A stretch of DNA of 33,039 nucleotides from a virus: positions 1 through 33,039 of the IMG/VR virus record IMGVR_UViG_3300009183_000225; one strand, 5' to 3'. Positions 1-33,039 of the stretch are shown one piece after another (the first letter of the stretch is position 1; the number at the start of each line of letters is the position of its first letter). The notes under the pieces are model-generated. The model was not told where the DNA came from and searched no databases. It saw only the letters and a list, made by a program, of their open reading frames with translations. The position numbers and the translations under genes are program-made.

Positions 1-637
1 AGTTCCATTTTTGACGCTTAAATTCTTTATTGTCACCAGATACCGCAGTTTGATTTGCAATATAGACCCATGGATCAGGATCGCCTGAACCTAGTCCCCA
101 TTGAGCATCAGCAGCTGCTCCTGTTGTACATGTACGATACACAAAATATTCTATTTGGGCAAGGTATGTTACACCTCCAGTGCCTCCGCTGAACGTTGTA
201 CATAACCAAGGAAATTCAACATTATTTGTTGATGTAAGTCCACCAATTCCAAAAACCCATGCTGATCCGTTCCAAGATGCAACGATCGGTGTATCAAATG
301 TTCCCATTGCTTTATATTGTTTTTTACCATTAATAGTAACACCAGTTGGAATATAATGATGTGTGTATGTTCCGTCCTGTTTAAGTAAAAATCCAGGTTC
401 AAAATTTGTTAAACTTGCACGCACTTGTATTTCTGTATAACCTGACGGTACAGTAATTTCAAATACAGGATAACCATTATAAACATATGGTTTTTGCGGT
501 GTTAACACAAAACTATTTCGATCCAATATTCCAAGACGATTTAAATCAGCATATTGCCAATTTGGATCGGTTGCTTGCGAATATAAATTGCAAATACTTA
601 AAGCAAGTAAAAGAAGAGTTAAAAAAAGTTTATTCAT
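1..637 (-). CDS. Secreted-type protein next to the tail fibre gene (3' end missing)
   Basis: An open frame of about 212 codons runs from an ATG at 637 off the left edge. The N-terminus is a classical Sec signal peptide: MNK, a Leu-rich core (LFLTLLLLALSICNL), then YSQA before TDPNW, with a plausible cleavage after Ala. The mature part is rich in Trp, Tyr, Gly and Thr, as in beta-rich adhesins. Its start overlaps the stop of the tail fibre gene by one base (TAATG), so the two are co-expressed. I do not recognise the family. A signal peptide on a product of a late virion operon is unusual; export to the host envelope is inferred, not shown. Confidence 0.85.
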   Translation of the reverse strand, partial: MNKLFLTLLLLALSICNLYSQATDPNWQYADLNRLGILDRNSFVLTPQKPYVYNGYPVFEITVPSGYTEIQVRASLTNFEPGFLLKQDGTYTHHYIPTGVTINGKKQYKAMGTFDTPIVASWNGSAWVFGIGGLTSTNNVEFPWLCTTFSGGTGGVTYLAQIEYFVYRTCTTGAAADAQWGLGSGDPDPWVYIANQTAVSGDNKEFKRQKWN

Positions 638-1626
638 TATATTATTTGTCGATCTTTAAGTGTTTTAATTAATGTTGCAAGAACGTCACATACATTATCA
701 ATTGTTGCTGTAGTGGCATTAAATGTTTTTACTGATGTTGGATTTGTAACTGTATATTCGCTGGAGGCAAGTTTTTCTACTAAATTAAGATCTGTCTTTA
801 ATGTACTTAAAGTTTGAACTTCAGGATCACCAGTTCCTGCTGTCTTGCGATAAAATACTGTTGCCGTGGCAACATTTGCCATTTTGGCTAATGATACAAC
901 ATCATCAGCGAGTGTTGTGGCAAAGCTTCCGGTTCCAGAACCAGTAACAGCACCGGTAAGAGTAATAGTTTGATCACCACTATTTGTGCCGGTAAGCCCA
1001 AGATCTGTCTTTAATGTGGCTAAAGTTTGAACTTCAGGTGTACCTGATCCAGCTGTCTTGCGATAAAATACCGTGCTACTAGAGACATTTGCCATTTTGG
1101 CCAATGACACCGCACCAGTTGCTATTGTTGCGGCAAAGGTTCCTGTTCCAGAACCTGTAACGTCACTTGTTAATGTTATAGTTTGATCAACATTAATTTC
1201 GACGTAAACAGAACCACTCCAACGATAAGTTCTATTTGTGTCTAATGTAACATAAATTTTATGCATTTCACCTGTCGCCGGAAAAGCTGCAAAATTGGCA
1301 AATTCAAGTACATCATCGACATAACTTGGAAGTCTGGCCGCGTCAATAATACCACTGCTAATTTTAGATGCATCTAATGAAGGAATGCGATTGACATCTA
1401 ATGTACCTGTCTCAATTTTAGATGCATCAATTGACATTAAGATCTGCGGGTCAACTGATCCAATTTCCAGACTATTAATTATGCCGTATGCTAAATTCAG
1501 TATTGAGATTTTTTTGTTTGTGCCATTAATGCCCATTGCATTATCACTGCTGTCAACAATTGGCAAATAATCATCATCTGCTGCTACCTGCAGTTGGTTT
1601 AGTTGTGAAAATTTTACGTCTGGCAT
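637..1626 (-). CDS. Tail fibre-like protein with tandem repeats
   Basis: 329 residues. Residues about 66-105 carry repeated DASKI-(E/S)-(T/S)-G-(T/I) motifs, followed by a stretch around LPSYVDDVLEF and TYRWSGSVYVEI that is common in phage tail fibres. Residues 148-218 and 219-289 are two copies of a 71-residue beta-rich repeat (QTITL..VTGSGTG..AKMANV...VFYRKTAG..PEVQTL). It probably forms part of a trimeric receptor-binding or fibre structure at the baseplate edge. Its own late promoter lies 7 bases upstream of the ATG. A fibre role fits the repeats and the position beside baseplate genes; the receptor cannot be inferred. Confidence 0.85.
   Translation of the reverse strand: MPDVKFSQLNQLQVAADDDYLPIVDSSDNAMGINGTNKKISILNLAYGIINSLEIGSVDPQILMSIDASKIETGTLDVNRIPSLDASKISSGIIDAARLPSYVDDVLEFANFAAFPATGEMHKIYVTLDTNRTYRWSGSVYVEINVDQTITLTSDVTGSGTGTFAATIATGAVSLAKMANVSSSTVFYRKTAGSGTPEVQTLATLKTDLGLTGTNSGDQTITLTGAVTGSGTGSFATTLADDVVSLAKMANVATATVFYRKTAGTGDPEVQTLSTLKTDLNLVEKLASSEYTVTNPTSVKTFNATTATIDNVCDVLATLIKTLKDRQII
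760..1185 (-). repeat. Two tandem 213-bp coding repeats in the tail fibre gene
   Basis: Two adjacent copies (973-1185 and 760-972) encode homologous 71-residue fibre modules. The most conserved DNA is around the codons for VFYRKTAG, where both copies share ctgtcttgcgataaaata. Unequal recombination between them could lengthen or shorten the fibre. Confidence 0.85.
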
Positions 1627-1633
1627 ATGGTTA

Positions 1634-1641
1634 TATTTATA
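1634..1641 (-). promoter_or_regulatory. Late promoter TATAAATA for the tail fibre gene
   Basis: A perfect T4-type late octamer on the minus strand, separated by 7 bases from the tail fibre ATG at 1626. Transcription starting the usual few bases after the octamer would leave almost no 5' leader. Confidence 0.75.
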
Positions 1642-1647
1642 TTATAT

Positions 1648-4074
1648 TTAGGGGAATATTATTACAAGATTGCTCGTAGCAACTATTGGACCTGTTATAC
1701 TATTTAATCTTAAATCCATATTAAATGATTGCGTTGGAAATCCAGGAGCAAGCGCCTCATTAATTTGTACTGCAAATGATGCAAAGTCATTTGTAATAGT
1801 AACAACACCACTAGTGACTGCTAATACAGAAGGAAACCGTGTTGTATAGTACAGCTGTGTGCCATCAAGCACACCAGTTGTAACTACATGAAAATATACG
1901 TTAATAGGAGGATATCCTAATGGTCTGTTATTGGGAGTAACAATATTTGTTAGTGCTGATATTGTGTATGTGTTAAATATGGTGTTTGTTATGTTTCCTT
2001 CAGTCACAAATCCAAATTCACTGTCTTCAGTTATTGAATAGTTGTTATTTTCTGTCTGTAAATTATATACTGTTGATGCTTCTCTAGGTAAAATTTCGCT
2101 ATTAATATATGGCTCAAAGTCAACATCAAAAACATTTACGTCTGACAAAACATAATTTGGGTCAATGCTTTGAGACGAAGTGTTAAGTGGAATAAGCTCG
2201 CTATACATCCATGGATAGTATGTAAAGTCAACTACTTTTGGCGTGACTATGCATGATAAGTTACTAAAGAGTGGTAAGTCTTCTCTAGAATATTCTGCAT
2301 TAGCCAGTGCTATTGTCTTGTCTGAGAATCCCGCAATTAATTCAGTTGTATCAATAAACTTGAACCATGATTGATATGTATTGTGGACAATTTTATCACG
2401 ATAGACTTCATTTAAAGATTCAAAAGAAAGAACAAGTTCAATTATACGAATAAGTGACTCATCTGCATTTGCATCTCGCAACACCTGTAAAAGGAATTTC
2501 AATACTCGCTCTCTAGAAGTTAACCAACCTGGTTGACTTGTTGGAGTATGATAACCAATTACTGGTGGAATGTATGCACCCAACCAAGTATAGTCTGTTG
2601 TCGAGTCAGATGAAATATAATCAATGTATTGTTTCCATTCTGATTTTGCTAGAAGTTCGTATAGAAGCGCTGTAAATAATTTTAAACCTGCTGGATGAAC
2701 AAATCTCAAATAGTCATATGACCATGTGTCATATGACAGCGTTGTTTTTATTTGATATGAATATTTTTGCCAAAATTCTCCGTCATGTAGCTTATATCGA
2801 TCTGATGCAAAAGATTTTGAATCAGAATATTGCCAAATCCTAAAGTCAGTTGTAACTGATTCCCATATTGTTGGGCTAATCTGAGTACAACGATACACTG
2901 TATTGGTGCCGGCAGTCTCCAATGAATTTATAAGATCATCTATCTTAAGTGCATTCAATGGAAGTGCAGTTACAGTAAACAGGTGGACATATTCAATATT
3001 AGATGTAATTGCGGTATATAATGAACTGCCTGCATCTTCTGTTACAATAACAGCATCATCAGTGTTTGTTATACTTGTATCTTGAACTATAATATAGTCT
3101 GTAGAAGTATTAGGATCTAGATTATTTTCAGTAGTAATACCAGAAACAACTATGTCTATAGTCCCTTCAGGAGTAAAAAACTGTTCAAGCGTCAACTCGT
3201 CTCCAGACTCTGTTGCTAATATATCAGTGGTGTCATCCCTTTTAAGCAATATTGTTTCAGTTGTTTCACCAACTGGAGTAATTTCAAGAGTCTTATACTC
3301 AATGTTACGAGTTGTGTTTGATCCAGCGTTTCCACTCGTATATTCAATATTACGAGAAAAGGTATTCCAAAGTGCTTCATCTGGCCATGTAGTGTTATTT
3401 GCACTTGTTACAACCACATCGCCGTATGTGTAGACCCAACGTGAATTTACTTTTTGTAGGTGCGGTACAGTTGATGATGGAGCACGTCCATCTAGTGTCC
3501 ATACAAACTTTGAATAGCTCTGTAAAACAAATGTGTATGGAGCCTTGTCATTGGAAGTCACTGGACCAATTATAGCGTCACTGACTATTTTTATTTGGTT
3601 TTTATTTGGGTTTGTGTTTACAGTTGCCAATTGAGATGCCACAATAGGCATCCATTGGCCGCGTCCTCCAGACAACTCAAAAAGATAGTCACGTGGATAA
3701 AATATGGTTACAAACTCATCAAAGAAAATTTTGAAAAATGAATGTATACTGTCTTCAGAACCACGAGTACGATAGTATTGAAGAATTATTTTGTAAAGTG
3801 TAACCTTATCAAGTGCAACTGAGTTTGGTATATTACGAGCAATTAAACTTTGAATCTCAGTAAGATACTTGTTTGAAACAACATCAATGTCTTTTGCAGA
3901 TGTTATATTTGCTATTTCGCTTGATGGCAATCCAACAACATTTAAATACTCATAATATTTTTCAACAAATTCTATGAGTGTTTTTGAACTCTCCTGTACG
4001 GTGTCAGGAAATAGTGACGAGACTCGAGAGCTCTCTAAGTTTCGTGGTCTAGAATTTGCTACACTTAATAACAT
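1648..4074 (-). CDS. Large baseplate wedge-type structural protein (gp7 position)
   Basis: 808 residues directly downstream of gp6, where T4 has gp7/gp8. The N-terminus (SSLFPDTVQESSKTLIEFVEKYYEYLN, given here in part, then KYLTEIQSLIARNIPNS and YKIILQYYRTRGSEDSI) matches my recollection of large baseplate proteins encoded after gp6 in marine T4-like phages. A segment around FKIFFDEFVTIFYPRDY follows. The middle and C-terminal parts are beta-rich and Thr/Asn-rich, as in wedge or fibre-attachment proteins. The gap to gp6 is 2 bases. A structural role is well supported by context; equivalence to T4 gp7 is inferred. Confidence 0.7.
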   Translation of the reverse strand: MLLSVANSRPRNLESSRVSSLFPDTVQESSKTLIEFVEKYYEYLNVVGLPSSEIANITSAKDIDVVSNKYLTEIQSLIARNIPNSVALDKVTLYKIILQYYRTRGSEDSIHSFFKIFFDEFVTIFYPRDYLFELSGGRGQWMPIVASQLATVNTNPNKNQIKIVSDAIIGPVTSNDKAPYTFVLQSYSKFVWTLDGRAPSSTVPHLQKVNSRWVYTYGDVVVTSANNTTWPDEALWNTFSRNIEYTSGNAGSNTTRNIEYKTLEITPVGETTETILLKRDDTTDILATESGDELTLEQFFTPEGTIDIVVSGITTENNLDPNTSTDYIIVQDTSITNTDDAVIVTEDAGSSLYTAITSNIEYVHLFTVTALPLNALKIDDLINSLETAGTNTVYRCTQISPTIWESVTTDFRIWQYSDSKSFASDRYKLHDGEFWQKYSYQIKTTLSYDTWSYDYLRFVHPAGLKLFTALLYELLAKSEWKQYIDYISSDSTTDYTWLGAYIPPVIGYHTPTSQPGWLTSRERVLKFLLQVLRDANADESLIRIIELVLSFESLNEVYRDKIVHNTYQSWFKFIDTTELIAGFSDKTIALANAEYSREDLPLFSNLSCIVTPKVVDFTYYPWMYSELIPLNTSSQSIDPNYVLSDVNVFDVDFEPYINSEILPREASTVYNLQTENNNYSITEDSEFGFVTEGNITNTIFNTYTISALTNIVTPNNRPLGYPPINVYFHVVTTGVLDGTQLYYTTRFPSVLAVTSGVVTITNDFASFAVQINEALAPGFPTQSFNMDLRLNSITGPIVATSNLVIIFP

Positions 4075-4076
4075 GG

Positions 4077-5951
4077 TTAACGATCTCGGCTGAATGTGTT
4101 ATAGTCAATAGACTTGCTTGATCCACCAATTGCAATTGTGTCAACTTCACCATAGACATTAATGCTAGGTGTGTCAATACGAATTAATTGATTACGACGT
4201 GAAACAATATCATTTGATTTTGGTAATAGATCAATTGTAATTGCGGTGTCAGAGTCAACACCAAATGCATTTAATGACAGCGTTCCAGTACTCAATGTGA
4301 GTGTTCCAATATTTGAATCTTCAACTATAGCATTGTTGTTGCTGTCAATGTAATAACTATAGAGACGTCGAAGATTGGTGTCTTTTGCATGAGGTGCATC
4401 TCCTATATAGTATATTACTCCACCAGAGACCCATCCAGTTGATTTTACAATTGCAAGGCCATCATCAATTGTAAGAGCTGTGCCATATTCTATTGTTAAA
4501 TTTTTAGGATCACCTACCGCAACAGTAAATGTCTTGGATACAAAAACTCGAACAAGTGAGTTTAATATTGCAGGGCTTGTATTATCAACAGCACGAACTA
4601 GTTGTGAATGTCTAAATACACCGTCAAATGACTCTAAATAATTATTACTAAACGCAACAAGTGTTTCCTTAATTTTATCTTGCAGTTGAGTTACTGTAAG
4701 TGTTGTTAGGTTTCGATTATATTTGAATAGCACATCGAGAACAATGTTGATATATTCAGGATCAACAATCTCAGGTAAAATTGACAGCACCTTTTTACCG
4801 CTTATATATTGTAATATTTCTTCTTTTTCAGCAGAACTTAAGAAAATATCGTTTTCATCGTCAGATTTTTTAATTGACATAAAAACTTTTCCATATTGTG
4901 GCGGATTATTTTCTTCTCCACCCCATACAGCCATAGAACGCACTCCAAATTTACTTTGAATGAGTGTCTTATAGTCATCTGCAGTAACTGCACGGTTTTG
5001 AGCAATATATTGAAGTGGTGCATTATATTTGATGCTACCAATTGATTCATTAGTTGACCCTCCAAAGGCTGGGCTTGAGGTTTGTACAGACACAGATGAT
5101 ATTTGATTATCAAAACCACCGTTGTATGAAAACTTATTGCTTGTATTTGCAGCATCTCCAGCGGTAACCAAATATCGTAATTCTAAAATGTTTAAGTTGT
5201 CTGGTTTTTTACCAAAGACACCATTTCCAAATGAAACTACATAGTTGCCAGAATAGTTTTCATAGATAAAATAAATTGGAGTTGTTTCATTTATATCTGT
5301 AACATCAGTAAATTTTGTGTATACTTCTCCAATGTCTTGACGACTGTTTTGATATACAGCAACATTTAGAGTGCGTAAGTCTATATTTTTATCAGAGATT
5401 ACATACTCGTTTTTATCTTCAGCTGAATTGATCTGTATGCGTCGTGTTTGAATTGATCCTTGATGTATTTCTTGATCGACTGCCTCTAAAAGACCAGATG
5501 TTTGATTACGTGTACATTCAATATCTGTTAGGTTGATAAAGTTATATGTAGCACTCTGTCTAGGAATAGGAAAGTTTGATGAAAAGCTGGTGCCTGCAGG
5601 AATTATATAACTATTGACACTAGAGTCACGACTATTGACATAAAGGTTAACTTTTGCTTTTGGAGCAGTGTAACTGTTTGGGGTATATCCAATTAGTTTT
5701 GCAGCAGAGACAACATTTTGGCGTAATTGGGCAGAGTCAATAAAGCTTTCATTTACAGCCATGTGCGCTAACACTGCGTTATAATGGGTGTTGTGTGCCA
5801 ACACATCCATCAATGTATTTAGTCCTGAACCAGTATAGTCCCAATCTTTAAATGGGCTGTCATTTGATTTGAAATAATCAATAAGACTTTGTTTTATATC
5901 AACAAAGTCTAAATTTGTGACGTTTACTGACTGTGAAAATTGTGTACTCAT
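4077..5951 (-). CDS. 6: Baseplate wedge protein gp6
   Basis: 624 residues (T4 gp6 is about 660). The N-terminal region (DWDYTGSGLNTLMDVLAHN, then FIDSAQLRQNVVSAAKLIGY) is the conserved gp6/baseplate-J start, in which the protein recognises its partner and pairs in the wedge ring. The middle contains RAVTADDYKTLIQSKFG, the hallmark of the baseplate_J family, followed by VRSMAVWGGEENNPPQYGKV. gp6 forms the inner ring that controls baseplate opening together with gp25 and gp53. Its ATG overlaps the gp25 stop codon, implying coupled translation. Confidence 0.93.
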   Translation of the reverse strand: MSTQFSQSVNVTNLDFVDIKQSLIDYFKSNDSPFKDWDYTGSGLNTLMDVLAHNTHYNAVLAHMAVNESFIDSAQLRQNVVSAAKLIGYTPNSYTAPKAKVNLYVNSRDSSVNSYIIPAGTSFSSNFPIPRQSATYNFINLTDIECTRNQTSGLLEAVDQEIHQGSIQTRRIQINSAEDKNEYVISDKNIDLRTLNVAVYQNSRQDIGEVYTKFTDVTDINETTPIYFIYENYSGNYVVSFGNGVFGKKPDNLNILELRYLVTAGDAANTSNKFSYNGGFDNQISSVSVQTSSPAFGGSTNESIGSIKYNAPLQYIAQNRAVTADDYKTLIQSKFGVRSMAVWGGEENNPPQYGKVFMSIKKSDDENDIFLSSAEKEEILQYISGKKVLSILPEIVDPEYINIVLDVLFKYNRNLTTLTVTQLQDKIKETLVAFSNNYLESFDGVFRHSQLVRAVDNTSPAILNSLVRVFVSKTFTVAVGDPKNLTIEYGTALTIDDGLAIVKSTGWVSGGVIYYIGDAPHAKDTNLRRLYSYYIDSNNNAIVEDSNIGTLTLSTGTLSLNAFGVDSDTAITIDLLPKSNDIVSRRNQLIRIDTPSINVYGEVDTIAIGGSSKSIDYNTFSRDR

Positions 5952-6388
5952 TATCTTGTGCGTGTTAGATAGATTATAATTTCAGTGTTTGTATCATATG
6001 AAACTTCAAAACCTATTGAAACTCGATATGCATTTTTATCTGATTCATCAGTTACATTTACAATTGGGTTGCGTATACGTGGTTCATAGAGTGCAATAGT
6101 TCTTTGTATCTTATCTTCCAATTCAAGTTCAACTAGTACACTTGCATTTTCAAAAAGCAATTCCCTTATATTTGAACCAATGTTTGGTTGAAATGGACGA
6201 TCATATGTGTTTGTTAGGAGTAAATTTTTAAGACTTTGTTTTACTGCGTCAAGATCTATAAGTGGTAAAACATCATTATAGATTGGATGAACCGAAAAAG
6301 AATTGTCAAGATCAGCATAGACGCGCTGACGTGCTACGTTAGATGACTGTGAAAGATTGTAGTCTGACAATAAATAGGAAGTTCCCAT
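5951..6388 (-). CDS. 25: Baseplate wedge protein gp25
   Basis: 145 residues (T4 gp25 is 132). It shows the gp25/GpW signature: AVKQSLKNLLLTNTYDRPF, PNIGSNIRELLFE, and the EPR motif in ALYEPRIRNP that contacts gp6 and nucleates sheath assembly. The C-terminal strand pair (RVSIGFEVSY) is sheath-like. A late promoter lies only 4 bases upstream of the ATG, so this gene heads a late unit that continues into gp6. Despite old annotations of this family as lysozyme-like, no catalytic residues are evident. Confidence 0.95.
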   Translation of the reverse strand: MGTSYLLSDYNLSQSSNVARQRVYADLDNSFSVHPIYNDVLPLIDLDAVKQSLKNLLLTNTYDRPFQPNIGSNIRELLFENASVLVELELEDKIQRTIALYEPRIRNPIVNVTDESDKNAYRVSIGFEVSYDTNTEIIIYLTRTR

Positions 6389-6392
6389 ATTC

Positions 6393-6400
6393 TATTTATA
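6393..6400 (-). promoter_or_regulatory. Late promoter TATAAATA for gp25-gp6
   Basis: A perfect late octamer in the 14-bp space between the Ig-like structural gene and gp25, ending 4 bases before the gp25 ATG. With a start site about 6 bases past the octamer, the message would begin at or inside the start codon. Confidence 0.75.
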
Positions 6401-6402
6401 CG

Positions 6403-8472
6403 TTATATTTTTGCAAACGCTGGATTGCTGAGAATTGCTGGAGTGCCCTCTTGCATCTCATAGTGTATTCGTTGTACTCGCTCATTATACTCTTTTACTG
6501 TACTGGCTGACCAATATGGATGTTTTGCAAGTTGTTGTTTTACAGCAAAATTAAATTCATTTTTAAAGAGTCTCAGTGAATATTGTGTCTCACCTGATAT
6601 AAAACTTCCTATTGCAGACACCCCTCCAGAGACTGCACGCAGTCCATTAGCTGCTGCAGTCAATCCAGCGTTTAGACCAGCTGTTGCTGGTGACGTGTTT
6701 TCTCGCACACCAGAGGCAGATGTTGTGTTTATTGGTGCAGAACTGTTGATTGCATTAGGCGTACCATAGATGCCTTGTAATAACCCACTAGCAGTGCCAA
6801 GTATGTCTTCAACATTTTGAAGACGCGTTGCTTGAGACACACTTAAGAGTCCAACTGGTGCTGCTACAGATGCAATATTATCATGCCAGTTGTATGCAAG
6901 TTCATGAACAGCTGTAAGCATTGTCATATAGTCTCGTAGTTCAGCAACATTTCCAGAGTCTTTTAAACTCTTAATTTTGTCGCCGTCTTTATATAATGCA
7001 TCTCTTAAATGAAACTGGAAATATTCATAGTCAGTTTTTGCTGCACTTGGTTGCTGATTTGTAAGAGGAATAAAACCACGAACTGCTGTTGGTACTGCTG
7101 TGTTGTCAGCTGTTATTTTGTTTGCAATTGGATTTCCATAAATGTCAACAGCTTCACAAACATCAATTATACCATTTGCAACATCAGTAATAAACTGACC
7201 GACATCTCCTACAGTTGATGCTGAGTTTGGAAATGTGTTTTCAATATTTGCTATTGTTTCATTTGCAATACTTCCAAGTTTTTTATAGGCTCCAGATGCA
7301 GTCAGCACTTGATCAAGAAATGCATATGGATTATTTTTAACAAACTCAATAAGTTCCATTATTTTTTGAACATCATTAATAATTGCTTGAACTTGAGTAA
7401 TCAAATTAATAATTCCAAGTCCCGGAACATATGCTGCTACGAGTGATAACAACTTTACTGCTACAGCAGTTATTAATTTTTGTGGAAGATTTTTTGTGCA
7501 ATCGATAATTGTAGCAGCCTTATCAAGTCCGGCAACTGCAGTCATAGCTGCATTGTTTTCTCCAACATTAATCTCTCCTAAAACTGAAAGTATTCCACTT
7601 GCAATAAATTGCTGTTTAGCGTTATTATCGGAAAATGATGAACTGCTGTCTACCCAATTTTGTGTTTTGGGTGGTAGGGCTCGCACCAATGCGTCATACT
7701 CTTGCTGAGCTGACGCGGCCTCAGTTGTTGTAAGTTGTCTAATTGTGTATGTTGTACTGGCACTTCCAACATAATTTATATCAATACTATTTGCATTGAC
7801 TGAATATGTTCCAATCTCAACTGGCGCTGCATATGCAGCAATGCTCTTTGTACCAGCGTATGCCAAACCAACTTGAATATCTTTACCAAAATCTGCTGAG
7901 GTTGAATCCAACACCTTTGGTGAGGTTGTGTAAGTTATAGCTTGTGCATTTTTGTTGTATGGACGAACAGTGTCTCCAAAAGTTATTGTAAGCGGGCACG
8001 GCCGTATGAGTAGATACTTGGATGTGTCTTTATCTTTTTCTAATGCTATGCCACCAACATCTAATTTAAATGCATTAGTTCTAACAGCAGGCTCCCAACC
8101 AGGAATGTCAACTGGAATTGTGCCGTAATATTCTGTTGTAAAATAACCTTTGTATGTCGGGTCACTCTTTAGAGTAGTGCGTATATTGTAGTCATATCTC
8201 CCAACATTTTTTGGAACATTAGTGAGGGCAGGAATTCCAGTATTGTAAGTAACCTCTATATTAACATCAGTTAAGGGTATTGATTGAATAACCCATGGAA
8301 GTGCACCCGGTCCAGATGTTGCCTCTTGTGTAATTCTATAGACACCAGTAATTAGGTCTACAACTGATCTGGTGTTTCCATTGTATGTTAACGGAATTCC
8401 TGTAGTATTGATGTCAAATCCATCACCATTGCTGTCTGCCAGCCTAATATATAAAAATTTTGTAATAGCCAT
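6403..8472 (-). CDS. Virion-associated protein with MBG/Ig-like domains
   Basis: 689 residues between the spike gene and gp25. Residues about 159-246 (LTITFGDTVRPYNKNAQ..., VGLAYAGTKS, GTYSVNANSI, NYVGSASTTYTI) fit the MBG-type beta-sandwich repeat of surface adhesins. Residues about 66-125 look like a second, weaker copy (VPKNVGRYDYNI, PTYKGYFTTEYYG). Residues about 325-400 are hydrophobic and helical (VKLLSLVAAYVPGLGIINL). The C-terminal part is Ala/Gly/Ser-rich and ends with HPYWSASTVKEYNERVQ. I know of no T4 counterpart at this position. A baseplate accessory or adhesion role is inferred from domain type and position. Confidence 0.75.
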   Translation of the reverse strand: MAITKFLYIRLADSNGDGFDINTTGIPLTYNGNTRSVVDLITGVYRITQEATSGPGALPWVIQSIPLTDVNIEVTYNTGIPALTNVPKNVGRYDYNIRTTLKSDPTYKGYFTTEYYGTIPVDIPGWEPAVRTNAFKLDVGGIALEKDKDTSKYLLIRPCPLTITFGDTVRPYNKNAQAITYTTSPKVLDSTSADFGKDIQVGLAYAGTKSIAAYAAPVEIGTYSVNANSIDINYVGSASTTYTIRQLTTTEAASAQQEYDALVRALPPKTQNWVDSSSSFSDNNAKQQFIASGILSVLGEINVGENNAAMTAVAGLDKAATIIDCTKNLPQKLITAVAVKLLSLVAAYVPGLGIINLITQVQAIINDVQKIMELIEFVKNNPYAFLDQVLTASGAYKKLGSIANETIANIENTFPNSASTVGDVGQFITDVANGIIDVCEAVDIYGNPIANKITADNTAVPTAVRGFIPLTNQQPSAAKTDYEYFQFHLRDALYKDGDKIKSLKDSGNVAELRDYMTMLTAVHELAYNWHDNIASVAAPVGLLSVSQATRLQNVEDILGTASGLLQGIYGTPNAINSSAPINTTSASGVRENTSPATAGLNAGLTAAANGLRAVSGGVSAIGSFISGETQYSLRLFKNEFNFAVKQQLAKHPYWSASTVKEYNERVQRIHYEMQEGTPAILSNPAFAKI

Positions 8473-8473
8473 A

Positions 8474-9301
8474 TTATCCTAATCCTGGTAATGTAACAGA
8501 TGATGTTTCAACATGTGTGTGCGTTGATAAACCTACAACTCCGCCAAGCGCACGAACATCAAGAGTTGCAATAAGTGCACCATTTAATATAGTTACAAGT
8601 GGAGTTGTCATGTTTACAAGTGGGGCTGTCATATTAATGGCTGCTAAACCAGTAAGCGTTAATGTTGTTGCACTATCAACTGCGGCAACAAATCCGCCTA
8701 AAGTAGCAGGACCAGCGGGAGACGATAAACTCATGCCAGTTAGTCCAGTCATTGAAACTGAACCAGTGCAAATTGATGTGTAGTCACCAGCATTAGTGTC
8801 TTCAACACCACCTACAATCATATTTTTTACTCCTCCTGCGCGTACTGTATTGATTAGTCCATTTCCAATAACGCTATCTTTTTTGCCAACTACGTTTTCT
8901 GCAATGTCACCACCAACCTCAGTTTTATGTGCAGCACCAACTTTTAGTTTATATTCGCCCTTTACGGTTTGACTCATGTTTCCATTAACTTCAACATTAT
9001 AGTTTCCATTTATGGTTAGGTTAACAGATCCATTAACGGCAATGTTTGCATCACCAGTTATAGCTATTGTGTCAGTGCCGCACACAGTTGTATATCGATC
9101 TGAAACAACAGTTGTAACATAGGTGCCGTCAGATGCAATTTCATAGTATGTACCAGATTTATGTTTTTGATGTATGCGCTCTTCGCCAAGTGTGTCATCA
9201 ACTTCAAATAAATGACCAGACCGTGTCTGTGTCACATTGTTGTATGGATAAACAGATTGATTTGATTGATGTGGAGTTCCAAATGTACCTTGACCTGCCA
9301 T
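8474..9301 (-). CDS. Baseplate central spike (gp5 C-terminal beta-helix as a separate gene)
   Basis: 275 residues. After a polar N-terminus (GHLFEVDDTLGEERIHQKHKS, quoted in part) comes a run of short beta-strand repeats rich in V/I/T/G/N (INGNYNVEVNGNMSQTVKG) typical of the trimeric gp5/VgrG/gpV spike helix. The C-terminus has an H-T-H motif (His261, His263), the pattern that holds an iron ion at the tip of P2 gpV-type spikes. It corresponds to the C-terminal half of T4 gp5. The other half is the next gene upstream, separated by 24 bases. A probable late promoter variant just upstream could give it separate expression. Confidence 0.88.
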   Translation of the reverse strand: MAGQGTFGTPHQSNQSVYPYNNVTQTRSGHLFEVDDTLGEERIHQKHKSGTYYEIASDGTYVTTVVSDRYTTVCGTDTIAITGDANIAVNGSVNLTINGNYNVEVNGNMSQTVKGEYKLKVGAAHKTEVGGDIAENVVGKKDSVIGNGLINTVRAGGVKNMIVGGVEDTNAGDYTSICTGSVSMTGLTGMSLSSPAGPATLGGFVAAVDSATTLTLTGLAAINMTAPLVNMTTPLVTILNGALIATLDVRALGGVVGLSTHTHVETSSVTLPGLG

Positions 9302-9309
9302 AATGTTAT

Positions 9310-9317
9310 TATTTATT
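9310..9317 (-). promoter_or_regulatory. Probable late promoter variant AATAAATA for the spike gene
   Basis: This differs from TATAAATA in its first base. It lies in the 24-bp gap between the two gp5 halves, 8 bases upstream of the spike ATG, the same short spacing as the perfect late octamers here. Confidence 0.5.
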
Positions 9318-9325
9318 AAAAAAAA

Positions 9326-10219
9326 TTAAGCTAATGGCGCGTCTGAATCAGATTTCCATCGTAAGACACATGGCCAATAATATTTTTTAGTGCGTTCATA
9401 GACTCCTCGCGGGCTTCCAGTGTTTCCTTCAATTGTGGAGTGTGCTTCATTTCGTCTATCATTGCACCCTACAGATATTATTCCAATATGGCCAAACCCT
9501 GATCCTACAGCTCCTCGATGGCGAATTATAATATCACCAGGTTGGTATGTATTATCAGCAGCAAGTGCAACATATTTTGAGCCTTTACCCTTTGCCCATT
9601 CTTTATATGACCATGAAAAATTTGGGTTTGATGGCAAATCTTCTTTTGGCACGCCTGAACGAACCAAACAATATGCTACAAATGCAGCGCACCATGGCAA
9701 CCCTCCGCCAAGATATTTTGATCCATTTTTTTCACCAACTTGTGTTCGAGCAATGTTAACTAGGTTACGAGCAATTTCACTGTTTGTCGCACCACTAATT
9801 GTCGGTATATCAGGGTCAAGAGTAGATGTGTCAGCCGGACCACCTATAGGCGCACCACTTGAATATAAAGATGTTGCAGCGATTCCAATTGAACTGCTTG
9901 TTGCAGTGTCAGGTATACCTTGTCCATTTAGCGCTTCGACACCAGGAATTGATCCAATAATAACAGGATCTTGATTGTCAACATCTCTAAAAAAGCCAAA
10001 GACCCATGAACCAACTAGGAGTCCAGTTGCGCTTGTACCAGTTCCACCTGAACTAGCACTGGTAACTGGAAGCAGCGGCAGTGCCCATGGTAGGTCAACA
10101 TCAGGCAAGTCACCTTCATCGGTGGTATGATATTCATAACATCGTATTTGTACCCGTCCAGCATTTAATGGGTCGGCTAAATTTGTAACTATTGCAGTAA
10201 ACCAATTATCGAGTCTCAT
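9326..10219 (-). CDS. 5: Baseplate hub protein: gp5-like OB domain fused to a CHAP peptidase
   Basis: 297 residues. Residues 1-95 form a gp5-type OB fold (LDNWFTAIVTNLADPLNAGR, WALPLLPVTSA, GSWVFGFFRDVDNQDPVIIG). After a Ser/Gly/Pro-rich linker, residues about 147-290 form a CHAP/TIGR02594-like amidase-peptidase: IARTQVGEKNGS, WCAAFVAYCLVRSG with catalytic Cys177, GHIGIISV with His244, and EGN at 264-266. T4 gp5 has a lysozyme here, so the wall-cutting enzyme has been swapped. The product should sit in the hub on the gp27-like ring and cut peptidoglycan at injection. Together with the spike gene the length (572 residues) is close to the 575 of T4 gp5. Confidence 0.88.
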   Translation of the reverse strand: MRLDNWFTAIVTNLADPLNAGRVQIRCYEYHTTDEGDLPDVDLPWALPLLPVTSASSGGTGTSATGLLVGSWVFGFFRDVDNQDPVIIGSIPGVEALNGQGIPDTATSSSIGIAATSLYSSGAPIGGPADTSTLDPDIPTISGATNSEIARNLVNIARTQVGEKNGSKYLGGGLPWCAAFVAYCLVRSGVPKEDLPSNPNFSWSYKEWAKGKGSKYVALAADNTYQPGDIIIRHRGAVGSGFGHIGIISVGCNDRRNEAHSTIEGNTGSPRGVYERTKKYYWPCVLRWKSDSDAPLA

Positions 10220-10222
10220 AAT

Positions 10223-11782
10223 TTATGCTTGTTGTTGATCAGGTAAAACACCAGTTAGATTTTCAGTAGGAGGTGGCGGAGTTAACTCTACTGGAATTGT
10301 TTGGCTGTCTTTTGTGACTGGAAGATCTTCAATTCTAAATAATTTTATTTTGCATGTATAGACACCATCAACAAAATTGTGAGATGCAACAGAAATAAGG
10401 TAACGTCCTGATACAGTTGCATCAAGTGGTGCTCTTTCGGCAACTATTTGATCAAATGCCAAATCTACTTCGCTTGCATCAGGATTGTATTTCTGAACAG
10501 TTGGAACTTCTAATAGTAGTATTGTGCCCGGATTTAGTCGTGTCTTTCCATAGACAATAATTTCATGATCATATTCATTCATTCTAGCTACAAATGATTT
10601 TGCACGTTGAATGTTTTGGGAGAGTGACGATGTAACAGAATTTGTTAATGCTGTTGATGGGTCTCCATATGTTGGGGCAAAACTAATTTGCACACTAGAA
10701 ATACTAGTTTCTGGCACGTCATAGAGCGTCTTTCCGTCATTTGATGCTCCATCAACTTTATACTTATTTGATTTCCATGGTACTACACTCATTTTGCCAA
10801 TACGATATGGTTTTGATTCTTCTGTCGTATAGTCGAGTGTGTAATAGGTCTTTGCTGAAAAGTCTGTAACATTTAATCGGTTTGCATAACCACCCTCAAG
10901 TGCAGTCTTTAAGCGATCAAGTTTTAAATTTGAAGTCATACTTAATATTCGCGTCTGTTCTTCAGCATATGCCTCAGCCGTGCCTGGCTCATATTCTATA
11001 CGTTGACGATACTTGTATGTTAGGTCTTTTGAAGGACTCTTTTGATTGTTTACAAGTCCACCAAATGATGCAAAATATACTGTGCCCGCATCATTGCCAG
11101 GATATGTGACTTTATTATAAAGGAAAAACGGCGATTGATCCTGGTCAAATGAACGAGAACGCAACCATTCAGCAGCGCTCAACGGGTTCTGTATTGTGAT
11201 CAACCCATCAAATTTACTTACTGGCTCTTGGCCATCACCTTCTAATTTGACCTCGGCCAATCCTAGGTCTTCTTTAAAGATTTTTTCTATATTAGCAAAT
11301 GTATTTTGCTTTACGGGGCGACATATTTTCATTAGTCGATCAGTGTATGCAAATTCTGATACAGCAACAAACGTAAATATTTGGTTGTTTGGAAAATCTA
11401 AAGTTTTTATGTAGTTTGGATATTCTTTTATAGCAAATCTTTGGATTATTTCTTTTTGTTCATCATCATATCCAGAAACAATTTTTAAATATATTTTTTC
11501 TTGACCAGTTAGACTATTACCTATGTTATTTGAGATTAAAAATTTACCTAATTTATTGTTTGTATCACGAATAGACCCACTAAGCGTAAGTATTGGTGAA
11601 AATATTTCGGCTGTAATATTAAATGATGTTACAATTTCACGTATATCAACTTTATAATTGTAGTTATTGCCAGAAACATCTGGAAATTCCATGTACATAT
11701 ATTCTATATAGAATCTTCCTGGAATCTTTTGTGAGTCGTCACTCCCTTGTTTTGGAGCGTTTATATATGATGTTGTTGCCAT
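10223..11782 (-). CDS. Baseplate hub protein, gp27-like
   Basis: 519 residues (T4 gp27 is about 391). It lies immediately upstream of the OB-CHAP gene, with 3 bases between them. The N-terminus has hub-type beta-barrel features (SFNITAEIFSPILTLSGSI, then RDTNNKLGKFL), with DFPNNQIFTFVAVSEFAY, LITIQNPLSAAEWLRSRSF and PFFLYN typical of the gp27/gpD-like hub. Late residues (VYGKTRLNPGTILLLEVP, SGRYLISVASHNFVDG) fit the second tube-like domain. It should form the trimeric ring that carries the spike complex. The assignment is by pattern and position, not by alignment. Confidence 0.75.
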   Translation of the reverse strand: MATTSYINAPKQGSDDSQKIPGRFYIEYMYMEFPDVSGNNYNYKVDIREIVTSFNITAEIFSPILTLSGSIRDTNNKLGKFLISNNIGNSLTGQEKIYLKIVSGYDDEQKEIIQRFAIKEYPNYIKTLDFPNNQIFTFVAVSEFAYTDRLMKICRPVKQNTFANIEKIFKEDLGLAEVKLEGDGQEPVSKFDGLITIQNPLSAAEWLRSRSFDQDQSPFFLYNKVTYPGNDAGTVYFASFGGLVNNQKSPSKDLTYKYRQRIEYEPGTAEAYAEEQTRILSMTSNLKLDRLKTALEGGYANRLNVTDFSAKTYYTLDYTTEESKPYRIGKMSVVPWKSNKYKVDGASNDGKTLYDVPETSISSVQISFAPTYGDPSTALTNSVTSSLSQNIQRAKSFVARMNEYDHEIIVYGKTRLNPGTILLLEVPTVQKYNPDASEVDLAFDQIVAERAPLDATVSGRYLISVASHNFVDGVYTCKIKLFRIEDLPVTKDSQTIPVELTPPPPTENLTGVLPDQQQA

Positions 11783-11783
11783 A

Positions 11784-12752
11784 TTATACTTCGCCTAAGA
11801 GCGTGCTGTAGTATTGATTTGAAAACTCGCTTATATAGTCAGGACGTATAACTTTAAGTGCTCTCTTCTCATCATTAATCTCAGACTCAAGTGTATAGAA
11901 TGATTTATATGTTGGAGAAACAACATTGCTGTCTGACAGAGTTTCGTATGCTGATACTACAGAGCCATCAGGTGAGTAATATTCATGCGCGGCATTAAAA
12001 TATTCTGTCCAACGATAATTTTTATTTGTGTTAAATGCTATAAATTTTCCAAAGACATATTGCTCTTTTGTTTGTCCAATTTCTAATGATTGTGCAAGAC
12101 CGATAGCATCATACTTGATAATGTTTCTATATATTGTGTTAACCCACTCATCTTTTAAAGCATCTGTTTCAGGTCCACCAACCCATATAATTCGAAATCG
12201 GTCAGATGCATCTACAAAAGAACCGCGAGAAATCTCAATTCGAGTGTCACCTTGAATACGATGTATGTCTTCTATTACAAGTTGATGACGAGCTCCATCA
12301 TATTTGACTATGTTCGCACGACCACCAGACTCATCAGAGAGACGTATATGTGGCAAATATTCTTCTGATAGTGGTATAAGTGAAAGATCACATAATCCAC
12401 TGTCGTTTAAATTATTAAATGTATTAATTGAAGAGGTGAGTGCAGAATATTTACCATATTGAGTGGCAATCATCTTATTAAAATCAGTTGAAGACAACTG
12501 CCATGCTGCAAGACCTTCTCTTAAAAATTCATTTGTAATAAAAAATGTCCAATAATACTGAATATCCCCATACAGTTTATGAGACACTACATCTGGGCGA
12601 TCACCATTATTTAATTGATAATATGTGTACAACAAACTGTCATCTGGTAGGCGTGAGCGATCAACCACAACCCCACGAGTAATGTCTGTCAAGGTAAATG
12701 TAGAACCATCAGAATATAGATCATATTGTGTTTTTGGATATTGTTTAAACAT
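11784..12752 (-). CDS. 53: Baseplate wedge protein gp53
   Basis: 322 residues, longer than T4 gp53 (196). The N-terminal half has the family signature YYQLNNGDRPDVVSHKLYGD followed by YYWTFFITNEF, a LysM-like fold that clamps the wedge ring. The C-terminal extension (residues about 150-322) includes another passage (YVFGKFIAFNTNKNYRWTEY) common in larger environmental gp53 proteins. It sits between the tube cap and gp27-like genes with 1-3-bp gaps, inside one late operon. Function rests on the conserved N-terminus. Confidence 0.9.
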   Translation of the reverse strand: MFKQYPKTQYDLYSDGSTFTLTDITRGVVVDRSRLPDDSLLYTYYQLNNGDRPDVVSHKLYGDIQYYWTFFITNEFLREGLAAWQLSSTDFNKMIATQYGKYSALTSSINTFNNLNDSGLCDLSLIPLSEEYLPHIRLSDESGGRANIVKYDGARHQLVIEDIHRIQGDTRIEISRGSFVDASDRFRIIWVGGPETDALKDEWVNTIYRNIIKYDAIGLAQSLEIGQTKEQYVFGKFIAFNTNKNYRWTEYFNAAHEYYSPDGSVVSAYETLSDSNVVSPTYKSFYTLESEINDEKRALKVIRPDYISEFSNQYYSTLLGEV

Positions 12753-12755
12753 ATT

Positions 12756-13514
12756 TTATTTTGGCAAAGATTCTGGCAGAGATTCTAATGTGTGTGCTTT
12801 TGTCTCTATAAAATTAACTGTGAGAGTTGTTTCTAATGGTGAACCATCAGTTCTCCACATATTTGCACTGCTATTATAGACAGTTGTTGCACCAGTAAGA
12901 TAAACATCTCCTATTTTAGGAATATCATCAATTATTTCTTTGGCACCTTCACTCCCTCCCCGTTGAAATCTTATTTTCCATTTTGGTGGAAATTTTAATT
13001 GAAAATCATTTCCTTCTGGATAGACTCCTAGTCTAAACGCCTGGACTATGCCTTTAATCTTATCATTTTCAGTTTTAGTTCGGGCAATAAGTTGAAACAC
13101 AAAACTATATGATCGTGTATTTGACGCGGTAAACTCTGTAGTAATGTTTTTATTGAGTGTTGTACCAGTGCCTATGCTAATTGCAGACTGAAGATTTTCT
13201 GGCACTCCAGACAAAGCACCTATTCCTTGAATAATAGATCCTATATTTGATTGATTGTATGCTTTTTTAATAGAATCTGTTGCGCTAGACACAACCTCTC
13301 CAGCACCTGCTCCACGACTAACTTGCCCTGCTAAAGAGTTGACAGCACTACCAATAATTCCAAGTTCAGCATTATTATAAGTAGCTTCATCGCCAAAACT
13401 CATTGATGGAGGCATAGGCAGCGCAATGCTTGCACCACGTTTTGAATCATCACAAGTAAAATATATAAATGGTCGACGAGTTAGTTCGTCAATTTTTTCT
13501 GGGAAAAATAACAT
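12756..13514 (-). CDS. Baseplate tail-tube cap/initiator (gp48/gp54 type)
   Basis: 252 residues. The C-terminal part has the tube-cap pattern: TRSYSFVFQLIARTKTENDK, AFRLGVYPEGN, LKFPPKWKIRFQRG and TTLTVNFIETKAHT. T4 has two such proteins (gp48 and gp54) linking hub and tube. Only one is seen in this window, and I cannot say which it matches. The residue 35-120 region is a low-complexity Ala/Gly/Ser-rich insert. The ATG at 13514 is the only plausible start, because the next Met codons are beyond residue 30. It is the first gene of the minus late block and diverges from gp4. Confidence 0.8.
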   Translation of the reverse strand: MLFFPEKIDELTRRPFIYFTCDDSKRGASIALPMPPSMSFGDEATYNNAELGIIGSAVNSLAGQVSRGAGAGEVVSSATDSIKKAYNQSNIGSIIQGIGALSGVPENLQSAISIGTGTTLNKNITTEFTASNTRSYSFVFQLIARTKTENDKIKGIVQAFRLGVYPEGNDFQLKFPPKWKIRFQRGGSEGAKEIIDDIPKIGDVYLTGATTVYNSSANMWRTDGSPLETTLTVNFIETKAHTLESLPESLPK

Positions 13515-13527
13515 ATAACTATTTATA
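13514..13527. promoter_or_regulatory. Divergent, overlapping late promoters
   Basis: The minus strand has a perfect TATAAATA at 13520-13527 serving the tube-cap gene (5 bases to its ATG). The plus strand has TATAACTA at 13514-13521, one mismatch, 5 bases before the gp4 ATG. Only 12 bases (13515-13526) separate the two start codons, so each promoter overlaps the other gene's start region. The minus promoter is strong by sequence; the plus one is inferred from position. Confidence 0.65.
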
Positions 13528-13982
13528 TGAAAAAAGGACAGTATTACAGCGGCAAATATAGAGTAGTCAATAAGAGCAAATATGATGGTGACTATAGTGC
13601 AGTGTCATATCGTTCTCTATGGGAACGTCAGGTATTTAAGTGGTGTGATGAAAACGCTGATGTCGTAAAGTGGAACAGCGAAGAAACAATAGTTCCATAC
13701 CGATGTAAAACCGACAATAAGATGCATCGTTATTTTGTTGATCTTAAAATTCAATTTAAAAATGGAAACACATACCTTATTGAGATAAAACCTAAAAAAC
13801 AAACACTTGCACCAAAGGTAAAAACGAGAAAGACAAAGGCATACATTACCGAGGTACTGACCTATGCAAAAAACATATCAAAGTGGAGTGCTGCCAAGGA
13901 GTATTGTGGCGACCGTGGATGGTATTTTGAAGTATGGACAGAAGAAACCATACAAGGACTCGGCATAAAACTACTCACCTAA
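13527..13982 (+). CDS. 4: Head completion protein gp4
   Basis: 151 residues (T4 gp4 is 150). Conserved features: KYDGDYSAVSYRSLWERQVF, WCDENADVVKWNSEE, YFVDLKI and YLIEIKPKKQ. The D...EIK arrangement with the preceding WE resembles the PD-(D/E)xK nuclease core, so this may be a DNA-trimming or neck protein acting after packaging; that activity is inferred. The C-terminus has AKEYCGDRGWYFEVWTEE. It starts the plus-strand late block. Confidence 0.9.
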   Translation: MKKGQYYSGKYRVVNKSKYDGDYSAVSYRSLWERQVFKWCDENADVVKWNSEETIVPYRCKTDNKMHRYFVDLKIQFKNGNTYLIEIKPKKQTLAPKVKTRKTKAYITEVLTYAKNISKWSAAKEYCGDRGWYFEVWTEETIQGLGIKLLT

Positions 13983-13988
13983 AATAGG

Positions 13989-13996
13989 TATAAATA
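13989..13996 (+). promoter_or_regulatory. Late promoter TATAAATA for the plus-strand tail block
   Basis: A perfect octamer in the 22-bp gap after gp4, 8 bases before the next ATG. It probably drives the unknown gene, tail tube, gp26 and tape measure. Confidence 0.8.
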
Positions 13997-14004
13997 GAGT
14001 ATAT

Positions 14005-14589
14005 ATGTCATCTCTTTTTTCAAAAATACAATCACAGGCAGAGCGCGCTGGGATATTACCACGTACAAAGGAGTCGACAAATTGGTTTTTGAAAAAGATT
14101 CGTGGAATGACAGGTGTGGCGCCATCAAAGGTGTTAACTGACTCACTCCTAGAGACACGAAATAAGCCACTAATTGGCCGTATGTTTATGTTTCTGTATG
14201 ACCCTAAGGGCAAAGAGACTCTTCCATACTATGACCGTTTTCCACTTATACTTATGGTAGGTCCGGCAAAAAAAGGATTCTATGGACTAAACCTACACTA
14301 TCTTCCCCCACGTGCACGTGCTGTATTTTTTGATCGTCTGATGGAATATACAAACAACAAAAAATATGATGAGACAACACGGTTTAAACTTAGCTATGAC
14401 TTATTAAGCAGCACGTCAAAACTACGTGCATTTGAGGCATGCTTTAAACATTACCTCTTTGATCATGTCGACTCAAAGACAGTAGAGGTACTCCCATCAG
14501 AATGGGAAATTGCACTATTTTTACCTTCCGACAAATTTATGAATGCAACAAACAGTTCTATTTGGCAAAAAACCCGTAAACTCGTCTAA
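14005..14589 (+). CDS. Conserved T4-type late protein, function uncertain
   Basis: 194 residues. The core (GRMFMFLYDPKGKETLPYYD, then RFPLILMVG, GFYGLNLHYLPPRARAVF and DETTRFKLSYDLL) matches my recollection of a protein family widespread in marine T4-like phages beside neck or baseplate genes. Its position next to gp4 recalls T4 gene 2 (DNA end protector), but I cannot confirm homology. It has a late promoter of its own and a 3-bp gap to the tail tube gene. An assembly or virion role is inferred from the neighbours. Confidence 0.85.
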   Translation: MSSLFSKIQSQAERAGILPRTKESTNWFLKKIRGMTGVAPSKVLTDSLLETRNKPLIGRMFMFLYDPKGKETLPYYDRFPLILMVGPAKKGFYGLNLHYLPPRARAVFFDRLMEYTNNKKYDETTRFKLSYDLLSSTSKLRAFEACFKHYLFDHVDSKTVEVLPSEWEIALFLPSDKFMNATNSSIWQKTRKLV

Positions 14590-14592
14590 CCT

Positions 14593-15132
14593 ATGGCAAA
14601 CAAATCTACAATAAGTGACTTTAAACTTGCTGTTCAGCGAAATCGCGGTTTTGCAAAGGCAAACCGGTTTGCCGTTGAAATTACAAATATGCCTGGTTTA
14701 AGTACAGAGGGTGCAAGAGACCTATCATTTATGTGTGAGTCTGTTTCAATTCCAGGAAAACAAATTACAACATTAGACTATGATAATGGTACACGCCGAC
14801 CATTTAAAATTCCTACAGGAGTGCTTGATGACGATGTTGCAATAACATTTAACTTAACAAACAACTATTTTGTTAAGCAAGCATTTGACACATGGCTCAA
14901 TACAATAATAGATCAACAGTACCTGTTAAACTACATTGATAAGTATGTGCGTGAAGTTATAATTTCACAACTTGATGAAGATGACAACGAAATTTATAGC
15001 GTCAAGCTTGAAAATGCATATCCATTTCAGGTTGCAGCAATTGAATTGGCAAATGCATCTACGGACACAATTTCTACCGTGACTGTTACATTTGCATGTG
15101 ACAGGGTAGTAACTAATTTTTTGAATAAATAA
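14593..15132 (+). CDS. 19: Tail tube protein, gp19-like
   Basis: 179 residues (T4 gp19 is 163). Typical tube-monomer layout: NRFAVEITNMPGL, LSFMCESVSIPGKQITTLDY, RRPFKIPTGVLDDDVAITF and FDTWLNTIID, then a C-terminal strand pair ending VTVTFACDRV. It should stack as hexamers to form the DNA conduit. The closely related gp48/54 fold is an alternative, but the length and lack of extra domains favour the tube. No Shine-Dalgarno is visible before the ATG. Confidence 0.85.
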   Translation: MANKSTISDFKLAVQRNRGFAKANRFAVEITNMPGLSTEGARDLSFMCESVSIPGKQITTLDYDNGTRRPFKIPTGVLDDDVAITFNLTNNYFVKQAFDTWLNTIIDQQYLLNYIDKYVREVIISQLDEDDNEIYSVKLENAYPFQVAAIELANASTDTISTVTVTFACDRVVTNFLNK

Positions 15133-15157
15133 CTAACAACCTATATTATACAACATT

Positions 15158-15868
15158 ATGGCACTTCCAATATTAGAATCACCGAAATACACATTGACAA
15201 TTCCTTCAACTCAAAAAACAGTTGAATATCGACCATTTTTGGTTAAGGAAGAGAAAATCTTGATGCTTGCGCAACAGTCCAATGATCAAAAACAAATTAT
15301 GTCTTCAATTGAAAGCGTAGTTGAAGCATGTACATTTGGTACAGTAAAGGCAAAACAACTAACATCATTTGACCTTGAATATATTTTCTTAAAGTTAAGA
15401 GCAAAGAGTGTCGGTGAAATTAGTGACATTCGGTGCAAATGTGAAAAATGTGAAGAGTATACTGAGGTTTCAGTAAACATTGATGAAATTGAAGTAACAC
15501 AGCCAACTGAAAAAGTCGACAGCAAAGTTATGCTTACAGACAAGATTGGTGTTGTCTTGCGTCACATACTCGTTGGTGATATGTCGTCAATTGTCACTGC
15601 AGAAGATGTTACGGCTGAAACAGTAACGGACATGATTATTGCTTCAATTGAATCTATTTTTGATGAGAGTGCAGTATATCCAGCCGATCAGTCTACACAT
15701 AAAGAACTCTCAGAATTTGTAAACTCTCTAAGCAGATCACAACTAACAAAAATTGAAAAATTCGTAGAAAACGCGCCAAAACTTAAACATGCCGTTGAGT
15801 TTACATGCAAACCATGTGGACATGCAAACAATTTTATCTTAACAGGAGCACAAGCTTTTTTCGAGTAG
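15158..15868 (+). CDS. 26: Baseplate hub/tail assembly protein gp26
   Basis: 236 residues (T4 gp26 is 208). It fits the T4_baseplate (gp26) family: YRPFLVKEEKILMLAQQS near the start, VEACTFGTVKAKQLTSFDLE, LKLRAKSVGE, and a C-terminal EKFVENAPKLKHAVEF. Two cysteine clusters, C93-x-C95-xx-C98 and C217-xx-C220 with His222, probably bind zinc. It lies directly before the tape measure gene, where other tailed phages keep G/GT-type tail chaperones. The reading frame ends in TTT-TTC-GAG-TAG, which includes a -1 slippery heptamer (separate entry). Confidence 0.92.
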   Translation: MALPILESPKYTLTIPSTQKTVEYRPFLVKEEKILMLAQQSNDQKQIMSSIESVVEACTFGTVKAKQLTSFDLEYIFLKLRAKSVGEISDIRCKCEKCEEYTEVSVNIDEIEVTQPTEKVDSKVMLTDKIGVVLRHILVGDMSSIVTAEDVTAETVTDMIIASIESIFDESAVYPADQSTHKELSEFVNSLSRSQLTKIEKFVENAPKLKHAVEFTCKPCGHANNFILTGAQAFFE

Positions 15869-16035
15869 CCCTCTCACATGACAGTTTAACAAACTATTAC
15901 CAAACAAATTTTGCATTGATGCAACATCACAAGTATAGTTTATCAGAACTGGAAAACATGATTCCGTGGGAGAGGGAAATTTACATATCATTGTTACTAA
16001 ATTACATAAAAGAACAAGAACAAAAACAAAAATAA
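15158..16035 (+). CDS. gp26 frameshift extension product (GT-like; includes 15862-16035 in the -1 frame)
   Basis: Reading 15158-15862, slipping back one base and continuing 15862-16035 gives a 292-residue protein whose last 57 residues are specific to the shifted form (RVALSHDSLTNYYQTNFALM, HHKYSLSELENMIPWEREIY). The extension has no well-placed start of its own. An ATG at 15805 would read most of its upstream part in a frame shadowed by gp26, and the one at 15917 would drop its first third. The order gp26 / extension / tape measure copies the lambda G-GT-H arrangement, in which the extended form loads the tape measure. This may replace T4 gp51, though T4 gp51 is longer. Independent translation is the alternative. 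Confidence 0.7.
15844..15862 (+). promoter_or_regulatory. Probable programmed -1 ribosomal frameshift signal
   Basis: The heptamer T-TTT-TTC (15856-15862) is in the gp26 frame as X-XXY-YYZ, two codons before the stop. An AGGAG Shine-Dalgarno-like sequence lies 7 bases upstream (15844-15848), similar to the stimulator upstream of the dnaX shift site. The -1 frame then stays open for 57 codons, to a stop directly adjoining the tape measure ATG. A weak hairpin (AGTTT/AAACT) lies downstream. All of this is seen in sequence; actual shifting is inferred. Confidence 0.75.
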
Positions 16036-17814
16036 ATGGACCAATCACTAGCAGTTGAAGGAGTTATAAAGGAGTTACAAAGCTCAAACCTGTCTCAAGA
16101 TCTTATTCTCGATACGGTTGACAGTTTTGGATATACTCTTGCTTCAAACATAGCAAAACAAGGCACAGCAGTAATGCCTAAACTTGTAGAGTTAGCAACT
16201 GATATTAAAGGTAAATTTGATGTCCTAATACGCTCTAATGTGGTGTTGGCAAAACGACTCACCGAAAATAAACTTCAAGAACGTGAGGATCGCGGAGAAT
16301 TAATTGATACTCTTAAAGATTTAAAGCCAAAAAAGGCTAAAGACGCTGTTCAAGCAAAATCAAAAGGAGGCGGCTCACTTGGAATATTTGGCGCACTTGG
16401 TTTTATTGCTGGTGGATTAGCAGGCATAGTGTCTGGGTTTTTAAGTGAATTTAGTTTTATATTTTCTGGATTAACAAAAACAATTAAAAATAGTAAAACA
16501 TATAAAAGTGTAACTTCTTTCTTCGTTAAATTTGGAAAGTTTTTTGATGATATTATAGCGAGATTTAAAAATTCAAAACTTGTAACAAAGTTAGCAAGTG
16601 TATTTGAAGGAATCACTGAATTTATAGACAAGTTTAAAAATTCTGGTTTGTATAAAGGTATATCTACATTAGTAGGTAAAATAAAAGGACTCTTTGCTGT
16701 ATTTTCAAACTCTCCCTTATTAAAGGCAATTGATACCATGGTTGACATAGCAAAGTCTACATTTTCAACTATTGCAAAGGTTTTTAGCGGAATTAAACAA
16801 GGATTTACTGTGGGCAGTAAATTTGGCAGCGTCCTGGGTAAACTATTAAAGGGAGTAAGCCGTCTGCTACTTGGACTTGGTAAAATATTTGGATGGCCAT
16901 TGACAATTATAATGGGTATCTATGGAGCAATTACTGGTTTTATGAAAGGCTTTAAGGAAGGCGGAATAATTGGTGGTATAAAAGGAGCACTTGTTGGCCT
17001 ATTTGACTCTGTCATTGGCAGTCTGCTCGATCTAGTAAAAGACGGCGTGTCATGGATTGCTGGTATGCTAGGCTTTGAAAAGTTTTCTGCATTTTTAGAC
17101 AGCTTTTCATTTACAGATCTATACAAAAAGTTTGTAGACTTTGCATTTGGAATGTATGAAAAAATTGGAAGTTTCCTTGGAAGTATATTTACTACAATAG
17201 GTGACTTCTTTTCAAGTCTTCCAGACAAGATTGGCGAATTGTTTGCTGGAGCGGCTGATACAATTTCAGGAATGTTTGGAAATATAAGTGACACTGTTGA
17301 TAAGTTTAACCGAACAATACTAAAGGCAATACTTCCTGATCCAAATATAAAGAGAGAGTGGTATGATCCTCTCTCTATGATATCACAAGCAATACCTGAT
17401 GATGTTTACAAATATGCATATGGTACACCAGCAAAGGACACTTCAAAAAATGACTCTAGTGCGACTGGTGACTTTTCAGAAAAACCAGCAACATCATCTG
17501 CCGAAAAAATAGCAATGGCAAAAGAGACTAAAAACTTTTCGACATTAACAAATGAAGAAAAAGCCATGGCTGCTGGTTATAAAAACTGGGATGAATATAA
17601 GAGCGCAGATTATAAGTGGAAAGAAAATATACTTCCTGCACAAATATCAACTGGAGCTGCCTTAAATGCAGCAGGAAACAGCGCAAATACAACAGTTGTT
17701 AATGTGACAAATAATAATGGTGGAAACGTTAGCAGTGTGCGAAGCAACAGCGTAAGCAATAATGTTCCAACACACATGCCAATATACACTGGAAGTATGG
17801 CAATGGGATATTAA
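16036..17814 (+). CDS. 29: Tail tape measure protein (gp29-like)
   Basis: 592 residues, almost the length of T4 gp29 (590), so a tail of similar length is expected. The N-terminal third is helical and charged. Residues about 115-420 are rich in Gly/Phe/Leu/Ile with hydrophobic segments (LGIFGALGFIAGGLAGIVSG, FGWPLTIIMGIYGAITGFM) and recurring F-K-(N)-S patterns. The C-terminus is Asn/Ser-rich (VVNVTNNNGGNVSSVRSNS), as in many tape measures. It starts on the base after the stop of the frameshifted frame and has no Shine-Dalgarno, so coupling to that frame is likely. Its 3' end overlaps the convergent thioredoxin gene by 4 bases. Confidence 0.9.
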   Translation: MDQSLAVEGVIKELQSSNLSQDLILDTVDSFGYTLASNIAKQGTAVMPKLVELATDIKGKFDVLIRSNVVLAKRLTENKLQEREDRGELIDTLKDLKPKKAKDAVQAKSKGGGSLGIFGALGFIAGGLAGIVSGFLSEFSFIFSGLTKTIKNSKTYKSVTSFFVKFGKFFDDIIARFKNSKLVTKLASVFEGITEFIDKFKNSGLYKGISTLVGKIKGLFAVFSNSPLLKAIDTMVDIAKSTFSTIAKVFSGIKQGFTVGSKFGSVLGKLLKGVSRLLLGLGKIFGWPLTIIMGIYGAITGFMKGFKEGGIIGGIKGALVGLFDSVIGSLLDLVKDGVSWIAGMLGFEKFSAFLDSFSFTDLYKKFVDFAFGMYEKIGSFLGSIFTTIGDFFSSLPDKIGELFAGAADTISGMFGNISDTVDKFNRTILKAILPDPNIKREWYDPLSMISQAIPDDVYKYAYGTPAKDTSKNDSSATGDFSEKPATSSAEKIAMAKETKNFSTLTNEEKAMAAGYKNWDEYKSADYKWKENILPAQISTGAALNAAGNSANTTVVNVTNNNGGNVSSVRSNSVSNNVPTHMPIYTGSMAMGY

Positions 17815-18074
17815 CTATAGGTAATGTCCATAAACTCTTCAAAGGTTTTTACACCAAAAAAGCTGTGAAGAACCTTTCCATTTATGTCATAGCATATTGT
17901 GTGTGGCACTCCTTGAATCTTATATTCAAAGATTAGTGGTAGATTGTTTTCATCATCTACATCTATAATTTGTAACTCTGCCGGGGTACGAGCGCAATAT
18001 TCACGCAATGATTCGAGGTGTCGTTTGCAATCAATACAGTTTATGTATGTAAACACTCGTATTAGGAATATCAT
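17811..18074 (-). CDS. Thioredoxin/glutaredoxin-like protein
   Basis: 87 residues, the same length as T4 thioredoxin NrdC. Redox motif C13-I-D-C16 after strand IRVFTYIN; cis-proline at GVPHT (Pro57); last strand and helix GKVLHSFFGVKTFEEF. A likely role is electron donation to a ribonucleotide reductase or upkeep of a host or phage enzyme. The ATG lies only 3 bases after the T-tract of the gp32 terminator, and no ribosome site or promoter is evident, so expression may depend on read-through. Confidence 0.85.
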   Translation of the reverse strand: MIFLIRVFTYINCIDCKRHLESLREYCARTPAELQIIDVDDENNLPLIFEYKIQGVPHTICYDINGKVLHSFFGVKTFEEFMDITYS

Positions 18075-18077
18075 AAG

Positions 18078-18115
18078 AAAAAAAGGGGGAGAATAGCAGA
18101 CGCCATTTCTCCCCC
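18078..18115 (-). terminator. Rho-independent terminator of gp32
   Basis: On the minus strand a perfect 9-bp stem, GGGGGAGAA (18107-18115) with TTCTCCCCC (18085-18093), encloses a 13-nt loop and is followed by seven T residues (18078-18084). It lies 15 bases after the gp32 stop. Confidence 0.95.
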
Positions 18116-18130
18116 TAGTTGGGTTATAGG

Positions 18131-19045
18131 TTAGCCTTGAGCAAGTTTAGCAAAGTAACTCAATGACTCGTCATCGCCATCATCATCCTTGGAATCAATT
18201 TCGGGGCTTTCAACTTCAGTGTATGTTAGTGAAGCTTCAGTTGTTTTTCCAATTGACTCAGCGCGTGCTGTGACAGAGCGTTCTTCAGTCATTGATCCTG
18301 CCAATGCTTCAGAACCAAGTACTTCAATAAGCTTACGCTTTAAGTCAGCATAGCTTTTATAGCTTGATGGGTCAACAAAATCTTTAAGTGAATAGAGCGT
18401 GTTGTATACCTTTTCAAGTTTAGCCTCATCTCCTCCAAAGAGTTCAGAGACTCCATCAAATTCGCTCTTATCATAGTTACGATAACCTTCAAAGTTGCGA
18501 ATCTTCAATTTGAAGTTTGCACCAGACCAAAAATCAAATGGATTGACTGGTGTTTCATCTTGAAATTGTGGTTGCATAATATCCATAATTTTGTCAAAGA
18601 TTTTCTTACCAAATTTGTATAAGAATACTTTGCCTTCATTGTCTGGATTTGCAGGGTCACTTACAACAAGAATGTTACTTACATAGTGCAAGCGACGTTT
18701 ACGCTCGCGCGCAATCTCCTTATCTTTTTCGTTTCCGCTGTTCCAGAGAACGCTATTAATCTCAGCAACAGGGTCAGGTTGACCAATACTCGTGAGAGAA
18801 TTTTCAATGTACCAACGACCAGTTGGTCCTTTAAATCCATGATCCCAGAAGCGAACCCATGGCAAGTCTTCGCCTTCCTTTGCAGGAAGAAAACGAATGA
18901 TTGCATAACCATTACCTGCTTTATCTACAGCGGGAGACCAAAGACGGTCATCACCATAGGTTTTAGCAGTATTAATTTTTTCCGCAGCTTCAACAAGTTT
19001 ATTGATTGAAGATGCCCGATTTTGTTTTAGTGTATTAAACGACAT
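18131..19045 (-). CDS. 32: Single-stranded DNA-binding protein gp32
   Basis: 304 residues from the ATG at 19045 (T4 gp32 is 301). A GTG at 19090 would add 15 residues, but MSF..LK matches the usual start of this family. The core is clear: LWSPAVDKAGNGYAIIRFLP, LPWVRFWDHGFKGPTGRWYI, NILVVSDPANPDNEGKVFLY and FGKKIFDKIMDIM. The acidic tail (DSKDDDGDDES) serves partner binding. The protein has no cysteine at all; the zinc ligands of T4 gp32 are missing, and the region reads SIGQPDPVAEIN. It coats ssDNA in replication and recombination and works with gp59. It has its own promoter, leader and terminator. Confidence 0.96.
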   Translation of the reverse strand: MSFNTLKQNRASSINKLVEAAEKINTAKTYGDDRLWSPAVDKAGNGYAIIRFLPAKEGEDLPWVRFWDHGFKGPTGRWYIENSLTSIGQPDPVAEINSVLWNSGNEKDKEIARERKRRLHYVSNILVVSDPANPDNEGKVFLYKFGKKIFDKIMDIMQPQFQDETPVNPFDFWSGANFKLKIRNFEGYRNYDKSEFDGVSELFGGDEAKLEKVYNTLYSLKDFVDPSSYKSYADLKRKLIEVLGSEALAGSMTEERSVTARAESIGKTTEASLTYTEVESPEIDSKDDDGDDESLSYFAKLAQG

Positions 19046-19094
19046 ATGTTTTGTATTACAGTGTATTGTTTTTTGTTTTTGTTGTTCCACTGCT
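19046..19094 (-). promoter_or_regulatory. A-rich gp32 leader, candidate autogenous operator
   Basis: From the predicted start near 19094, the leader is about 49 nt, nearly free of G in its 3' half (AACAACAAAAACAAAAAACA then ATACACTG), with only a possible 5-bp CAGTG/CACTG pairing. T4 gp32 represses its own translation by binding an unstructured A/U-rich leader; this one looks suited to the same control. Inferred. Confidence 0.45.
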
Positions 19095-19100
19095 TAGAAT

Positions 19101-19128
19101 ATTATAACAAAAATTAAAGATTTGTAAA
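19101..19128 (-). promoter_or_regulatory. Sigma70-type promoter for gp32
   Basis: The -35 TTTACA (19123-19128) and -10 TATAAT (19101-19106) are separated by 16 bases. The -35 lies within the last codons of gp59. With the terminator, this makes gp32 a separately controlled gene. Confidence 0.7.
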
Positions 19129-19737
19129 TGCATTAATTGCAAGCTCTTTATATTTTTGTTTGTCTATTTTAGGCAGCAAAAATGGTTTATATCCAACCAC
19201 TATACGAGAAGTCTCTTGCAGAAGTCCCATGGGGTCAGATACGTTTTTATTTATATGTGCACAATAGTTGCATAAGACATCAAGTGCACACAAGGTCTCA
19301 AGCGAAATCTTTTGAGAAAAGTATAGTTTAAAGAGTGGAGGAAGTTCGTTAGCACAGGACAATAGGTCATCAAATGAGAGTCCCTTTTGGTCACAATAAT
19401 GCTTGCAATCTGACAACTCACTTTTAAAACTGTATGAGAGCGATTGCATCTTATTTTGCCATAGACTGTATATTTCACCATTCATATCACCAATCCACGT
19501 CTTGCCTGAGAGTATATTTGACAAAAAAAATTCTATGCATGCCTGCTTTTTTGGATAGCTTTTTGCAACCTTTTCATAGAAGTACTTGTCACGACGAGTC
19601 TCAAATGAGCGTTGTGTTTGTGGCACTTTAAAGTTAAATTTAAGTGCGTCATAACTTCCTTCAGCAAAATGCAAACGCATTGCAATGCCTATACGCCATG
19701 CCTCAAATGGTGACACTCTATAATTTTCAGATACCAT
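19114..19737 (-). CDS. 59: Helicase loader gp59
   Basis: 207 residues (T4 gp59 is 217), from the ATG at 19737, which overlaps the last base of the gp33 stop (TGATG). The N-terminus has the family pattern: SPFEAWRIGIAMRLHFAEGS, YDALKFNFKVPQ, SFETRRDKYFYEKVAKSYPK. This is an all-helical protein that loads gp41 helicase onto gp32-coated DNA. The order gp33-gp59-gp32 is the same as in T4. Other conserved-looking parts are IEFFLSNILSG and the C-terminal helices. Confidence 0.9.
   Translation of the reverse strand: MVSENYRVSPFEAWRIGIAMRLHFAEGSYDALKFNFKVPQTQRSFETRRDKYFYEKVAKSYPKKQACIEFFLSNILSGKTWIGDMNGEIYSLWQNKMQSLSYSFKSELSDCKHYCDQKGLSFDDLLSCANELPPLFKLYFSQKISLETLCALDVLCNYCAHINKNVSDPMGLLQETSRIVVGYKPFLLPKIDKQKYKELAINAFTNL
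19248..19255 (-). promoter_or_regulatory. Possible internal late promoter TATAAATA
   Basis: A perfect octamer inside the gp59 coding region, oriented toward gp32. From memory, T4 gene 32 also receives late transcription from a site upstream. A chance match in AT-rich coding DNA is possible. Confidence 0.35.
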
Positions 19738-19976
19738 CAAAACAATGAGGCAGTAGACTTTGGAAGTAGGTTAACGCGTTGTGCTTCAGCTTCAAGTTTT
19801 TCCTTTAAGCTCCCAACAACAAGCTTTGACACATCATCAACTTCAATGCCGGCTCCATCACAATAGTGCATTATTGCCTCTAGATAATCCATGCCCTGCT
19901 TGCGCACGCGTGTTTCAATCTCTAGTGCAAATTCTTGCTTTGACAATATTTTCAGTGGTATTTTAATTTCGGACAT
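19737..19976 (-). CDS. 33: Late transcription co-activator gp33
   Basis: 79 residues from the ATG at 19976, one base after the stop of the upstream gene; a longer start at 19994 would overlap it needlessly. T4 gp33 is 112 residues. The protein is acidic and helical (KQEFALEIETRVRKQGMDYL, EAIMHYCDGAGIEVDDVSKL), and this family has a conserved YxEAIxxYCxxxxIE pattern in marine T4-likes. It ends in a hydrophobic SLF, as expected for binding the sliding clamp. It bridges RNA polymerase, gp55 and the clamp at TATAAATA promoters. Confidence 0.85.
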   Translation of the reverse strand: MSEIKIPLKILSKQEFALEIETRVRKQGMDYLEAIMHYCDGAGIEVDDVSKLVVGSLKEKLEAEAQRVNLLPKSTASLF

Positions 19977-19977
19977 A

Positions 19978-21198
19978 TTACAGTTTGTGTTCAATTACTT
20001 TTAGGATGATTGTTTGTTCGTTTATTCTTCCATTGACCGCTTTCTTTTTGGTCTTAAGAGTGTCCAAATATTTTTCAAGCTGCTTTGGTCGCGAACTTAA
20101 GATTGTGCTGAGCACATCCTGTGGTTTTCGCAGGGTACATGAGAAGCTTGTGCCCTTATCAAATCCCTTTAAGGTTGTTCCTTTTACTTCAAACCCCGCT
20201 GCTCCACTTGCATAGTAGACACTCAGTGCTCTGATTTTTGTATTGAATAACAGGACACACTGAGATGTTGGCAATCGTGAGGGCGAGACTGAATCAATGT
20301 TCCAGTCAGCAGAATGCATTTGATATTTTAGTCTTGACACCTGCTTTGTTGCATCCTTAACCTTTTTCTGACGAGGCTTGCGATTTGAATTTTTAATTTT
20401 CGCGTGAACAAGCACATCAGAGAGCATAGTCTCCAAGGTCTTTACAATTTTTCTCAATTCAGGACGTGGAAAGTGCGAGTAACCTTCAACGAGTTGTGGG
20501 TCGACCTTATTGAATGCACCTGAAAATTCTGACAAGTGACGATTAATCCAATCAGCAATAGTCTTGCAACCAAGAGCTGGTGTCTTTGTATCACGCAGCA
20601 GCGCAGTCATATTACATAAGGCAGATCCGGTTTTTGTAGTTGCCCATGTGTCAAGTGTCTCTTCCAAGAGTACAATAATTTCCTTGTTTACCTTGTCCTT
20701 GATTTTATCAAGCGGACTTGTTGCCCTTGGTTTTTTCTCAACTTCATTGGTGCTCTCGATAGAACGAGACTCAACTGCTAGAGTTGATAGAGCCTTTGAT
20801 ATTTCAGCACGAACAAGCTCAGCGTCATCTTTTGCAATTGGGGGAGTCTCATGAAATGGCAGAGAGTCAAAATGTTCTTGTGCTTGTGGATGCATTGACG
20901 GCATGCCTCGTTCCATACACCGAATAAGTTTACCTACAGTGGTTGGAATAATATATGGAGGTGCGTCTTTGATTTGAGAGATTTGCACCTTTGTATATCC
21001 ATTCTTTTTCATCCAATCTAAAACCATAGGTCTGAGATCAAGTGCACTCAAATAGTAGTTATAGAATCGAAGTGCTCGACACCGAGTTTTATAAAATTGT
21101 TCAACAGACCATGTCTCCCAACCATGCCAATCAGGTTCATCACCAGTCCATTTTGCATCAGGTGCAATTACCTTGCCCGCTTTAAATATATTACTCAT
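19978..21198 (-). CDS. Conserved protein of unknown function upstream of gp33
   Basis: 406 residues, translated in series with gp33 and gp59. The N-terminal region is aromatic and well ordered (DEPDWHGWETWSVEQFYKTR, then ALRFYNYYLSALDLRP, MKKNGY). The middle is charged and helical (residues about 125-200). The C-terminal third is basic and beta-rich (NSNRKPRQKKVKD, LFNTKIRALSVYYASGAAGF, VKGTTLKGFD), which could suit nucleic-acid binding. No catalytic motif was recognised. Its place in the gp33-gp59 operon suggests a role in replication or late transcription; that is guilt by association only. Confidence 0.85.
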   Translation of the reverse strand: MSNIFKAGKVIAPDAKWTGDEPDWHGWETWSVEQFYKTRCRALRFYNYYLSALDLRPMVLDWMKKNGYTKVQISQIKDAPPYIIPTTVGKLIRCMERGMPSMHPQAQEHFDSLPFHETPPIAKDDAELVRAEISKALSTLAVESRSIESTNEVEKKPRATSPLDKIKDKVNKEIIVLLEETLDTWATTKTGSALCNMTALLRDTKTPALGCKTIADWINRHLSEFSGAFNKVDPQLVEGYSHFPRPELRKIVKTLETMLSDVLVHAKIKNSNRKPRQKKVKDATKQVSRLKYQMHSADWNIDSVSPSRLPTSQCVLLFNTKIRALSVYYASGAAGFEVKGTTLKGFDKGTSFSCTLRKPQDVLSTILSSRPKQLEKYLDTLKTKKKAVNGRINEQTIILKVIEHKL

Positions 21199-21451
21199 GT
21201 GTGCTAAAAATTGAAATTACGTTTGAAACATTGAAACTGCGCCAACCTTGATTTTCGAGATCGTATGTCTTGACTAGGTTGTCATTTTCTACACGCTGCG
21301 CACCTTCAACCTTTGTATTTTCAGAGAGTGGAAGTAGGTGTTTTGCAAGTGTACATTTCATTTCGCGAAGTGTACCATCTTGTTTTGTAAATGTGACGAG
21401 GGCTGGACCTTCAAATAAGAGTTTGTGGATGTGTGCTTTATCAATCTTCAT
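21191..21451 (-). CDS. WYL_2-type Sm/SH3 beta-barrel protein
   Basis: 86 residues. The pattern VTFTKQDGTLREMKCTLAKH ... KTYDLENQGWRSFNVSNVIS matches the small phage family of Sm-like SH3 beta-barrel proteins (WYL_2). Members may bind nucleic acid or regulate, but no function is established. I chose the ATG at 21451 rather than 21457, because the promoter -10 box directly abuts 21457 and lies exactly 6 bases before 21451, as for other genes here. Its end overlaps the next gene by 8 bases. Confidence 0.8.
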   Translation of the reverse strand: MKIDKAHIHKLLFEGPALVTFTKQDGTLREMKCTLAKHLLPLSENTKVEGAQRVENDNLVKTYDLENQGWRSFNVSNVISIFSTHE

Positions 21452-21457
21452 AGACAT

Positions 21458-21486
21458 ATTATACTATATTTTTTGTGAGTTGTACA
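21458..21486 (-). promoter_or_regulatory. Early promoter for the WYL_2-406aa-gp33-gp59 operon
   Basis: -35 TGTACA (21481-21486), 17-base spacer, -10 TATAAT (21458-21463). The -10 ends 6 bases before ATG 21451, predicting a leaderless message. Confidence 0.7.
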
Positions 21487-21507
21487 TACATATTGTATCA
21501 AAGTTTG

Positions 21508-21702
21508 TTATTTTACGATAGAGTACTCACGTTCAGCTTTGATAGCGCTCTCAATCTTTTCGTTGATGATCTTCTCGAGCACTTCTTGCTTGTCGCGATC
21601 AACCAATCCTTTAGCGACCAAATCGTAGGTAAGACCTCTAAGAGTCTGTTCAAGCCAGCCAGTGAGGTAAGGGTAGCAAATGGGAGTATTGTCATCAGTC
21701 AT
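21508..21702 (-). CDS. Small protein, paralogue of the gene at 29057-29296
   Basis: 64 residues of unknown function. The segment YPYLTGWLEQTLRGLTYDLV ... AIKAERE aligns along its length with YPYLAGGFQALISGLAYSLV ... RIKQAERT of the 79-residue protein at 29057-29296. They are paralogues of a short helical, charged protein. It shares the upstream transcription unit with the 119-residue gene. Confidence 0.8.
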   Translation of the reverse strand: MTDDNTPICYPYLTGWLEQTLRGLTYDLVAKGLVDRDKQEVLEKIINEKIESAIKAEREYSIVK

Positions 21703-21731
21703 ATCTGTATTATATTAGAATTTGTTGTGAA

Positions 21732-22091
21732 TTACTTAGCGAAGAGAAACTTCATGTGTTCAAGCGAGGTTTTGTACTTCTTACCACCGTGCGAGTAAAT
21801 TACTGGATAACGATGTGCTCTGGAATTGTAACTAACGAGTTTTTCGCCGTTGCGCCCAATTTCCTTGAGGCCGTATGATGCGATCAAATTGGAAATAATC
21901 CGATCTTCGCGACCAATTGCACCTTTGACTTTCGTTTCAATTTGCATCTTAGCGTCCGAACTCGTAAACCGAATGGTTCCAATCGTAAACTCAAGATTTG
22001 CATCAGCGCCAAATTTGGCAAGAACTGCATTGAGTTCGGAACGAAGGGCGGCTGCGGTGGCTTTGTTGGTGAATCCTGTGAATTTAGTCAT
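21732..22091 (-). CDS. Conserved phage protein of unknown function (119 aa)
   Basis: The N-terminal helix (NKATAAALRSELNAVLAKFG) followed by short strands (LEFTIGTIRFTSSDAKMQIE) and a basic C-terminus with HGGKKYKTS recalls a small protein common in phages; no activity is known to me. The ATG is preceded by the leader ACCACAACATT shared with other early genes. It is the first gene after the promoter at 22117-22146. Confidence 0.85.
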   Translation of the reverse strand: MTKFTGFTNKATAAALRSELNAVLAKFGADANLEFTIGTIRFTSSDAKMQIETKVKGAIGREDRIISNLIASYGLKEIGRNGEKLVSYNSRAHRYPVIYSHGGKKYKTSLEHMKFLFAK

Positions 22092-22116
22092 AATGTTGTG
22101 GTTGGCTTACATGGTT

Positions 22117-22166
22117 ATTATAAGCTATTTCACAACAAATGTACAACACTTTTTTCATAAAAAGTG
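22117..22166 (-). promoter_or_regulatory. Early promoter cassette with upstream inverted repeat
   Basis: -35 TTGTAC (22141-22146), 18-base spacer, -10 TATAAT (22117-22122), and directly upstream an inverted repeat CACTTTTT/AAAAAGTG (22147-22166). The leader to the ATG at 22091 is about 18 nt. It shares layout with the cassettes at 23671, 24228, 26456 and 29534. Confidence 0.75.
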
Positions 22167-22275
22167 AAAAAGGTTGCCTGGCATATGCGTGGCATAGAAT
22201 AAATTTTGTAGAAAACTCTCGGTTTTTAACATTTTCTTCGCAAAAAGGTCAAAAATGTGTGCCTTTTTGTGTGTA

Positions 22276-22300
22276 TGCACTACCACTGTGCTAAGGAGGC
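22276..22300 (-). ncRNA. tRNA 5'-half-like fragment (acceptor strand and D-arm)
   Basis: Minus-strand GCCTCCT (7 nt) is followed by TAGCACAGTGGTAGTGCA, a perfect match to the D-arm consensus: U8, A9, stem GCAC/GTGC, loop AGTGGTA with A14, GG and A21, then A26. No anticodon stem, T-arm or complementary 3' acceptor strand follows within about 130 bases. It is best read as a tRNA remnant or tRNA-like element, not a working tRNA. It lies in the longest gene-free stretch (22092-22317), which otherwise holds the promoter cassette and an AT-rich hairpin. Confidence 0.5.
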
Positions 22301-22317
22301 GTTATGCGTGTCACATT

Positions 22318-22506
22318 TTACCAATGAGTGTATTGCTGAATTGCTCCAGACTCATCGTAAAATTGTACGTGAATGTAAGTTTGCACACAACTGTCATCGC
22401 ATGTTTCAGTGACTCCATACCGTTCTTGCAATGCATAGAATTCTTCAACGTATTGTCGACATGCTTGCGCAGCAGCCGCCCGGTTAGGATAAACATGTTG
22501 AGTCAT
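22318..22506 (-). CDS. Small hypothetical protein (62 aa)
   Basis: A hydrophilic protein with an N-terminal helix (NRAAAAQACRQYVEEFYALQ) and a beta-like tail with two cysteines (TCDDSCVQTYIHVQFYDESG). A competing frame (22311-22496) over the same DNA is basic and low in structure; this frame has the better protein character and sits 3 bases after the upstream small membrane gene. Function unknown. Confidence 0.65.
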   Translation of the reverse strand: MTQHVYPNRAAAAQACRQYVEEFYALQERYGVTETCDDSCVQTYIHVQFYDESGAIQQYTHW

Positions 22507-22509
22507 AAA

Positions 22510-22674
22510 TTAGACGGTAAAGACGTGACAGAAAAATGCCGCAAAAGCGATAAAACAAATTATAGAGTAAAATATATTTTTCTTTTCAAAGATATGTGTA
22601 AAAAGGGCATTTGTTAGTGCAAAACTTACAGAAAAATAAATGATGCAGTGTAGGATTAAATTAGTGTAATTCAT
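22510..22674 (-). CDS. Small two-segment membrane protein (54 aa)
   Basis: Below a common 60-codon size cut. It begins MNYTNLILHCIIYFSVSFAL and, after a charged turn (FEKKN), has a second hydrophobic stretch (IFYSIICFIAFAAFFCHVF), so two transmembrane helices are likely. It fits exactly between two other genes of the operon. Function unknown; small phage membrane proteins often act on the host envelope. Confidence 0.65.
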   Translation of the reverse strand: MNYTNLILHCIIYFSVSFALTNALFTHIFEKKNIFYSIICFIAFAAFFCHVFTV

Positions 22675-22696
22675 AATTGGTGTTGGATGTTGTTTG

Positions 22697-22942
22697 TTAT
22701 TGATTAATTGTAAATTTTTTATTCAGAGAGAGTATGATATTTTGAATAAGCTCATATTCACGTTCGGCTTCACGCACAACGTCATAGTCAATTTCATTGT
22801 GTTCACTGTCAAAATAGCGCACACGATACGGACAGTCTCGAGACTGTCCTACCACAGTGTTTAGGCACCAACCAATTTTGAGAGGCCTCCAATCAATGGT
22901 GTCGTCGGAAAATTGTGAATAGTAAAATTTTGGTTTGTTCAT
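22697..22942 (-). CDS. Hypothetical protein (81 aa)
   Basis: Begins MNKPKFYYSQFSDDTIDWRP, with a middle VGQSRDCPYRVRYFDSEHNE and a helical C-terminus REAEREYELIQNIILSL. Mixed alpha/beta; no motif recognised. Its ATG overlaps the upstream stop as ATGA, so translation is coupled. Confidence 0.8.
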   Translation of the reverse strand: MNKPKFYYSQFSDDTIDWRPLKIGWCLNTVVGQSRDCPYRVRYFDSEHNEIDYDVVREAEREYELIQNIILSLNKKFTINQ

Positions 22943-23508
22943 TTGATTCCTCGTTCCTTTTTGATTTTATTTGCAACTTTTGGGTCAAGTATGCTGACCC
23001 ACCCTGAAATATTTGTGTAGACTCCAGTTCGGTTTCCGGTGCTTTGGCATGTAATGTCGCAAATGTTTTCGGCCATTGCAATCATTCCTTTTACGCGTTC
23101 ATCGCCGCCATCATAGTACACTCGAAGTGATGCAAACTTTTCTTTAATTTGACCAATCGTTACCGCACGTGGATATTTTTCACTGTAATGAGAATCTGTT
23201 GAACAAATTAGGCTCGATGGATGAAATCCGAAACGCCGTTTTATCTTTTTAAACAATTTTCTCAGCATTGAATTGTATGCAATTTTAAACTTAAAAGCGT
23301 ATGAATTGTCGCATACCCATCGGGGATTGCTTGTATATTCATTAATGCACCGTAGCAAATCTTCAACAGTATTTTCCCATCCAGAAGGCAATCCGGAAAT
23401 GGCAACTGCATCGCTTTCCCATAAGACGTGCGGATACTTTTGCACCATACGTTCGCACCAATCTTCCGGTTCGGTTGGAAGCACTGTTTTATTTGATTTT
23501 TTAGTCAT
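22939..23508 (-). CDS. Conserved phage hypothetical protein (189 aa)
   Basis: The recurrent features GLPSGWENTVEDLLRCINEY, VTIGQIKEKFASLRVYYDGG and MAENICDITCQSTG match a family of uncharacterised proteins seen in many phages, in which the QIKEKFGxLRfY segment and a C-terminal CxxxC-type motif are conserved. Possibly a small zinc-binding protein. No function known. Confidence 0.85.
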   Translation of the reverse strand: MTKKSNKTVLPTEPEDWCERMVQKYPHVLWESDAVAISGLPSGWENTVEDLLRCINEYTSNPRWVCDNSYAFKFKIAYNSMLRKLFKKIKRRFGFHPSSLICSTDSHYSEKYPRAVTIGQIKEKFASLRVYYDGGDERVKGMIAMAENICDITCQSTGNRTGVYTNISGWVSILDPKVANKIKKERGIK

Positions 23509-23511
23509 ATT

Positions 23512-23664
23512 TTATTTGTTTAAAAATTTAATTGGTTGAAGCAAATGTTGGTTGTTAAGATCACGAACAGTTGCATCATCAAATCCTCCGATTATGTGCA
23601 ACAGGCCGAGAATGACGGCAGCGAGAAATATGAAAAGAAAAATACTAGGCTTGTTGTCTTGCAT
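23512..23664 (-). CDS. Small single-pass membrane protein (50 aa)
   Basis: Too short for a 60-codon cut. Starts MQDNKPS, then a hydrophobic helix (IFLFIFLAAVILGLLHIIGG), then a polar tail (DDATVRDLNNQHLLQP). It begins 6 bases after the -10 box of an early promoter, so a leaderless message is predicted. Three bases separate it from the next gene. Confidence 0.7.
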   Translation of the reverse strand: MQDNKPSIFLFIFLAAVILGLLHIIGGFDDATVRDLNNQHLLQPIKFLNK

Positions 23665-23670
23665 GATGTT

Positions 23671-23718
23671 ATTCTACTATATTTTTGAACGTTTGTAAAC
23701 AACTTTTTTCATAAAAGT
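23671..23718 (-). promoter_or_regulatory. Early promoter cassette (leaderless type)
   Basis: -35 TTTACA (23694-23699), 17-base spacer, -10 TAGAAT (23671-23676), inverted repeat ACTTTT/AAAAGT upstream (23702-23718). The -10 ends 6 bases before the ATG at 23664. Confidence 0.75.
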
Positions 23719-23758
23719 GCATTTTTTACCTCCAGAGTGACTTGTTTAATCCGGTGTT

Positions 23759-24052
23759 TTATATGTCCAATTCTTTACGCGTTTTAAAGTCCCAGGGGTC
23801 AACGCCAATCTTCTTAAGACCCTCATCATATGCAGCATCAGTCGCATCACTTGGGTCAGGATAGTTCCAATAACCAAACCATTCATCCACTTGACCTTCT
23901 AGCGCTGCACGAGCTTTCTTATCAAACAGTGTGCGGTTGCTTAAGCAATAGCCACAACTGCCATGGTTTCGGCAGCTACAATCAAATCGCTTGCTGCCTC
24001 GGTACGGCTTGCGTTTTTCTTTGCCGTGTGCTATTGCTTTTTCCAGACTCAT
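23759..24052 (-). CDS. Conserved phage hypothetical protein with a Cys/His cluster (97 aa)
   Basis: Begins MSLEKAIAHGKEKRKPYRGS, followed by F-D-C-S-C-R-N-H-G-S-C-G-Y-C, a compact Cys/His cluster likely to bind zinc, and ends with VDPWDFKTRKELDI. I have seen closely similar small proteins in many phages, all without known function. A nucleic-acid role is possible from the basic N-terminus. Confidence 0.85.
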   Translation of the reverse strand: MSLEKAIAHGKEKRKPYRGSKRFDCSCRNHGSCGYCLSNRTLFDKKARAALEGQVDEWFGYWNYPDPSDATDAAYDEGLKKIGVDPWDFKTRKELDI

Positions 24053-24063
24053 ACTCGGTTTAT

Positions 24064-24210
24064 TTAAATTAATTTTTGAAGTTGCTTGCGTTGAGCTTCA
24101 ATTACGCGGCGTGTAAGATGAATAGAGTCATCTTGAGCAAAGATGGACCATCCATAAGTCGGCTTTTTTCTTTTGCACTTGCTTACCAGTTTCTGTATTA
24201 GTGTTTTCAT
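24064..24210 (-). CDS. Small basic protein (48 aa)
   Basis: MKTLIQKLVSKCKRKKPTYG, then WSIFAQDDSIHLTRRVIEAQ and RKQLQKLI. Strongly basic. It has one of the few clear ribosome sites in the region (AAGGA 6 bases before the ATG) and follows an early promoter. Function unknown. Confidence 0.65.
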   Translation of the reverse strand: MKTLIQKLVSKCKRKKPTYGWSIFAQDDSIHLTRRVIEAQRKQLQKLI

Positions 24211-24227
24211 ATATTCCTTACAGAGTC

Positions 24228-24285
24228 ATTCTATCATAAAACGCTGAGGATGTACAACACTTTTTTTCAAAAGTGAAAAAAAGTT
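24228..24285 (-). promoter_or_regulatory. Early promoter cassette
   Basis: -35 TTGTAC (24252-24257), 18-base spacer, -10 TAGAAT (24228-24233), with an upstream inverted repeat ACTTTTTTTC/GAAAAAAAGT. The leader contains CTGTAAGGAA, shared with the 29534 cassette. Confidence 0.75.
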
Positions 24286-24321
24286 GCTGTCTCTATACCA
24301 GATATAGATTTTTGCTGCGCA

Positions 24322-24534
24322 TTATTGTCCCGTCGGAGCTATTACATTGAGAATGGAGCGAACAATTCTAATTTGTTCGGCGGTCAATTCACCGCATTGC
24401 AATCGCATTTGTGCGCTGCTCATGTTTTGCCAATCTTCCAAACGCGTCAGAATGTCTGTCGCATAATCAAGTGCGTTTCCAACGAACGCGTCACATGCGT
24501 TAAATTCAATTAATGTTTGTATATGTTTGTTCAT
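24322..24534 (-). CDS. Hypothetical protein (70 aa)
   Basis: Helical and acidic: MNKHIQTLIEFNACDAFVGN, YATDILTRLEDWQNMSS, then ELTAEQIRIVRSILNVI. No family recognised. It follows the phosphoesterase by 40 bases. A possible weak -10 (TATAGT) lies upstream, without a good -35. Confidence 0.75.
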   Translation of the reverse strand: MNKHIQTLIEFNACDAFVGNALDYATDILTRLEDWQNMSSAQMRLQCGELTAEQIRIVRSILNVIAPTGQ

Positions 24535-24574
24535 TTTATTGCAGTACTATACTTAGCTGTAACCAATTAGTGTT

Positions 24575-25231
24575 TTAAATATTTTTGAGCTTAAATTTTC
24601 CATCATCATAAATTTCAACAAAAGAGCAAGCCTTCTCACAAAAGCTTCCACTGTTTATATATGTTCCATATTCATGTGTTACAATTTCAGGAAAGTGCGT
24701 GTGTCCAGCCAGCAGCACATCATATTTGGATCCGTGTTTTGCTATAAATTTTTTGGCAACTATATTTTTGGCATCAATCCAAGATTTGCTCATCTTTTTT
24801 GTTAGTCGCGAAAGATAATGACTTTTATCAAGCATTTGTAGCCAAAAATATAGTCCAGTAAACACCCAAGTAATAAATGGTCGATGTTTAATCCAATGAT
24901 CATATTGATCACCATGTTCCAAAAAGAATTTTACACCACATAGTTCAAAGCGATAATTATCTACAAAATCCATGCCCATAATGGCGCTTAAAAATTCTCC
25001 ATTTGAATCATGGTTGCCATGAATCAAAATGACTTTATGAGTTTTGGTAAGTTTGCGAAGCTTACTAAGAACAGCCCAATCTTTTTTATTAAACCTGTGA
25101 AAAGAGTAGCTGTCAAACAAGTCACCATTAATAATTAGACGCTCAAAATCTAATGATAGCACTTTTAGTACTTTATTTCTATCACTTACCGGACTGCCCA
25201 AGTGAATGTCGCTAATTACTAGTGTGTTCAT
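24575..25231 (-). CDS. Metallophosphoesterase, LpxH/calcineurin-like
   Basis: 218 residues with the full set of metal motifs: SDIHLG (D8, H10), NGDLFD (D37), GNHD (73-75), EHGD (H106) and GHTHF (H177, H179). The arrangement and the insert around YFWLQML resemble UDP-2,3-diacylglucosamine hydrolases and related phage phosphoesterases. The substrate cannot be told from sequence. Its ATG overlaps the stop of the second phosphatase by one base, so the pair are made together. Confidence 0.9.
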   Translation of the reverse strand: MNTLVISDIHLGSPVSDRNKVLKVLSLDFERLIINGDLFDSYSFHRFNKKDWAVLSKLRKLTKTHKVILIHGNHDSNGEFLSAIMGMDFVDNYRFELCGVKFFLEHGDQYDHWIKHRPFITWVFTGLYFWLQMLDKSHYLSRLTKKMSKSWIDAKNIVAKKFIAKHGSKYDVLLAGHTHFPEIVTHEYGTYINSGSFCEKACSFVEIYDDGKFKLKNI

Positions 25232-25932
25232 TATCGTCCTTCTACAAAGCTATGGCCGTGATCGTCAATTACCAATGCAGAAATATGCCCATCCATTTTA
25301 AATGACCCAGTGTCAATGCAAATTTTAAACCGATCATCAATTGGATGTGGATGTGGAGTGTGTCCGCATACTACAATTTTGCCGGACTTGTGCGGCCAAA
25401 TATCGCTATAGCGTCCCCAAATGCATTGCCATTCCTCTTGATCTTCTACATCTTGCTCATGTGCCAAATGGCCATGAACAAAAATATAGTTTTCTGTTTC
25501 GTATGTCAACTTTAATTTTCTGAAGAAATGCCCATGTGTTTCGTTCATGGTATAAACTGCTTTGTTATCATATCCTTCTAATAGTGCTTGAGCGTCATAT
25601 GAGCGTAGACATGCTTTGCCACCATTAATCATCCATGAATTAAAAATTTGGGGTGTACCGCCACCGTTATCGCTGCTCCATGCACTTGATCCAAAGATTT
25701 TTGAGTAAGATTCAAGAAAGAAAGCTTCATGATTGCCTTTTAAGAAAACACAGTTGTAATCTTTTGAAAGTTTGATGAGATGATCAATTACACCTTTACT
25801 GTGTTCTCCTCGATCAATATAATCGCCAAGAAAAACAAGTGTGTCGTTCTTATTGATTGAAAGTTTGTCAAATAAGTTATGCAGTTTGTATAACTCTCCA
25901 TGTATGTCTCCAATTGCTATAATTTTACTCAT
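25231..25932 (-). CDS. PPP-family serine/threonine-type protein phosphatase
   Basis: 233 residues, close to lambda phosphatase in size. Motifs: GDIHG (8-12), GDYIDRG (36-42), GNHE (66-69), VHG (152-154), GHTP (190-193), as in bacteriophage lambda phosphatase and ApaH-like enzymes. It could remove phosphate from host proteins or hydrolyse dinucleoside polyphosphates such as Ap4A; the sequence does not decide. Its ATG overlaps the stop region of the upstream gene. Confidence 0.92.
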   Translation of the reverse strand: MSKIIAIGDIHGELYKLHNLFDKLSINKNDTLVFLGDYIDRGEHSKGVIDHLIKLSKDYNCVFLKGNHEAFFLESYSKIFGSSAWSSDNGGGTPQIFNSWMINGGKACLRSYDAQALLEGYDNKAVYTMNETHGHFFRKLKLTYETENYIFVHGHLAHEQDVEDQEEWQCIWGRYSDIWPHKSGKIVVCGHTPHPHPIDDRFKICIDTGSFKMDGHISALVIDDHGHSFVEGR

Positions 25933-26199
25933 TATAATCTTCTATTTTCTTTGCATCTTCTTCCGATAGACCCCAACCGATGCATTTCATTGGATTCAGT
26001 TTCATGTGTGTAATATATTTTGGCAGATCTTCAGGAACATTGCTACAATTCCAAAACCATACACTGTCTGCCATAGGTTGAGGAGTAACATGTTGCCATG
26101 TTATGCCTAATGATTGCATTTGATCAACGATAGAACCTGTTGTACATACATCACGGTACGACTTCCAATGTGTTTTAGTAATTCGTATGCTGCGTTCAT
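25925..26199 (-). CDS. Conserved hypothetical protein with an apparent frameshift
   Basis: The good frame reads THWKSYRDVCTTGSIVDQMQ ... PQPMADSVWFWNC ... GWGLSEEDAKKIEDY but has no ATG before residue MQSLGITW (26119). The frame with a coupled ATG at 26199 (overlapping the upstream stop) reads MNAAYELLK and then goes off frame at four A residues (26173-26176). Adding one base there gives a continuous 91-residue protein. Either the gene has lost a base, the sequence has a homopolymer error, or ribosomes slip. Function unknown. Confidence 0.7.
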
Positions 26200-26420
26200 A
26201 TTTTGAGATTATTTTGAAATTCTTTTCCTGCGTCTGTAAGTTCCCAAAAACCAGAAGTAGAAGGATACCGTTGTAGCATGCCCAACTCCTGGAGTTGTCG
26301 AATTGTGTTCAGTTCAGCATCAGTATAAGCAAAGATTAGTCGTGTACCATTACCAATATCTTTTGTCTTTGGTTTTGCTAGGTATTTCTTTTGATTACCA
26401 GTAAGCTTAACTTTGTTCAT
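26196..26420 (-). CDS. Hypothetical protein, possible winged helix (74 aa)
   Basis: MNKVKLTGNQKKYLAKPKTK, then YTDAELNTIRQLQELGMLQR and SGFWELTDAGKEF. The last part has the look of a winged-helix C-terminal half (helix, then L-G-x-L, wing, T-x-x-G), so DNA binding is possible but weakly supported. It is the first gene after an early promoter and overlaps the next gene by ATGA. Confidence 0.75.
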   Translation of the reverse strand: MNKVKLTGNQKKYLAKPKTKDIGNGTRLIFAYTDAELNTIRQLQELGMLQRYPSTSGFWELTDAGKEFQNNLKI

Positions 26421-26455
26421 ACTGTTGATTGGTGTTTCGTTACATTGTTATTCTT

Positions 26456-26505
26456 ATTCTACCATAAAAAGCGGTACTTGTAAACATCTTTTTTCAACAA
26501 AAGTG
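26456..26505 (-). promoter_or_regulatory. Early promoter cassette
   Basis: -35 TTTACA (26479-26484), 17-base spacer, -10 TAGAAT (26456-26461), with an imperfect upstream inverted repeat (CTTTTGTTGAAAAAAG). The leader contains TGTAACGAAACACCA, close to TGTAAGGAAACACCA at the 29534 cassette. Spacer bases CGCTTTTTATGG are also shared with that cassette. Confidence 0.75.
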
Positions 26506-26510
26506 CATTT

Positions 26511-26966
26511 TTACTGCTTTTCAGAGCCAAAATGCGCTCTTTTGTGCCGGATCACTGCGGAAATGCCGTCCTGATCACACTCTAATTGACTCAGAGCATT
26601 TTTTAGTACATATTGTTCAATCTCCCGTACGGAATCGTATGGACCCATGGCCCAACCAGAAATGTAATCTGCAATCTCATCAACAGTGAAACGCTCATCG
26701 GCACTTGCCAACTTATACTCTTCCAATTTGGATTCCAACTCTTCAATGTAGCCGTTGCGTGATATTGTTACAGCGCCATGGCCTTTTACTAATAGTGCTT
26801 TAAGCCTTTCAATTTCATTTTGTGCGGCAACGAGTTCTCGTTCCAACTTGCATCCTTCTTCATAACAACTGTGAGCATAAACACTCGTAGGAGTTGTGGT
26901 TGAATAAAACCCATCAGCCGTTCTTGAAGATCTGTCCCATGCTTCTGTCATTCTTGGTGTGTTCAT
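26511..26966 (-). CDS. Coiled-coil protein with a shared C-terminal domain
   Basis: 151 residues. The middle (ELVAAQNEIERLKALL) is coiled coil, then GAVTISRNGYIEELESKLEE, a motif also present in the gene at 27155-28144. The C-terminal domain TVDEIADYISGWAMGPYDSV ... NALSQLECDQDGISAV is homologous to that of the gene at 32050-32346. It is thus a mosaic of modules found elsewhere in the window. Function unknown. Confidence 0.8.
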   Translation of the reverse strand: MNTPRMTEAWDRSSRTADGFYSTTTPTSVYAHSCYEEGCKLERELVAAQNEIERLKALLVKGHGAVTISRNGYIEELESKLEEYKLASADERFTVDEIADYISGWAMGPYDSVREIEQYVLKNALSQLECDQDGISAVIRHKRAHFGSEKQ

Positions 26967-26970
26967 AATT

Positions 26971-27177
26971 TTATCTTATGCAAATGGCATGGCATTCTCC
27001 GTCGTCGTTGCATTCATGTTTGCCATAATACCATTCATTGTTGACATTCAAGTTTAGGCGAATAGCGCCAGCCTCTGAAATTTCATTGTAACCGCCAGTA
27101 TCTTCATATCCAGAAACAACAGCCATTGTTTCTGGATCAAATTGCTGCAATCGTTCAATTAATTGTTTCACGTTCAT
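26971..27177 (-). CDS. Conserved small phage protein (68 aa)
   Basis: From the ATG at 27177: MNVKQLIERLQQFDPETMAV, then VSGYEDTGGYNEISEAGAI. This N-terminal pattern (xVKxLIExLQxxDPxxxVxxxGYE) is very common in small phage proteins of unknown function. A longer start at 27267 would add 30 residues that merely shadow the upstream gene. It overlaps that gene by 23 bases. A Cys/His pair of motifs ends the protein. Confidence 0.8.
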   Translation of the reverse strand: MNVKQLIERLQQFDPETMAVVSGYEDTGGYNEISEAGAIRLNLNVNNEWYYGKHECNDDGECHAICIR

Positions 27178-28144
27178 GTAATAGTTGATTTGTAATAGCT
27201 TCTTTGATTTTATCGGCATAGTGCGCTGGATCAAATTCAACAAGTCCAACATCATTATAACCTCCACAACTCATAAAACAAGCAATATCTCTGAGTGCAT
27301 CCTCTGCCGCTTCTAGTTTTCCAAGCAATATGGAAACTTCTTGCTCTGAATCGTACAACATTTGTTTGCTTACCATTCCGCAAATTCTATATTTTGCATG
27401 TCCAAGCTCAGTCATAAACTGTTGAGCTTTTTCTACATATTCCATTGCTTGTGTTAATCTTGTGTCGATTGTGTTCATGGTTATAGAGGTTAGGGATTGG
27501 AGGGTTTTGTTAGCGCGGTTGATGCTCATAGGTGTTCCATCTTCGTTAATGACGCTCTGCAAAGCCTCAGCCAGCCTGTCCCGCTGCTGTTCTAGGTCTG
27601 GCACGTAACCATTTCGGCTGATTGTGACCGCTCCCATCGTTTGTGTGAGTCGTGATTTGAGTTGTCCGACTTCCTTCGCCAGCCTGTCGCGCTGCTCTCT
27701 TATTCTAGCAATGACTTCCCACGGTGGCTCAAGCTGATCCTCTTCCCGTTTACAAGCTGGGATCGGGTCGCACTCTAGCACCTCTTTGATGATCTTGTGA
27801 TACATTGAGTCGATGCTGTCCCGCTGCTCGGTGACGGTGGTAAGTTCGGTTTGTAGGCGTTTGCACTCGCTCCAGATAGTCCCGTTTGGATCGCGGAGTT
27901 CATGACCGAGGTCTTTGTTTTGCTGGATGTATTTTGCTTTCCATTGATCCCGCTGGTCGGTGACGGCAGTGAGTTCGCGTTCCAGTTTACGGGCAAAGTT
28001 GGCACGCACAACCATTGGGTGATCATTTGATGCCCATGTCATACACGGAAATTCGTGTTCATCCGTGTCAGGTGTCGGTGTGTCGTTCGTAGTTTGTTCG
28101 GGTAAATCGTCAGTTGGCCATCCAAGGCCGTCTAGTCCACTCAT
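27155..28144 (-). CDS. Coiled-coil protein, apparent fusion of two modules
   Basis: 329 residues from the ATG at 28144. A longer frame to 28396 only shadows the next gene. The first about 222 residues contain repeated heptad modules (LERELTAVTDQRD, LQTELTTVTEQRD, REQRDRLAKEVGQL, EQQRDRLAEAL) and GAVTISRNGY. At residue 223 (27478) an internal MNTIDTRLTQAMEYVEKAQQ begins what looks like a second gene, including ALRDIACFMSCGGYNDVG and FDPAHYADKIKEAI. The text just before it, TLQSLTSIT, resembles the C-terminal end (ALQSLTPKQL-stop) of a neighbour, so a stop codon was probably lost. Function unknown; more GC-rich than most of the window. Confidence 0.75.
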   Translation of the reverse strand: MSGLDGLGWPTDDLPEQTTNDTPTPDTDEHEFPCMTWASNDHPMVVRANFARKLERELTAVTDQRDQWKAKYIQQNKDLGHELRDPNGTIWSECKRLQTELTTVTEQRDSIDSMYHKIIKEVLECDPIPACKREEDQLEPPWEVIARIREQRDRLAKEVGQLKSRLTQTMGAVTISRNGYVPDLEQQRDRLAEALQSVINEDGTPMSINRANKTLQSLTSITMNTIDTRLTQAMEYVEKAQQFMTELGHAKYRICGMVSKQMLYDSEQEVSILLGKLEAAEDALRDIACFMSCGGYNDVGLVEFDPAHYADKIKEAITNQLLHERETIN

Positions 28145-28157
28145 AGTTCGTTCGGGG

Positions 28158-28436
28158 TTAGGGATTGGAGTGCATTGTTCCCATGGCTTGCTCCGTTGTG
28201 AGCGAGTCGAGCACGTAGATGACCCATTCTTCCCGTCCTGACCGCAGACGCTCGCGGCGATAGAGATCCTCGGTTCGCACATACTCGAACGGTTTTGAGA
28301 AGTCGTGATCGGCGCGGGTGGCTGGCGCGTCACCGGCCACTTTCCAGTATGGGCTTTCAGGATCGGGACGGCGTTGCCCATCAGCAAGCCCCCCAATGAA
28401 GAGCACAGAACAATTGCGTGTTGGTGTGTCGTTCAT
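28158..28436 (-). CDS. Small conserved phage-type protein (92 aa)
   Basis: From the ATG at 28436 (ATGA overlap with the upstream gene): MNDTPTRNCSVLFIGGLADG, with ESPYWKVAGDAP, FEYVRTEDLYRRERL and WVIYVLDSL. The FIGGxADGxR motif and following strands recur in uncharacterised small phage proteins. The longer start at 28502 only shadows the upstream gene. Unknown function. Confidence 0.8.
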   Translation of the reverse strand: MNDTPTRNCSVLFIGGLADGQRRPDPESPYWKVAGDAPATRADHDFSKPFEYVRTEDLYRRERLRSGREEWVIYVLDSLTTEQAMGTMHSNP

Positions 28437-28783
28437 AGTTGTTTCGGGGTTAGGGATTGGAGGGCTTGTCGTGCTTGAACTCTTGCTGGGTCGTCCCACC
28501 ATGTTCGCCCACCTGCTGTTTTTTCTAGTCTTTCTAAAGCCACTGCCAGCCTGTCCCGCTGCTCGGTGACGGTGGCAAGTTCGCGAGATTTAGCCGCGAG
28601 TTGCTGCGAATAATTGGCGTTCGCGTTTATTACGTCATCGGAGTATTTATCTCGCAAAACCCAGTGCAATGGCTTTTTAGGTATTGAGACTGACTGCCCT
28701 CCGAGTTTGATCCATTCTAGTTTAGATGACTCAACTAGCGGTTTGCAATGGTTGCATAATTCTGGATGTGTGTCGTTGTTCAT
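28433..28783 (-). CDS. Coiled-coil module protein (116 aa)
   Basis: MNNDTHPELCNHCKPLVESS with a CxxC pair, then WVLRDKYSDDVINANANYSQ and the module RELATVTEQRDRLAVALERL shared with the gene at 27155-28144. It ends ARQALQSLTPKQL. The start at 28783 follows the boundary repeat; in-frame Met codons upstream (28819) are possible. Function unknown. Confidence 0.75.
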   Translation of the reverse strand: MNNDTHPELCNHCKPLVESSKLEWIKLGGQSVSIPKKPLHWVLRDKYSDDVINANANYSQQLAAKSRELATVTEQRDRLAVALERLEKTAGGRTWWDDPARVQARQALQSLTPKQL

Positions 28784-28805
28784 GGTTTCGGGGTTAGGTT
28801 GTTGG

Positions 28806-29060
28806 TCATTCATCACCATGGTTATGAATGTTATCATAATAAAGATTCATGTATTTTTTACGATCCTCAAGTATCCTGTCCCGCTCCTCTCCAACTCGGA
28901 CAGCTAATAATTGAGCCGTCTCGTAGTTGTTGACTGCTTCGTCCCGCTGCGCGGTGAGGATTCTAATTTCAGCAATAAGATCTCCAACTACTTCTGGTGC
29001 AGGAGCAGCGAGGAAGCGGCGGGCATGATCCATTTTATCAAGTATGTCTTTAGATATCAT
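28806..29060 (-). CDS. Coiled-coil protein (84 aa)
   Basis: From the ATG at 29060, which overlaps the upstream stop as ATGA: MISKDILDKMDHARRFLAAP, then IAEIRILTAQRDEAVNNYET, VGEERDRILEDRKKYMNLYY. It contains two diverged copies of the AQRD/EERD heptad module seen in its neighbours. Probably a dimeric or trimeric helical rod. Function unknown. Confidence 0.8.
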   Translation of the reverse strand: MISKDILDKMDHARRFLAAPAPEVVGDLIAEIRILTAQRDEAVNNYETAQLLAVRVGEERDRILEDRKKYMNLYYDNIHNHGDE

Positions 29061-29296
29061 CGTTCGTTCGGGTTGGTTGTCCATTTGCCAATGGTGCGTT
29101 CTGCTTGTTTGATGCGATCAATTTCACCTTCAAAATAAGCTTTAAGTTCATCATATTTGTCGTAACCGACAATCTTTTTGCTAACCAAACTGTAAGCTAG
29201 GCCGCTGATCAATGCTTGAAATCCTCCGGCAAGATATGGATAATTGGTTGCCTTTGACTCGACAAAGGCAGGACGGTTGTGTTCTATGTTGTTCAT
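29057..29296 (-). CDS. Small protein, paralogue of the gene at 21508-21702
   Basis: 79 residues. The core YPYLAGGFQALISGLAYSLV ... YFEGEIDRIKQAERT matches the 64-residue protein at 21508-21702 throughout. The ATG is preceded by CACCACAACATT, as in the gene at 22091. Function unknown. Confidence 0.8.
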   Translation of the reverse strand: MNNIEHNRPAFVESKATNYPYLAGGFQALISGLAYSLVSKKIVGYDKYDELKAYFEGEIDRIKQAERTIGKWTTNPNER

Positions 29297-29317
29297 AATG
29301 TTGTGGTGTTTTCCAAT

Positions 29318-29509
29318 TTAGATTTTGTTTACAAGATTTCCATTGCTTTCAAGATATTCCAAATAAGCTTTGGCACGTGCCAAAGATTTAAAGGTCGTCG
29401 AGACGGCCAACCAAGCTCCACCGCTTGTGCCGGTATTGGCCTTGCGCTTGTAGATTTGAACGCCGAGATGGATGGAATGCTTGGTGTATTTTGGAGCGAG
29501 AGTAATCAT
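29318..29509 (-). CDS. Hypothetical protein (63 aa)
   Basis: Basic: MITLAPKYTKHSIHLGVQIY, GGAWLAVSTTFKSLARAKAY, LEYLESNG. First gene after an early promoter, with AAGGAA 13 bases upstream of the ATG. The fold looks like a strand-rich start followed by one helix (SLARAKAYLEYLES). Function unknown. Confidence 0.75.
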   Translation of the reverse strand: MITLAPKYTKHSIHLGVQIYKRKANTGTSGGAWLAVSTTFKSLARAKAYLEYLESNGNLVNKI

Positions 29510-29533
29510 AATGTGGTGTTTCCTTACAGGACT

Positions 29534-29591
29534 ATTCTACCATAAAAAGCGGCAGATGTACACATCTTTTTTCATCAAAATGAAAAAAGAT
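29534..29591 (-). promoter_or_regulatory. Early promoter cassette with perfect inverted repeat
   Basis: -35 TGTACA (29557-29562), 17-base spacer, -10 TAGAAT (29534-29539), preceded by a perfect 12-bp inverted repeat ATCTTTTTTCAT/ATGAAAAAAGAT with a 4-nt loop (29564-29591). The leader CTGTAAGGAAACACCACATT leads to the ATG at 29509. Confidence 0.8.
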
Positions 29592-29639
29592 TTTGGACGT
29601 ATATCCAGTATAGAAAAAGATCCGTAAATCACCTATCTT

Positions 29640-30017
29640 TCACAATAGTTCGGGATTTTGAAAGATGTTGCCAATCACTTCGCGATCCATAGGAATGTAA
29701 GCAAATCCTGCAATGTGTGAATCTCCTGATTCTACTGTATTGTATTTTACAGTTACATTGTAATGGAATCCTACCGTGTCAAACCAATCGTCAAATCCTT
29801 TGCATTTTAGAATGTCACCTTCATAAACCTCAACACCATTGTTATCTACAAGACCAGTATATTGTTGCACGACACATTCCTTGCCACCAGATCCATTTAA
29901 AAGATTGTGAAATTCACCTTTTAAAGAAAGAACATAATGTCCTTGGTATCCTTCATCACATTTGATGTATCTTTTATCCAGTGTATCATACACTCTAAAT
30001 TTTAGCTCTCTTTGCAT
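29640..30017 (-). CDS. YopX-family protein
   Basis: 125 residues with the family pattern: MQRELKFRVYDTLDKRYIKC, VVQQYTGLVDNNGVEVYEGD, ILKCKG, and EVIGNIFQNPELL at the end. YopX proteins are common in phages and prophages, are beta-rich, and have no established function. It is the last gene of the unit before the 29534 cassette. The gap to the upstream gene is 1 base. Confidence 0.9.
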   Translation of the reverse strand: MQRELKFRVYDTLDKRYIKCDEGYQGHYVLSLKGEFHNLLNGSGGKECVVQQYTGLVDNNGVEVYEGDILKCKGFDDWFDTVGFHYNVTVKYNTVESGDSHIAGFAYIPMDREVIGNIFQNPELL

Positions 30018-30018
30018 T

Positions 30019-30201
30019 TTATTGTTCTACGGTATGATATTTTACTTCTTTTGTTTGTAGTTTTTTAATCCAGACTTCCGCTTCCTCGTAGCTGTGCTCT
30101 TCACTGTATGTGGAGTTTTTCCACCACCATAAAACTTTGCTTTGAATCATAAAGGTGCTGACATTATGACCATTAATTGTTTCTTTTATTCTGTATTTCA
30201 T
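30019..30201 (-). CDS. Hypothetical protein (60 aa)
   Basis: MKYRIKETINGHNVSTFMIQ, SKVLWWWKNSTYSEEHSYEE, then a helix EEAEVWIKKLQTKE. Its first codons overlap a duplicated fragment of the gene at 30662-30904, so its ribosome-binding region came from another gene. Function unknown. Confidence 0.75.
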   Translation of the reverse strand: MKYRIKETINGHNVSTFMIQSKVLWWWKNSTYSEEHSYEEAEVWIKKLQTKEVKYHTVEQ

Positions 30202-30240
30202 ATTTGTCCATCAATTTATCCTCACAGTCGAGAATTATTT
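30173..30240 (-). pseudogene. Remnant of a duplicated gene 3' end
   Basis: In one frame this reads IILDCEDKLMDKYEIQNKRN-stop, clearly related to the last residues of the 80-residue protein at 30662-30904 (MILDYKNEYDKLMDKYEYEK). A 23-bp stretch (tcatatttgtcc followed by atcaatttatc) is identical in both places. It has no start and overlaps the gene at 30019-30201. Confidence 0.7.
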
Positions 30241-30690
30241 TACAGATCCAAAATTTTCTTTATATCTGTTTACAAGAGCTTCAACATATTTCGTAGCGTC
30301 TTCCTTAGATACAAAACCATTCTTTGAAATGTTCTCAATATTTCTTTCGAGTGTTTCGGCGTTATCTACATCGTAAGAACTGATTACACCAGCAAGCCAA
30401 AATTTCCATCCATCCTTATAACATTGTGCCACGATGTTTCTAGCAACACCAGCCATAAATCCTGTAATTCCTCCCTGATCATCACATTTACAGATGATTC
30501 CATGTGGAGTTGACATGTCAGGACTATATCCGATATTGAATTCTCCTTCAAATCCATCCAGATGTTCCATGATATTGATAGCAACATTTGCACATGCCGA
30601 TCCATACCCATCACTATTGATTGCAATCTGATTTTGTAGCAGTTCCTTATTTATTAATCCTTTAATGTTGTCTATGTTTTTCATATTCAT
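30235..30690 (-). CDS. Hypothetical protein (151 aa)
   Basis: Starts at 30690 or 30684: NIDNIKGLINKELLQNQIAI, DGYGSACANVAINIMEHLDG, TPHGIICKCDDQGGITGFMA, GVARNIVAQCYKDGWKFWLA. An alpha/beta protein with a Gly-rich middle. No family recognised. It overlaps the upstream gene by 29 bases. Confidence 0.8.
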   Translation of the reverse strand: MNMKNIDNIKGLINKELLQNQIAINSDGYGSACANVAINIMEHLDGFEGEFNIGYSPDMSTPHGIICKCDDQGGITGFMAGVARNIVAQCYKDGWKFWLAGVISSYDVDNAETLERNIENISKNGFVSKEDATKYVEALVNRYKENFGSVK

Positions 30691-30904
30691 ATTTGTCCAT
30701 CAATTTATCATATTCGTTCTTATAGTCAAGAATCATTTCTCTTGCACTCTCAGAACAATCCATACTGTTCATCCAAACAATCACGGCTTCCGCCACACTG
30801 TAGCATACCGAACCGAAAAACATGCTAATTATTTTTTGTTGATGTTCTGGCAACAACTCAAATCTTTCGTCAAAAATGGCGTTGTGATATTCTGCTGTTT
30901 TCAT
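30662..30904 (-). CDS. Hypothetical protein (80 aa)
   Basis: From the ATG at 30904 (ATGA overlap): MKTAEYHNAIFDERFELLPE, HQQKIISMFFGSVCYSVAEA, then a charged helix SAREMILDYKNEYDKLMDKY. Mostly helical. Its C-terminal coding end was copied to 30173-30240. Function unknown. Confidence 0.75.
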   Translation of the reverse strand: MKTAEYHNAIFDERFELLPEHQQKIISMFFGSVCYSVAEAVIVWMNSMDCSESAREMILDYKNEYDKLMDKYEYEKHRQH

Positions 30905-31569
30905 ATTGAAAATTCGTAATAAGTTGTTACTTGATTGTCGCCGCACTGATCGCAAGTTTCGGAATAATGAGTGTCCTCAATTTCAAGCAATTCCACCAAA
31001 TCAGTCACATGTATTTCGTTGTCGTCAAGCCTGCGGCGAATTTCCGCGAACAAATCATTATGAAACTGCTCGCGCTGTTCTGCTGTTAATTCGTATCGTT
31101 TGTCTTCGCAAGAATAAGATGTGCCATTGACTTCCAAATGTCCACTTGCTGTGCATCCGTTGGATATGTTTAGTTTGTATTTCATATTTTCTTTGATTCT
31201 TAATTGTGTTACGTTAATACCAAGCGCATCTGCAATTTCTTGCAATGTGAATTCAACTACCTTTGGTCGTTTATCAATGATTTTTCCAGCGGAGTTTTCG
31301 TAATAGATTTCATTGCCATGCGCGTCACGTTCTCTTTTACTCCAAAAACCATATGAGTTTTCAAAAAGGATTTCTTTGCCATGCGCGTCATATTCTCTTT
31401 TGATCCAAAAACCATCGGAGGTTTCGTGATAGATTTCATTGCCATTAGTATCACGTTCACATTTACACCAAAAGCCACTGGAGGTTTCGTGATAGATTTC
31501 ATTGCCATCCTTATCGTTGATGATGAATGGAAAGTCTTTAATCTTTAATTGTTGTGCGATTGTTTTCAT
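30901..31569 (-). CDS. Tandem 21-residue repeat protein fused to a Cys-pair domain
   Basis: 222 residues. Residues 19-102 are four 21-residue repeats of the form DxxGNEIYxExSxGFWxKxEx (YD/MORN-like), ending VEFTLQEIADALGINVTQLR, a tail usual for such phage proteins, which normally stop just after RIK. Here RIKEN runs directly into MKYKLNISNGCTASGHLEVN (residue 129, 31185), a second module with ELTAEQREQFHNDLFAEI and a CDQC motif. Either a real fusion or two products from an internal start. Function unknown. Confidence 0.8.
   Translation of the reverse strand: MKTIAQQLKIKDFPFIINDKDGNEIYHETSSGFWCKCERDTNGNEIYHETSDGFWIKREYDAHGKEILFENSYGFWSKRERDAHGNEIYYENSAGKIIDKRPKVVEFTLQEIADALGINVTQLRIKENMKYKLNISNGCTASGHLEVNGTSYSCEDKRYELTAEQREQFHNDLFAEIRRRLDDNEIHVTDLVELLEIEDTHYSETCDQCGDNQVTTYYEFSI
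31264..31515 (-). repeat. Four tandem 63-bp coding repeats
   Basis: Four copies of a 63-bp unit encode the 21-residue repeats of the gene at 30901-31569. Copies 1 and 2 share gtttcgtgatagatttcatt. Copy number is likely to vary among relatives. Confidence 0.9.
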
Positions 31570-31775
31570 ATTGCCAAATTAAAATTTTTAGGGTTTTGGA
31601 CAATTTTAAGCTCGGTATTACCAGATTCTTTCATCCTATCAATTTCTCGCTGAATGTAAAATTCAGGTTCATCAAACACAGCATCGTGAAGTTTCTCGCT
31701 GATGGCGCAACGATATTCAATGATAACGTCATTCTTAAAAGTTTCTTTAATAGCTTCCATGATTTCGTTTTTCAT
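31566..31775 (-). CDS. Hypothetical protein (69 aa)
   Basis: From the ATG at 31775: MKNEIMEAIKETFKNDVIIE, YRCAISEKLHDAVFDEPEFY, then a charged helix IQREIDRMKESG. The longer frame to 31871 only shadows the upstream membrane gene. Four bases separate it from that gene. Function unknown. Confidence 0.75.
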   Translation of the reverse strand: MKNEIMEAIKETFKNDVIIEYRCAISEKLHDAVFDEPEFYIQREIDRMKESGNTELKIVQNPKNFNLAI

Positions 31776-31779
31776 ATTT

Positions 31780-31929
31780 TTATTCAAAGACATCAGGGCC
31801 ACACACGAGAGCCAATACCATAAAAAAGATAAGTACAAATCCAATTGGAACAAATCCAAATTGCCATGCAATACCTCCCGACAATCCTAATAGCAGACTG
31901 CAAATTCCTGTTTTGATATAGTTGTTCAT
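31780..31929 (-). CDS. Small two-segment membrane protein (49 aa)
   Basis: MNNYIKTGICSLLLGLSGGI, then AWQFGFVPIGFVLIFFMVLA and a short polar end (CGPDVFE). Two hydrophobic stretches suggest a membrane hairpin. Its ATG overlaps the upstream stop as ATGA. Function unknown. Confidence 0.7.
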   Translation of the reverse strand: MNNYIKTGICSLLLGLSGGIAWQFGFVPIGFVLIFFMVLALVCGPDVFE

Positions 31930-32048
31930 TGTTTTATTTTAAATTTCATATTGTGTTTAATTTCAGCCCAAATCAATTCCGTTGCTTCTAGTATTACCCA
32001 ACATAATAATATGATGCATCCACACGCGATGGCAGCAACTCGTTTCAT
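31926..32048 (-). CDS. Small single-pass membrane protein (40 aa)
   Basis: From the ATG at 32048, one base after the upstream stop: MKRVAAIACGCIILLCWVIL, then EATELIWAEIKHNMKFKIKQ. One transmembrane helix and a basic tail. It pairs with the adjoining membrane protein through an ATGA overlap; the two may act together. Confidence 0.65.
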   Translation of the reverse strand: MKRVAAIACGCIILLCWVILEATELIWAEIKHNMKFKIKQ

Positions 32049-32049
32049 G

Positions 32050-32346
32050 TTATCTGCTCTGCTTTCGTTCTCGCACTGCAGCAATGCCGTCTTGATCACA
32101 TTGCAGTTGCGATAGAGCATTCAGCAATACTGCTTTTCCAATTTCATGAACTGATTCATACGGACCCATGCTCCAACCAGAGATGTAATCAGCAATCTCT
32201 TCAATGCTATACTGAGGCCCTTGCTGTTCGGTCAATTGACTTTCAAAGCGTTGTGCTAGCATCATCATTTTTGCGGCTCGCACAGGCGCGATGGCGCCGC
32301 TTTCATATAGCTTGTGCGCTAAGGAATCTGTTATAGGACTTTTCAT
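32050..32346 (-). CDS. Protein sharing the IADYISGW domain (98 aa)
   Basis: The N-terminal half (SLAHKLYESGAIAPVRAAKM) differs from its paralogue, but residues about 45-92 (SIEEIADYISGWSMGPYESV ... NALSQLQCDQDGIAAV) match the C-terminus of the 151-residue protein at 26511-26966, with clear DNA similarity too. Function unknown. Confidence 0.8.
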   Translation of the reverse strand: MKSPITDSLAHKLYESGAIAPVRAAKMMMLAQRFESQLTEQQGPQYSIEEIADYISGWSMGPYESVHEIGKAVLLNALSQLQCDQDGIAAVRERKQSR

Positions 32347-32350
32347 ACTT

Positions 32351-32563
32351 TTATCTTATTATACCTTTGACTTTCAAATAGTGGATCATTTCGTCTTGTG
32401 CTCTTTTCGACTGAAATATTTTAATTTTTCTACGAGCTTGTGAAACGGTCATTCCTTCAAATTTATCTTTCCATGTGATGTACACTCTGCAATTGGCCTT
32501 TGGAAAAATGATCATGTCTCCTTCTTCTATAAAGCGAGGATCGGTATCATCAGATGTTTCCAT
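32351..32563 (-). CDS. Hypothetical protein (70 aa)
   Basis: From the ATG at 32563: METSDDTDPRFIEEGDMIIF, PKANCRVYITWKDKFEGMTV, then a basic helix SQARRKIKIFQSKRAQDE. This start lies 6 bases after a promoter -10, so the message is probably leaderless; the longer start at 32581 would lie upstream of the promoter's +1. Function unknown. Confidence 0.75.
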   Translation of the reverse strand: METSDDTDPRFIEEGDMIIFPKANCRVYITWKDKFEGMTVSQARRKIKIFQSKRAQDEMIHYLKVKGIIR

Positions 32564-32569
32564 AGAAGT

Positions 32570-32598
32570 ATTATAACACACTTACAGTTATTTGTAAA
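32570..32598 (-). promoter_or_regulatory. Early promoter (leaderless type)
   Basis: -35 TTTACA (32593-32598), 17-base spacer, -10 TATAAT (32570-32575), 6 bases before the ATG at 32563. No inverted repeat upstream, unlike the other cassettes. Confidence 0.75.
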
Positions 32599-32603
32599 CA
32601 AAG

Positions 32604-33002
32604 TTATAGAAATATTCGTGAAAAACCAGAAGCACTTGCCTTCTCACGTGTCTGTTTTAAGTAACTGTATGTCTCTCTTGCTTCTGCCGGCCGAACAACC
32701 AAACCATAGCGTGCATCATTATAGTGTACTGAAACTAAGATTGAGTCTTGACACTCTTCTTGTGGATCAATTACAACGGCACGTTGCACGTCTTTATCTT
32801 TTACGGTACCACATGCGAATGAAGCAACGTCATAATGACAATGCCTTTCAAGTGATCCGTGAATATACAGCGATTGAAACTTGGCTGCCGTATGCCGCGG
32901 CCCTTTATATTTTTCGGCTCGTGCTTGTCCTTCAGGTGTAGAGAATCCTAGAAAATTTGGATTTTCAACTACAAATACTGGTCGTGTGTTTATTTTTACC
33001 AT
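32604..33002 (-). CDS. Hypothetical protein (132 aa)
   Basis: From the ATG at 33002: MVKINTRPVFVVENPNFLGF, STPEGQARAEKYKGPRHTAA, YIHGSLERHCHYDVASFACG, VHYNDARYGLVVRPAEARET. Mixed alpha/beta with several His/Cys residues, no motif recognised. A longer start at 33035 (11 more residues) is possible. The promoter region is cut by the window edge. Confidence 0.75.
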   Translation of the reverse strand: MVKINTRPVFVVENPNFLGFSTPEGQARAEKYKGPRHTAAKFQSLYIHGSLERHCHYDVASFACGTVKDKDVQRAVVIDPQEECQDSILVSVHYNDARYGLVVRPAEARETYSYLKQTREKASASGFSRIFL

Positions 33003-33039
33003 GATGCAAAGTAATACAGTTTGTATTTTTCCCAATCAG

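Follow-up and report, generated by a model that had tools for sequence, protein, structure and literature searches.

A putative gp5 equivalent encoded by separate OB-CHAP and spike genes in an uncultured T4-like virus and its relatives

gp5-type puncturing devices in described phages

The gp5 protein of phage T4 is the textbook cell-puncturing device: one chain, cut during assembly, in which an OB-fold domain is followed by a T4-type lysozyme and a gp5C beta-helix of VxGxxxxx octads. Cleavage separates Ser351 from Ala352, and the products remain associated as (gp27-gp5*-gp5C)3; gp5C drives trimerisation of the whole of gp5, and the needle keeps the lysozyme at ~10% activity until the needle falls away (PMC3004832). 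T4 also has a PAAR cap, gp5.4. The spikes of P2 (gpV), phi92 and the R2 pyocin have no PAAR cap and instead carry a C-terminal histidine motif expected to bind an apex metal, the tip being closed by histidine-held iron (PMC10715212). In the Ackermannviridae phages CBA120, phiEa2809 and phiMAM1, gp5 is one uninterrupted gene of ~537-617 aa that joins OB, CHAP and gp5C-like spike parts; the CHAP domain in place of the lysozyme inside gp5 was published for CBA120 in 2011, and the Vi1 ortholog was detected in virions (PMC3184105). The gp5 proteins of KVP40 and P1 combine an OB domain and a gp5-type beta-helix in one chain without an enzyme domain (record note; PMC9024508). We also found a fused gene in Ochrobactrum phage OC and, by a weak spike match, in the cyanophages S-RIM2 and S-TIM4.

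Two genes in place of one

The window considered here, the whole stretch of 33,039 nucleotides that was analyzed, comes from an uncultured T4-like virus, and both genes of its gp5 equivalent lie on the minus strand. By homology, the OB-CHAP gene (9326..10219, minus strand; 297 aa) encodes the N-terminal half, a hub adaptor with a peptidoglycan peptidase, and the spike gene (8474..9301, minus strand; 275 aa) encodes a gp5C-like trimerisation domain and an octad-repeat beta-helix. The order of the parts is that of T4 gp5, and both ends are homologous to it, but the window has two genes and a CHAP peptidase where T4 has one chain and a lysozyme. OB, CHAP and spike are also the parts found in Ackermannviridae, there in a single gene, and the OB domain and beta-helix are shared with KVP40 and P1. 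The two genes are separated by a gap of 24 bp (9302..9325, minus strand), eight sense codons lying between a single TAA and the ATG with the frame unchanged, and the two halves are not encoded in one polypeptide. The spike gene starts at the equivalent of about T4 gp5 residue 370, ~19 residues past the 351/352 cut and within the linker region, so that the break falls near the maturation cut. Both genes match PHROG 430 (baseplate hub and tail lysozyme), OB-CHAP with the start of the family and the spike with its middle part. The coordinates and sizes are those given in a preliminary description of this DNA, which had proposed a gp5 equivalent split into genes of 297 and 275 residues by a stop and a 24-bp gap. 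Judging from the genes alone, we place at about 0.78 the probability that in this T4-superfamily virus the gp5 equivalent is the joint product of the two, assembled as proposed below.

Because both open reading frames are in one frame, with only the TAA and eight codons between them, one gene could in principle have been broken in two by a single error in sequencing or by a stop mutation of recent origin. The OB-CHAP and spike sequences of the window served as queries to retrieve the loci of relatives; the resulting counts are redundant and describe the sample, not prevalence. Relatives at ~50-60% identity carry the same two genes, and a promoter motif is conserved within the gap. We compared 46 distinct junctions at which an OB- or CHAP-bearing gene adjoins a spike gene; the gap ranges from -10 to 74 nt, and the reading frame differs between the two genes at 34 of them. 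The nearest relative in a hub tree (L005), whose OB-CHAP protein is 53% identical, has a different gap and a different frame. Since independent relatives keep the split with differing gaps and frames, the window's split is not a sequencing error, one outcome that the preliminary description had named as fatal to its proposal; the relatives refute the broken-gene explanation, to which we attach almost no credence. The continuity of the window's frame except for the TAA would also allow occasional read-through, yielding some OB-CHAP-spike fusion in addition to the separate chains. This continuity is not conserved, however, since 29 and 5 of the 46 junctions lie in the two frames other than the window's, and the spike gene starts independently, behind a promoter of its own. 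We consider fusion by read-through very improbable, and given the varying frame relation among relatives we reject it, as we do fusion by frameshifting.

The OB-fold domain (residues 3-95; 9935..10213, minus strand) matched Pfam Gp5_OB at 2.2e-14 and PHROG 430 at 3.6e-35. In a search of the PDB, residues 5-95 aligned with T4 gp5 residues 9-104 (E 1e-11), a match that strengthened to 1.5e-29 with a profile from 28 relatives. The CHAP domain, of the NlpC/P60 type (residues 171-266; 9422..9709, minus strand), matched Pfam CHAP at 1.4e-7, with a score of 32.3 bits against a cut-off of 26, and contains the predicted catalytic residues C177, H244 and N266; Pfam found no T4-type lysozyme domain, and CHAP stands in its place. 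W176, C177, H244, G265 and N266 are unchanged throughout a set of 28 OB-CHAP proteins. The exchange of the lysozyme for a Cys/His CHAP peptidase therefore stands as first described for C177, H244 and N266, but not for E264, which was also listed and is E, D, G or Q among the 28 relatives. An AlphaFold2 model of OB-CHAP was of moderate confidence (pLDDT 70), with a disordered linker at residues 94-142, and Foldseek matched it to gp5 OB domains and weakly to CHAP endolysins. OB-CHAP may carry the peptidase predicted to open peptidoglycan during entry.

It is unlikely, in our estimation, that another OB protein is the hub adaptor of the particle and that OB-CHAP acts elsewhere, for example in lysis. 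In some relatives OB-CHAP is accompanied by another OB gene that lacks an enzyme, which would suit such a division of labor, but the window has a single OB gene, flanked by the hub gene and the spike in the T4 order. Moreover, OB, CHAP and spike are known elsewhere as parts of one protein because they are fused in Ackermannviridae, with the Vi1 ortholog present in virions (PMC3184105).

The spike protein matched Pfam Gp5_trimer_C at 6.6e-9, with Gp5_C falling just below the cut-off. From residue 7 onward it aligned with T4 gp5 from residue 376 onward in the PDB search (E 5e-16; 5.5e-39 with a profile from 30 relatives), and its octad repeat comprises six [VI]xG pairs spaced 8 residues apart, compared to 0.12 in shuffled sequences. 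A monomer model was of high confidence at residues 80-190 and lacked intrachain strands, as expected because one chain of an intertwined helix was modeled; its best Foldseek matches were two gp5 proteins, one from a Klebsiella phage and the other from T4. The repeat, the PDB match and the Foldseek match of the monomer model all bear out the earlier assignment of the spike to the gp5C beta-helix type.

Near its C terminus the spike has an HTH motif (H261, H263; 8513..8521, minus strand), where T4 relies on the gp5.4 cap. This HxH pattern resembles the iron-binding tips of the P2, phi92 and R2 spikes; the likeness lies in the motif, and comparison of the window tip with those tips gave no sequence match. 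HxH and the flanking D, L and T are invariant in 15 aligned tails that were picked for having HxH, and some HxH is present in 60 of 87 different spike tails, a few of them, such as that of phage Melnitz, away from the apex. We found no PAAR gene in the window, a 33-kb fragment of a genome whose remainder could hold one. On the contigs of relatives, PAAR genes accompanied none of 12 HxH tips versus 3 of 8 plain beta-helix ends, a weak contrast (one-sided p ~0.05); most of the HxH contigs without PAAR are among the longer ones. This pattern fits, albeit weakly, a needle that caps itself, and by analogy the tip may hold an apex metal.

Arrangements among relatives and cultured phages

Among locus records containing both parts, OB and spike are encoded by separate genes in ~128 and by one gene in 16, and the split turns out to be frequent across a large aquatic group of relatives, a widely distributed version of a known device rather than a one-off. 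Besides the OB-CHAP/spike arrangement of the window, we observed OB/CHAP/spike, OB/OB-CHAP/CHAP/spike, OB-VanY/M15/spike, OB followed by a ~300-aa helical gene and spike, and enzyme-free OB-spike fusions. A hub tree groups the split forms, with few changes needed, and places the fused references on very long branches with the root unknown; we therefore make no claim as to whether fission or fusion came first.

Several of these arrangements have features of their own. Tandem OB genes, one enzyme-free (~100-230 aa) and one CHAP bearing, occur in L006 and L008-L019 (for example, at L013:4302-7143), where mostly a further CHAP gene comes next and then the spike; this points to OB subunits of two types in the hub. 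A three-way split into OB alone, a CHAP-like gene and the spike is present in L024-L033 and L054-L062, and in L024 the separate CHAP-like gene has an M15_3 peptidase domain (2e-14). In L028, L034 and L002, a VanY/M15-type peptidase replaces CHAP behind OB with the spike separate (L034 being assigned by similarity to L028). In another lineage (L106, L124, L132, L161 and similar loci), the gene for a ~300-aa helical protein has an OB-only gene on one side and the spike on the other. These proteins share an H-x-CD motif and are fused to the OB domain in L129 and L153, but Pfam found no enzyme family in them, with only chance-level helical matches, and we rejected the idea that they are the separated enzyme.

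Split genes are also present in genomes of cultured phages. Methylophilales phage Melnitz, the nearest named phage by gp6 (36%), has an OB-enzyme gene (annotated "OB domain protein") followed by a separate spike gene ("tail lysozyme"), as in the window, but its enzyme is a VanY/M15-type peptidase rather than CHAP and its spike gene is much longer (667 aa). Separate OB-CHAP-type genes of ~255-328 aa are found in Delftia phage PhiW-14, Ochrobactrum phage ORM_20 and the Pootjesviridae (Atu_ph04, OLIVR5 and RHph_Y68), the free-standing gene being assigned in some Pootjesviridae members by annotation and match. The PhiW-14 "endolysin" consists of a gp5-like spike segment fused to a GH19-like domain, unlike the window spike. 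The OB-CHAP open reading frame of this phage (L174:3495-4481), directly before the "endolysin" gene, is absent from its record. In Atu_ph04, the best spike candidate is weak and lies ~96 kb from the OB-CHAP gene, and in OLIVR5 we did not find a spike gene. The preliminary description therefore overstated how unusual the locus is, since CHAP within gp5 had been published for CBA120 and the split occurs in Melnitz, PhiW-14, Pootjesviridae and most sampled relatives. Our search of open-licence literature found no paper that discusses a split of the gp5 gene, and the separate OB-enzyme and spike genes in cultured-phage genomes have apparently gone unremarked so far. It is also evident from the relatives that the parts are overlooked or wrongly named by annotation pipelines. 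The parts and the published enzyme swap were known, and split genes were already present in public genomes, apparently without comment; what is new is the systematic modularity with a separate, conserved spike promoter.

Late promoters and the proposed assembly

A T4-type late promoter box, AATAAATA, lies in the gap (9310..9317, minus strand) and begins 16 nt upstream of the spike ATG. Among natural variants of the T4 late box this sequence is the most common, with A at -13 in 9 of 50 listed sites (PMC2988020). As a control for the motif, we used the gp25 gene (5951..6388, minus strand), which has a TATAAATA box 12 nt before its ATG. In CHAP-bearing relatives, 27 of 39 distinct spike genes have a NATAAATA box in the 40 nt ahead of their ATG, compared to 2.3 expected from shuffled sequences; a late box is also found upstream of gp25 in 32/32 and of the tube-cap gene in 18/23, and it is not above chance before gp53, hub, OB, MBG or gp6. 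A box matching TATAAATA or a natural variant is thus enriched before late genes, and the probable late promoter that had been noted between the two genes is upheld. In the window, late boxes are located upstream of 6388(-), 9301(-), 13514(-), 14005(+) and 1626(-).

Behind the spike, and ahead of gp25, is a gene for an MBG-domain protein (6403..8472, minus strand; 689 aa), which has no box of its own and is therefore probably cotranscribed with the spike. Because the box precedes spike, gp25 and tube cap, and not hub, OB or MBG, the spike and MBG genes appear from the sequence to form a transcription unit apart from a tube cap-gp53-hub-OB-CHAP unit. With start codons as predicted, late promoters lie ~12-17 nt upstream of the ATG, and the gp25 late box lies 12-19 nt before the ATG without a Shine-Dalgarno sequence at 61 of 70 distinct loci, and at -24/-25 with a Shine-Dalgarno sequence at 7 of 70, including Melnitz. 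In T4 numbering, such box-to-ATG spacing would place the transcript start at or beside the ATG, and late mRNAs are thus predicted to be leaderless in most of these viruses.

In the assembly we propose, OB-CHAP would dock through its OB domain beneath a gp27-like hub, bearing the enzyme that would open peptidoglycan on entry. The spike, transcribed from its own late promoter, would form a trimeric gp5C-type beta-helix needle beneath OB-CHAP, with a tip closed by its own HxH motif and not by a separate PAAR cap. The hub protein encoded at the gp27 position (10223..11782, minus strand; 519 aa; PHROG 350 tail protein) is taken as the gp27 equivalent by position; a 13-sequence profile of it gave no PDB match and so no sequence match to gp27. 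Since the gene boundary sits in the linker that T4 cleaves after synthesis, the mature particle would contain the same separate chains as that of T4, three of each, without a cut, and it is plausible that no proteolytic maturation is needed. We infer from this model that the proteins are located in the virion in a 3:3:3 stoichiometry. As gp5C trimerises gp5 in T4, OB-CHAP here would have to be trimerised by contact with the hub or the needle, and its enzyme would not be tethered to the needle that blocks the enzyme in T4.

The split might also be a fission of neutral effect, changing nothing in the mechanism except that assembly takes one step fewer; this is a variant of the proposed assembly rather than an exclusive alternative. 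The T4 gene order and a break within the linker that is in any case cleaved in T4 are what such an event would leave, but a conserved promoter precedes the spike gene itself, and the repeated swapping and separation of a loose enzyme module in relatives suggest that the modularity is used. We give neutral fission slightly less than an even chance. More tentative still, and to our minds somewhat doubtful, is a wider extension of the proposed assembly to a broad assemblage of uncultured T4-like viruses from aquatic habitats, in which the modules of the central puncturing complex would be transcribed independently. These modules would be the hub, either one OB protein or two, a peptidase that can be exchanged and is perhaps a chain of its own, and a needle that caps itself and is translated from a dedicated late mRNA, probably without a leader; the enzyme would never be covalently tied to the needle and, unlike the T4 lysozyme, would not be inhibited by it. 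A natural separate-chain version tests whether the single chain and its cut matter for assembly or for silencing of the enzyme, and the relatives offer a ready series for such tests, with fused, two-way split and three-way split forms and different enzymes.

Two observations on neighboring genes were made in passing. The 689-aa protein contains an MBG_3 domain (5e-7), which is unusual for a phage baseplate operon; it is kept behind the spike in relatives and reaches 800-960 aa in some. Two small unknown genes on the minus strand (26511-26966 and 32050-32346), within a region of many such genes, have in common a near-identical segment, YISGWxMGPYxSVxEI, that has apparently been duplicated.

Follow-up and report, generated by a model that had tools for sequence, protein, structure and literature searches.

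The window, meaning the whole stretch of DNA analysed, is a 33,039-nt IMG/VR virus record (IMGVR_UViG_3300009183_000225) and possibly a fragment. The features of the locus under study are listed in Table 1. The gp26-like gene matched PF12322 (T4_baseplate) at E=1.7e-59 and phrog_150 at E=3.6e-63, and it is located directly upstream of a putative tape measure gene, which matched the tape-measure families phrog_58 (E=3e-11) and phrog_1272 (E=2.9e-8). The 3' end of the gp26-like gene reads GCT TTT TTC GAG TAG, with one sense codon (GAG) between the heptamer T TTT TTC and the stop codon. The first-pass annotation, made from this DNA alone, had described such a heptamer in frame before the gp26 stop, an AGGAG 7 bases upstream of it, and a -1 frame that is open for 57 residues up to the tape-measure ATG. 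We found all three in the window. The -1 frame runs from the CGA at 15862 through 57 codons to the TAA at 16033-16035, which abuts the tape-measure ATG (TAAATG). Elsewhere in the window, the head-closure protein (phrog_218) encoded at 13527-13982 also matched a TnsA-like endonuclease N-terminal domain (PF08722, E=2.4e-18).

Table 1. Features of the tail assembly chaperone (TAC) locus in the window.
Feature	Position	Strand	Basis
Upstream tail tube gp19-like gene	14593..15132	+	PF06841 E=2.5e-10; phrog_45 E=2.6e-39
TAC-N short form, gp26-like tail assembly chaperone, 236 aa	15158..15868	+	PF12322; phrog_150; predicted N-terminal domain possibly HK97-TAC-like
AGGAG, possible internal Shine-Dalgarno-like stimulator	15844..15848	+	weak support
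Slippery heptamer T TTT TTC, in frame ahead of the gp26 stop	15856..15862	+	conservation across relatives
0-frame stop TAG closing the short form	15866..15868	+	
-1 frame extension (TAC-C, 'gp51'), 57 codons and TAA	15862..16035	+	phrog_634; purifying selection; identity to relatives
Predicted long form TAC-NC, 292 aa	join(15158..15862,15862..16035)	+	inferred from conserved heptamer and -1 frame; T4 gp51 alignment
Putative tail tape measure protein, 592 aa	16036..17814	+	tape-measure PHROGs

The locus was compared with those of relatives, consisting of 80 IMG/VR loci with 43-51% protein identity, plus isolates. In all of the 83 relatives first examined, a T TTT TTY heptamer was present near the gp26 stop together with an open -1 frame. 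The heptamer was kept close before the stop in 93 of the 96 loci with a match, and these heptamer-bearing loci, when clustered at 90% nucleotide identity, formed 57 non-redundant clusters. The variants in the full locus set were TTTTTTC, TTTTTTT and, once, TTTTTTG. Among the 57 clusters, the distance from the heptamer to the stop was 0-8 codons, and every one of them showed a -1 extension of 42-70 residues. The codon preceding the two Phe codons was always NNT, encoding Ser, Asn, Asp or Ala, and the first Phe codon was always TTT, as compared with shares elsewhere in the genes of 26% for NNT among such codons and 57% for TTT. If the amino acids are held constant and codons are drawn according to the usage of each gene, NNT-TTT would be found in all 57 with a probability of about 1e-37, a figure that ignores shared ancestry. 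Conservation of the heptamer by chance is excluded, and the constant use of NNT despite its 26% share elsewhere shows that the constraint acts on nucleotides. The comparison covered the points fixed beforehand as capable of overturning a frameshift, namely the heptamer, the -1 frame and a separate start, and it left that reading standing. We also considered a sequencing error as the source of the frame break and rejected it, because independent relatives share the break. In Pelagibacter phage Mosig (L002:3196-3232), the 0 frame continues eight codons beyond the heptamer, as compared with 0 or 1 in other relatives.

The 57 residues encoded in the -1 frame matched phrog_634 ('gp51, baseplate hub assembly catalyst') at E=4.5e-28; a Pfam search with the extension gave no convincing family, and a PDB sequence search gave no relevant match. 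TAC-C is predicted to fold into helices, the C-terminal one being long (pLDDT 83). Across relatives, the extension showed 54-74% identity to that of the window and is thus better conserved than gp26 itself (44-50%). To describe selection on this segment, we counted single-difference codons at codons 3-17 past the shift, a stretch that lies ahead of the point where a start codon usually first becomes possible in the extension. In the -1 frame, 4127 were synonymous and 611 non-synonymous (87% synonymous), in comparison with 1117/7634 and 860/8110 in the other two frames (13% and 10%); the pairs of loci behind these counts are not independent, although the frames differ by a wide margin. Strong purifying selection thus acts on the extension in the -1 frame, also upstream of any usable start, and this pattern in the sequences indicates translation of the -1 frame. 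In 42 of the 57 loci, the extension has its first ATG, GTG or TTG at a codon index of at least 18, and the segment LSHDSLxNHYQTNF, which lies upstream of that index, is conserved. The first-pass annotation had called the -1 segment protein-like and without a suitable start. Selection in the -1 frame bears out the former, whereas the latter is not strictly true of the window, because two ATGs (15805 and 15814) are located in the -1 frame upstream, inside gp26. An upstream ATG in this frame occurs in only one of the 57 non-redundant loci, that of the window, and any upstream ATG, GTG or TTG in eight. These ATGs, which are not conserved, could in principle serve as starts of a separate product in the window genome.

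One alternative explanation is that gp51 is a separate small protein with its own start, and that the T-run merely represents codons for a conserved Phe-Phe. In public records, gp51 is indeed given as a short CDS of its own with a separate start codon, and an ATG at extension codon index 18 is the first start in 33 of the 57 loci. However, conservation is among the highest at residues ahead of this start (SHDSL, N, F), which are also selected in the -1 frame, the NNT-TTT codon choice is unexplained by the amino acids, and T4 carries a gp51 fusion in one frame, as described below. Moreover, none of the 11 annotated isolate records of the frameshift type that we inspected contained a joined CDS, and gp51 was either missing or given starts that vary between phages, suggesting that 'gp51' is misannotated or missing there. 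We regard a separately started gp51 as very unlikely.

The relation to T4 was assessed by profile comparison. T4 gp26 aligned with TAC-N (E=7e-20) and did not contain TAC-C (E=0.6), while T4 gp51 contained TAC-C (E=6e-6), and the joined TAC-NC profile aligned with T4 gp51 along nearly its whole length (E=8e-15). By these alignments, T4 gp51 consists of a gp26-like body to which TAC-C is joined in one reading frame, with gp26 corresponding to the short form and gp51 to the long form. The three loci of the 96 in which the heptamer is absent belong to one Ackermannviridae phage and two Straboviridae, pKp20 and Henu6, the latter two having a two-gene arrangement. By the alignments of gp26 and gp51 with the short and joined forms, T4, pKp20 and Henu6 carry both forms as separate genes; in contrast to the window, these genes are oppositely oriented and frameshifting is not needed. 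Most other T4-like relatives examined (cyanophages, Pelagibacter, Vibrio, Aeromonas Aeh1, Stenotrophomonas and Rhizobium phages) have one gene with a slippery site. Among the matches listed, full-length cyanophage relatives showed one gp26-like place per record, so that no separate long copy was seen there; the 33-kb record, itself possibly a fragment, likewise gave one gp26-like match. A simple reading of T4's need for both gp26 and gp51 would be that a single chaperone is supplied in a short form by the former and in a long form by the latter.

We examined the predicted fold of the short form. The AlphaFold2 model of TAC-N had a pLDDT of 87, and the top VIA-align rows for its N-terminal ~95 residues included the HK97 tail assembly chaperone 2ob9 (Z 6.7), 3fgx (Z 7.7) and yqbN 3klu (Z 6.3), all middling scores under 8. 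A Foldseek search with the TAC-N model gave nothing significant (E above 0.1). The predicted N-terminal domain of gp26 thus appears to resemble solved tail assembly chaperones, including that of HK97, a moderate resemblance that supports the analogy with the G/GT/tape-measure system drawn in the first-pass annotation. TAC-N also carries conserved Cys pairs that are split-zinc-ribbon-like (C95, C98 and C217 invariant, C220 conserved in at least 90%), and T4 gp26 has a similar Cys pattern.

Taking sequence, structure models and analogy together, we consider it highly probable that the window gene is a frameshifted TAC gene of a marine T4-like phage, producing TAC-N and a predicted TAC-NC. The programmed -1 frameshift originally proposed is very probably right, as suggested by the conservation of the heptamer, the selection in the -1 frame and the in-frame fusion in T4 gp51. 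Most ribosomes would terminate at the TAG at 15866, giving TAC-N (gp26, 236 aa). In a fraction of them, the tRNA-Phe in the two sites, paired with TTT TTC, would move back by one base to TTT TTT. Reading would then continue with CGA GTA GCC..., and the product would gain the 57 residues of the helical TAC-C ('gp51'), making up the 292-aa TAC-NC. By analogy with gpG/gpGT of lambda, whose slippery sequence differs from the T TTT TTC of the window, TAC-C may bind the tape measure from the next gene, and the N-domains may coat the tape measure until the tube polymerises. The position before the tape measure and the apparently TAC-like predicted N-domain fit this G/GT logic. The comparisons above show the conserved site, the selection in the -1 frame and the homology to T4 gp26 and gp51; slippage, its efficiency and tape-measure binding we infer. 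A second alternative, in which ribosomes terminate at the TAG and re-initiate by stop-start coupling to give free TAC-C, the heptamer being a by-product, finds a parallel in TAATG stop-start overlaps at the equivalent place in some Ackermannviridae relatives, but it appears still more improbable than a separate gp51, since an ATG within the first five -1 codons past the shift occurs in 7 of the 57 loci and not in the window, and free TAC-C would lack the chaperone body to which it is fused in T4 gp51.

Possible stimulators of the slippage were also examined. A conserved GG located 9 nt upstream of the heptamer also encodes a conserved Gly, and pairing with the anti-Shine-Dalgarno sequence was slightly stronger than in synonymous shuffles (-5.3 versus -4.6 kcal/mol). 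A role of the AGGAG as a frameshift stimulator is, on these sequence data, weakly supported. No stimulatory RNA structure was detected downstream of the heptamer in the window (z=0.74), a consensus fold across relatives gave no consensus pairs, and an Rfam search gave no meaningful match. Since no downstream structure was detectable and the support for AGGAG is weak, the six-U run may be the main basis of the slippage.

Vladimirov, Gautam and Davidson (Virology 2022, 566:9-15) identified TAC genes in T4-like phages. They reportedly found the frameshift to be conserved in several groups of these phages, with genes 26 and 51 serving in T4. The PRFect paper (PMC10885494) cites Vladimirov et al. 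2022 for T4-like phages that carry a short gene and a fused long gene, with no frameshifting, and the paper on phage Adele (PMC12846349) cites the same work for -1 frameshift signals of the poly-T type that T4-like phages have in their TAC-N genes. As presented in these two papers, the T4-like TAC-N/TAC-NC genes share with the window a TAC gene with a poly-T slippery site, and we noticed no substantive difference. The TAC genes of Vandenendeviridae and Andersonviridae, as described in the phage Adele paper, are likewise similar in the T-run slip, the open -1 frame and the misannotation as a separate gene; they differ in having a GTTTTT site, a slightly different motif, and in belonging to other phage families. 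The frameshifted tail chaperones of lambda (G/GT) and P2 (E/E+E') are attributed, in PMC12859696, to Levin et al. 1993, Christie et al. 2002 and Xu et al. 2004. Because TAC frameshifting in T4-like phages was published in 2022, the system of the window is already known in kind and the contig is one more instance of it; the earlier remark that such frameshifting is not standard in T4-type descriptions is out of date in view of Vladimirov et al. 2022. As the principle is published, the contribution here is one of breadth (57 non-redundant loci) and corrected annotation. For marine T4-like phages, the comparison indicates that the protein labelled 'gp51 baseplate hub assembly catalyst' does not occur free and instead forms the C-terminal domain of a tail chaperone made by frameshifting.

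Of 48 relatives, 26 have a next large ORF that overlaps the -1 stop or lies directly against it, so that translational coupling of the tape measure to frameshifted ribosomes is possible. No Shine-Dalgarno sequence was evident at the tape-measure ATG of the window, such sequences being weak throughout these phages, and no clear difference in their strength was found between the tape-measure start and the chaperone start. Given this lack of an evident Shine-Dalgarno sequence and the direct contact of the ATG with the -1 stop, frameshifting ribosomes might also be the main initiators of the tape measure, a speculative idea that we consider rather unlikely; if true, the long chaperone and the tape measure would be made in a ratio fixed by a single slip.

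In Ackermannviridae and relatives (L092:3280-3330; L098-L103), the gp26 homologues end in NTT TTY NNN TAA, for example GAG ATT TTC ATT TAA. They are without T TTT TTY, yet their -1 frame encodes a TAC-C-like segment (MPWHLDLL). The junction reads TAATG in 4 of 7 and contains ATT or ATA in 3 of 7, and it could represent either a relaxed slip or a stop-start overlap.
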